IMG/VR virus record: IMGVR_UViG_3300031707_000080
Coordinates: 1 to 36,613 of that record
Length of the DNA: 36,613 nt
Strand: one strand, 5' to 3'
Source of the DNA: a virus
How positions within the stretch are numbered: position 1 is the stretch's first letter; each line of letters starts with the position of its first letter. The notes beneath the pieces were generated by a model that saw nothing but the letters and a program-made list of their open reading frames with translations, made no database searches and had not been told where the DNA came from. Shown here one piece after another: positions 1-36,613 of this stretch. A program made the position numbers and the translations under genes.

Positions 1-155
1 CTGGCGGCGTCGGGTTCTCGGTAGGCGTCGTGTACCCGAGGATCACCGCTGTCGAGGCGGGGATGGTCGCGCTGCAGCATGCCCAACAGGTTCAGGCGCT
101 TACGTTGGAGCGCGTGACGACAGTGCTGGAACGATTCGACGGGAGCAGGCGATGA
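1..155 (+). CDS. C-terminal part of a small protein, possibly membrane-anchored (5' truncated)
   Basis: The reading frame enters the window at base 3 and stops at TGA 153-155, so only about 50 C-terminal residues are visible. They begin with a short hydrophobic stretch (GGVGFSVGVVYP) followed by a helical, Gln- and Leu-rich segment and a basic end (DGSRR). One hydrophobic segment followed by a helix, next to a small lipoprotein gene, is the arrangement seen in phage spanin pairs, but too little is present to name it. Its stop overlaps the start of the next gene as ATGA, showing translational coupling. Confidence 0.5.
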   Translation, partial: GGVGFSVGVVYPRITAVEAGMVALQHAQQVQALTLERVTTVLERFDGSRR

Positions 156-391
156 GGTTCGTCGGCGCGTTGCTGATCATTCTTGCGGGATGCGCAGGCA
201 CCGACAAGCTCATTGAGGACGCTCGCGCCGCAGGCGACCGCGTCGGGCTTGCGCTACAGGCTGACCGGGCTCTGATCATCGCGCTTTGCAAAGAGCCTCC
301 GGCGCTTCCCAGACCGACCTGCGACCAGATGCAGGCCAACTTCAACACGCTGCAGTCGGCCTACGTCGAACTGCTCAAGGCGATCCCATGA
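152..391 (+). CDS. small lipoprotein (spanin-like candidate)
   Basis: A 79-residue protein with a clear lipoprotein signal: a short basic start, a hydrophobic core and the lipobox LAGC with the lipidated cysteine at residue 14. The residue after the cysteine is Ala, so by the +2 rule an outer-membrane location is expected in a Gram-negative host. The mature part is about 66 residues, mostly helical, with two further cysteines. Small lipoproteins beside a membrane-anchored helical protein are typical of phage outer-membrane spanins, but this one is not recognisable by sequence alone. ATGA overlap with the upstream gene and with the downstream gene at 388 places it in one operon. The signal is seen directly; the spanin role is inferred. 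Confidence 0.7.
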   Translation: MRFVGALLIILAGCAGTDKLIEDARAAGDRVGLALQADRALIIALCKEPPALPRPTCDQMQANFNTLQSAYVELLKAIP

Positions 392-519
392 GCCTGCTCA
401 CCGATCTCGTGGAGCTTGGGATCAAGGTGGCCGACAAGCTCCTGCAGCAAGTTCCGAAGAAGCGAAAGCGACCGGCTCCGGTGGTCGCTCCAATCACCGA
501 CAAGGATCTGGGCAAGTGA
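388..519 (+). CDS. small basic protein of unknown function
   Basis: A 43-residue protein starting at ATG 388, which overlaps the previous stop (ATGA), and ending in TGA that overlaps the GTG start of the next gene. It has an amphipathic N-terminal helix (LLTDLVELGIKVADKLLQQ) and then a strongly basic, Pro-rich stretch (PKKRKRPAP). No family recognised. Its size and tight overlaps with both neighbours support it as a real gene. Confidence 0.5.
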   Translation: MSLLTDLVELGIKVADKLLQQVPKKRKRPAPVVAPITDKDLGK

Positions 520-1124
520 ACACAGAAGAAGCTGCGGTTGAGTGGTGCGCGCTTTCCAAGCTGGTGACCTGGGACAAGAATCCGCGCCGCTGGCGAGCTT
601 CAAGCCTCCGCGTCAAGCGCTCAATCGAGCAGTTCGGGTTCGGCGCTCCGCTGGTGGCGCGGCGCTCGGACATGCGTATCCTGGCTGGCCACGCTGCGTA
701 TGGCGCGGCGAAGATGCTGGGGATGCGGCAGGTTCCGGTGCGTTTCCTGGAACTGTCTGACACCGAAGCCGATGCGCTCACGCTTGCTGACAATCGGCTC
801 GGTTCCCTGGTAGCCTGGGACGAGGACGTGCTCCGGGGATTACTTCAGAGCCTCGATGCTGGCACTCGTGAGGTGACAGGATGGCTGGAAAACGACTTGG
901 ACAAGCTGCTGGGGGAAACGTCCCGGCGGGAAGAACTGGCGCTCGCAAGGGGAAAGACCCCAGCGGAGTCGGGGTACGCGGCGAGCGACACGGCGAGCAT
1001 CGTGCTGATCTGGCCAGCGGCTCAGGTGACCGACGTGCAGGCGCGAATGGCCAAGGGCATGAAGCGGCTCAAGCTCCAGACGCGGGAGCAGTACATCGAG
1101 AAACTGCTGACGATGTTCCTGTAG
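516..1124 (+). CDS. ParB/Srx-like nuclease-domain protein 1
   Basis: A 202-residue protein with an N-terminal ParB/sulfiredoxin-type domain (about residues 8-115): the opening LVTWDKNPRRW, the segment SIEQFGFGAPLV, the catalytic-loop-like AGHAAYGAA and the later ALTLADNRL are the usual phage ParB-domain blocks. The C-terminal half (about 120-202) is not recognised. The GTG start at 516 overlaps the previous stop (GTGA), and the similar ParB-like gene at 1145 follows immediately. Such domains in phages are often neighbours of DNA modification genes (established context), so a role in DNA binding or modification is more likely than plasmid partitioning. Biochemical activity, whether nuclease, NTP binding or other, cannot be read from the sequence. 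Confidence 0.8.
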   Translation: MNTEEAAVEWCALSKLVTWDKNPRRWRASSLRVKRSIEQFGFGAPLVARRSDMRILAGHAAYGAAKMLGMRQVPVRFLELSDTEADALTLADNRLGSLVAWDEDVLRGLLQSLDAGTREVTGWLENDLDKLLGETSRREELALARGKTPAESGYAASDTASIVLIWPAAQVTDVQARMAKGMKRLKLQTREQYIEKLLTMFL

Positions 1125-1144
1125 CTGGCTCATGGGCAGACCGG

Positions 1145-1699
1145 GTGTCCCTGGTCCCATGGGCAGACAACCCACGGGTGATCACCGACGAGGCAGTCGC
1201 GGCTGTGGCAGCCAGCATCGAGCGGTTCGGGTTCGGGCGTCCGGTGGTCGCTCGCGCAGAGGACCGCATGGTGATCGCTGGCCATGTGAGGCTCCGGGCG
1301 GCTGCCTTGCTCGGGATACGTCGCATCCCTGTTCGGTTCATTCATGTGACCCGGGAACAGGCTGTGGCGCTGGCCATTGCCGACAACCGGCTGCAGGAGT
1401 TGACCCCTTGGGAGGACGAGGACCTGGCGGGTATCTTGCGCGGGCTCGCGACGCTCGGCGTGAGCGATGGACTTGGCTGGTCGCGGTCGGAGGTCCAGGC
1501 GTTGCTGGACGCCGACGACGGCCTGACCGCTGGCGACGATGTCGGCGGAAGCGGGCTGCGCCAGATCGTGCTCAAGTGGCCAAAGGCTGAGTTCTCCAGC
1601 GTCGTAGAAGCGCTGGACCGGGCGGCGGTTCGCTACGGCTGCACCGACCGCTCAGCGCTGGTGCTCAAGCTGATCGAGTTGCACGAGGCGATGGAGTAG
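1145..1699 (+). CDS. ParB/Srx-like nuclease-domain protein 2
   Basis: About 184 residues from GTG 1145, giving the N-terminus MSLVPWADNPRV that matches the usual start of these domains. The open frame extends further upstream but there it only overlaps gene 516 and has no ParB-like sequence. The same blocks as in the upstream paralogue are present: SIERFGFGRPVV, AGHVRLRAA and ALAIADNRL. The C-terminal part carries a WPKAEF stretch resembling the WPAAQV stretch of the first copy, which suggests the two arose by tandem duplication. No good ribosome site is visible, so translation may be coupled to the upstream gene. It sits directly upstream of the dioxygenase that opens the base-modification cassette. 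Confidence 0.75.
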   Translation: MSLVPWADNPRVITDEAVAAVAASIERFGFGRPVVARAEDRMVIAGHVRLRAAALLGIRRIPVRFIHVTREQAVALAIADNRLQELTPWEDEDLAGILRGLATLGVSDGLGWSRSEVQALLDADDGLTAGDDVGGSGLRQIVLKWPKAEFSSVVEALDRAAVRYGCTDRSALVLKLIELHEAME

Positions 1700-1701
1700 T
1701 T

Positions 1702-2529
1702 GTGCGCGTTGACCTGAAACTGGTCCACGGCAACGACGGCAGCGACGGCAGCGACTTCGTAGCGTGCGCGGTTCAGCAGAGCGACTACGACACGGTGCTG
1801 CGTCCTGGCGCTGAGCCGCTGGCGCTCTATCACGGCGGCCACCTGGTCGCCCTAGTCATGTCCTGGCCAAGCGGCGGTCACATGCTCGCGGCGGCTCGCT
1901 CGCTCCGCTACACGCACACGTCGCGCTCCGGCGGGATGCTCAGCGACTCGCGCACGTTTGGTTTCTCACCTCGCCTGGTGGTGCGTCGGGAGCAGTGCTC
2001 CGAATGCGCAACCTCATCCGAGTATCCGCTGGCGACCGAGGCGTTCTACGCTGGCGCGGCGATAGCTCACGCGGAGTTCCTGCGGAACGTGCCTGAGCGG
2101 GCGCTCCTGCAGGCGACGCGCATCGCGCAGGAGGTCGGCGCGTGCTGGCGGATTCGCAACTCGATGTTCACCGGCTGCATTGTCAACCGTAGCTCCGCGC
2201 TCATGTACCACCGCGACGGCGGCAACTTTTCCGACACCTGGAATGCGCAGTTCACCCTGGCCGAGACCGGCGTGATCGGCGGGCTTTTCGTGCTGCCAGA
2301 GTTTCGCGTGGCGCTCGATCTGCGCGACACGCTCATGTTTCTCGACGCCAGCAAGTGGGTCCACGGCGTCACCAGGATCTCGGGTCGCGGCAACCGCTAC
2401 TCGGTGGTCTACTTCGCAACGGCTGGGATGGCTCGGTGCGAGCGCACGGTCGATCTTGAGATGGCAAGGGCTCGGCAGAAGCGAGCGGGCAGGGAAAGCG
2501 CCAAGGCGCATGGGGGCGATGATGAGTGA
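1702..2529 (+). CDS. TET/JBP-type 2-oxoglutarate/Fe(II) dioxygenase (DNA base hydroxylase)
   Basis: A 275-residue protein whose C-terminal half carries the full set of 2-oxoglutarate/Fe(II) dioxygenase residues: H170 and D172 in YHRDGG, then GGLFVLPEF, H221 in WVHGVTRI, and R232 in NRYSVVYF. The GGLFVLP strand and HGVTRI...RYSVVYF ending are typical of the TET/JBP family, which hydroxylates the 5-methyl group of thymine (JBP) or 5-methylcytosine (TET) in DNA. The N-terminal 150 residues, with a CSEC cysteine pair, are not assigned. GTG start two bases after the ParB-like gene; the stop overlaps the kinase start. It is expected to make the hydroxymethyl group used by the kinase next door. Thymine versus 5-methylcytosine cannot be decided, though no cytosine methyltransferase is obvious in the cassette. 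Confidence 0.75.
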   Translation: MRVDLKLVHGNDGSDGSDFVACAVQQSDYDTVLRPGAEPLALYHGGHLVALVMSWPSGGHMLAAARSLRYTHTSRSGGMLSDSRTFGFSPRLVVRREQCSECATSSEYPLATEAFYAGAAIAHAEFLRNVPERALLQATRIAQEVGACWRIRNSMFTGCIVNRSSALMYHRDGGNFSDTWNAQFTLAETGVIGGLFVLPEFRVALDLRDTLMFLDASKWVHGVTRISGRGNRYSVVYFATAGMARCERTVDLEMARARQKRAGRESAKAHGGDDE

Positions 2530-3046
2530 GTCGGTGGCACTCTGGCTGGTGGGCGCTCCTGGCGTGGGCAAGACGGCGGTCGCTCGCTCAATCCTGGGGA
2601 TGTATGGTGCCTACACGCTCCACCCGTCGCCCAAGTGGACGATCGGTGACGGCGTGGTCGCTGCAGGGCACTACACCGGCTCGGCGTTCGACGGCGCTGA
2701 CACGGTGCCCTACTCCGGCGCGAAGGCGGCGCTCGACTACTGGCGCGCTCACCTGCTCCAAAGCGCTCGGCTGACGATCTTCGACGGCGATCGGTTCAGC
2801 GATGCGGGGTGTTTTGAGCGGGTGCTTGCAACGGACGTGTCGGTGCGCATCGTGCTCCTGACCGCGAGCGAGGACGTGCTCGGCGCTCGGCGCTCGATGC
2901 GCGGCTCCACCCAGAGCGTCACCTGGATGAAGGGCCGCGCCACGAAGGCGGCTCGCTTCGCTCGGCTCGACCCTGGCGCGCTGCGCATGGAGTCGGCTGG
3001 TACGCCTGACGACCTGGCAACCGCGATCCTCGCGGCGCTTTGCTGA
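2522..3046 (+). CDS. P-loop kinase, probable 5-hydroxymethyl-pyrimidine DNA kinase
   Basis: A 174-residue P-loop kinase: Walker A GAPGVGKT at residues 11-18, a TIFDGDRFSD block that may hold the metal or base-binding acid, and a lid-like basic segment (TWMKGRATKAARFA). Small P-loop kinases next to amino acid:DNA transferases phosphorylate 5-hydroxymethyluracil in DNA so that the phosphate becomes the leaving group for the next step (established for thymidine hypermodification phages). The position between a TET/JBP-type oxygenase and the transferase fits that role. ATG 2522 is preferred to ATG 2519 because GGGGG at 2512-2516 then lies five bases upstream. It overlaps the preceding gene by eight bases and the next start is TGATG-coupled. 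Substrate assignment rests on context. Confidence 0.72.
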   Translation: MSESVALWLVGAPGVGKTAVARSILGMYGAYTLHPSPKWTIGDGVVAAGHYTGSAFDGADTVPYSGAKAALDYWRAHLLQSARLTIFDGDRFSDAGCFERVLATDVSVRIVLLTASEDVLGARRSMRGSTQSVTWMKGRATKAARFARLDPGALRMESAGTPDDLATAILAALC

Positions 3047-4092
3047 TGGAGCCGCTGTCAATCTTCACCGAGTCCACGCTCGACCGCTCGGTGAGCCGTT
3101 GGGAGGACCGGCTGCACGATCTGACTCCGGTGGAGCGGATCGGCGGGCTGCAGTTCAAGCGCGACGAGTGCTTTGCTCCGCTCGGCTATGGCGGGATCAA
3201 TGGCGGCAAGGTGCGGCAGCTAGTCTACCTGGTTTCCGACTACCTGAGAACCGCGCCTGAGCCCGGGCTGATCCTGGCTGCCAGCGTCCTGTCTCCACAG
3301 CTGGGCCGCGTCGCGGCGATCGGCGCGCACTTCGGGATCCCGGTTACGGTGGTGCTCGGAACGTCGCCTGCGAAGGCGCGGCGCAAGCACGTCAACGTCG
3401 AAATCGCCCACGGGCTCGGTGTGCGCTTTGTGCAGGCCGGTGTTGCCTACAACCCGGCGCTGCAGGCCAAGGCCAGGGAAGTCCTGCGAGAGCAGCCTGG
3501 CAGCTACATGCTGGAGTACGGCTTGAGCGTCGAAGGCTCCGACGAGCGTGTCGAGGCGTTCTATCGGTTCGCGGGCGAGCAGGCCGCAAACCTGCCAGAC
3601 GTGGAGACACTGATCCTCCCGGGCGGCTCCTACAACACCACGGTCGCGGTGCTTTACGCCATTGCCAGGAATCCTCCTGCGAGACTGCGCAACGTCGTGG
3701 TGTTCGGGATTGCCCCACCACGCCTGCCTTGGTTAGAGGACCGGCTGGAGCGCATCGGAGCGATCTCGGGCGTGTCGATCTCGCGGATGTTCAGGCGGGA
3801 CTATCGCCACCACCGTGATGTTGAGGCGGCGTACAGCCGTCCCGGCGACGGGCCGATCAATCTCCTGCACTTCGACCTGCACTCCACCGGGTTCGCCAAG
3901 TGGGGCGACATGCTCCCGGCTGAGTATGCCGACGGTCGCCACACCCTGCACCTCCATCCCGGGTACGAGGGAAAGATCGCTCACTACCTCCGGCTCCACG
4001 CGGAGACGTTTGAGCCGTTCCTGCGAGATGCGTGCTTCTGGATTGTCGGGATTGAGCCAAGGTTCGACGTGATGAAAGGGTTCCTGAGATGA
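3046..4092 (+). CDS. PLP-dependent fold-type II enzyme (ACC deaminase/D-cysteine desulfhydrase-like)
   Basis: A 348-residue protein resembling fold-type II PLP enzymes of the aminocyclopropane-carboxylate deaminase/D-cysteine desulfhydrase group. The N-terminal QFKRDECFAPLGYGG leads into NGGKVRQL, where K55 is the expected Schiff-base lysine, and LPGGSYNTT (about 191-199) is the cofactor-phosphate loop. The C-terminal third (FDLHSTGFAKWGDM onward) is unlike the metabolic enzymes and may bind DNA or a modified base. In known thymidine hypermodification pathways PLP enzymes decarboxylate or rearrange the amino acid attached to the base; I infer that job here because the gene lies between the base kinase and the transferase. 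TGATG coupling upstream and ATGA overlap downstream make it part of the same operon. Confidence 0.72.
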   Translation: MEPLSIFTESTLDRSVSRWEDRLHDLTPVERIGGLQFKRDECFAPLGYGGINGGKVRQLVYLVSDYLRTAPEPGLILAASVLSPQLGRVAAIGAHFGIPVTVVLGTSPAKARRKHVNVEIAHGLGVRFVQAGVAYNPALQAKAREVLREQPGSYMLEYGLSVEGSDERVEAFYRFAGEQAANLPDVETLILPGGSYNTTVAVLYAIARNPPARLRNVVVFGIAPPRLPWLEDRLERIGAISGVSISRMFRRDYRHHRDVEAAYSRPGDGPINLLHFDLHSTGFAKWGDMLPAEYADGRHTLHLHPGYEGKIAHYLRLHAETFEPFLRDACFWIVGIEPRFDVMKGFLR

Positions 4093-5201
4093 TGCGGATC
4101 GGACGCCAATGCGCGCTCAACGACGAGGCTGAAATGGCGACGCTGATGCCGGGGCAAGACTTCCGGCTGGCTCGCTACCGGCGCGAAGTGTTCCTACGGT
4201 TCTACGAGTTCCACTTGCGCTACGGCACGCACCCGGGCTGCGTCTACTTGCTCATGCCATCGCTCGCGGAGTCGGAGGGCTGGAGCCTGGAGGAACGCTT
4301 GTGGTTCGCTTTCATCAACGGCAACACCCAGAATCCGGTCACCTCCTGGCTCATCTTCAGGGCGTTCCCATCGGTGCGCGGGCTCGACCTGGCGGCGTTC
4401 ACATCCTGGTTTGCATCGCACTATGACGATCTCGCGTTCGACACCGACCGGCGCTACCACAAGAAAGAATTCGTGCAGGCCGTCGCCTGCTACCTGGGGC
4501 TCACCGAGGGCGGCGAGCAGGCGGCGTATTTCCAGCGCTTCGAAGTCGGATCACCGGAGCAAAACTTTGATGCGCTCTGGCCGGTGCTCATGCGGGAGTT
4601 CCACTCATTCGGGAGGCTGTCGGCATACTCCTACGCGGAGTACCTGGCGATCAGCGGCGTTCCGGTGCAGTGCTCCCAGCTGTTCCTGGAGGATCAGTCG
4701 GGCTCGCGATCTCACCGCAACGGGCTCTGCAAGGTGCTCGGGCGCGATGACTTGGACTGGCACGCCAGCAACCCGGGATTCAACGGAGACTACTCGCTGG
4801 TCCTACCCTGGCTGGTCGAGGAGAGCGCGGCGTTGCTGGACGAGGCTCGGGCTCGGACGCTCCACCCGCACGCCGGATACTTCACCCTGGAGTCGGCGCT
4901 TTGCACGTTCAAGTCCTGGCACCGACCCAACCGGCGTTACGCGAACTGCTACGCGGACATGCTGCATGACCGCATCGTGGCTGGCGAGCGGGCGCATGGT
5001 CCGCTCCCGGTGTTCTGGGCTGCGCGCAAAGCGCTCCCGGCTCCGCTGCGGCTGGAGTCGAATCCTGGTGACCCGGGCTGCGTTCCGGCGAAGCAGAACG
5101 TCTACCGCGAGACCGGCCAGATCGTGATGATGGAACACGACTGGCCGTGTTTCGCCAGCGACTTTGGCGCTCGGGTGCGGCGACTCCAGGGCTCCGCTTG
5201 A
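4089..5201 (+). CDS. amino acid:DNA transferase-like protein (aGPT-pyrophosphorylase/HMUDK-helical family)
   Basis: A 370-residue protein with the hallmark block FAFINGNTQNP (residues 73-83), preceded by RFYEFHLRYGTHPG and LMPSLAE and followed by a long helical body. This pattern is that of the amino acid:DNA transferase/alpha-glutamyl-putrescinyl-thymine pyrophosphorylase group, DNA-glycosylase-like helical proteins that replace the phosphate on 5-phosphomethyl-pyrimidine in DNA with an amino acid or polyamine. It is the fourth gene of the cassette, overlapping the PLP enzyme by four bases, and is followed after 65 bases by an intrinsic terminator. The donor molecule cannot be read from the sequence; glycine, glutamate or a polyamine are known in relatives. 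Family call from recalled motifs, not a search. Confidence 0.7.
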   Translation: MMRIGRQCALNDEAEMATLMPGQDFRLARYRREVFLRFYEFHLRYGTHPGCVYLLMPSLAESEGWSLEERLWFAFINGNTQNPVTSWLIFRAFPSVRGLDLAAFTSWFASHYDDLAFDTDRRYHKKEFVQAVACYLGLTEGGEQAAYFQRFEVGSPEQNFDALWPVLMREFHSFGRLSAYSYAEYLAISGVPVQCSQLFLEDQSGSRSHRNGLCKVLGRDDLDWHASNPGFNGDYSLVLPWLVEESAALLDEARARTLHPHAGYFTLESALCTFKSWHRPNRRYANCYADMLHDRIVAGERAHGPLPVFWAARKALPAPLRLESNPGDPGCVPAKQNVYRETGQIVMMEHDWPCFASDFGARVRRLQGSA

Positions 5202-5266
5202 CGCCCTGGCAGCGCTCGGTGCAAGATGCTCGGGCGGCTCTTGTTCCCGGTAAGGCTGGAGCTACG

Positions 5267-5301
5267 AAAACCCGTCCGACTTCGGTCGCGGCGGGTTTTT
5301 T
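5267..5301 (+). terminator. intrinsic terminator closing the base-modification operon
   Basis: AAAACCCG (5267-5274) pairs with CGGGTTTT (5292-5299). An inner stem CGAC/GTCG (5277-5280 with 5285-5288) is capped by a UUCG tetraloop, and a run of six T (5296-5301) follows. The A-run on the left means it could also stop transcription from the other strand. It is the only textbook Rho-independent terminator I see in the window. Confidence 0.85.
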
Positions 5302-5652
5302 CTTGCTGGCGCGTGGCGGTGTATGCGAGGGTCGGCGCGATGCCTTACCGGGCACATCGGAAAGTCACCGAGCCGGGACCGCTTGCGCGGTGCTGGAGCA
5401 ATACGGTCGTTTCACTCGCTCTCGCAGGAGTACAGGCTCCGCGATTCTGCCAGCCCGACCCGGGCTGCAGCCACCCCGCTGTCGTAGGGAGCGTGCCTGG
5501 AACGTGTTCAGGAATTGGCCAGAGGGTGGCGCGGCGTCGGCTCTGAACGCTCCGGCGCGCGTCACTTAGCATCCGGTTTCGCCTGCTTTCCAGCGCCTAC
5601 CCCGAGGAACCAACTCAGGGGGAAAGGGCGGGGGCGCGGACGCTTGGAAAGT
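5302..5652. other. about 350 bases without a supported gene
   Basis: Between the terminator and the next promoter module no frame has a credible start, ribosome site and recognisable product. A 68-codon frame from ATG 5340 exists, but its Cys- and Pro-rich translation and mixed third positions do not look like the neighbouring genes. The stretch has GC-rich runs with short direct and inverted repeats (for example around 5600-5640). It may be a leader, an unrecognised RNA or simply spacer. Confidence 0.4.
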
Positions 5653-5751
5653 CTTTTACCGGGCAGTCGCTTTTCGGTGACGCTTTCCCTTGCGCTCGGA
5701 AAACAGACCACCTAGTGTCTCACTTGTCGGCGCGGTGCCGACGGTAAGGAG
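5653..5751 (+). promoter_or_regulatory. promoter-hairpin-RBS module A (for gene 5759)
   Basis: -35 TTGCGC (5690-5695), 17-base spacer, -10 TAGTGT (5713-5718). Seven bases later a perfect stem GTCGGC/GCCGAC (5726-5731 with 5737-5742) should form the 5' end of the mRNA, followed two bases on by TAAGGAG (5745-5751), seven bases before the ATG. Upstream, TTTTACCGGGCA and the box GTCGCTTTTC (5666-5675) are nearly the same as in module B at 7812-7910, so they may be an activator or UP-type site. Confidence 0.72.
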
Positions 5752-5758
5752 TTCGGAA

Positions 5759-6052
5759 ATGGCAAGTTTCAGCAATCAGAATCAGGTCGCCAAGTCGTTG
5801 CTGGTGGTTCACGACGAGTCGTTTTTCACCTGGGATGCGGGCGAAGTGAACGGCGTTGTCGAGCACTCGGACTTCGGTGGCAAGCCGATGTCGGGCTACG
5901 TTTCCACCGGAGCCGGGAAGCTGGCCGTCCCGGGAATGGGCGTGCGCGACGCCAAGGGCAAGGTCGAAATGTTCTACTACGAGGGCTCGTTGACCGCTGG
6001 CTGGGCTTTCTCATCGGGAAACGGTCGCACCATCATGGTGCTCAACGACTGA
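5759..6052 (+). CDS. small protein of unknown function
   Basis: A 97-residue protein starting at ATG 5759, fixed by TAAGGAG seven bases upstream in promoter module A. It is Gly- and Val-rich with alternating hydrophobic residues, and is probably a small beta-rich globular protein (blocks SLLVVHDESFFTWDAGEV, GKVEMFYYEGS and the end RTIMVLND). No signal peptide or membrane segment and no family recognised. It is the only gene between promoter module A and the hairpin at 6074, so it is likely transcribed at high level as a short mRNA, with some read-through into the gene at 6140. Confidence 0.65.
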   Translation: MASFSNQNQVAKSLLVVHDESFFTWDAGEVNGVVEHSDFGGKPMSGYVSTGAGKLAVPGMGVRDAKGKVEMFYYEGSLTAGWAFSSGNGRTIMVLND

Positions 6053-6073
6053 GCGCAAACCGCCACTTGCTCA

Positions 6074-6097
6074 CCCCGCCCTGGAAACTCGGCGGGG
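6074..6097 (+). terminator. GC hairpin after gene 5759 (weak or partial terminator)
   Basis: CCCCGCC (6074-6080) pairs perfectly with GGCGGGG (6091-6097) across a ten-base loop, 21 bases after the stop codon. Only two T follow, so full termination is doubtful. It may be an attenuator or an mRNA 3'-end stabiliser. Confidence 0.5.
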
Positions 6098-6106
6098 TTA
6101 GGGCGT

Positions 6107-6130
6107 TGAGGGCACAATCGCTCTCAGGAG
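6107..6130 (+). promoter_or_regulatory. hairpin abutting the ribosome site of gene 6140
   Basis: TGAGGGC (6107-6113) pairs with GCTCTCA (6120-6126) with one G-U, loop ACAATC, and the ribosome site AGGAG (6126-6130) begins at the last base of the stem, nine bases before ATG 6140. This is the same hairpin-then-SD layout as the promoter modules, but no clear -35/-10 lies in front of it. Confidence 0.5.
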
Positions 6131-6139
6131 AAGAAGCCA

Positions 6140-7057
6140 ATGGGAACCACGGTAGAGAATCTGGAATCGGTGTTCGCGGCTCAGGGTCGCAAGGTGGTCG
6201 GTGCGTTCTGCTACTGGTCGCTCAGCAACGTGTGCGTGGCTCGCGACGAGTGGCGCGAAACGATGGACAAGCTCGGGCTCGGGCGCGCTGTCGGGCGCTC
6301 ACCGCGACCCGAGGCTGTGCTGAGCGACGCGGTTGGCCTGGCCAAGACCGGGGTCAAGGGCGTGCTCATGCGTCGCCTGGACCGCTATTCGTGGGCCGTG
6401 GTCGAGGAAGTCCGCACCGCTGACGACGTGCTCACTCACACGCATGTGCTGACGCTTTCGGTGCCTGCGTCGGGCGGGAACATGCAGACCCTCGCGGTGG
6501 TTCCGGTGGTCGGGCAAGCGGCAGAGGACGTGGCGAAGAAGGTCGCTGCAGGTTTCGACAAGATCGTCGCGAACGTCCTGACCGCTGACCTGTCCACGAT
6601 GCTGACCACAGCGATGCACGGCTCCACCGTTCGCCCGATGCTCGGCGCAATCTCGCTCCGCGACCGCACAGGCGGGCTCTACCTGCTACCCTCCGGCTCG
6701 GTGGCGCAGGCGAAGGCTCTGGCGGCTGCGGTCAACGTGCTCCCGGGCGGGTCGCGCGTCGAAGTCCTGACGCTCTACGCTGACCAAGAAAACCTTGCAG
6801 CAGCCGCTGCGAGCGCCAAGGCATCGTTCACTACGCAGCTGAACGAACTGCGCGAAGAACTGGCGACGTTTGTCGAGGACATCAAGGCATCCGGCAAGGA
6901 GGTCAACGACCGCAACACCGACGTTCGGCTGGGTCGGCTCAACAGCCTGGATGCTCGGGTCGATATGTGGTCGGACGTGCTCGGTGACGTTCGCTCGGAA
7001 CTGGCTGCGAGCATCGCAGCTGCCAAGGCCGAAGTGGTCGCGGCGATGGCGCTGTAG
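6140..7057 (+). CDS. DUF6744-like phage protein, function unknown
   Basis: A 305-residue protein. Its middle carries the segment DRTGGLYLLPSG followed by a helix, resembling the GGVYFVP-type block I associate with DUF6744 phage and plasmid proteins (recalled, not searched). Residues about 220-300 are Ala/Glu/Lys-rich and likely coiled coil (AAAAASAKASFTTQLNELRE region, ending AAAKAEVVAAMAL). No membrane segment. The start at ATG 6140 is set by AGGAG at 6126-6130. It precedes the HTH protein and the MoxR/VWA pair, so it may be an accessory of that system, but no direct evidence exists. The function is unknown. Confidence 0.6.
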   Translation: MGTTVENLESVFAAQGRKVVGAFCYWSLSNVCVARDEWRETMDKLGLGRAVGRSPRPEAVLSDAVGLAKTGVKGVLMRRLDRYSWAVVEEVRTADDVLTHTHVLTLSVPASGGNMQTLAVVPVVGQAAEDVAKKVAAGFDKIVANVLTADLSTMLTTAMHGSTVRPMLGAISLRDRTGGLYLLPSGSVAQAKALAAAVNVLPGGSRVEVLTLYADQENLAAAAASAKASFTTQLNELREELATFVEDIKASGKEVNDRNTDVRLGRLNSLDARVDMWSDVLGDVRSELAASIAAAKAEVVAAMAL

Positions 7058-7070
7058 TCACACGCTGGTC

Positions 7071-7090
7071 GCTCACCCTCCGGGGTGAGC
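7071..7090 (+). terminator. GC hairpin after gene 6140 without U-tract
   Basis: GCTCACCC (7071-7078) pairs perfectly with GGGTGAGC (7083-7090) around a TCCG tetraloop, 13 bases after the stop codon. No T-run follows. A terminator or a 3'-end stabilising stem is possible. Confidence 0.45.
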
Positions 7091-7164
7091 TATCGGCCAG
7101 AGCTTCCCGGGCGCAGGCTCGGGTGGTTCTGGCCGGTTCGCACCGGGGAAAGCTGGATACGAAA

Positions 7165-7422
7165 ATGGACCTGGACACGATGATCGCTCGGCTTGAGGAA
7201 ATGCGCGGGTGCTTCGGTGGCGACTGCGAGGTGCGGCTCATGACGCAGCCGAATTGGCCGTTTGAGAACACGGTGCGCGGCATCGTATCGTCGGAGGACT
7301 TGAGGGACGGCGAGGGCGACGAGGGCGTGGACCCGGAGGGAACGTCGGAGCCGGTGGTTGTGTATGTGGTCGAAGGCAGCCAGGCTAGCTACGGCGACAA
7401 GCGTGCCTGGGATGCGTGCTGA
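7165..7422 (+). CDS. conserved small phage protein (VRLMTQPNWPFE family)
   Basis: An 85-residue acidic protein beginning MDLDTMIARLEEM. The block EVRLMTQPNWPFENTV is familiar from a small protein widespread in phages and plasmids of many bacteria; its function is unknown. The C-terminal half is Glu/Asp/Gly-rich and ends in a strand VVVYVVEG. ATG 7165 is chosen because the homologous family starts close to the helix IARLEEM; a GTG at 7123 is also open. The ribosome site is weak (GGGAAA further upstream). Its stop overlaps the start of the HTH gene at 7422 (TGATG), so the two are coupled. Confidence 0.7.
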   Translation: MDLDTMIARLEEMRGCFGGDCEVRLMTQPNWPFENTVRGIVSSEDLRDGEGDEGVDPEGTSEPVVVYVVEGSQASYGDKRAWDAC

Positions 7423-7808
7423 TGGCTGCGCGGCGCGTCGCAACCAAGGCCGTCACGCGCAAGCGTCGCGAGCCCGAAGCGGTCCTGGTGTACCGGACGG
7501 TACGGGTGCCGGTGATGGTGATCGACCAGTTTCGCGCTCGGGTCTGGCTCGCGCTGGCACGCCAACGGCAATCGGTCGCTGGCCTGGCGCGCAAGCTGGG
7601 GGTCGCGGCGCGACTGGTCAATCGGTGGCTTCAGGACGAACGGCTCACCGAGGCGGCTCTGGCGCGGCTGGAAGCGGCTCTCGGCGTGGAGCGCTCGTAC
7701 TGGTCCACCCCGCTGTCAGCGGACTACCTGGCACCGCACAAGTCCCGGGCGTGGACCGCTGGCCGGGTTCGCTCCCGGGTGTCAGCCCGGGCTCCTGGCT
7801 CCGGCTGA
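7422..7808 (+). CDS. helix-turn-helix DNA-binding protein
   Basis: A 128-residue basic protein. After an N-terminal basic stretch, residues about 45-90 form a helix-turn-helix of the XRE/Cro kind: QSVAGLARKLGVAARLVNRWL with the following helix EAALARLEAALGV. The C-terminal 30 residues are Arg/Ser/Pro-rich. It could repress or activate the nearby promoter modules, one of which (module B) starts four bases after its stop codon. Its own translation is coupled to the gene upstream. DNA binding is well supported; the target and the sign of regulation are unknown. Confidence 0.65.
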   Translation: MAARRVATKAVTRKRREPEAVLVYRTVRVPVMVIDQFRARVWLALARQRQSVAGLARKLGVAARLVNRWLQDERLTEAALARLEAALGVERSYWSTPLSADYLAPHKSRAWTAGRVRSRVSARAPGSG

Positions 7809-7811
7809 AGT

Positions 7812-7910
7812 ATTTTACCGGGCACTCGCTTTTCGGCAGTGCTTTCCCTTGCGTTCGGGAAACAGCCGCACTAGTTTCAGCTTTGTCGACGTTGTGTCGG
7901 CGGTAAGGAG
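7812..7910 (+). promoter_or_regulatory. promoter-hairpin-RBS module B (for the MoxR gene)
   Basis: -35 TTGCGT (7849-7854), 17-base spacer, -10 TAGTTT (7872-7877). Seven bases later stem GTCGAC/GTCGGC (7885-7890 with 7896-7901, one G-U pair) and TAAGGAG (7904-7910), seven bases before ATG 7918. Upstream TTTTACCGGGCA and CTCGCTTTTC (7825-7834) match module A at the same distance from the -35. Confidence 0.75.
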
Positions 7911-7917
7911 TTTCGCA

Positions 7918-9066
7918 ATGGAATGTCAATCTGAGGTTCGCGGGAAGTTTTTGGCGCTGAAGTCGGCGCTCAACGGTCAGTTCATTGAGCGCTCGGGCGT
8001 CATCACCGGGCTCATGACGGCTCTGGTCGCTCGGCAGCACGTCCTGCTCCTGGGGCCGCCAGGCACCGGCAAGTCGGCTCTGGCGAACGCTATGTGCGGC
8101 GCGCTCAGCGGCGCGGAGTTCTTTCAGTGGCTCCTGACCCGCTACTCCACGCCCGAGGAAATCTACGGACCCGTCGCTCTCTCGGCGCTCAAGATGGACA
8201 AGTTCAAGCGTGTCACCACGCACAAGCTGCCGGAGGCGCACGTTGCTTTCCTGGACGAAATCTTCAAGGCGAATTCCGCCATCCTCAACTCGCTCCTGAC
8301 CGTGGTCAACGAACGCAAGTTCCACAACAACGGTGGCGCGGTCAACATCCCGCTGGAGATGGTGGTCGGCGCGTCTAACGAGCTTCCCGAGTCGGATGAA
8401 TTGGGCGCACTGTTCGACCGTTTCCTCCTGCGGTTCTGGGTCGAGCCGCTGCAGTCGGATGCCAGCTTCGTTGACCTGCTTATGGCCACCGAGCCGAGCA
8501 TCGGCGGTGTCTCGCTCACGATGGACGAGTTGCACCAGGCGCAAAACGAAGCGGCAGCGCTCCCGGTCAATCGGGCGGTCGCGGAAGCGCTTGCCAACAT
8601 GCGTCGCGAAATCGGCGCGGCTGGGCTCCCCCAAGCCTCAGACCGTCGCTGGCGCGCAGCTGTGTCGCTGCTTCGCTCGGCTGCCTGGCTCGCGGGCGAC
8701 GCGCAGGTCGGCTCAGACCACTTCGAATGCCTGGCTGATGCGCTCTGGAGCGACCCTGAGCAGCGCGACGCGGTTCGCAAGATCGTCATGCAGCACTGTG
8801 CCTCCGGCGTGGCAGAGGGCCGCGCGGTCTACGACGGCATCGCGGACTTGATCGCTCGTATCCCGGCGAACCCGGGCGACGCTCGCACGACGGCTCTGGC
8901 GACCGCCAGCAAGGAGGCTCGGCGCGCTCAGGAGGCTCTGACCAAGCTGCACGCGGAAGCTGCCTCCGCTGCGACGCGGGAGGGTCTGACCCGGCTCATC
9001 GCGGACATGGATGCCCTGGTGGCTCCGGTGCGCGCGGAGGCTCGCAAGGCGCTCGGGCTCGGCTGA
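7918..9066 (+). CDS. MoxR/RavA-type AAA+ ATPase
   Basis: A 382-residue AAA+ ATPase of the MoxR group. Walker A GPPGTGKS is at residues 46-53, the Walker B block VAFLDE at 109-114 is followed by IFKANSAILNSLL, then NERKF, sensor 1 GASNELPE and the arginine-finger segment FDRFLLRF, all closely RavA-like. The C-terminal third is helical and Ala-rich. MoxR ATPases act with von Willebrand A proteins as chaperone-like complexes that insert metal cofactors or remodel partners; the VWA partner is the next gene (9255). It has its own promoter module B, and a hairpin follows its stop, so the pair is transcribed as two units. The phage function is unknown; remodelling of replication, packaging or host complexes is possible. 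Confidence 0.88.
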   Translation: MECQSEVRGKFLALKSALNGQFIERSGVITGLMTALVARQHVLLLGPPGTGKSALANAMCGALSGAEFFQWLLTRYSTPEEIYGPVALSALKMDKFKRVTTHKLPEAHVAFLDEIFKANSAILNSLLTVVNERKFHNNGGAVNIPLEMVVGASNELPESDELGALFDRFLLRFWVEPLQSDASFVDLLMATEPSIGGVSLTMDELHQAQNEAAALPVNRAVAEALANMRREIGAAGLPQASDRRWRAAVSLLRSAAWLAGDAQVGSDHFECLADALWSDPEQRDAVRKIVMQHCASGVAEGRAVYDGIADLIARIPANPGDARTTALATASKEARRAQEALTKLHAEAASAATREGLTRLIADMDALVAPVRAEARKALGLG

Positions 9067-9081
9067 GCGGGGCTCCTGGTC

Positions 9082-9107
9082 GGTGCCCGGGGCTAACTCC
9101 GGGCACC
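9082..9107 (+). terminator. GC hairpin after the MoxR gene
   Basis: GGTGCCCGG (9082-9090) pairs perfectly over nine bases with CCGGGCACC (9099-9107), loop GGCTAACT, 15 bases after the stop. No T-run follows. Together with a new promoter just downstream it looks like a transcription-unit boundary. Confidence 0.55.
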
Positions 9108-9162
9108 TGCCAGTGCCACTCGGCTCTGGCCTGGTGGTACTGGCGGGTGGTTTCAGGCGCAC

Positions 9163-9244
9163 GTCGCTTTTCTTGCGTTCGGATATTGCGGTCGGCAGTG
9201 ACTTGGCATATGACTGCTTTGCTGGCTCGGCGCTGGCGGGAAGG
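9163..9244 (+). promoter_or_regulatory. promoter-hairpin-RBS module C (for the VWA gene)
   Basis: Box GTCGCTTTTC (9163-9172), -35 TTGCGG (9186-9191), 17-base spacer, -10 TATGAC (9209-9214). Six bases later stem GCTGGC/GCTGGC (9221-9226 with 9232-9237, two G-U pairs) and GGGAAGG (9238-9244). The stem sequence differs from modules A and B but pairing and position are kept. Confidence 0.7.
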
Positions 9245-9254
9245 CAAATGAGAG

Positions 9255-10745
9255 ATGAACAAGGATTTGCAGAGGGAAATGGTCGCGGGAGCGGACGTCA
9301 CGCTGGACGTGGGCAAGTGGGTTCGGCGGCTGGCGGGCGAGGAAATCGCGCAGGCCGGTAGCTTTGCCGATGCGGCGGGCGCTGGCGCTGGCGATAAGCT
9401 GTCTGGGTTTGTCGGGTTCAATCGCGACGTGTTCGCCAGCCTGTATGGGCTCGGCGTCAATGCCGTTGAAGCTCCGGCAGCTGGCACCGAGTGGGCTCGG
9501 CGTGTGCTCGAAATCGCCAACGAGCTACCGGAGTGGCAGGCGTTGCAGGCTCGGGCGGCTGGCGACCCGTGGCGTTGTGGCCTGGCGGCTGGCGAGGCGG
9601 TCGAGTCGCTTTCCAAGGTGCTCGGTGACCTGGCATCCAAGATGCCCGAGGGCGTGTCGAAGGCTGACGAGGAAGCGCAAGAAGCCGAAGCGGCTGCGGA
9701 CGAGCCTGGTGCCAGCGACGAAGTGACCGAATGTGCTCGCGGGCTGCGCGCTCAGGCCGATGCGCTTGCGGCGAAAGCCGACCAGGTTGCGGGCGAGGTT
9801 CTGGCTTCTGGCCAGGGCGAGAGCAAGGTCCGCAAGGCGCTCCGGCTGGCCAGCAAGGCGGCTGAAGAAGCATGCGACGAGGTTGACGCGGCGATGGCTG
9901 GGCTTGGCCATGGCGCGGGCGCTGGTGCGCTGTCGGCGGTCAAGGCTCCGGTCGAGCAGGTTCGCGCGGCGCTCCGGTCAGACGCTCGGCTGGCGCGCAT
10001 CGCAGCAGTAGCTGGTCGAGTTCGCTGCAGCGCCAAGAAGGCGCAGCAGGGCAAGCGTGTGGTCGGTGGTCGCGAGGAAATCGCAGACGTCGAAATCGGG
10101 TCGGACGTGCAGCGGCTCCTGCCTAGCGAATCGGTGTTCCTGGCCGACGACGACCTGGAGCTACTGCTACTCCGCAAGCTGGTAGAGGGTCAGGCGATGC
10201 AGTACCGGCTCCAGGGTCGCGAGCGAGCCGAGCGTGGTCCGCTGGTGGTGCTCCTGGACGGCTCCGGCTCCATGTCGGGCGCTCGGCACGAGTGGGCTTG
10301 CGGCGTTGCTCTGGCGCTCCTGGAGGTTGCTGCGCGGCAGAAGAGGGCGTTCTCAGTGGTCCACTTCGATGACGGCGTGCGGGCGACGTTCGACTTCCTG
10401 AAGCCCCGGGCCGCGTCGCTCGCGGACGTGGTGTCGGCGGTGTCGTATTTCTCCAACGGCGGGACCGACGTGCAGGGCGCGCTCCGCGCCGCTGGCGAGC
10501 GCATTCGCAAGGCTCCCGGGGCGCTCCGCGACGCTGACGTGGTCCTGGTGGGCGATGGTGAGTCGGGCGACTTCACTGTCGAGGTTCGGGCGCTGAAGGC
10601 TGCCGGAGTGGCGACCTACGGCGTGGCAATCGGTGCGTCCTGGTCGCTGGCCAATCGCTCGGTGCTGGCTGGCTACGAGGAAGTCACGGACGCGCAGATC
10701 AAGGGCGGCTCAGAGGGCGCGATGACAAAGGTTCTGGCGCTGTAG
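9255..10745 (+). CDS. von Willebrand factor A (VWA) domain protein, partner of the MoxR ATPase
   Basis: A 496-residue protein. The C-terminal 170 residues form a VWA domain with an intact metal-ion-dependent adhesion site: DGSGS at 335-339, the Thr in GGTD, and Asp in LVGDGES. The N-terminal 300 residues are Ala/Glu-rich and mostly helical, with a probable coiled coil around 130-210, as in ViaA/CoxE-type partners of MoxR ATPases. Start ATG 9255 is preceded by GGGAAGG at 9238-9244 from module C; a competing ATG at 9248 is in another frame and gives no sensible product. It is downstream of the MoxR gene but has its own promoter. VWA and MoxR partners usually form an ATP-driven remodelling complex. 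Confidence 0.85.
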   Translation: MNKDLQREMVAGADVTLDVGKWVRRLAGEEIAQAGSFADAAGAGAGDKLSGFVGFNRDVFASLYGLGVNAVEAPAAGTEWARRVLEIANELPEWQALQARAAGDPWRCGLAAGEAVESLSKVLGDLASKMPEGVSKADEEAQEAEAAADEPGASDEVTECARGLRAQADALAAKADQVAGEVLASGQGESKVRKALRLASKAAEEACDEVDAAMAGLGHGAGAGALSAVKAPVEQVRAALRSDARLARIAAVAGRVRCSAKKAQQGKRVVGGREEIADVEIGSDVQRLLPSESVFLADDDLELLLLRKLVEGQAMQYRLQGRERAERGPLVVLLDGSGSMSGARHEWACGVALALLEVAARQKRAFSVVHFDDGVRATFDFLKPRAASLADVVSAVSYFSNGGTDVQGALRAAGERIRKAPGALRDADVVLVGDGESGDFTVEVRALKAAGVATYGVAIGASWSLANRSVLAGYEEVTDAQIKGGSEGAMTKVLAL

Positions 10746-10762
10746 CGCTCCACTCGGCGGCG

Positions 10763-10786
10763 TGCCCCGGGAATCTGACCGGGGCA
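10763..10786 (+). terminator. GC hairpin after the VWA gene
   Basis: TGCCCCGG (10763-10770) pairs perfectly with CCGGGGCA (10779-10786), loop GAATCTGA, 17 bases after the stop, with no T-run. Module D starts immediately downstream. Confidence 0.55.
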
Positions 10787-10787
10787 T

Positions 10788-10871
10788 GTCGCTTTCCTGC
10801 GTTTGGGTATTGTGACCCCGGGTGAGTCGTCATAGGACTAGGTGGCTGGCGATTTGCCAGCGGTAAGGGAG
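10788..10871 (+). promoter_or_regulatory. promoter-hairpin-RBS module D (for gene 10879)
   Basis: Box GTCGCTTTCC (10788-10797), -35 TTGTGA (10810-10815), 17-base spacer, -10 TAGGAC (10833-10838). Six bases later perfect stem GCTGGC/GCCAGC (10845-10850 with 10856-10861), then TAAGGGAG (10864-10871), seven bases before ATG 10879. Compared with module C the right arm changes so that all pairs become Watson-Crick. Confidence 0.72.
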
Positions 10872-10878
10872 ATTCGGG

Positions 10879-11076
10879 ATGGCATACGTCGGTCAGAACA
10901 AGGCGCAGAACACGGCGGCGCGGTTGCTTGTGGAGTTCGCTGGCAACGAGCCTGGTCTGGTCCAGGCCGTGCTGGCGCTGCAGGCGCAGGCTCGTACCAA
11001 TGCGCAGCACAACCAGGCGCTCATGGTCAAAGTGACGGTTCTGCAGGCTCTGGAGTTCCGCAAGGGTATGCGATGA
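10879..11076 (+). CDS. small helical protein of unknown function
   Basis: A 65-residue protein with start fixed by TAAGGGAG in module D. It is Ala/Gln/Leu-rich and appears to be one long helix pair (ARLLVEFAGNEPGLVQAV and the segment after ALALQAQ), ending in basic FRKGMR. No family recognised. The stop overlaps the next start as ATGA, so it is coupled to gene 11073. Confidence 0.55.
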   Translation: MAYVGQNKAQNTAARLLVEFAGNEPGLVQAVLALQAQARTNAQHNQALMVKVTVLQALEFRKGMR

Positions 11077-11642
11077 GGTACGCGGTCAAGGCTCCGCTTT
11101 TTTCGCGCACCGAGGTCATGGCCTTTGTGCGCGGCGTCGTTGCGCTGGAGACAGCCAAGCACGGTCGCGGTGCGTTCACTGGCTTCACCCTGGTGCTCCG
11201 CTCCACCAAGCCCGGGGTCGAGCCGGTGCCCGGGGCTTCGTTTGTTTCCCTGTCGGGCAAGCAGGCAGCAATCGTCATGCACCACCCGTGCGTGGCTCTG
11301 CAACTTGCGGTGGCCGTGCGTTACGCGACGTACTGGATGCGCGGCAATCGCGATGAGTTCAATTGGACCAAGCACTCGGTCGAGTTGAGGACGGCGTTCC
11401 CGAGCAGCGACTTGCGGCTCCTGACCGAGCAGAAAACGCCAGTGCGGCGCGAGCGTGGTCGACCGGCTTCCGTTCCGGCGGATCCCGGAGCGCGGAAACT
11501 ACTCCAGACGCGCAAGCTCCTGGCGGCCTGGGAAGCTCGGGAGGCTCGGGCGCAGACCGTGCTGGTGCGCGCGGCGAACGCGAAATCAAAACTCCGCAAG
11601 CGCGAGGCTAGTCTCGTGCGCGCACTCAGTGCTAAGGTCTGA
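11073..11642 (+). CDS. hypothetical protein with basic C-terminal helix
   Basis: A 189-residue protein. The first 115 residues look globular with mixed strands and helices (FTGFTLVLRSTKPG, ATYWMRGNRDEFNW), and the C-terminal 75 residues are strongly basic and helical (RRERGRPA..., KSKLRKREAS), suggesting nucleic-acid contact. No catalytic motif recognised. ATG 11073 overlaps the stop of the small gene upstream. The last codons contain the presumed -10 of module E, so the promoter of the recombination block lies inside this gene's end. Confidence 0.55.
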   Translation: MRYAVKAPLFSRTEVMAFVRGVVALETAKHGRGAFTGFTLVLRSTKPGVEPVPGASFVSLSGKQAAIVMHHPCVALQLAVAVRYATYWMRGNRDEFNWTKHSVELRTAFPSSDLRLLTEQKTPVRRERGRPASVPADPGARKLLQTRKLLAAWEAREARAQTVLVRAANAKSKLRKREASLVRALSAKV

Positions 11643-11671
11643 ACCGGCGCTGGCTCCGGCCAGCAGTAAGG
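11633..11671 (+). promoter_or_regulatory. hairpin-RBS module E (for the Cas4-like nuclease gene)
   Basis: -10-like TAAGGT (11633-11638) at the end of the preceding gene, then perfect stem GCTGGC/GCCAGC (11649-11654 with 11659-11664, loop TCCG) directly followed by AGTAAGG (11665-11671). No good -35 is visible 17-18 bases upstream of the -10, and the -10 to stem distance is ten rather than six or seven, so the promoter part is less sure than the hairpin. Confidence 0.5.
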
Positions 11672-11681
11672 CGAGAGAACG

Positions 11682-12872
11682 ATGATGCGAGGGCAGAAAG
11701 TTCGGCTCATTGTGAGCAATTCGGAGTTGGGTGACTTTCGGACGTGTCGGCGGCGCTGGGGGTATCGCTACGTCGATCTGCTCCGGCCACGCCTGGAGGC
11801 TCGGGTGCTCCGCTGGGGCATCGTGTTCCACGTCGGGCTGGAGGCTGGCTACCGAGCGGTGATCGCTCACCGTGCCATGGGCACCCCGGTCGAGAGCGCC
11901 AAGCTCGGCGCGGTCGAGGCGATCGGCCTGGCTTGCGTCGCTGAGCGCGCGAACCTGGCTCAAGCGCTCCTGGACGGCGCGCTTCGCTCCGAGGAAGCAG
12001 ACGAGCGGTTCGCTGACGTGGATGAACTGCAGCGCTGCGCCACCTGGGCGTGCATGCACTTTTTCGACTGCACGGCAAGCGACTTCGACCGGCTGGTGTT
12101 GCTCGCGGTGGAGTGGCCATTCAAGGTTCCGGTCATGAACAAGGGCGGGCGACCGTCCGCTACCTGGCTCACCGGAAAGGTGGACGTGGTCTGGTGGGAT
12201 CCCGCATCGCGGCAGATCCTGGTGGACGACCACAAGACCACCGACGGCGACGCGGCTGGCACCGGCATCGAGCGCCGGATCATGCTGGACCCTCAGATGT
12301 CGGGCTACGTCCAGGCCGTGCGCTACGCTGCGCGTCACCAGGGCTTGCAACCGATGGACGGTAGCCAGGTCCATCCCGACGAACTGGTGCGCGGCGCTCG
12401 CGGCTGGTGTCGCTACAACATGGTGCGTCGCTCCGCTCCCAAAGAACCCGGCGTCAACAAGAACGGCGAGGTATCGGTCGCGGCGTGTGACACCACCGCT
12501 GTGATCTACTCGTATGCGCTCGACGCCCAAGTGCAGCGCGGCATCCCGGTGAACGCGAAGCAGCTTGAAATGGTCGCTCGGCTGGAGGCTCAGCGCGACA
12601 AGTATTTCTCTCGCCAGGAGTTCGCCCGTTCCGACGAGGACGAGGACGTATGGCGCGAGGAAGTGTTCGCGGACGCCAGGATGATGCGCGCGGCTCGGCG
12701 CGATGCCCGGATGCGCACCCGGAACGCCAGCGCTTGCACGATGGCCAACTCGATGCCGTGCGCCTACACGAAACTCTGCCTGCAGGACGCTCCCGAGACT
12801 CGGGCGCTGTTCCGGCTGGCCGAAACTCAACACGAGGAGGTCGCTGATGGTCAAGAAGCTCAAGCCAAGTAA
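11682..12872 (+). CDS. PD-(D/E)XK nuclease, Cas4/RecB-like, with cysteine cluster
   Basis: A 396-residue nuclease of the RecB/Cas4 type (PDDEXK_1). Visible blocks are SNSELGDFRTCRRRWGYRY at the N-terminus with the first Fe-S-type cysteine, GIVFHVGLEAG (motif I His), GKVDVVW with its Asp, ILVDDHKTT giving the D-x-K core, and a QMSGYVQA motif. Near the C-terminus CTMANSMPCAYTKLC supplies three more cysteines, so a 4Fe-4S cluster as in Cas4 and AddB-type nucleases is likely. It probably resects DNA ends for the Sak4-type recombinase downstream. ATG 11682 (or 11685) follows the AGTAAGG ribosome site. It overlaps the start of gene 12847 by 26 bases. Confidence 0.82.
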   Translation: MMRGQKVRLIVSNSELGDFRTCRRRWGYRYVDLLRPRLEARVLRWGIVFHVGLEAGYRAVIAHRAMGTPVESAKLGAVEAIGLACVAERANLAQALLDGALRSEEADERFADVDELQRCATWACMHFFDCTASDFDRLVLLAVEWPFKVPVMNKGGRPSATWLTGKVDVVWWDPASRQILVDDHKTTDGDAAGTGIERRIMLDPQMSGYVQAVRYAARHQGLQPMDGSQVHPDELVRGARGWCRYNMVRRSAPKEPGVNKNGEVSVAACDTTAVIYSYALDAQVQRGIPVNAKQLEMVARLEAQRDKYFSRQEFARSDEDEDVWREEVFADARMMRAARRDARMRTRNASACTMANSMPCAYTKLCLQDAPETRALFRLAETQHEEVADGQEAQAK

Positions 12873-13314
12873 CGTGGTCAACGTCCGCAAAACGAAGGCT
12901 CCCAAACCTGCTCCGGTGGTCGCTGCGACCCTGAAGGCTGACGAGTTGAAGGCTCTGGCCGAAGGCGGCGACGCTGGTGCCCTGGAGGCGATGACGAAGA
13001 TCATTGCCACGTTTGAGAAGTGGAAGCGCTCACTCGGCGTTCAGCGCGATGAGCGAGCGGCGTGCGCTGCGCTGGTCGGCGCGGCAGAGGCGTCGCTGGC
13101 GAACGTCGTGGAAGAAGCTGCGCCGATTGACGCTGGCGAGGACTGGCCACTCATCAAGCTCCGCTCGGTGGAGGCTGCCTGGCAGAACTGCACCGAAGCC
13201 AAGGCCGAAGCGCACGAGCGCAACTCGACGGCGATGGACCGCGTGCGCAAGCTGGGCTCGGCGCTGGAGCGCGCTGTCCAGGATGGTGCGCAATTGACTA
13301 TCCCCGGGACGTGA
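12847..13314 (+). CDS. hypothetical protein in the recombination operon
   Basis: A 155-residue protein with an excellent ribosome site, GAGGAGG (12834-12840), six bases before ATG 12847; the frame is open further upstream but there it lies inside the nuclease gene. The N-terminus is basic (MVKKLKPSNVVNVRKTKAPK) and the rest is Ala-rich and helical, with ERAACAALVGAAEASL and the acidic segment EEAAPIDAGEDW. I do not recognise it. Small helical proteins at this place in phage recombination blocks are sometimes terminase-like or DNA-bound accessory factors, but nothing here proves that. Confidence 0.65.
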   Translation: MVKKLKPSNVVNVRKTKAPKPAPVVAATLKADELKALAEGGDAGALEAMTKIIATFEKWKRSLGVQRDERAACAALVGAAEASLANVVEEAAPIDAGEDWPLIKLRSVEAAWQNCTEAKAEAHERNSTAMDRVRKLGSALERAVQDGAQLTIPGT

Positions 13315-13321
13315 CCCGGGG
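13302..13321 (+). terminator. GC hairpin spanning the stop codon of gene 12847
   Basis: CCCCGGG (13302-13308) pairs perfectly with CCCGGGG (13315-13321), and the TGA stop (13312-13314) lies in the six-base loop. No T-run follows. Possible attenuator or stabilising stem before the Sak4 gene. Confidence 0.45.
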
Positions 13322-13348
13322 CTGGAACCAAGAGACAAGGGAATCGAA

Positions 13349-14317
13349 ATGAGACGCATAGACAACGACGAAAATGAGACTTTCTGGAAGTTCGCAATCG
13401 CTGGCTTGTCGGGCGCGGGTAAAACCTCGCTCGGCGTGTCGGCACCCAATCCGCTGATCCTGCTTTCCGAGCGCCAGGGAATGCCGTCGATCAAGGCGGC
13501 GGCTCGGCGGCTCGGCGTGCCGGTGCCTCCGGTGCTCCTGGTCGAGCGTGCCGACGACTACCGGCTCGCGCTGCAGGCGCTGCGCGGCGATCGTGCGCAC
13601 CCATTCGTGGTGCGCGATCTCAAGGGTGACGTGGTGCTCCAGCTGGACGCATGGCCGGAGACCGTGGTGCTCGATTCGCTGTCGGACGCGGTCACGGTGA
13701 TCATGCGTGAGATTCGTGAGCAGTCGCCGCAGCGAGTCGGCAAAGACGGCCTGCCGGTGGACGCTCAGCGGTTCTGGGGCGTGCTGTCGGATCGCATGTT
13801 CAACCTGATGAAGTCATTCCGCGACCTGCCGATGCACGTCGTGTTCCTTTGCTTGCGCGATGAGCGCACCAAGGAGGACGGCGACGGCAACGTCATCGAG
13901 CGGGTGATTCAACCGAAGCTGTCACCGCGCAGTCTGGTCAACGACTTGTGCGCGGCGGTGAACGTGGTCGGGTACTCCTACCGCACGCTCGACAAGGCGA
14001 AGTCGGTTGTCTACGGCGTGGTGCTGGAGGCTGGCGAGGGCGCTGTCACGAAGCCCTGCGAGCCGCTGCGTCGTGTCGAGGTCGCTGACCTGACGTCGTG
14101 GATCAAGCGGCTCAACGGTTTCCTGACCGGACCCGTTCCCGACATGCCGGTCGCGCCATCCGAATTGCAGCTGCCTGACCCGGCTCCGGCTGGTGCTCCG
14201 GTTGATGCGGCTCCGGCTGATGCGGCTCCAGCTGATGCCTCGACCGGCGAGGCTCCTATCAAACCCGTGGCCAGGCGGCGTCGTGGTGCCACTGTGGCGG
14301 TTTCGGAGGTCGCATGA
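13349..14317 (+). CDS. Sak4-like RecA-family ATPase (single-strand annealing/recombination)
   Basis: A 322-residue P-loop ATPase of the AAA_24/Sak4 group, shortened RecA-like recombinases of phages. Walker A GLSGAGKT is at residues 19-26 and the Walker B strand TVVLDSLSD is near 110; the later FLCLRDERTKEDG and SPRSLVNDL blocks fit the RecA-like core. The C-terminal 70 residues are a Pro/Ala-rich linker built from repeats of an APAD-type unit and then a basic end (ARRRRGA). It lies between a Cas4-like nuclease and an SSB-like protein, the usual recombination set. The ribosome site AAGGGA precedes ATG 13349, and its stop overlaps the SSB-like start (ATGA). Confidence 0.8.
   Translation: MRRIDNDENETFWKFAIAGLSGAGKTSLGVSAPNPLILLSERQGMPSIKAAARRLGVPVPPVLLVERADDYRLALQALRGDRAHPFVVRDLKGDVVLQLDAWPETVVLDSLSDAVTVIMREIREQSPQRVGKDGLPVDAQRFWGVLSDRMFNLMKSFRDLPMHVVFLCLRDERTKEDGDGNVIERVIQPKLSPRSLVNDLCAAVNVVGYSYRTLDKAKSVVYGVVLEAGEGAVTKPCEPLRRVEVADLTSWIKRLNGFLTGPVPDMPVAPSELQLPDPAPAGAPVDAAPADAAPADASTGEAPIKPVARRRRGATVAVSEVA
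14183..14239 (+). repeat. tandem repeat of a 15-base unit in the Sak4 linker
   Basis: Four imperfect copies of GCTCCGGCTGATGCG (the first copy lacks three bases), coding for a run of Ala-Pro-Ala-Asp-type residues. A further copy of the same unit occurs in the next gene at 14821-14835, in its acidic linker. Confidence 0.7.
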
Positions 14318-14907
14318 CCAACATGTTCAAGCCAGGACCCGCTCGCGGCGAAGAGGACACCGACGGCGGTCGCAAGGCTCAAGTCGAAATCCCACCCGGC
14401 AAGTACCTGATCGCGCTGGTGTGGTTCCAGCGCAAGACGGCGAAGTCGGGTTCTGAATACCTGACCTGCAAATTCGAAATCTGCGCGGGACCGCTGGCGG
14501 GCGAGGGATTCTTCACGATGGTGAGTCTCGACACCGGCAAAACGGTTCCCTGCAAGCGCTTGGAACTGTGGATGGAGAACGTCGGGCGCGACACCGAGAT
14601 TGATCTCGACTCCGACCAGGAAATCGCGGAGGCGTTCCGGGGCAAGGCATTCAAGGCCACGCTCCTGACCCGCCGAAACGGCTCCTACGTCAATGTCGAG
14701 ATCGATCGCTTCGCGTACTTGCGCGACTACACCGATGAGGACGACGCGGCGTGTGAGGCATGGGAGGCGAAGCGCTCGGCGCGCGGCTGGGAAGGTCGCG
14801 ACCCGACCGATCCTGGTCACGCTCCGGCTGATGCTCCGGCTGGTCGTAGGTCTGAGCCTGAGTTCAGCCCGGGCTCATCGTTCGCAGACGACGACATTCC
14901 GTTCTGA
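14314..14907 (+). CDS. SSB-like single-stranded DNA-binding protein (DUF669-type)
   Basis: A 197-residue protein. The N-terminal 140 residues are beta-rich (VEIPPGKYLIALVWFQ, GSEYLTCKFEI, GSYVNVEIDRFAYL) and match the layout of DUF669 phage proteins that replace SSB. The C-terminal part is a flexible acidic, Pro/Ala-rich tail ending in DDDIPF (residues 192-197), the classic SSB tip that recruits partner proteins. Overlaps the Sak4 gene as ATGA. It should coat single-stranded DNA during replication and recombination and deliver Sak4 and the nuclease. The tip is seen directly; the fold is inferred. Confidence 0.75.
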   Translation: MTNMFKPGPARGEEDTDGGRKAQVEIPPGKYLIALVWFQRKTAKSGSEYLTCKFEICAGPLAGEGFFTMVSLDTGKTVPCKRLELWMENVGRDTEIDLDSDQEIAEAFRGKAFKATLLTRRNGSYVNVEIDRFAYLRDYTDEDDAACEAWEAKRSARGWEGRDPTDPGHAPADAPAGRRSEPEFSPGSSFADDDIPF

Positions 14908-14909
14908 AG

Positions 14910-14940
14910 CGTGGCTGGCGTGGTCCCGGCCAGATCCACG
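14910..14940 (+). terminator. hairpin after the SSB-like gene
   Basis: CGTGGCTGGC (14910-14919) pairs with GCCAG (14929-14933) and CCACG (14936-14940), ten pairs with a two-base AT bulge. It lies between the SSB stop and the next start, with no T-run, so it may only be a partial stop signal. Confidence 0.4.
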
Positions 14941-14954
14941 GGACACCAACTACC

Positions 14955-15545
14955 ATGACCGCTCCCGACGAATCATGCCCCAAGACCCGCGCTGTCGGCG
15001 CTCGGCTGGCCAAGGCGCTCCACGCCTACCTATCCGGCGACCTGACCGACGCCAGGCTCGTACACGGCCTGCGACGACTTGCCCTGGACATCGAGGGCGA
15101 CACGGTGCTGCGCGCTCCGGTGGTGCCCGACCAGTCGGAGGCGCAAGGGCTCCGTTCACTGTTCGGTTTCTGGCAGCAGAAAATGATGCTGAAGAATGCG
15201 CGCTTCACTCCCGGTCGGCGCAAGGTGCTCGCGGCGCGGCTGGCCGACGGCTACACGGTCGGGCAACTCCGGCGCGCAATCGCGGCGTGCTCCGCAAGTG
15301 AATGGCACTGTGGCAAGAACGACCGGAATATGCCCTACAACGATCTGACCCTGATCTGCCGCAACGGCGAGCAGGTCGAAAAGTTCCTAGCTCTAGCTGA
15401 CTCGTATGGCGCTCCCGAGTCGGACGACAATCCCGAAATACGCAGGCTCCAGCGCGCGATCACCACGGCACTCAAGGAGGGAAGAACCGATGACTACAAT
15501 CGCTCCAATGCACGGCTCCGCGCTATCACTGCTCCTGGGGGGTAA
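14955..15545 (+). CDS. phage replication protein (helicase-loader/primosome-type C-terminal domain)
   Basis: A 196-residue protein. Its middle and end contain the block FGFWQQKMMLKNARFT, RRKVLAARLADGYTVGQLRRAI, then SEWHCGKNDRNMPYNDLTLICR and EQVEKFLALADSY. This is the conserved C-terminal domain of many phage replication proteins, usually beside helicases or loaders. The N-terminal 60 residues are not recognised. The start at ATG 14955 has no good ribosome site. The next gene's start (15490) lies inside its end, with AAGGAGG at 15475-15481. Probably recruits host or phage helicase to the origin; the exact role is inferred from the family. Confidence 0.7.
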   Translation: MTAPDESCPKTRAVGARLAKALHAYLSGDLTDARLVHGLRRLALDIEGDTVLRAPVVPDQSEAQGLRSLFGFWQQKMMLKNARFTPGRRKVLAARLADGYTVGQLRRAIAACSASEWHCGKNDRNMPYNDLTLICRNGEQVEKFLALADSYGAPESDDNPEIRRLQRAITTALKEGRTDDYNRSNARLRAITAPGG

Positions 15546-16086
15546 ACTCGACCAGGCGGGGCTGCGGTCGCTGGCTCTGGCCACCTACCAGCACCGGCTC
15601 GAAATCCTGCCAGAACAACTTCCGGCTCGACCGGCGGCAATCGCCATGTCTGACGACGAACTAATCGACGCTGCGGCTGACGTCGAAGGCGGCGACAAGG
15701 TCGGCGCTGACCGGCGACGCCAGCTGACCTATCTCGGCGCGTGGCGCGCTGCGGTGTGGGCCGTCGAAGCGACGAACGCGAAGCGACTGTGCAGCCTGGT
15801 GGACGGCGCGCTCACGCTCGATGCCTCCGGCGACGAGGCGCAAGCTGATGCGCTCTGGCTTCACGTCGGAGAGGTGTTCGGTGTGCGGCGTGGCGATGTC
15901 CCGCTCGGCTTGCGCTGGTTTGAACTGCGCGACTGGTGCGCGGAACGGTCGCGGGCGCTCGGTATCCTGCCGATGCACTTGCGCAGCATGCGGCGTCGGC
16001 GCGGCGGAATCCCGATGCCAGCGAAAGCGGAACGTAGCTGGACCGACCCCGAAGCTGAGCGCGAGCAAGAAGCGCTGCGATGGTAA
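15490..16086 (+). CDS. hypothetical protein of the replication block
   Basis: A 198-residue protein with ribosome site AAGGAGG (15475-15481) nine bases before ATG 15490, overlapping the preceding gene by 56 bases. Mostly helical with a basic segment MHLRSMRRRRGG and an acidic end (EREQEALRW). It contains two Cys in separate places (RLCSL, RDWCAE), which do not form an evident metal site. No family recognised. The stop overlaps the next start (ATGGTAA region at 16080-16086). It may assist the replication protein. Confidence 0.6.
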   Translation: MTTIAPMHGSALSLLLGGKLDQAGLRSLALATYQHRLEILPEQLPARPAAIAMSDDELIDAAADVEGGDKVGADRRRQLTYLGAWRAAVWAVEATNAKRLCSLVDGALTLDASGDEAQADALWLHVGEVFGVRRGDVPLGLRWFELRDWCAERSRALGILPMHLRSMRRRRGGIPMPAKAERSWTDPEAEREQEALRW

Positions 16087-16445
16087 TCGATGACGAGCCG
16101 TTCCTGGTGGAGTGCGAAGAACGCGCGGCGATGGCGCGTAGCTGCCTGGACGACGAGGCGATGTGCCGATCCTACGCTGAGCGCGCTGCGAATGCGGACG
16201 TGCCACGCCTGGTCGGCTACATTCGGCAGTTGCTCGCGACCAGCGGCGGCGACCTGGGAACCATGATCCGCGAAGCGGTCAAATCGAGGGTCATGCGCAG
16301 CGACGTGCTCGCTCCGCATGACGCCAAGCAGACGGCGGCTTTTCACCCAGACGTGGTGCTTCACTCACTGACGATCTCGGTGATAAGCACCGGCTCGGTG
16401 GTGGTCGATGCGCGGCTCCTGATCGGCGGGAAAGGCCAGGCATGA
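16080..16445 (+). CDS. hypothetical protein of the replication block
   Basis: A 121-residue protein starting at ATG 16080 (seven-base overlap with the upstream gene) and ending four bases into the resolvase gene. The N-terminal 80 residues are acidic and helical (DDEPFLVECEERAAMARS, a Cys at about 22 and 29). The C-terminal 40 residues are a strand-rich segment (HPDVVLHSLTISVISTGSVVVDARLL). No family recognised. Confidence 0.55.
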   Translation: MVIDDEPFLVECEERAAMARSCLDDEAMCRSYAERAANADVPRLVGYIRQLLATSGGDLGTMIREAVKSRVMRSDVLAPHDAKQTAAFHPDVVLHSLTISVISTGSVVVDARLLIGGKGQA

Positions 16446-17020
16446 CCTACCACTCAATCGAATATCGACCCGGGCGCATGGCTCCCGAGGATCTGGCGCG
16501 CGTCCAAGAACAGCCGTTCGCGGCGATTGACCCGGGCTCGGCTGGCGCGGTCGTGGTGCGCGGCTCGGGCTCCCCGATCGGCCACGTTCGACTGTTCCCG
16601 CTGTTCCCGCAACCGCTCCTGGCTCTGAACGCTCCGGCGCTCGACGGCGTCGGCCTATTCGTGGTCGAAGCGCAGTACCTGGCGACCAACGCGATGACGT
16701 CACTCAGGCTCGCTCGCTCGGCTGCGGCGACAGTGGCGTTCGCGGCTGGCGTGCGTGGCGCGAGGGGCGAGCCTACGGTGGTTCTATGGGTCGCTCCGTC
16801 TACCTGGCAGGCGGCGCTGCGGAGGCGGCTGGGGCCGCTGGCGGGCTCCCAGCCCGAGCGGGAGAAGGGCAAGGCGCTGGCGCTGCGCCACGCCCAAGAA
16901 ACGGGGCTGACAGAGCGCTCGGCGTTCCTGTCGGCGCGCTCTACGGTGCGGGAGGGTCTGGCCGACGCCTGGGGAATCTCTGAGTGGGTAGCTCGGGAAC
17001 TATGGCGGATTCCTGGGTAG
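16442..17020 (+). CDS. RuvC-like Holliday junction resolvase (RNase H fold)
   Basis: A 192-residue protein with the acidic set expected in RuvC-type resolvases: D30 in FAAIDPGSAGAVVV, E76 in LFVVEAQY, and the late acidic helix with E171 and D175 in REGLADAWGISEW. The ribonuclease-H-like fold cleaves branched DNA and would resolve Holliday junctions or trim concatemers before packaging. It is the last gene of the recombination/replication block and overlaps the previous gene (ATGA). Its TAG stop touches the GTCGCTTTTC box of module F, so a new transcription unit starts directly downstream. Confidence 0.75.
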   Translation: MTYHSIEYRPGRMAPEDLARVQEQPFAAIDPGSAGAVVVRGSGSPIGHVRLFPLFPQPLLALNAPALDGVGLFVVEAQYLATNAMTSLRLARSAAATVAFAAGVRGARGEPTVVLWVAPSTWQAALRRRLGPLAGSQPEREKGKALALRHAQETGLTERSAFLSARSTVREGLADAWGISEWVARELWRIPG

Positions 17021-17103
17021 TCGCTTTTCACGCACCGTTCCCTTGTGTTCGGGAAACGGCTGGCGTAGCGTCTGGGTGTCGACGTTGTGTCGACGGTAAG
17101 GAG
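17020..17103 (+). promoter_or_regulatory. promoter-hairpin-RBS module F (for gene 17112)
   Basis: Box GTCGCTTTTC (17020-17029), -35 TTGTGT (17043-17048), 17-base spacer, -10 TAGCGT (17066-17071). Six bases later perfect stem GTCGAC/GTCGAC (17078-17083 with 17089-17094), then TAAGGAG (17097-17103), eight bases before ATG 17112. Confidence 0.75.
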
Positions 17104-17111
17104 ACTCGGGA

Positions 17112-17324
17112 ATGGGCAAGCGGGACGCGGTTGGCAAGTTGGTTCAGGCGACTGAGTTGGCTGAGCTTCGGTCGATGATTCGGGTTCTTATGGCGTCGAT
17201 GCCGACAGGGCCGTCGCAGTACGACCTGGAGGTGCAAGCTCGTGTCGATGCGCGGCTAGCGCAGGAACGTGCCGACGACCTGGCGCTGGAATCCTTGCTT
17301 GCTTCGCGGCGGGTGCGGTCATGA
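17112..17324 (+). CDS. small helical protein, function unknown
   Basis: A 70-residue protein with start set by TAAGGAG in module F. Mostly helical, Ala/Leu/Arg-rich with a basic end (SRRVRS); the acidic stretch ARLAQERADDLALES suggests a coiled coil. No family recognised. The ATGA overlap couples it to the next gene. First gene of the long accessory operon extending towards 21868. Confidence 0.55.
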   Translation: MGKRDAVGKLVQATELAELRSMIRVLMASMPTGPSQYDLEVQARVDARLAQERADDLALESLLASRRVRS

Positions 17325-17545
17325 GCAAGAAGAACCTTGACGGCTCCGCAGAAAGTGTCGCGATTCGGGCAGAGTGGAAAGCGCTGTCCAAGATGGACAC
17401 CAAGTCGCTCGGCGCGGTGTTCCAGCGCAGTCACCGCGTGTGCTCTCTCTCGGGTGTTCCCAAGCGCGACCTGGTGAGCGGCATCATGTATGCACGCCAC
17501 GGCGAGCGTCGCATTCACTTGGCGTTCGGGCTGGCGCAGGCATGA
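17321..17545 (+). CDS. small hypothetical protein
   Basis: A 74-residue basic protein, ATGA-coupled at both ends. Segments EWKALSKMDTKSLGAVFQ and HRVCSLSGVPKRDLVSGI, with a basic, Ala-rich end. No family recognised. Its length and consistent overlaps support expression. Confidence 0.5.
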   Translation: MSKKNLDGSAESVAIRAEWKALSKMDTKSLGAVFQRSHRVCSLSGVPKRDLVSGIMYARHGERRIHLAFGLAQA

Positions 17546-17991
17546 GCGCCGCGCTCATCGCGCTTCTGATGCGCGTTTGGGTGGCCGAAGCCGGGTGGAC
17601 TGCCGAGCGCGACCACGCTGCAATGGGGCACGTCCTGGTCGGTTGGGTGGGTCAGCGCGGCGACGATCTCCCGGCGGTGGTTCACAACATGGTGGATCGC
17701 CACTCGCTCGCGCTCAGCCGTCACCCGTGGCTCCTGGCGCTCGGGCCTGACTGCGCTCAGCCGGATGGCTGGCCACCACGCCTGTCCTGGACAAGCCACA
17801 GACCGCTTTGCCTGGCTCTGGCCAAACGTGCCGAGAGCATGCTTGCGGGCGCTCTGAGCGACCCATGTCACGGTCGGGCAGACCAGTGGCGCGCTCGGCG
17901 CTCCCGGGCGTTGCGCTCGGCGCTGCGGCGTGGCTACACCCGTGTCGCGTGCGGTCGCACGCTGGATGTCTACCTCATGGAGCCGAAATGA
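17542..17991 (+). CDS. hypothetical protein resembling phage cell-wall hydrolase-like proteins
   Basis: A 149-residue protein. The N-terminal helix WVAEAGWTAERDHAAMGHVL and the later CHGRADQWRARRSRALRSA and GYTRVACGRTLDVYL look like blocks of small transglycosylase/cell-wall-hydrolase-like proteins, in which the Glu of EAGW would be catalytic. I am not certain. No signal peptide is present, so if it is a lysin it would need a holin or another export route. Start ATG 17542 overlaps the previous stop as ATGA, and the stop overlaps the next start at 17988. Alternative: an unrelated DNA-bound protein, since it is basic. Confidence 0.45.
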   Translation: MSAALIALLMRVWVAEAGWTAERDHAAMGHVLVGWVGQRGDDLPAVVHNMVDRHSLALSRHPWLLALGPDCAQPDGWPPRLSWTSHRPLCLALAKRAESMLAGALSDPCHGRADQWRARRSRALRSALRRGYTRVACGRTLDVYLMEPK

Positions 17992-18194
17992 ATTGCGAAC
18001 GGACACCCAGACCCAGACTCCCGGGATACTCGCTCCCACGTCGCCGCTGGTGGCACTGGTTTATCCAGCGGCGGGAACCCGGCGTTTGGATCACGCAGAG
18101 CACCGGCTCTCTGTTCAACCCGCTGTCGGTGAAATACCGTGACCCGGGCACGCGGCTGTTCTTGGCAATCCGCAGGCGAGAGAACGAGCGATGA
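17988..18194 (+). CDS. small basic protein, function unknown
   Basis: A 68-residue, strongly basic protein (RPRLPGYSLPRRRWWHWFIQRRE) with aromatic residues and an Arg-rich end. ATGA overlap upstream and downstream. No family recognised. The Trp/Arg cluster would suit nucleic-acid or membrane contact. Confidence 0.45.
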   Translation: MNCERTPRPRLPGYSLPRRRWWHWFIQRREPGVWITQSTGSLFNPLSVKYRDPGTRLFLAIRRRENER

Positions 18195-18478
18195 TCGGTG
18201 ATCCCTGGAGCCTTGCTCGACGCAAGGACGATGCAATGTGGCGGGTGACATTCGGCGCGGCGCGCTCGGTGCTGCCACCCGGCAGCCTGGTGTTCGCTCG
18301 CTCCCGGGGCGCGATCGTGGTGCGCGTGCGGATGTCCCGCTGGGCCTGGCTCGGGCTCGGCGCGGCACACCTGATCGTCGGCGCTTCCACCAGGCACCGG
18401 GTTTGCGATGCTGTCGAGCGCTGGGCCGGGTATCGCCCAACCGTGGAGGTCCAATGGAATCACAACTCAACAGGCTGA
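18191..18478 (+). CDS. small protein with a hydrophobic segment
   Basis: A 95-residue protein with a short hydrophobic stretch WAWLGLGAAHLIVGA (about residues 51-65) in an otherwise basic sequence. It could be a membrane-associated protein, but the segment is short. ATGA-coupled upstream. The downstream gene starts inside its end with its own ribosome site. No family recognised. Confidence 0.45.
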   Translation: MIGDPWSLARRKDDAMWRVTFGAARSVLPPGSLVFARSRGAIVVRVRMSRWAWLGLGAAHLIVGASTRHRVCDAVERWAGYRPTVEVQWNHNSTG

Positions 18479-18747
18479 CCAAGTCGGTAATCAGTTTGCT
18501 GCATGACTCGGCATGTCGGGCTCGGTTCCGGGTGCCTTTGGACGAAGTGTCTCCCGAGGACCGCGCTTCGCTCCTGGTGGAACTGGCGTCGTTTTTTAGG
18601 GGAGCAGAAGAAGCGGCAGAGGGCTATGTCCTGCAGGCGTGCTTGAACGGCGAGGCGGGCGTCTACGAGTCGCTGCATGGTCGGCCTGGTGTTGATCACG
18701 AGATGCTGGAGCAGGCGGTCGAGTACGCTCCAACGGTGAAGCGGTGA
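18454..18747 (+). CDS. small helical acidic protein
   Basis: A 97-residue protein starting at ATG 18454, four bases after GGAGG (18445-18449), and overlapping the end of gene 18191 by 25 bases. It has acidic/helical blocks (SPEDRASLLVELASFFRGAE, GVDHEMLEQAVEYAP). A frame open further upstream runs through the previous gene, so this later start is preferred. GTGA overlap couples it to the next gene. No family recognised. Confidence 0.5.
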   Translation: MESQLNRLTKSVISLLHDSACRARFRVPLDEVSPEDRASLLVELASFFRGAEEAAEGYVLQACLNGEAGVYESLHGRPGVDHEMLEQAVEYAPTVKR

Positions 18748-19115
18748 AGCGAGCGGCCAAATCTGTTCCGGCGGTCGTGGAGGCTGTCGACCCGGCACTC
18801 GCGGTCAAGGCGCTCCGCGCTCAAGTGGCCGATGCGCAGAAGCGTCGCGTCATCGTGCCATGCCCCGGGTGCGGCTGCGCGGCTGCACTGGTCAAGCGGC
18901 ACGCTCGGTGTTCTTGTGCATGCGAGATAGGGCTGGACTTGCGCGACGGCGAGGCGTGGTGCTCTCACTGCGACGGCGTGTTCACGCGGCTCACCACGCG
19001 GCTCAGGGCGGTGTGCTGGCAGCGTCGGGCGTTCCCTGGTGCGCGGCACGTTGATGGTGTGGTAGTGTTCGAAGCGCGCGGCAACGAAGCGCAGGAAGGC
19101 GAAACGGATGAATAA
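18744..19115 (+). CDS. zinc-ribbon protein
   Basis: A 123-residue protein starting with GTG 18744. It has a cluster of cysteines in two CxxC-like pairs, CPGCGC and CSHC, with CSCAC between, so one or two zinc ribbons are likely. The N-terminal 35 residues are basic and the C-terminal 25 acidic (EARGNEAQEGETDE). One of several zinc-ribbon genes in this accessory run; a DNA- or RNA-binding or adaptor role is possible but not shown. Confidence 0.6.
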   Translation: MKRAAKSVPAVVEAVDPALAVKALRAQVADAQKRRVIVPCPGCGCAAALVKRHARCSCACEIGLDLRDGEAWCSHCDGVFTRLTTRLRAVCWQRRAFPGARHVDGVVVFEARGNEAQEGETDE

Positions 19116-19614
19116 GGGGTTTGAGGTCGGTGATGCTGTGGAGTATCGGGGACGCTCGGCGTCGACCATCAGGCCGTGGCTTGAGGGCGTCGTGGACGGG
19201 GTGTTTCTTGAGGGCTTGAGGATTCGCTCGCTCGGTGGCCGGGTGGTCGTACACACCGTTCGGCTTGCGGACGTGCGTCGCTCGCGCAAGCGCAAGGAGG
19301 TGAGTGAGATGCGCATTGCCCCGAAGGGCGCTGCGGCTCGCGGTCCCGCTCGGAACGAAGCCTACCTGGCATACGTTCGCGCCAAACCGTGCGCTGGCTG
19401 CGCGGCTCCTGGTCCCAGCGATCCGCACCACTATGGGCTGCGCGGCGTCGCTCAGAAGGCAAGCGACTACCAGACCACTCCGCTCTGCAGGCGTTGCCAC
19501 GATTCATTCCACGACACCCGGGAGTTGCCCGGGCGCAACGTCGCAGAGACACGCGGCGATCTCCTGGCGGCTCAGGTCGCGCTCCTGGTGCGCTGGATCG
19601 AGGTCGGAGCATGA
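19108..19614 (+). CDS. DUF968/HNH-like nuclease with an N-terminal basic domain (possible internal start at 19309)
   Basis: A 168-residue protein whose C-terminal half is a Cys/His nuclease-type domain of the DUF968 family: C95-x2-C98, DPHHYG (105-110), and LCRRCHDSFH with C127, C130, H131 and H135. The first 67 residues (GDAVEYRGRSA..., basic end RRSRKRKE) look like a small beta-domain resembling KOW/SH3-type binding modules. The frame contains ATG 19309 with AAGGAGG at 19294-19300, a better site than that of the first start, so a shorter nuclease-only product may also be made. DUF968-type nucleases nick DNA in phage recombination contexts. Overlaps both neighbours. Confidence 0.7.
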   Translation: MNKGFEVGDAVEYRGRSASTIRPWLEGVVDGVFLEGLRIRSLGGRVVVHTVRLADVRRSRKRKEVSEMRIAPKGAAARGPARNEAYLAYVRAKPCAGCAAPGPSDPHHYGLRGVAQKASDYQTTPLCRRCHDSFHDTRELPGRNVAETRGDLLAAQVALLVRWIEVGA

Positions 19615-19928
19615 ACGCTCAGCTGTGCCTGGACGAGTGGGACGAGCGTGAGCGGGTGCTTGATGCGCTTCATGTGGTGCGCGCTCGACTGGTGGGCGAG
19701 GCTCACATCGTAGCTGGCAAACTTGCGCTCCAGCACGGCGGCGTGACGTCGCCCGAAGTCCTGGGAGAGCTATCGCGCATCGGATATGCCGACGACCTGG
19801 CGCGCGTCGACCACCGCTTTATGGGCGCTGTATTTCGTGGCCAGGAATGGGAACGTGTTGCCTGGCGGTCTGGTCCCGAATCGGGTGCATCGCACTGCAG
19901 GCCAGTCGCGGTCTGGAGGCTCCGATGA
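19611..19928 (+). CDS. hypothetical protein
   Basis: A 105-residue protein, ATGA-coupled at both ends. Helical and acidic N-terminus (CLDEWDERERVLDALHVVRARL), with a probable helix-turn-helix-like LGELSRIGYADDLARVDHRF in the middle. No family recognised; similar small proteins are scattered in phage accessory regions. Confidence 0.5.
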   Translation: MNAQLCLDEWDERERVLDALHVVRARLVGEAHIVAGKLALQHGGVTSPEVLGELSRIGYADDLARVDHRFMGAVFRGQEWERVAWRSGPESGASHCRPVAVWRLR

Positions 19929-20194
19929 GCGTCCCATGTCGGTCCTGCAAAGCCGATATCTTCTGGGCCGTCACGGTCAACGGAAAGGCCATCCCGCTCG
20001 ACGCCATGCCCGACCCGGCTGGCGTGATGGTGCTCCGCGCTCCCGAGGGAATGCCCGAGGACCAGGAAAGCTACGACGAGCCGATGCGGGCGCTTCACGT
20101 TTCGTCGCTGCGGATCACCCCGGAGAGCGGCGACAGATACACGTCGCACTTCGCTACATGCCCAAACGCGAAGCAGCACAGGAGAAGCCGATGA
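19925..20194 (+). CDS. small zinc-ribbon phage protein (CRSC...GKAIPLDA family)
   Basis: An 89-residue protein with an N-terminal CRSCKADIFW pair, the recognisable NGKAIPLDA block and a C-terminal HFATCPNA with His and Cys that can complete a zinc site. Proteins of this pattern are common in phages and in high-GC bacteria; the function is unknown. Start ATG 19925 overlaps the previous stop and the end overlaps the next start. Confidence 0.65.
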   Translation: MSVPCRSCKADIFWAVTVNGKAIPLDAMPDPAGVMVLRAPEGMPEDQESYDEPMRALHVSSLRITPESGDRYTSHFATCPNAKQHRRSR

Positions 20195-20472
20195 TCACCC
20201 GGGAAACAACCGCAGCCGAAGCCAAGATCCCAGCGGCCACCCTGGAAGCGCTCAAGCGCTACGTCCTGGACGGCAAGCTGGACGACAATCAGTTTGTCGA
20301 GGCGTTGCTCTGCAACGATCTCCGGCGCACGTTCGGCGTGGCCGACGCTACCAACGCTCCTGCCATCGGTGCTTGCGTGCTTTTCTGCCACTGGGAAATC
20401 CCCGGGCAGTGCTGGGGCTCTCGGGATGCTGTGCTGCGCTGGACACGTCGCGACCGCGACGACGCAGAGTGA
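20191..20472 (+). CDS. hypothetical protein
   Basis: A 93-residue protein, ATGA-coupled with its neighbours. The middle reads KRYVLDGKLDDNQFVEALLCNDLRRTFG and then GACVLFCHWEIPGQCWGSRDAV, with four cysteines, two near the C-terminal part. No family recognised, but similar short proteins that start EALKRYVLDG and end near a Trp-rich segment exist in phages. Confidence 0.5.
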   Translation: MITRETTAAEAKIPAATLEALKRYVLDGKLDDNQFVEALLCNDLRRTFGVADATNAPAIGACVLFCHWEIPGQCWGSRDAVLRWTRRDRDDAE

Positions 20473-20666
20473 ACCTCGCCATGCTGCCTGCCTACTCCAA
20501 CTCCCACCCGTGCCCCAAGTGCTCCGGCAAGCGCACCGCTCGCGCTTCCCAGCGCTCTCCCGGCAAACGATCCACCACTGAAGTCTGGCTCTGTCAGGAG
20601 TGCCAACACGCTTTCAACATCGCGCTCCCAGCGCTCACACTTCGGGAGGTGAAGAATGCCAAGTGA
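20469..20666 (+). CDS. small zinc-ribbon protein
   Basis: A 65-residue protein with CPKC and CQEC pairs separated by a basic loop, a typical single zinc ribbon. GTG 20469 is preferred because it overlaps the previous stop (GTGA); ATG 20481 is an alternative that only shortens the N-terminus. Basic, so nucleic-acid binding is likely. Its end overlaps the next gene's start by 11 bases. Confidence 0.6.
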   Translation: MNLAMLPAYSNSHPCPKCSGKRTARASQRSPGKRSTTEVWLCQECQHAFNIALPALTLREVKNAK

Positions 20667-21228
20667 TACCGAAAAGCCTACCAAGGACGTGCTTGGTTCC
20701 AGGCGCTACCAGGACTTGACGGCTTACGAGCGCGGCGAGGCACTGGCGCTGGCCGATGAGTTGATGCTGCGCATGGTCATCCCGCGTCGCATCGTGGCGG
20801 CGCTCCGGCAGCAGTACTCAATCAGCGGCGGGTGCGCCAAGCGCTTGCTCGACCAGGCGGGTGAGGCGGTCGACAAAGTGATCTCCACGGGGCTCGCTCG
20901 GCGGCGCGAGCAGCACATCAGGGCTCAGTGTCGCCTGTACGAGCGAGCCTGGACCGATGGCAAGCTGTCTATCTGCCTGGGGGTGCTCCGCGCCATTGCC
21001 GAAGTCGAGGGCTTCAACCGGCCAATCCAAATTGAAACGACCGCTACGGGCGTCGGCGCTGGCGAGGTGTCGGCCTGGGAACGCGATGCGGCTGGACGTC
21101 CACCTGGCGACATTCAGCACTACCTGGCACATGGATGCTGGCCTGAAGAATCCCCCAATCCGCCAAACGGCTCCGGCGCTCCCGACGCCACGGCTGCGAG
21201 GTTTGTGTTCCCACTGACGAGGCACTGA
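20656..21228 (+). CDS. possible terminase small subunit (DNA-binding, helix-turn-helix type)
   Basis: A 190-residue protein preceded by GGGAGG. The N-terminal 100 residues are helical with a helix-turn-helix-like part (RRIVAALRQQYSISGGCAKRLLDQAGEAVDKV) and then SICLGVLRAIAEVEGFNRP, features seen in phage small terminase subunits; the C-terminal 60 residues are Pro- and Gly-rich and probably flexible. A TerS is expected in a genome with the TerL at 26853, but this gene is separated from it by accessory genes, so the call is tentative. Alternative: an unrelated regulatory protein. Confidence 0.45.
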   Translation: MPSDTEKPTKDVLGSRRYQDLTAYERGEALALADELMLRMVIPRRIVAALRQQYSISGGCAKRLLDQAGEAVDKVISTGLARRREQHIRAQCRLYERAWTDGKLSICLGVLRAIAEVEGFNRPIQIETTATGVGAGEVSAWERDAAGRPPGDIQHYLAHGCWPEESPNPPNGSGAPDATAARFVFPLTRH

Positions 21229-21230
21229 AT

Positions 21231-21563
21231 ATGGCAAACGATGAAAACGAGCGTCCACGGCTTGAGCGGGTAGCCGGAAAACTGGCTCAGCTGGAACGGA
21301 TGGCTGAATACCGGGAGTCCAAGATTAAAGCCGGTGCCCTCACTGGCGACGGTCATTTTCTCAAGGCCGAAGCCAGTGCGCTCCGGGCTGCCTGCGATGC
21401 GCTGCGCTGGCACCAGGCTGAAGTCAACGGGCTCGACCAGCCGATTCTGGCGTTGCAGGAGGTTCTGGACGTGGTGCGCTCCGAGGTCGGGGAACGGGCG
21501 TCGGTAGCGATCATGGCCGTGCTACAACGTGCCGACCGCGTGCTCGCGGAGTGGGACGCCTGA
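21231..21563 (+). CDS. helical hypothetical protein
   Basis: A 110-residue, Ala/Glu-rich helical protein with a coiled-coil-like N-terminus (ERPRLERVAGKLAQLERMAEYRES) and a later LRAACDALRWHQAEV segment. Starts two bases after the preceding stop, with no clear ribosome site, so it is probably coupled. No family recognised. Confidence 0.5.
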   Translation: MANDENERPRLERVAGKLAQLERMAEYRESKIKAGALTGDGHFLKAEASALRAACDALRWHQAEVNGLDQPILALQEVLDVVRSEVGERASVAIMAVLQRADRVLAEWDA

Positions 21564-21868
21564 TGGAAGTCTCACGGCAACCATCCCTGGCTCAGATTCG
21601 TGCGCTGGCGGCGAAGCTGGAAGCCGAGGACCGCCGCATCCAGGCCGCCAAGGCCAAGGTCGCCGCTGGCGCTCCCAACATGGAGATTATCTGGGATCGG
21701 GTACGCACTCCGGCGACCCGGCTCATCGTTGCTGGCTTGCAGCAACACCGGGCGCAGGCCACACCGCACTCCCGGCGTGCCTGGTCGGCGCTGTGCAGGC
21801 GTGCGCTGCGCCACGGCTTGCTCCGCTCGGTTGAGGCATCGACGGCTCCTGACGGGGCTCAGGAATAG
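21563..21868 (+). CDS. small basic helical protein
   Basis: A 101-residue protein starting at ATG 21563, overlapping the previous stop by one base (TGATG). N-terminal helix (AQIRALAAKLEAEDRRIQAAKAK) and a basic, Arg-rich second half (HSRRAWSALCRRALRHGLLR). No family recognised. It ends the transcription unit that begins at module F; promoter G starts 27 bases downstream of its -35. Confidence 0.5.
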   Translation: MEVSRQPSLAQIRALAAKLEAEDRRIQAAKAKVAAGAPNMEIIWDRVRTPATRLIVAGLQQHRAQATPHSRRAWSALCRRALRHGLLRSVEASTAPDGAQE

Positions 21869-21888
21869 GCTGGCTGAAAGGCGGCGTC

Positions 21889-21956
21889 GGTCACTTGCGA
21901 TCGATAGCCGAGTGACCTAGTGTCTCACTTGTCGGCGTTGTGTCGGCGGTAAGGAG
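21889..21956 (+). promoter_or_regulatory. promoter-hairpin-RBS module G with overlapping operator-like inverted repeat
   Basis: -35 TTGCGA (21895-21900), 17-base spacer, -10 TAGTGT (21918-21923). Seven bases later stem GTCGGC/GTCGGC (21931-21936 with 21942-21947, G-U pairs) and TAAGGAG (21950-21956), seven bases before GTG 21964. Unlike the other modules it has no GTCGCTTTTC box. Instead GGTCACT (21889-21895) and AGTGACC (21911-21917) form a 7-base inverted repeat flanking the spacer, a natural operator for a dimeric regulator such as the HTH protein at 7422. Confidence 0.72.
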
Positions 21957-21963
21957 TTTGCTG

Positions 21964-22734
21964 GTGGCTCATGTGAGGAAAGTGATCGAATCCGGCGGGG
22001 TGATGGCTGTCCTGCTGAATGCTGGGGTGGACCTGCGAGATGCGTTTGTCGTGTCTAAGGCGGTTAGCTCCGGCGAGGTGTCGATGGCATTCGTATGGGA
22101 GAGCGGGATCATCGCGCCCAAGGAAATGGTGGCGCTTCTGGCCTACGCTCGGGTGCCAAGGTCGCTGCAATGGCACGCGGCGTGGCACGCGATCTCCTGG
22201 GTAGGGAATCCCGGCGCACCTCCTGGCGAGGAAGCGGGCGCAGAGCGCTTTCAGCCCTGGCAGGGCTTGGCCGACGCGGTGCTGTCCTGGTCAAGCGATA
22301 TGTGGTCCATGCGCGGCGCGGCTCCACCCGCGTCCATGCCGGTGCCCAACAACCGGGTGCTGCGCCACCAGGTCACGGCGCACGCGATGCGCGTCGGCCC
22401 GAGCGTCCGCGCATTTGACTTGTCGCTGGCGCGGTCGATGTTCGGCTTGCTCGAAACGTGCGGCGTCGGTGCGTGCGACTGCGGCGAGGCTCACCAGGCT
22501 GAGTTCGACGCCCTGATGGCGCGCTCTATCTACAGCATCGTGGAATCGATGACGCTCGGCGCTGGGCTGGATATCGCCAAGGCTCCGCAGGGCGACGAGG
22601 CTGAGCAGGCCGCGCAGAAGGCGCTCTACGGTAGCTGCGCACGCCAGGTCAGCAGGCTGATAGCCAGCGTGGTCGGCTGGGACGTGGTGCTGGACGGCGA
22701 AGTCTTAAGCGACGCTCCTGGGGGTGCAGCATGA
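21964..22734 (+). CDS. hypothetical protein
   Basis: A 256-residue protein. GTG 21964 is chosen because TAAGGAG (21950-21956) sits seven bases upstream exactly as in the other modules; a GTG at 21940 is in frame but lies inside the promoter hairpin. The protein is largely helical with several Trp-rich segments (WHAAWHAISWVGNPG, LSWSSDMWSMRG) and a Cys-rich CGVGACDCG block that may bind metal. No family recognised. Its end overlaps a tiny membrane protein gene. It has its own regulated promoter. Confidence 0.6.
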   Translation: MAHVRKVIESGGVMAVLLNAGVDLRDAFVVSKAVSSGEVSMAFVWESGIIAPKEMVALLAYARVPRSLQWHAAWHAISWVGNPGAPPGEEAGAERFQPWQGLADAVLSWSSDMWSMRGAAPPASMPVPNNRVLRHQVTAHAMRVGPSVRAFDLSLARSMFGLLETCGVGACDCGEAHQAEFDALMARSIYSIVESMTLGAGLDIAKAPQGDEAEQAAQKALYGSCARQVSRLIASVVGWDVVLDGEVLSDAPGGAA

Positions 22735-22829
22735 CCGCTCGGGTGCTTTGGGGCGTGGTCGAGCTTGTCGTGTGCGCGGCGTTTCTCCTGGTGCTGGCGC
22801 TCGCGGCTGGCGGCGGGGTTTCGCCATGA
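22731..22829 (+). CDS. tiny single-pass membrane protein
   Basis: A 32-residue protein (MTARVLWGVVELVVCAAFLLVL...) with one hydrophobic segment of about 18 residues and no other domain. ATGA-coupled at both ends with genes 21964 and 22826, which makes it a plausible real gene despite its size. Such tiny proteins often act as holin-like or regulatory peptides, but nothing more can be said. Confidence 0.5.
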   Translation: MTARVLWGVVELVVCAAFLLVLALAAGGGVSP

Positions 22830-23089
22830 CCGACCCGAAAAGCCGGGTGACCGATGTCGCCACCATTCAGGCGATGTCGAACCTCATCGCGGAGGCTGGC
22901 CGGTTTGGCGGTCGGCGGTTCCCGCTCCTGGGGGAACTGGCGGCTCAAGTCCACACGTTCTACGGCGAGGAAAAGCGGCTCCGGCTCATCCGGGAACTGC
23001 ACGACCTGGCTCGGGCGCTGGAGTCGCGACGCTCCGAGGACGTGCAGGATGCTCGGCGCTCGGCGCTGAGCGGGAGGTTCCGGCCATGA
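22826..23089 (+). CDS. small helical hypothetical protein
   Basis: An 87-residue protein, ATGA-coupled at both ends. Helical and charged: NLIAEAGRFGGRRFPLLG then VHTFYGEEKRLRLIRELHDLARALES. No family recognised. The basic/acidic helix suggests a coiled coil. Confidence 0.5.
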   Translation: MTDPKSRVTDVATIQAMSNLIAEAGRFGGRRFPLLGELAAQVHTFYGEEKRLRLIRELHDLARALESRRSEDVQDARRSALSGRFRP

Positions 23090-23838
23090 AAGTCTCGCTC
23101 TATCCCTTGCTCGATTGCGGGCGCTGCGGAATCCCCACCGAGCATCGGTGCCTGGGTGGCTACCAGCGCTCCACCGGGGCGCTCACCTACGAGTGCATCG
23201 CTTGTCACTCCATTCGCCAAGGCCGGGGCACCGAGATTGAAATGCCAGCTGCGGTTCCCGGGGTCGGGGAAGAGGCGGTGCTCGCTCTGCTCAAGGATGT
23301 GGATGCGCGAGCCCTGGAGTCGGAGGTTGCTCGCTTGCTCCGGCGAGAGGCGACTCTCCTGGTCGAGATTGAGCGCCTACAGGTCCAGGTCGATGACGAA
23401 GGCGCTGAAGCCGAAGTGACCCGGCTGCATGAGGCGTTGCTGGGTCAGGAACGCGCGACCGACAACGTGCGTGCGTTGCTGATCGCGGCTCGGGCCGAGA
23501 TTGAGAACCTACAACCACGCACCGACCGAGCCGACGCCCTATACGCCGAAGCGGTGAGAGCCTGGGGCGCTGACGCTCAGCTGGACATGGTCGTGGAAGA
23601 ATGCGCGGAACTGATCGTGGCGATGCAGCACTTGCTGCGCGGGCGCTCTGCCAGCACTCGCTCGGTGATCGAGGAACTGGCCGACGTGACGATTATGGCG
23701 GCTCAGGCGCGGCTCATCGTCGGCGCGGAGATGGTAGACCGGGCAATCGCAGGAAAGCTGTTCAGGCTGCGCGAGCGGCTGGACGAGCACAGCGTCGAGC
23801 GGTGTCGGGTTCAATCAATCGTGAAAGGGGAGGGCTGA
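23086..23838 (+). CDS. zinc-ribbon/coiled-coil/MazG-like nucleotide pyrophosphohydrolase
   Basis: A 250-residue fusion. The N-terminal 45 residues form a zinc ribbon (CGRCG and CIACH with a further Cys), followed by a coiled coil rich in Glu, Leu and Arg (about 70-150), and a C-terminal MazG-like domain with the metal-binding set VVEECAEL (E171, E172, E175) and EELAD (E196, E197, D200). MazG enzymes hydrolyse NTPs or ppGpp-like nucleotides; in phages they may protect the infected cell from nucleotide alarm signals or aberrant nucleotides. Start ATG 23086 overlaps the previous stop. Confidence 0.75.
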   Translation: MKVSLYPLLDCGRCGIPTEHRCLGGYQRSTGALTYECIACHSIRQGRGTEIEMPAAVPGVGEEAVLALLKDVDARALESEVARLLRREATLLVEIERLQVQVDDEGAEAEVTRLHEALLGQERATDNVRALLIAARAEIENLQPRTDRADALYAEAVRAWGADAQLDMVVEECAELIVAMQHLLRGRSASTRSVIEELADVTIMAAQARLIVGAEMVDRAIAGKLFRLRERLDEHSVERCRVQSIVKGEG

Positions 23839-23841
23839 GTT

Positions 23842-24036
23842 ATGGCGGCGAGGCGTGATCATCAGGGCGCGTGCAAGACGTGCCTAATCGTGTGGTCCTG
23901 GCGTGGCCTGATCGGGTTCCGCCTGGCATCGTGCCCAAGGTGTGGGCTGGCTCTGGTGCGGGCGTTCCCGGGCACGAAGGGCGAGCGCATCAATGCCATC
24001 CCGGCGTTCCGCGACATGGAGGTGTTCAGTGAGTGA
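23842..24036 (+). CDS. small zinc-ribbon protein
   Basis: A 64-residue protein with CKTC and CPRC pairs, a compact zinc ribbon, and a Trp/Arg-rich middle (VWSWRGLIGFRLASCP). Ribosome site GGGGAGGG lies just upstream. The C-terminal 20 residues overlap the next gene's GTG start. Probably nucleic-acid binding; no family named. Confidence 0.6.
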   Translation: MAARRDHQGACKTCLIVWSWRGLIGFRLASCPRCGLALVRAFPGTKGERINAIPAFRDMEVFSE

Positions 24037-24376
24037 GCAAGGCGAAAATCAGGATCGCGCTGACCACGAGGCGATGGTGCGGGACGTGGCGCGCACGCTG
24101 GAGTGCGACGAGGCGCTTCTGGCGTCGCTCAAGGCGGTGCTGAGCGCTTGCGTGGTTCAGGCGGGGCTGAAGAATCTACCACCCGCTGCGGTGGTCGCTT
24201 CGATGGCATCCCTCATGGGCGTCGGTGTGCGGCACTCGGCTACGCAGGAGGAATACATGATGCTGGTCGACATGATGTACTCTCTCAGGCTGGACCTGCA
24301 CGACAAGGGGCTGGCCAAGCGGGTGCTCATCGTGAATGGCCAGGAAACAACCTCCAAGCCTGGAGACGCGAACTGA
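24029..24376 (+). CDS. hypothetical protein
   Basis: A 115-residue helical protein from GTG 24029, eight bases upstream of the previous stop's end. Acidic N-terminus (SEQGENQDRADHEAM), then ALLASLKAVLSACVVQAGLK and EEYMMLVDMMYSLRLDLH. No family recognised. Coupled with the SpeD-like gene by TGATG (stop 24374-24376, start 24376). Confidence 0.5.
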   Translation: MSEQGENQDRADHEAMVRDVARTLECDEALLASLKAVLSACVVQAGLKNLPPAAVVASMASLMGVGVRHSATQEEYMMLVDMMYSLRLDLHDKGLAKRVLIVNGQETTSKPGDAN

Positions 24377-24867
24377 TGGAAGGCAAGCACGTCAAGGTTC
24401 TGGTGCGCGGGAACGCGATCAAGCTCGGCAACCCAGACCGGGTGCATGCTTTTCTCGGGCTCGCGGTAGAACGGCTCGGGATGCGCGAACTGACCGAGGC
24501 GCGGGTGATCGACGTGCCTCTCCAGGTTCGGGCGCTCGGCGCGGTTCCGTTTGAGGACGAGGGCGGCGTCACCGCAGAGGGGTTCGGCGTCGCTCGGGCG
24601 GTGCGGGGCACAGTGCGCAGTCTGGCCGTCTCCTGGCTCGCAGGGCTGGCTCAGACGGCTCCGGCGCTGGTGGGCTCGGTGGTGCTGTCAACGAGTCATG
24701 TAGCGATCCACACCTGGCCGTTGCGGCGGCTCGCGGTGATTGACGTCTACTCATGCCGCGACTTCGATGAAGCCCTCCTGGGGGAACTGGCCGAGTCATG
24801 GTTTGAAGCCGACCGGGTGCTGGTGCGCGACCTGTCGTGGTCGCTTTCCTGGGACGAGGGAGAATGA
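24376..24867 (+). CDS. SpeD-like pyruvoyl decarboxylase (S-adenosylmethionine decarboxylase homologue)
   Basis: A 163-residue protein with the core of pyruvoyl-dependent AdoMet decarboxylases: LSTSHVAIHTWP, in which S107 would be the self-cleaving serine that becomes pyruvoyl, H108 following it, and DVYSC with C127 as the second catalytic residue. The residue before S107 is Thr rather than the Glu typical of SpeD, and Leu rather than Glu follows TWP. Some SpeD homologues are known to have changed to ornithine or arginine decarboxylases, so polyamine or agmatine synthesis is as plausible as AdoMet decarboxylation. It precedes the ParB-methyltransferase fusion and PAPS-reductase-like gene. A link to an amine donor for DNA modification is inferred. 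Confidence 0.65.
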   Translation: MEGKHVKVLVRGNAIKLGNPDRVHAFLGLAVERLGMRELTEARVIDVPLQVRALGAVPFEDEGGVTAEGFGVARAVRGTVRSLAVSWLAGLAQTAPALVGSVVLSTSHVAIHTWPLRRLAVIDVYSCRDFDEALLGELAESWFEADRVLVRDLSWSLSWDEGE

Positions 24868-26006
24868 CCAAGCGCAAGACTGTTCTCGCGGGCGACGAGG
24901 CGGCGGTGTGGTGTCACCCGACCGAGTTGGCCCCGTGGCCAAAGAATCCGCGCCGCAACGACGGTGAGCCTGTCGAGGCTGTGATCGCCAGCATCAAGCG
25001 GTTCGGGTTCGGTTCCCCGATCACCGCTCGGCGCGCGAACAACGAGATCATCGGTGGGCATACGCGGTGGAAGGCTGCGACCGCTATGGGGCTCGACCGG
25101 GTGCCGGTGCGGTTCCTGGACCTGTCGGAAAAGGAGGCGCACTTGCTGGCGCTGGCCGACAACCGGCTCAACGAGAAGGCGGCGTGGGACGTTCCGATGC
25201 TGAAAGGCATCCTCGACACCGTGACAATCGGTGACGCGGCGCAGGTCGGGTTCAGCGCGGACGACGTGTCGGTGATGGCCGACCAGGTGATGGCCGAAGG
25301 CGGGCAGCTTGAACTGGTGCCTGACGGCCCTATCGTGGTGCAGCGGTGGCGAACGGCGCTCACGCGGCACACGCTCTCGATGCCTGCGAGGCTCCTGCTC
25401 CAGTATGCGCTGACCGGAAACGGGTTCATGGACTACGGCTGCGGTCGCGGTGACGACGTGCGGATTCTGCGCGCGGCTGGCGTCGACGCTCACGGGTGGG
25501 ATCCGCACTTCGCTCCGCTCGCACCAAAGGTCGAAGCGGGCGCGGTGAATCTCGGGTTTGTGCTCAACGTAATCGAGGACGTGGAGGCGCGTTCAGAGGC
25601 GTTGCTGGGGGCGTGGGCGCTCACGACGGGCGTCCTGTCGATCTCAGTGATCTGCGGCTCTGGTGCGGCTCTGGTGCGACCGAAGCGCTACAGCGACGGG
25701 GTGCTGACGAATCGCGGCACGTTCCAGCGGTTCTACTCTGCCGACGAGTTGCGCGAGTATGTCGGCCTGGTGCTCGGCGTCGACCCGGTGCAGGTGACAA
25801 CCGGCGTGGTCTACGCATTCCGCGACCCGGCGGCTGCGGAACTGTTCCTGGCCACTCGAAAAGTGCACGAGGCTCGGGTCGAGGCGCTGAAAGCGGACGG
25901 CAACCACCTGGTGGTGCAGGCGGTGCTGCCTGGCGACAAAGAGCGTGAGCGCGAGATGATCTGCGACATCGCAGAGGGGTGCGGTGGAACGTGGGAACTG
26001 AAGTAG
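24864..26006 (+). CDS. ParB-like domain fused to a DNA-phosphorothioation-associated-type methyltransferase
   Basis: A 380-residue two-domain protein. Residues about 18-115 are a ParB/Srx-type domain (LAPWPKNPRRND, SIKRFGFGSPI, GGHTRWKAA, LALADNRLN) like those at 516 and 1145. Residues about 150-340 are a Rossmann methyltransferase: MDYGCGRGDDV near 190 is the SAM loop, then GWDPHFAPL, NLGFVLNVIEDVEAR, SDGVLTNRGTFQRF and VVYAFRD, the order I know from phosphorothioation-associated putative methyltransferases (dnd_rel_methyl-like). ATG 24864 overlaps the SpeD-like stop as ATGA. It probably modifies DNA or guides modification; the enzymatic target is unknown. Family call from memory of motifs. 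Confidence 0.72.
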   Translation: MTKRKTVLAGDEAAVWCHPTELAPWPKNPRRNDGEPVEAVIASIKRFGFGSPITARRANNEIIGGHTRWKAATAMGLDRVPVRFLDLSEKEAHLLALADNRLNEKAAWDVPMLKGILDTVTIGDAAQVGFSADDVSVMADQVMAEGGQLELVPDGPIVVQRWRTALTRHTLSMPARLLLQYALTGNGFMDYGCGRGDDVRILRAAGVDAHGWDPHFAPLAPKVEAGAVNLGFVLNVIEDVEARSEALLGAWALTTGVLSISVICGSGAALVRPKRYSDGVLTNRGTFQRFYSADELREYVGLVLGVDPVQVTTGVVYAFRDPAAAELFLATRKVHEARVEALKADGNHLVVQAVLPGDKEREREMICDIAEGCGGTWELK

Positions 26007-26863
26007 AGCGGCTGGCTGGTCGGCGCGTCGTGGCAGCGATCAGCGGTGGCAAGGACTCGGCGGCAATGTCGCTGCACCTCACCGAGCTTGGCGTCGAGCA
26101 CGATAGGGTGTTCATGGACACGGGCTGGGAACGTCCTGCGACGTATGAATATCTGCGCGGGCCGCTGACCGAGAAGCTGGGGCCGATCGTGGAGGTCGGC
26201 AGACCCGGCGGAATGGTGCAGCTGGTGCGCGACAAAAAAATGTTCGCGGGGCGGATCGCGAGGTTCTGCACCGAGGAACTGAAGTTGGCTCCCATGAAAG
26301 CGTACATCCAGGGCCACGAGCATGACGTCGTCAACGCTGTAGGCGTGCGCGCTGCGGAATCCCTGTCCCGCGCAAAACTGACACCGTGGGAGTGGTCGAG
26401 CGGGCTCGATTGCGAGGTTTGGCGTCCGGTGCTCCGGTGGACGTTTGACGACGTGGTCGCGATACACAGGCGGCACGCCCTGGAGCCGAATCCGCTGTAT
26501 GCGCTCGGCGCTGAGCGTGTTGGGTGCTGGCCTTGCATATTTGCGCGCAAGGACGAGATCCGCTTGCTCGCGGAGATGGACCCGGCGCGCATCGCGGAGA
26601 TCGCTGCGCTGGAAACGGAGTTGGACGCTGGCCAGGCAATTCGTGCGGCTGCCAAAGGCGTGCCGGTGAAGCGGCGACCGACGTTTTTTTCTCGGCCAGA
26701 GTTCGCTGACGGCGTAGGGCACACGCCGATCGCCAGGGCTGTCGAATGGTCGCGCACGGCGCACGGCGGAAATCAATTTGAGCTTTTCCACGATCCCAGC
26801 AACGCGGGCTGCATGCGCTGGGGAATGTGCGACACGGGCGACGACAAGGAAGATGCCGAGTAG
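25991..26863 (+). CDS. PAPS-reductase/DndC-like adenylyl-sulfur-transfer family protein
   Basis: About 290 residues from GTG 25991 (GTG 25979 is also open; 25991 has GAGGGG eleven bases upstream). The PP-loop SGGKDS lies at residues 18-23, followed by VFMDTGWERP, then FCTEELKLAPM, and late CWPCIFARKDE and CMRWGMC blocks forming a cysteine site. PP-loop enzymes of the PAPS reductase/DndC family activate substrates with ATP and carry sulfur, as DndC does in DNA phosphorothioation. It overlaps the ParB-methyltransferase gene by 16 bases and the TerL start by 11. A role in sulfur-based DNA modification is a plausible inference; other tRNA or base thiolation is possible. Confidence 0.75.
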   Translation: MGTEVERLAGRRVVAAISGGKDSAAMSLHLTELGVEHDRVFMDTGWERPATYEYLRGPLTEKLGPIVEVGRPGGMVQLVRDKKMFAGRIARFCTEELKLAPMKAYIQGHEHDVVNAVGVRAAESLSRAKLTPWEWSSGLDCEVWRPVLRWTFDDVVAIHRRHALEPNPLYALGAERVGCWPCIFARKDEIRLLAEMDPARIAEIAALETELDAGQAIRAAAKGVPVKRRPTFFSRPEFADGVGHTPIARAVEWSRTAHGGNQFELFHDPSNAGCMRWGMCDTGDDKEDAE

Positions 26864-28358
26864 CGTGGCCAGTCCCGCTCCTGGTCGCGTAGACCCGCTG
26901 GTGGCGGCTCGGGCGCTGCGCTCGGCGCAGGTTGTCGAGGCGCGGCGCTCGGTGGCAGCGTTCACCGAGTTGGCGATGACCGACGAGGCGACGGGTCGCC
27001 GCATGCGGAACGCGGAGTTTCACCGAGAGTGGCAAGCGCACCTCTCTGCTCACCGGCTTGCGGTGCTGGTCGCTCCGGTCGAGCACGGCAAGACCCAGCA
27101 GATCGTGTCGAAGGTCATCCACGCTCTGGGTGGCAATCCGGCGCTCCGCATAGGTCTGATCAGCAACACATCATCCCAAGCGGAAAAGGTGCTCAGGCAA
27201 GTTCGCTCCACGATCGACCGCAACGAAGCTGTGCGCGAGGTGTTCCCTGACCTGAAGCGCTCGACCCGGGAAGAGGATCCCTGGCATAGCTCCGCGATCA
27301 CGGTCGAGCGCACCACGACCGCCAAGGATCCCAGCGTCCAAGCGCTCGGCGTGTTCGGGCAGATCGTCGGCTCCCGGCTGGACGTGATCGTGCTGGACGA
27401 CGTGCTCGACTTCGAAAACACGCGCACCGAGGAACAGCGCGCGAAGTTGCTGGAGTGGTTTGACACGTCCGTTCTGACCCGGCTCACCGATGGCGGGTGC
27501 GTGTGGTGCATCGGCACGCCCTGGCACCAGGACGATCTGCTCAACGTCCTGTCGAGTCGGCCTGGGTTCGTTGCGCTCCGCTACTCAGCGGTCAAGAACC
27601 CGGACGCGAATCCATCGGGCTGGGTTCCGCTCTGGCCGCAGGTCTGGTCGGTGACTCGCCTTGTCGAGCGCGCGGCGAACACGCTGGAGTCGGTGTTCCA
27701 GCGCAAGTATTTGTGTCGGGTGCGGCTCGATGCGTCGGCGCGCTTCAAGCAGGCGTGGCTCGACCGCATGACTCAGCTGGGAAAGGGTCTGACGTTCTAC
27801 GCCGAAGCGCCAAAGGCTCAGGGCGGCGTCCGGTCGTTGCCGTGCTTCACCGGCGTCGATCTCGGCATCGGGCTCGGTGACTCGGATGCGCTCACGGTGC
27901 TGTTCACGCTCGCGCTCCGCGACGACGCGCGTCGCCTGGTGGTGAACATCGAGGCGGGCCACTGGCAGGCTCCCGAGATCCTGGACCGCATCGTGTCGCA
28001 CTACCGGCGGTATAGCTCGGTGATCTTTGTGGAGTCGAACGCGGCGCAGGCGTTCATCACCCAGCTTGCCAACGAGCAAGTCCCGGTCGCTGCGTTCCAC
28101 ACGGGCGCGAACAAGTGGGACGAGGAATGGGGCGTCGAGTCCCTGGCGGTCGAGATGCGCGGTATGCAGTGGGTTCTACCCTCCGGCGCAACCGGCGAGT
28201 CGCTACCTCCAGAGGCTCGGGCATGGCTGCGCGAGATGCTGTATTTCTCACCAGGCGCTCACACGGGCGATCGGCTCATGGCGTCCTGGCTCGCTCGTGA
28301 AGCGCTGCGCCGATTCTCTGCTTCGAAAAGAACGCGGATCGACACTCAGAGCCGGTAG
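26853..28358 (+). CDS. terminase large subunit (TerL)
   Basis: A 501-residue packaging motor. The ATPase domain has the Walker A-type APVEHGKT (residues 74-81) and Walker B VIVLDD (178-183), with coupling segment TPWHQDDLLN. The nuclease domain has acidic residues in GVDLGIG (D336), FVESNAAQ (E394) and GDRLMASW (D473), an RNase H-like set. It cuts and packages concatemeric DNA through the portal, encoded two genes downstream. ATG 26853 is preferred to GTG 26865 as the start codon, with AAGGA close by. A possible small subunit lies at 20656. The late-gene block begins with this gene. Confidence 0.9.
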   Translation: MPSSVASPAPGRVDPLVAARALRSAQVVEARRSVAAFTELAMTDEATGRRMRNAEFHREWQAHLSAHRLAVLVAPVEHGKTQQIVSKVIHALGGNPALRIGLISNTSSQAEKVLRQVRSTIDRNEAVREVFPDLKRSTREEDPWHSSAITVERTTTAKDPSVQALGVFGQIVGSRLDVIVLDDVLDFENTRTEEQRAKLLEWFDTSVLTRLTDGGCVWCIGTPWHQDDLLNVLSSRPGFVALRYSAVKNPDANPSGWVPLWPQVWSVTRLVERAANTLESVFQRKYLCRVRLDASARFKQAWLDRMTQLGKGLTFYAEAPKAQGGVRSLPCFTGVDLGIGLGDSDALTVLFTLALRDDARRLVVNIEAGHWQAPEILDRIVSHYRRYSSVIFVESNAAQAFITQLANEQVPVAAFHTGANKWDEEWGVESLAVEMRGMQWVLPSGATGESLPPEARAWLREMLYFSPGAHTGDRLMASWLAREALRRFSASKRTRIDTQSR

Positions 28359-28391
28359 CACTGAGGGCGTGGTCGGTGGTAGGCTCCGCGC
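28357..28391 (+). promoter_or_regulatory. putative leaderless promoter before gene 28392
   Basis: TAGGCT (28380-28385) in a GTGG-containing context (GGTGGTAGGCTCCGC) ends six bases before ATG 28392, so transcription would begin at the start codon. A weak -35-like AGCACT (28357-28362) lies 17 bases upstream. No ribosome site is visible. The layout matches those before 34918 and 35323. Confidence 0.45.
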
Positions 28392-28808
28392 ATGCGCTTC
28401 GAACTGCGACGTTCAATTGGTGCTGGTGCTGCGGCTGATGCTGACCCAAGGGCAAACCCGGGCCTGGTCCCTGACGAGGCGATCTTGCGGATCCCGGCTG
28501 CGCTCCGCAACACCGACGCTCCCCCACGGCGGCTCCTGATCGGTGCCGAGGGAACGGCGGCCCAAGCCATCACGGTCGAGGTCTGGACTCAGGACGAGCC
28601 CGACGACCCTGGCGCGAGCATGCTCACGCTCCCGGCTCCCGGGCAGAGTGCGGCGCGGCGGTTCTACCAGGCCACCACCGCTCCAATCGCGTTTACCGTT
28701 GGCACGCTGCGCGAGTTCACGCTCAATCTCCCCGGGGCTGGGATCGTCTACATTCGCGTAACGACGGCTCCAGCTGCGGCGTCGGTGTTGCTTGTCGCGG
28801 TCGCCTGA
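28392..28808 (+). CDS. hypothetical structural-region protein
   Basis: A 138-residue protein between TerL and portal. N-terminal 30 residues are Ala/Asp/Arg-rich, and the rest is beta-rich with acidic loops (EVWTQDEPDDPGASML, FTVGTLREFTLNLPG) and a hydrophobic end (SVLLVAVA). It looks like a small virion or fold-assisting protein; no family recognised. It may be translated leaderless because no ribosome site precedes it. Confidence 0.5.
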   Translation: MRFELRRSIGAGAAADADPRANPGLVPDEAILRIPAALRNTDAPPRRLLIGAEGTAAQAITVEVWTQDEPDDPGASMLTLPAPGQSAARRFYQATTAPIAFTVGTLREFTLNLPGAGIVYIRVTTAPAAASVLLVAVA

Positions 28809-28822
28809 GCGGAGGCTGACCG

Positions 28823-30469
28823 ATGGCCGACGGTATTCTGGCAGCAGGGGAAACTCTCTACCCCGATCTTGACGGCATCGACCTGCAGGTCACTTGCGGC
28901 TGCGAGCGGTTCCGCCACCTGGACATGATGGAGTCGTATTTCCGCTGCACGCAATACGACGCTCGGCGCTACACCTGGGACGGCAACCGGCGCGGGTACG
29001 ACGGCGAGTCAGACATCGCTCCTGGCTGGTACGTCCCACTGAAGCTGCGACGTCCGTCCGCTCGCTACGATCTCCCGAGGCTGATCGTCGGGCGTCTGAC
29101 CGCGATGGTGTTCGGCGCTGAGCGGTTTCCGCAGCTGGTGGTAGAGGGCGACGAGGACGCCCAAGACTATGTGCGCGAACTGGCGCGCGAAGCTCGGCTG
29201 AACATCAAGTTGCAGGAGATGCGCGACAAGGGCGGCGCACAGGGCACCGGCGTCCTGTCGTTTGGGTTTGTCGATGGCAAGCCCCGGGTGAACGTCCACA
29301 ACGCCAAGCACGTCACGGTGCTCCGCTGGGCCGATCGCTACCTGTTCCGACCGGCTGCGGTGCTGGAGTGCTACGCATACAAGCGGCTGGTCTACGATCG
29401 CGCAACCGGGCGCACGCGCGAGGTCGTGGTCTACTTCGCTCGCTACTGGGATGAGAAAGAGGAAGTCGTATGGGATCCGATCTCGGAGGAGTCCGCTCGG
29501 CGTCCTGGCTTCTGGCCGTCGCTCCCCAAGGCCAGGGCTGAGCACGGACTCGGGTTTTGCCCGGTCTACTGGACCCAAAACCTGCCTGATTCGGATGGCA
29601 TGGACGGCGACTCCGACTTCCAAGGCCAGACCGATCGCGCTGACGAGATGAATGTCCTGCTTTCGGCCACCGGCAAAGGGACAATCGCCAACGTCGATCC
29701 GACCCTGGTGATCAAAGACGACCCGGTGATGAATGGCGGCACGGTGCGTAAGGGCTCCGACAACGCCATCTATTCGAAGGGCGGCGCTGAGTACCTGGAG
29801 CTACGCGGCGACTCGCTCAAGGCGGCGCTGGCGCTCCTGGCCGAGCACAAGGCGCAGGCGCTGGACACTGCCAGCGTGGTGCTCGGTGACCCGAGCATGG
29901 CGGGCAAGGCGGCGTCGGCGGCTGCGCTGCGCGTGCTCTACCTGCCGATGATCAACCAGGCCGACAAGCTGCGCGAGCAGTACGGTCAGACGGTGTGCAT
30001 CCTGATGCGCGACATGCTGCGCGCTGCGAAGCAAGTCGGCGCTCGGGCTGGCGGCGAGATCGTCGTCACCTCCGACGGGCAACGGATGCAGCGCTTCCCG
30101 GCGGTCACGCTCGATCCCCGAGTCGAGGACGACGTCATGGTGGCGCGCACTCCGGGCACCCGCGATTCGGTCACGATAAACTGGCCACCCTACTTCCCGA
30201 ATAGCTGGGCCGATACCAAGAGCGCGGTGGATGCTCTGGTCGCCGCATCGGGTTCCAAGTCGATCATCAGCCGTCGCACGGCGGTGGAAAACGTCGCTCC
30301 GCTGTTCGGCATTGCCGATGTCAACGAGGAACTGGAAGCGATGGACCAGGACAAGGCCACCGATGTCGCTTTCGCTCAGCAGGCGCTCGCGCTGGCGGGC
30401 GACGAGGGCGGCGGCGCGGGGAACGGTTCCGGCTTCACCGGAGAACGGCAGAACGACGGCGAGGATTAG
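28823..30469 (+). CDS. portal protein
   Basis: A 548-residue portal of the SPP1-gp6-like type, located directly after TerL and before a Mu-F-like head protein. The N-terminal part has RLIVGRLTAMVFGAERFP and QEMRDKGGAQGTGVLSFGFV; the middle has GFCPVYWTQNLPD and the crown/stem helices around DFQGQTDRADEMNVLLSATGKG, KAQALDTASVVLGDPSMAGKAASAAALRVLYLPM; the C-terminal end is flexible and Gly-rich. The dodecameric portal forms the channel for DNA packaging and ejection. GGAGG (28812 region) precedes ATG 28823. It is followed three bases later by the head protein start. Family call from overall pattern and gene order. Confidence 0.85.
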   Translation: MADGILAAGETLYPDLDGIDLQVTCGCERFRHLDMMESYFRCTQYDARRYTWDGNRRGYDGESDIAPGWYVPLKLRRPSARYDLPRLIVGRLTAMVFGAERFPQLVVEGDEDAQDYVRELAREARLNIKLQEMRDKGGAQGTGVLSFGFVDGKPRVNVHNAKHVTVLRWADRYLFRPAAVLECYAYKRLVYDRATGRTREVVVYFARYWDEKEEVVWDPISEESARRPGFWPSLPKARAEHGLGFCPVYWTQNLPDSDGMDGDSDFQGQTDRADEMNVLLSATGKGTIANVDPTLVIKDDPVMNGGTVRKGSDNAIYSKGGAEYLELRGDSLKAALALLAEHKAQALDTASVVLGDPSMAGKAASAAALRVLYLPMINQADKLREQYGQTVCILMRDMLRAAKQVGARAGGEIVVTSDGQRMQRFPAVTLDPRVEDDVMVARTPGTRDSVTINWPPYFPNSWADTKSAVDALVAASGSKSIISRRTAVENVAPLFGIADVNEELEAMDQDKATDVAFAQQALALAGDEGGGAGNGSGFTGERQNDGED

Positions 30470-30472
30470 CCG

Positions 30473-33400
30473 GTGGCAAGTCCTGACGACGCGCTGATGA
30501 CGTCAATCGGGCGCGCTCAGCGCCTAATGGATGCAGGGGCCGACGGCGCTGGCTTGCTCAAGATGCTCCAGGGCGCTGACCTGGACCTGAAGAAGCGGCT
30601 CAGTACGGTCGCGATCTCGCATGGGCTCGCTTCCACGTTCTCGGGCGCTCAGGCGCAGGCGTACATGCTGCAGGCGGCGGTCGTCACCGAGTACGTCAAG
30701 GGGCGCGTGGCGGGGCTCACGCACGCTTCTGCGTCAATGGGATACCAGCAGTCGGCGGTGGCGGCTGGCGCGCTCCTGAACCAGCTGAACGTCGCGTTCA
30801 CCGGCGTCACGATCCCGCTCCGGCTGCGAGAGGCGGGGCAGATCGGCGGCGTGGTCGCTGCGGGGTTCCAGCCCTTGCTGGCTCAGCACGCGACGTCCGT
30901 CGACCGCTACGGGCACGCCATGATCGGTGAGTTCCGCCAAATCATGATGCGGGGAATGGTCGCGGGAGCCACCAACGGGCAGCTTGTGGACGCCCTGGTG
31001 GGCCACGGCGGTCCCAAGGGGCCAGCGGTCAGCCTGGCGGCTCGGGTCGATCCTGCGACCGGCAAAGTGGTTCGACTGCGCGAGCAGGACATTCCCGAGG
31101 GACTGTTCGTGCGCAAGCGCTACTGGGCTCAGCGCATCGTGCGCACCGAGACCGCTCACGCGCAGAACGAGGGCGCGCTCCAGGCGATGCACGAGCAGGC
31201 CAAGGAGTTTCCCGACATGGGAAAGAAGATCCTGGCGGTTCTTGACAACCGGACGGCCCCCGACTCGCTCTATGTGCATGGTCAGGTTCGCGGGCTCAAC
31301 GATCTGTTTCAGGACGGCGCGGGTCGGCAGTACCTCCGTCCACCTGGTCGCCCAAACGACCGAGAGACGATCGTGCCCTGGCGGCTGGCGTGGGCTGAAA
31401 CTCCCTACTCGGCTCCGGTGCCACCCGAAGAAGTTGCGCAGGCTCAGATGGCGCATCAACCGGCTGGCCAGGCTCGGCGGCTAATGGTCGAGCAGCTGAC
31501 CGAGCAGGCGGCGGCGGAACACGAGGTCGCGGCTCCGGCGTGGCATGGGCTCCAGCGGGTGCAAGCCCTGGTCCAGACGAAGCGCTCCGAGATCGCGGTC
31601 CAGGAACAGCAGGAGGCGACGGCGGCTCTGGCTGCGAAAGCGGAAGCGGCTGCCAAGGTCAAGGCGCTCAAGGACAAGCTGAAGGCGCAGATCGCGGCTG
31701 CCAAGGCGCAGGCGGCGGCTGATGCGCAGGCGGCTGCCACGGCGGCTGCGAAGCTCCAGGCGGAAGCCGAAGCGACTGCGGCGGTGAAGGCCGCTGAAGT
31801 CAAGGCCAAGATGGACGCCAAGGCGGCTGCGGCGCTGGCGGGCACTCCGGCTGGCAAGGAGGCGGCGCACGGTGTGCAGCTGGCGGCTGCGGTGGAGAAC
31901 CTGAAGGCGCACCCGGCTGGCATTGAGAAGGCTCTTGCCTCGATGCTGAAAACGAATCCGAAGTGGTTCGCGCTCCTGTACGACAAGTACGTCAAGGGGT
32001 GGGGCGGGCTGTCTCCGAAGTTCATGGACAACGCCAGCACAGGCTCGGTGGCGTCGCTCGCGAAGAAGCTCGGCGCGGTGGTCCCGCCCAAGCAGAAGAA
32101 GGTCGCTCCGATGGCTCCTGGTGCCATCCCGACGCACACGAAGAAGGGCATCCCATTCATCAGCGAGATGCCGACTGCCGAGGACGTGCTGAAGAAGTAC
32201 GACCTGAAGCTGGTCGGCAACTACCTCGATATCCACGACAAGACGACCGGCGGGAAGCTCGGCTACCTCATGGTCGAGGGCAGCGGCTACTCGGTTTCTC
32301 CACCGCTGACGACCGGGATGCAGACCAAGACGTTTATCGGTCGCTCGGCGTTGCCGGAGGCGATTCAGTACGGGCTCGCGGTGTCCAAGAAGATCCAGGC
32401 CGACAAGGCGGCTCCGGCTCCGGTCGCGAAGGCGGTTCCGGTTCCGGCTCGGGCGGCGGCTCCGGCGTCAAAGTACAAGGCGTGGAAGCGCAAAGCGATC
32501 ACTGAAGATCCGGCTGACGAGTTGGAGAAGCGCTGGAACACGCGACGCGCTGGTGTTGGTGTCGCCGCTGATGGCGATCAGGTCGATGGTCAGTCGATCA
32601 CCGTGCAGCAGGAAACGGACATGGACGGTCGGGTGATGCTGGTCGCTCGATTCAAGATCACGGAGCGGGCTCGCGCTGGCGCGCTGAAAAAGATTGCAGC
32701 CGCGACCAACCCTGTCGATGAGGGCGGCGTGTCGAAGTGGGTAGCCGGGAGCCGCTACGGCGGGGTGGCGTATGAGAAGCTGGACCCGGCGCTGTCGGAA
32801 ATCCGTCGCGTGCCGGTTGCTCCGGGCGAGGAAGCGACTCTGGTTCCTGCGGTCGAGTCAATCAAGAGATTGCGGTCGAAGGATTCCAGCGTGATGCTAT
32901 TGACCGGCGAGAGGTCAGAATCCGACGGGTCGCTCGGTGCTGTTCACAACGCGGTGGAGATTCGCGTTCCGATGCCGACGTCGGGAAAGAAGTTCGACGC
33001 CATCGCAGCTGCGGCGATGGAAACTCTCGGGGTCGACATCAGCAAGCTGCCTGACAAGCGTGCGCAGCAGGCGTCGCTGCAGGCGTCGCTGATTCGCAAA
33101 TACGGGTTCGGGCCACGTCAGTCGGACCTGACAAACGTGCTCGACAGTCGTGGTGTCAGTACTCGGCAGATGCAGGATGAGATCGAGATAATCTACAAGC
33201 GAACGCTCGGTGGCCTACCGGACGATGAGCGGAAGATGATGGAGAGCACCGCAGCCGACGCCAAGCTGGTCGAGGTTGCTCCTGGTCACGTTGCGCTGTT
33301 CTCTCAGTCGCTGGCCGACAAGGCCGTTGCGAACGGTCGCATCGTCTACCACTCGTTTTCTAAGGGCACCGAGTTTGTCATGCAGCAGGTATTTGCTCGC

Positions 33401-33865
33401 AACGGTGGCGTGGCCAGCGGCTCATCGCTCCTGTCGTCGCGTGAACGCTACCAGCGGGGCGTGTTCATAGACGGCTGTTCGACCCCGAGAGATTTCGCCA
33501 CGGGTGGCGCTGACTCGGTGTTTACGCGGCTGTCGAATGTCGCGAAGGTGGACGATCAACTGACTCAGAACTCCATGATAATCGATCCCAGTGAGCTTGG
33601 CAGGCTCGACCGCTATGCCTTCAACGAGGACAAATATGGACGTGTTCTGGCTGGCGAGCGGCGCATGGAATCGGAGGTTCTGAGCGCGACCGGGCGGGAC
33701 GGATCTGACAACGAAACGATGTTCCGGCACTCGATCTCGATGCAGTCGGTGCGTCGGGTAAAGATAGCCAAGCGCGACGTGCGGGAAGGTGTTATTCTGT
33801 CGTTGCGTGAGCAGGGTGTAAGCGAGATGAACGGCATCCCGCTGGACGAGTTTTTCGGAAGCTGA
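30473..33865 (+). CDS. Mu F-like head morphogenesis protein with a large Ala-rich linker and ADP-ribosyltransferase-like C-terminal domain
   Basis: A 1130-residue multidomain minor head protein from GTG 30473. Residues about 1-310 hold the Mu-F-like head domain (YWAQRIVRTETAHAQNEGAL, ILAVLDNRTAPDSLYVHGQ, YLRPPGRPNDR). Residues about 330-480 are an Ala/Lys/Glu-rich coiled coil, and 600-750 are a linker with beta-rich parts. The C-terminal domain (about 920-1080) has VYHSFSKGTEF, a GGVASGSSLLSSRERYQRG loop and FATGGADSVFTR, a pattern found in phage head proteins that I associate with ADP-ribosyltransferase-like domains. It may be injected with DNA. The C-terminal call is uncertain. Translation begins three bases after the portal stop. 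Confidence 0.75.
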   Translation: MASPDDALMTSIGRAQRLMDAGADGAGLLKMLQGADLDLKKRLSTVAISHGLASTFSGAQAQAYMLQAAVVTEYVKGRVAGLTHASASMGYQQSAVAAGALLNQLNVAFTGVTIPLRLREAGQIGGVVAAGFQPLLAQHATSVDRYGHAMIGEFRQIMMRGMVAGATNGQLVDALVGHGGPKGPAVSLAARVDPATGKVVRLREQDIPEGLFVRKRYWAQRIVRTETAHAQNEGALQAMHEQAKEFPDMGKKILAVLDNRTAPDSLYVHGQVRGLNDLFQDGAGRQYLRPPGRPNDRETIVPWRLAWAETPYSAPVPPEEVAQAQMAHQPAGQARRLMVEQLTEQAAAEHEVAAPAWHGLQRVQALVQTKRSEIAVQEQQEATAALAAKAEAAAKVKALKDKLKAQIAAAKAQAAADAQAAATAAAKLQAEAEATAAVKAAEVKAKMDAKAAAALAGTPAGKEAAHGVQLAAAVENLKAHPAGIEKALASMLKTNPKWFALLYDKYVKGWGGLSPKFMDNASTGSVASLAKKLGAVVPPKQKKVAPMAPGAIPTHTKKGIPFISEMPTAEDVLKKYDLKLVGNYLDIHDKTTGGKLGYLMVEGSGYSVSPPLTTGMQTKTFIGRSALPEAIQYGLAVSKKIQADKAAPAPVAKAVPVPARAAAPASKYKAWKRKAITEDPADELEKRWNTRRAGVGVAADGDQVDGQSITVQQETDMDGRVMLVARFKITERARAGALKKIAAATNPVDEGGVSKWVAGSRYGGVAYEKLDPALSEIRRVPVAPGEEATLVPAVESIKRLRSKDSSVMLLTGERSESDGSLGAVHNAVEIRVPMPTSGKKFDAIAAAAMETLGVDISKLPDKRAQQASLQASLIRKYGFGPRQSDLTNVLDSRGVSTRQMQDEIEIIYKRTLGGLPDDERKMMESTAADAKLVEVAPGHVALFSQSLADKAVANGRIVYHSFSKGTEFVMQQVFARNGGVASGSSLLSSRERYQRGVFIDGCSTPRDFATGGADSVFTRLSNVAKVDDQLTQNSMIIDPSELGRLDRYAFNEDKYGRVLAGERRMESEVLSATGRDGSDNETMFRHSISMQSVRRVKIAKRDVREGVILSLREQGVSEMNGIPLDEFFGS

Positions 33866-33867
33866 TC

Positions 33868-34188
33868 ATGGAACCGAATTGGCCAGAGGCGGCATTGATT
33901 GAGCAGGGCGATGGCCTGGTGGCTCTTGCTCCGCGCATGGCGCGGGTGGACCACACGTTTGTGGTGTTCTGGTTTGAGGCGCAGCACGAGCGGGGCGTGG
34001 TGTGCCAAGAGTTGAACGACTCTCAGGCTCCGGCGCTCATCACGTTCACTGGCCAGAATGGTCGGCTATGGCGGTTCCGGCAGCTGACGGTCGATCTCTG
34101 GAATGAAAAGGTCGCGGCGCAGACCATCGGCAAGGTTCGCTTCAAGACCGAAGCGCAGATGATGGAGTCGCTGAACCGAGAGTGGTAG
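33868..34188 (+). CDS. hypothetical protein after the head protein
   Basis: A 106-residue protein, starting two bases after the previous stop. It is mixed alpha/beta with segments THFVVFWFEAQHERG-like (VDHTFVVFWFEA), FTGQNGRLWRFRQL and a C-terminal helix (TEAQMMESLNREW). No family recognised. It lies between the ART-like head protein and the macro-domain gene, and module H follows directly. Confidence 0.55.
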   Translation: MEPNWPEAALIEQGDGLVALAPRMARVDHTFVVFWFEAQHERGVVCQELNDSQAPALITFTGQNGRLWRFRQLTVDLWNEKVAAQTIGKVRFKTEAQMMESLNREW

Positions 34189-34203
34189 CGGGCCGTCCGT
34201 TAC

Positions 34204-34236
34204 TAACGGTTTGGCGGTCCAGTCGGACCAGTAAGG
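34204..34236 (+). promoter_or_regulatory. hairpin-RBS module H (for the macro-domain gene)
   Basis: -10-like TAACGG (34204-34209), then six bases later perfect stem GGTCC/GGACC (34216-34220 with 34225-34229, loop AGTC), directly followed by AGTAAGG (34230-34236), seven bases before ATG 34244. No good -35 at the expected distance, so the promoter part is weaker than in modules A-D, F and G. Confidence 0.5.
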
Positions 34237-34243
34237 CGGAAAC

Positions 34244-34780
34244 ATGGAACTGAGAACACCGTTCGTAACGCGGGCTGGCTCACTGATTCCGGTGGTCGGC
34301 AATCTCTGGGATTACCACGATGCGGGCTGGCGGGTGGTCGTCACCACAAACATCGGGTGGCACCCGGCCACGCTGGCGAACAACATGGGGGCGGGCTCGG
34401 TGGCGGCTGCGGCTCGTACTTGGCCTGACCTGCAGACCTGGTATGGGGCGCTCTGCAAGAAGCACGGCAACGCGCTCGGCGTGGTTCAGTATCGCTCGCG
34501 GCGGCTGATGTTCCTGCCTGTCAAACCGTTGCTGTCGGTTTCGGATCCCGAGCGCTCCTGGGATCAGGAAGCCAGCATGCCGCTGATCGATCGCGGACTC
34601 CACGATCTGAGCCGGATCGCTCTGAGCGAGGTCGGGCCGCGCATCGCTCTGGCGTTCCCTGGATGCGGCAACGGCGGGCTGAGCAGGCGAGCGGTGCTAC
34701 CGCTGATGCAGCGCTGGCTCAGTCCCGCTGCGCGGGCTGGGGTGGTGCAGGTTGTAGAGTTTGATCTGAGTTCGTTCTGA
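34244..34780 (+). CDS. macro-domain-like protein (ADP-ribose binding/removal)
   Basis: A 178-residue protein with the layout of a macro domain: an N-terminal strand (RVVVTTNIGWHPATL), the Gly-rich loop ANNMGAGSVAAAARTWPDL near residue 46, and the second phosphate-binding loop AFPGCGNGGLS (about 137-147). Macro domains bind or hydrolyse ADP-ribose on proteins, DNA or RNA. The nearby head protein has a possible ADP-ribosyltransferase-like domain, so this could act as its antagonist or counter host ADP-ribosylation defences. ATG 34244 is fixed by AGTAAGG seven bases upstream in module H. The macro-fold call is from motif pattern only. Confidence 0.6.
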   Translation: MELRTPFVTRAGSLIPVVGNLWDYHDAGWRVVVTTNIGWHPATLANNMGAGSVAAAARTWPDLQTWYGALCKKHGNALGVVQYRSRRLMFLPVKPLLSVSDPERSWDQEASMPLIDRGLHDLSRIALSEVGPRIALAFPGCGNGGLSRRAVLPLMQRWLSPAARAGVVQVVEFDLSSF

Positions 34781-34841
34781 GGTAGCTTTGCCTGCGTGGG
34801 GCGCGTGCCACCTACCCCCCGGAGTCGCGCGTCCTGCCGAC

Positions 34842-34881
34842 CCGCCCCACCCGTTGCGTTATGAGCATCGGCGTGGGGCGG
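34842..34881 (+). promoter_or_regulatory. inverted repeat upstream of gene 34918
   Basis: CCGCCCCAC (34842-34850) and GTGGGGCGG (34873-34881) form a perfect nine-base inverted repeat with a 22-base centre, ending directly before the -35-like TTCACT (34882-34887). It could be an operator or a terminator stem without U-tract for the preceding gene. Confidence 0.45.
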
Positions 34882-34917
34882 TTCACTTTCCGCGCTCGGC
34901 GTGGCATGCTCCGGCGC
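34882..34917 (+). promoter_or_regulatory. putative leaderless promoter before gene 34918
   Basis: TTCACT (34882-34887), 17-base spacer, CATGCT (34905-34910) in the context GTGGCATGCT, ending seven bases before ATG 34918. Transcription would start at or next to the start codon. No ribosome site. Confidence 0.5.
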
Positions 34918-35289
34918 ATGGACAAACCCAGCGATGTCGTGTTCAGGCCGTTCTCACTTCCCGGCGACGAGGCAAAGGTGCTCGCGGACTGGAAGCGGGA
35001 ACACCCCGAAGAGGCTGCGGAGGTCGCTCGGTTTCCCGGCGACCAGACAGAGTCTGAGCGCGCGGCTCGGATGTACGAACACGCAATGGGCGAACGCGCC
35101 GAGTTGATGCAGCGCCAAGGGTGGCCGCAATCGGGCTGGTCGGACGACTCCAGCCAGCCGCAAAGCTCGGCGGGCGTGGCGCGCGACGCTGACCTGGCGG
35201 AACAGCGGCGGTCGCTGCGCGGCGGGCTGAGCGACGCTCCTGGCGATGCGCGGGCGACCGACGACAACCGAAAGCCGTTCAAGCTGTAG
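34918..35289 (+). CDS. hypothetical acidic, probably disordered protein
   Basis: A 123-residue protein beginning MDKPSDVVFRPFSLPGDE, with a helical acidic/basic central part (LADWKREHPEEAAEVARF, SERAARMYEHAM) and a C-terminal 50 residues rich in Ser, Asp, Gln and Arg that look flexible. No family recognised; a scaffold or head-accessory role would suit its position but cannot be shown. ATG 34918 is chosen from the leaderless promoter pattern; ATG 34861 is in frame but lies in the inverted-repeat centre. Confidence 0.55.
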   Translation: MDKPSDVVFRPFSLPGDEAKVLADWKREHPEEAAEVARFPGDQTESERAARMYEHAMGERAELMQRQGWPQSGWSDDSSQPQSSAGVARDADLAEQRRSLRGGLSDAPGDARATDDNRKPFKL

Positions 35290-35322
35290 ACGTGCGGCGC
35301 GCGTCGTGGCATAACGTCGGGC
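35287..35322 (+). promoter_or_regulatory. putative leaderless promoter before gene 35323
   Basis: TAGACG (35287-35292), 17-base spacer, CATAAC (35310-35315) in the context GTGGCATAAC, ending seven bases before ATG 35323. Same spacing and GTGGCAT context as before 34918. No ribosome site is visible. Confidence 0.5.
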
Positions 35323-35577
35323 ATGGCAAATTTCCCATTCCCCCGGTCGTCTGATTCGGCAAGTGGTCCCGATCTCGGCTCCGAGCAGGATCCCGAGTTC
35401 ACTCAGGACGGCGCACCTGGTGGCCGGTCGCTTGGCGACGATCTGCCGAGCGTGGCGGTTCCCGGTGGCCAGCCGTTCATCCTGACGGGGTATTCCCCTC
35501 AGTCGGACCAGGACTCGCTCCCGGCTCCCGGCTCTACCGACGGCAACGGCAAGGCTCCCGAAGGCAACCGGCGCTGA
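35323..35577 (+). CDS. small, probably disordered protein
   Basis: An 84-residue protein rich in Gly, Pro, Ser, Asp and Gln, with no likely fold except around SVAVPGGQPFILTGYSP. No family recognised. Its location between structural genes suggests a virion-associated or scaffold-type peptide. The start is inferred from the leaderless promoter pattern upstream. Confidence 0.5.
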   Translation: MANFPFPRSSDSASGPDLGSEQDPEFTQDGAPGGRSLGDDLPSVAVPGGQPFILTGYSPQSDQDSLPAPGSTDGNGKAPEGNRR

Positions 35578-35609
35578 TCCTTTGGTTCGGTTTGCCTGGA
35601 GGTCGATGA

Positions 35610-36338
35610 ATGGGCGCTCAGCAAGTTGAGTTGACGGGTCAGATCACGGTCGGCGGCTCGGCTTGCGCTGACTCCTGCGTCGGCGGCTCGCTCAAGCAGC
35701 AGTCGCTTTCGCTGCGTTGCTCTGGCCAGTGGTATCCGGCGGTGGTGTCCACCGATGTCCCGGTGCAGATTCAGACGGCTGGCGCGGTCGGCGCGGCCTG
35801 GGTCGAAGCTCCCACGACTGACGCGCTCGACAAGATCGAGCTTCTGATGCTGCGCGGCAACGCTCCGATGCGCGTGCGCGTCGGCGCTGCGGTGGCTCGG
35901 TTGCTGAGCACGGCGGTCGTGTTCCCTGTCACGTTCGTTGCTGAGACCCTGATCTTCATGGTGGACGGCGGCGCGGCAATCACATGCACGTTCACCGCTG
36001 GGGTCAAGACGGCGCAGCAAATCGTCAACGCGCTCAATGCTGCGGCTGCGCTAGCTGGCGGGCTCGCGGTGCTGCCGTGGAGCGTCGACACGAGTGGTCA
36101 GATCGCCCTCTCGGGCGTGGCAACCGGCGTGCAGGGCGCGGTCGCGGTGACCGGCGGAACAGCCCAAGCGATGCTCGGGTTCGCTGTCACGAGCACCGCT
36201 GTCGGCGCTGGAGCCGATACCGACTTCGTCGGGCTCTACCTGGTCGAGTATGGTCGTGGCTCAATCCTGGCTCCGTCCCGGGTCCAGGTGAGCGGCATCG
36301 GCCAGCTGGAAGTGTTCGCGGCAGGCACTACCGCCTGA
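35610..36338 (+). CDS. putative virion structural protein
   Basis: A 242-residue, beta-rich protein with no charged linker, ending in VSGIGQLEVFAAGTTA. Many strands of alternating hydrophobic and small residues (FVAETLIFMVDGGAAITCTFTAG, AVTSTAVGAGADTDFVGLYLVE) and two cysteines near the start (ACADSC). The pattern fits tail, fibre or decoration proteins of phages. GGAGG (35598-35602) lies seven bases before ATG 35610. An overlapping out-of-frame ATG at 35606 gives only eight codons. The specific role is unknown. Confidence 0.6.
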   Translation: MGAQQVELTGQITVGGSACADSCVGGSLKQQSLSLRCSGQWYPAVVSTDVPVQIQTAGAVGAAWVEAPTTDALDKIELLMLRGNAPMRVRVGAAVARLLSTAVVFPVTFVAETLIFMVDGGAAITCTFTAGVKTAQQIVNALNAAAALAGGLAVLPWSVDTSGQIALSGVATGVQGAVAVTGGTAQAMLGFAVTSTAVGAGADTDFVGLYLVEYGRGSILAPSRVQVSGIGQLEVFAAGTTA

Positions 36339-36345
36339 CCGCACG

Positions 36346-36362
36346 GCGCGGGTGTTCCGCGC
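36346..36362 (+). terminator. GC hairpin after gene 35610
   Basis: GCGCGG (36346-36351) pairs perfectly with CCGCGC (36357-36362), loop GTGTT, followed by TTTAT. It begins seven bases after the stop. A weak intrinsic terminator or spacer stem before the next structural gene. Confidence 0.5.
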
Positions 36363-36387
36363 TTTATCTGACAAAGGAAACAACGCG

Positions 36388-36613
36388 ATGTCTCGATCAC
36401 TCCGCACCGTTCTCAACGAGTCCAATCCCAACAAGATATCGGACGCCATGAAGGCGGTGCGCGTCGGTGACGCGCTCGCGGTCCTGCCGCGTCGCATCGC
36501 GGCTGCGGTCGTGGCGCACGTCCTGGTGCTGCCGGAGGACGCCAAGGCGGCGGTCATTCTGCAATGCCTGGTCACGGCGGGCGGCGTCACGGGCCGCTTC
36601 ACGGCGGTGTCGG
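36388..36613 (+). CDS. N-terminal part of a phage structural protein (3' truncated)
   Basis: 75 residues are visible from ATG 36388 (after AAAGGA), and the frame runs to the window edge. The start MSRSLRTVLNESNPNKISDAMKAV and the stretch LVLPEDAKAAVILQCL with AGGVTGRF resemble a family of phage structural proteins found near tail or head genes; the resemblance is from memory. The gene continues beyond the window. Confidence 0.6.
   Translation, partial: MSRSLRTVLNESNPNKISDAMKAVRVGDALAVLPRRIAAAVVAHVLVLPEDAKAAVILQCLVTAGGVTGRFTAVS

Follow-up and report, generated by a model that had tools for sequence, protein, structure and literature searches.

Analysis of the virus record IMGVR_UViG_3300031707_000080 from IMG/VR (positions 1 to 36,613; the window, here the whole 36,613-nucleotide record, is a linear and probably incomplete contig) resulted in the identification of a cassette at 1702-5201 on the + strand, whose tightly coupled genes encode a TET/JBP-type oxygenase, a P-loop kinase, a fold-type II PLP enzyme and an amino acid:DNA transferase (ADDT). 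Taken together, the results presented below make it likely that this cassette encodes a post-replicative pathway for the hypermodification of thymine in DNA with an oxygenase at its front end. The unit also takes in one or two ParB-like genes (516-1699) directly upstream, and its features are as follows:

516-1124, + strand: ParB-like protein 1, upstream partner of the cassette, with a ParB_N domain (E 8e-6; phrog_620, E 1e-30)
881-1699, + strand: ParB-like protein 2, given as its longest ORF, with a ParB_N domain at about 1172-1387 (E 2e-6; phrog_620, E 2e-31)
1702-2529, + strand: TET/JBP-type Fe(II)/2-oxoglutarate oxygenase, putative hydroxylase of the 5-methyl group of thymine in DNA (PF12851, E 5e-5; phrog_6059, E 7e-28; HxD...H...R)
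2519-3046, + strand: Ploopntkinase3-family P-loop kinase, putatively acting on 5-hydroxymethyl-dU in DNA (PF18751, E 9e-7; Walker A GAPGVGKT)
3046-4092, + strand: PLP enzyme of fold type II and of the ViI (Ackermannviridae) type, putatively decarboxylating a DNA-linked amino acid (homology, K55, structure model)
4089-5201, + strand: ADDT (aGPT-Pplase2), proposed to swap a base-linked phosphate for an amino acid (PF18724, E 3e-21)

All four ORFs of the cassette are open and lie where a preliminary description of this DNA had placed them. Two bases separate the stop of the second ParB gene at 1699 from the oxygenase GTG at 1702, the kinase ATG at 2519 falls before the oxygenase end at 2529, the kinase stop ends and the PLP enzyme ATG begins at 3046 within the junction TGATGG, and the ADDT ATG at 4089 shares bases with the PLP enzyme stop at 4092. 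Scans for promoters and terminators in the surroundings of these genes gave no informative signal. The true start of ParB-like protein 2 probably lies inside its ORF, near or after position 1124. The cassette recurs with identical content in another contig of this virus (99.94% over 14,089 bases). Single-sequence scans of viral contigs gave no match beyond this second contig, and a DNA comparison of window positions 1-25000 with a phage collection found no near relative; relatives were instead recovered via alignments, with all four genes present on one strand in 24 contigs, in four gene orders and spans of 3.2-5.6 kb.

Profile searches bore out the families initially proposed for the four proteins (Tet_JBP/phrog_6059, Ploopntkinase3, PALP/phrog_3650 and ADDT/phrog_3271). 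The Tet_JBP score of the oxygenase, 23.0 bits, is under the curated Pfam cut-off of 34.9, as is that of the Mycobacterium phage Prince TET (26.1 bits), and the phage subfamily is generally low-scoring; the oxygenase was therefore filed with the phage TET subfamily on the strength of its phrog_6059 match and these low subfamily scores rather than the Pfam cut-off. The dioxygenase residues singled out previously (H170, D172, H221 and R232) do not vary among ten aligned phage TETs, with the metal triad HxD...H and the 2-oxoglutarate-binding Arg present in the window oxygenase and the HxD...H...R pattern matched by 98 of 99 relatives. Its PHROGs/RefSeq name, 'queuine tRNA-ribosyltransferase', was rejected as a mislabel, the catalytic residues being those of a 2-oxoglutarate oxygenase. 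The Ploopntkinase3 match of the second protein exceeds the Pfam cut-off and, with its Walker A motif, upholds the reading as a P-loop kinase, albeit one distant from its relatives (22-32% identity). This kinase was found in 35 of the 39 viral loci carrying both TET and ADDT, and the remaining four end soon after ADDT. The PHROG name 'terminase small subunit' was likewise set aside as a mislabel.

The ADDT scored 76.5 bits against a Pfam cut-off of 26.2 (phrog_3271, E 1e-71) and is 47% identical to mycobacteriophage gp3. The FINGNTQNP block noted previously is indeed present, but is not strictly invariant across the wider family, where the ViI type has FLWGCCYNA. Structures were modeled from alignments built from window and viral-contig sequences only. 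A sequence search for solved relatives of the ADDT returned none, and the likeness emerged from fold comparison only: the model (pLDDT 95.4) best matched the 5-PmdU glycinyltransferase 8z2m (Z 16.7, rmsd 3.3 over 251 residues), with 8z2n at Z 16.6, both over 251-255 residues, and the next rows at Z 9.5 and below. The amino acid used by this nearest solved ADDT is glycine rather than serine. Additionally, a scan of bacterial and archaeal genome contigs for ADDT yielded two actinomycete MAG contigs, one carrying the full ParB-TET-ADDT-PLP-kinase set, probably viral.

The PLP enzyme shares 33-36% identity over 98% of its length with Ackermannviridae PLP proteins and matched phrog_3650 (E 8e-66) as well as PALP (E 3e-7, under the cut-off). 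Its assignment to fold type II with K55 held up, with K55 invariant in 31 of 31 relatives and SPQ83-85 invariant in 31 sequences. No relative was found in plasmids or, by pattern scan, in bacterial and archaeal genome contigs. The predicted structure (pLDDT 93.4) was nearest to solved folds of an ACC deaminase homologue and D-cysteine desulfhydrase (Z about 23). The solved fold-type II relatives are deaminases or desulfhydrases, with no decarboxylases among them.

From these families and their known counterparts we infer the following chemistry. The TET/JBP protein would hydroxylate thymine in the phage DNA at its 5-methyl group, giving 5-hydroxymethyl-dU and replacing the dUMP hydroxymethylase of phages ViI and M6; the Ploopntkinase3 kinase would phosphorylate this base to 5-phosphomethyl-dU; an amino acid would displace the phosphate via ADDT; and the PLP enzyme would tailor this amino acid, with decarboxylation as its most likely reaction, leaving a positively charged amine. 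The amino acid may be an O-linked serine as in ViI, in which case the product would be 5-(2-aminoethoxy)methyl-dU or a close relative. No radical-SAM enzyme was found in the window or its 24 relatives, and since a PLP enzyme needs a free primary amine, a linkage through the side chain is likelier than the N-linked glycine of M6 in a pathway lacking a radical-SAM isomerase. By analogy, the probable target of the PLP step is thus serine or another amino acid joined through its side chain. The benefit of the pathway is presumably resistance to host nucleases.

A variant of this pathway, compatible with its first three steps, is that the PLP enzyme catalyzes elimination, racemization or another amino-acid change rather than decarboxylation, and that the pathway ends in a base other than the ViI one. 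Its nearest solved folds, together with an identity to the ViI type of only 33-36%, point in this direction, whereas the full-length ViI-type homology and the invariant SPQ, at a position where ACC deaminase presumably has SNQ, argue against it; furthermore, elimination would reverse the attachment of serine. On balance we consider this variant credible but somewhat unlikely, and decarboxylation remains the preferred final step.

In order to place the oxygenase front end among other viruses, 90 ADDT-bearing viral loci were compared. TET was present in 39 and a thymidylate synthase (TS)-like hydroxymethylase in 35, with both together in none, and the kinase family follows the front end, TET occurring with Ploopntkinase3 and the TS type with the HMUDK-helical kinase. 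An HMUDK-helical profile, seeded from one sequence, had no match in the window or in any of the 39 TET and ADDT loci. The preliminary description had seen no hydroxymethylase, and this agrees with a PF00303 search of the whole, probably incomplete, record, which gave 0 matches. PF00303 was also absent from all 24 relatives with the four genes, from 28 of 28 TET-type viral records (vs. 4 of 4 TS-type controls with a match) and from nine of nine complete TET-type phage genomes (vs. 4 of 4 of the TS type). The mutual exclusion of TET and TS in ADDT loci and in complete phage genomes strengthens the earlier suggestion that the oxygenase stands in for the dUMP hydroxymethylase.

The nature of the oxidized base was evaluated from the same loci. 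A C5-cytosine methyltransferase, which the preliminary description had marked as worth searching for, was not detected with PF00145 in the window, in the 24 loci with all four genes or in 13 phages. TET-based hypermodification of C5-cytosine, as described by Burke et al. in 2021, reportedly involves just such a companion methyltransferase, and in this the window and its 24 four-gene relatives differ. With the methyltransferase missing and the companion enzymes being of known type, thymine appears the likeliest substrate. It is quite unlikely, by comparison, that the oxygenase acts on 5-methylcytosine, either host-methylated or supplied via a gene in the missing part of the record, with the kinase and ADDT building an amino-acid-bearing cytosine. 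There are phage TETs that act on 5-methylcytosine (Burke et al. 2021, as cited in PMC12730594), and one related pair of TET and ADDT records (L136 and L137) does encode a C5 methyltransferase; against this stand its absence from all 24 TET, ADDT and PLP records and from complete TET-type phages, and the fact that thymidine pathways are the setting in which the ADDT and PLP families are known elsewhere. Action on free nucleotides or RNA rather than phage DNA is highly improbable: database names ('queuine tRNA-ribosyltransferase') are all that would suggest it, whereas the PHROG oxygenase name looks mislabeled, the protein has the catalytic residues of a 2-oxoglutarate oxygenase and the ADDT shares its fold with an enzyme that takes its name from the substrate 5-phosphomethyl-2'-deoxyuridine.

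Thymine hypermodification on DNA could in principle be confined to certain positions, as proposed before. Among the 100 TET loci whose upstream sequence is long enough, 91 have a ParB gene no more than 2.5 kb upstream of TET, vs. 0 of 37 TS-type loci. Modification at selected sites is unsupported, with the ParB-like neighbors providing a hint only. A decidedly speculative extension is that the ParB-like proteins steer the oxygenase, and that a positively charged aminated thymine made wholly on DNA at a subset of sites might serve as a phage mark (for packaging, replication or self-recognition) rather than as bulk protection.

Comparison with known systems indicates which part of this arrangement is new. 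In the 5-NeOmdU pathway of Salmonella phage ViI (Vi01), the ADDT (Vi01_199) and PLP enzyme (Vi01_182; note orf00226) are homologous to those of the window, and 5-NeOmdU reportedly takes the place of about 40% of thymidine (PMC11721090). Unlike the window, ViI starts from a TS-like hydroxymethylase encoded in its genome and has scattered pathway genes, and the window ADDT shares just 27% identity with that of a ViI relative. The 5-NedU pathway of Pseudomonas phage M6 / PaMx11 uses an ADDT-family transferase of the same fold as the window's (M6 gp51 belongs to the solved 8z2m glycinyltransferase family) with an adjoining PLP enzyme, but differs in its TS-like enzyme, radical-SAM-like protein and very divergent PLP enzyme. 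Relative to these classical pathways, the window is without both the TS-like dUMP hydroxymethylase and the helical-domain HMUDK, and has Ploopntkinase3 only. Glutamicibacter phage Montesquieu resembles the window in an ADDT followed directly by a PLP enzyme (31% identity) and in its Ploopntkinase3 kinase, but has a TS-type hydroxymethylase and helical HMUDK protein in place of TET.

The preliminary description had not known the combination as a characterized one, and its novelty is partly upheld: modules of TET, kinase and ADDT occur in deposited mycobacterial, rhodococcal, gordonial and microbacterial phages, and a 2025 publication (PMC11955845) presents that of Rhodococcus phage Tonitrus as a predicted system for thymidine hypermodification, whereas the added ViI-type PLP enzyme is less familiar. 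In Tonitrus as in Prince (Mycobacterium), CaiB (Gordonia), Kozie (Microbacterium) and LilMcDreamy (Mycobacterium), TET, ADDT and kinase are clustered, usually behind ParB, but unlike in the window a ViI-type PLP enzyme was not found, its place being taken by an FAD oxidoreductase in Kozie and an Asp/Arg hydroxylase-like protein in LilMcDreamy. Hypermodification initiated by TET/JBP is said to have been predicted already by Iyer et al. in 2013. The general idea is thus known, and the new element is the joining of an oxygenase front end to ViI-type PLP tailoring in 24 contigs; to our knowledge, this type of PLP enzyme has so far been studied only in phages with a non-oxygenase start. TET with Ploopntkinase3 and TS-like enzyme with HMUDK look like exclusive, exchangeable starters for shared ADDT and PLP enzymes. 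The thymidine-hypermodifying phages known to us change the nucleotide pool ahead of replication, whereas in this cassette ordinary thymine in finished DNA appears to be the starting material for the entire base; if confirmed, this would provide a direct test of phage TET substrates and a compact, pool-independent enzyme set for placing amines on thymine in any DNA.

The preliminary description had proposed a cassette of four coupled genes, and an ORF and junction check recovered all four at the positions given there, translationally coupled, with two ParB-like genes directly upstream:

516-1699, two ParB-like genes
1702-2529, plus strand, TET/JBP-type oxygenase (TET)
2519-3046, plus strand, P-loop kinase of the Ploopntkinase3 family
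3046-4092, plus strand, PLP enzyme
4089-5201, plus strand, amino acid:DNA transferase (ADDT)

Profile searches placed each protein in the family expected from the first reading. The oxygenase matched phrog_6059 (E 7e-28) and Tet_JBP (E 5e-5, below the Pfam cut-off), and its H170, D172, H221 and R232 were invariant in an alignment of ten phage TETs. The kinase matched Ploopntkinase3 above the cut-off. The PLP enzyme matched phrog_3650 (E 8e-66) and, weakly, PALP, with K55 and S83-P84-Q85 invariant across 31 sequences; its closest relatives in the phage collection were Ackermannviridae-type proteins (about 31-36% over 98%). The fourth protein was identified as an ADDT (profile E 3e-21) closest in that collection to mycobacteriophage gene 3 proteins (47% over 94%). 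PHROGs labels phrog_6059 (window 1702-2529) "queuine tRNA-ribosyltransferase" and phrog_800 (2519-3046) "terminase small subunit"; both labels recur in deposited phage records, and as names for the phage TET and kinase families they look wrong.

The ADDT model (pLDDT 95.4) had one outstanding solved match, the PaMx11 5-phosphomethyl-2'-deoxyuridine glycinyltransferase 8z2m (Z 16.7, rmsd 3.3, 251 residues), followed by a queuine salvage enzyme (Z 9.5) and DNA glycosylases (Z 8 and below). A sequence search for solved relatives did not find 8z2m and fold comparison was needed; the match lends independent support to the displacement step. The PLP enzyme was modeled as fold-type II (pLDDT 93.4); the solved structures closest to it, with Z about 23, were those of an ACC deaminase homologue and D-cysteine desulfhydrase, and a sequence profile also matched ACC deaminase (E 5e-7).

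Profile scans of viral contigs (best 80 per scan) yielded 158 further loci, not counting a second contig of this virus. Each was examined by profile for the presence of TET, ADDT, PLP, the two types of kinase, the thymidylate-synthase-like dUMP hydroxymethylase (TS), ParB and others. Two architectures, TET-type and TS-type, emerged among the loci listed. Of 90 ADDT-bearing loci from the best 80 per scan, 39 carried TET, 35 carried TS and none carried both. The Ploopntkinase3 kinase was present in 35 of the 39 TET loci, the remaining four ending 51 to 917 bases past ADDT, while the helical-domain kinase HMUDK matched in none of the 39 and, among the matches listed, in 33 of the 35 TS loci. Fisher tests of TET versus TS and TET versus HMUDK each gave p < 1e-11, values that overstate independence because many loci are related, only the best 80 per scan were taken and TET itself served as the query in one scan. 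Twenty-four loci among the matches listed held TET, ADDT, PLP and kinase, all encoded on the same strand and spanning 3.2-5.6 kb. Several gene orders occurred; TET-kinase-PLP-ADDT was seen only in the window's virus. Of 100 TET loci whose upstream sequence was long enough, 91 had ParB upstream, no more than 2.5 kb from TET; none of 37 TS loci had it within that reach; six four-gene loci had no ParB match despite available upstream sequence, and ParB is therefore not obligatory. One locus (L176, 6378-10625), on a contig binned in an Actinomycetota MAG, runs ParB-TET-ADDT-PLP-kinase consecutively, which hints at actinobacterial hosts.

Whole-record searches for the hydroxymethylase (PF00303) returned no match in 28 TET-type viral records (24 four-gene, up to 56 kb, and four without PLP, up to 114 kb) or in nine complete TET-type phage genomes; all four TS-type control records matched, as did Montesquieu, M6, ViI and Vibrio phage D506. 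The cytosine methyltransferase that the preliminary description had thought worth seeking (PF00145) was not found in the window, nor in the 24 four-gene records or 13 phages; it was seen in one related pair of loci, L136/L137.

In the ADDT tree the window's virus clustered with other TET- and PLP-bearing loci (support 94), and exchanges were apparent, TS-type Montesquieu pairing with TET-type Prince (support 99). Locus L091 (894-5205) has a TET front end and two ADDT genes, and its PLP gene and one ADDT place in TS-type clades, apparently a hybrid cassette. On these quick trees, which flag some long branches, at least four to five front-end changes are needed.

ParB-TET-ADDT-kinase modules, whose gene families were checked, occupy the left end of the complete actinophage genomes Prince, CaiB, Tonitrus and LilMcDreamy, the last with an extra Asp/Arg hydroxylase-like protein; that of Tonitrus is already in the literature, where it is predicted to be a thymidine hypermodification system (PMC11955845). 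Microbacterium phage Kozie (L007, 1-3273) has the same kind of module at its left end, without annotated ParB, as TET-ADDT-FAD oxidoreductase-kinase, which suggests another kind of amino-acid tailoring. Serendipitous and Bolt007 pair TET with a TET-associated glycosyltransferase. TET and the Ploopntkinase3 kinase also occur without any ADDT, in L006, L010, L103, L104, L123, L140, L160, L164, L169 and L173, loci of this kind including the complete phage genomes Margaery and Kharcho.

The window itself (36,613 bases, G+C ~65%) covers a linear virus record from end to end, and no tRNA genes were found in it; its phage-like content comprises an exonuclease, a Sak4-like annealing protein, SSB, a replication initiator, terminase large subunit and portal. 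The record appears incomplete, since it ends soon past the head genes and the second contig (99.94% identity over 14,089 bases) reaches 617 bases further left. A von Willebrand factor A protein adjoins a MoxR-type ATPase (7849-10745; bpMoxR E 5e-56). An AdoMet_dc (S-adenosylmethionine decarboxylase) match (E 5e-11) in the C-terminal part of the ORF at 24103-24867 could bear on polyamines. At 24837-26863, just upstream of terminase, lies a possible further DNA-related module made of a third ParB-like gene and, immediately after it, a gene resembling PAPS reductase (E 4e-22).

Oxidation of 5-methyl groups in DNA is the established activity of TET/JBP proteins; for ADDTs the established substrate is 5-phosphomethyl-dU in DNA. 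Judging from the absent methyltransferase and the companion enzymes, thymine would be the oxygenase substrate. PLP chemistry requires a primary amine. Lee and colleagues are said to have reported in 2021 that the M6 amino acid is glycine, joined through its own amino group; with such a linkage no PLP aldimine would be possible until an isomerase had acted. M6 gp53 matches radical SAM (PF04055) below the cut-off and D506 has a match elsewhere in its genome, whereas none was found in the window or its 24 four-gene relatives. Because no radical-SAM enzyme was seen and the PLP enzyme falls within the ViI family (Vi01_182 belongs to the same Ackermannviridae-type group nearest to it), we favor an amino acid joined through its side chain, such as serine, with a decarboxylated amine as the probable product of the PLP step. 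As to site selectivity, a TG/TC preference is reported for M6, ViI and phiW-14 and ascribed to the kinase (PMC6449724).
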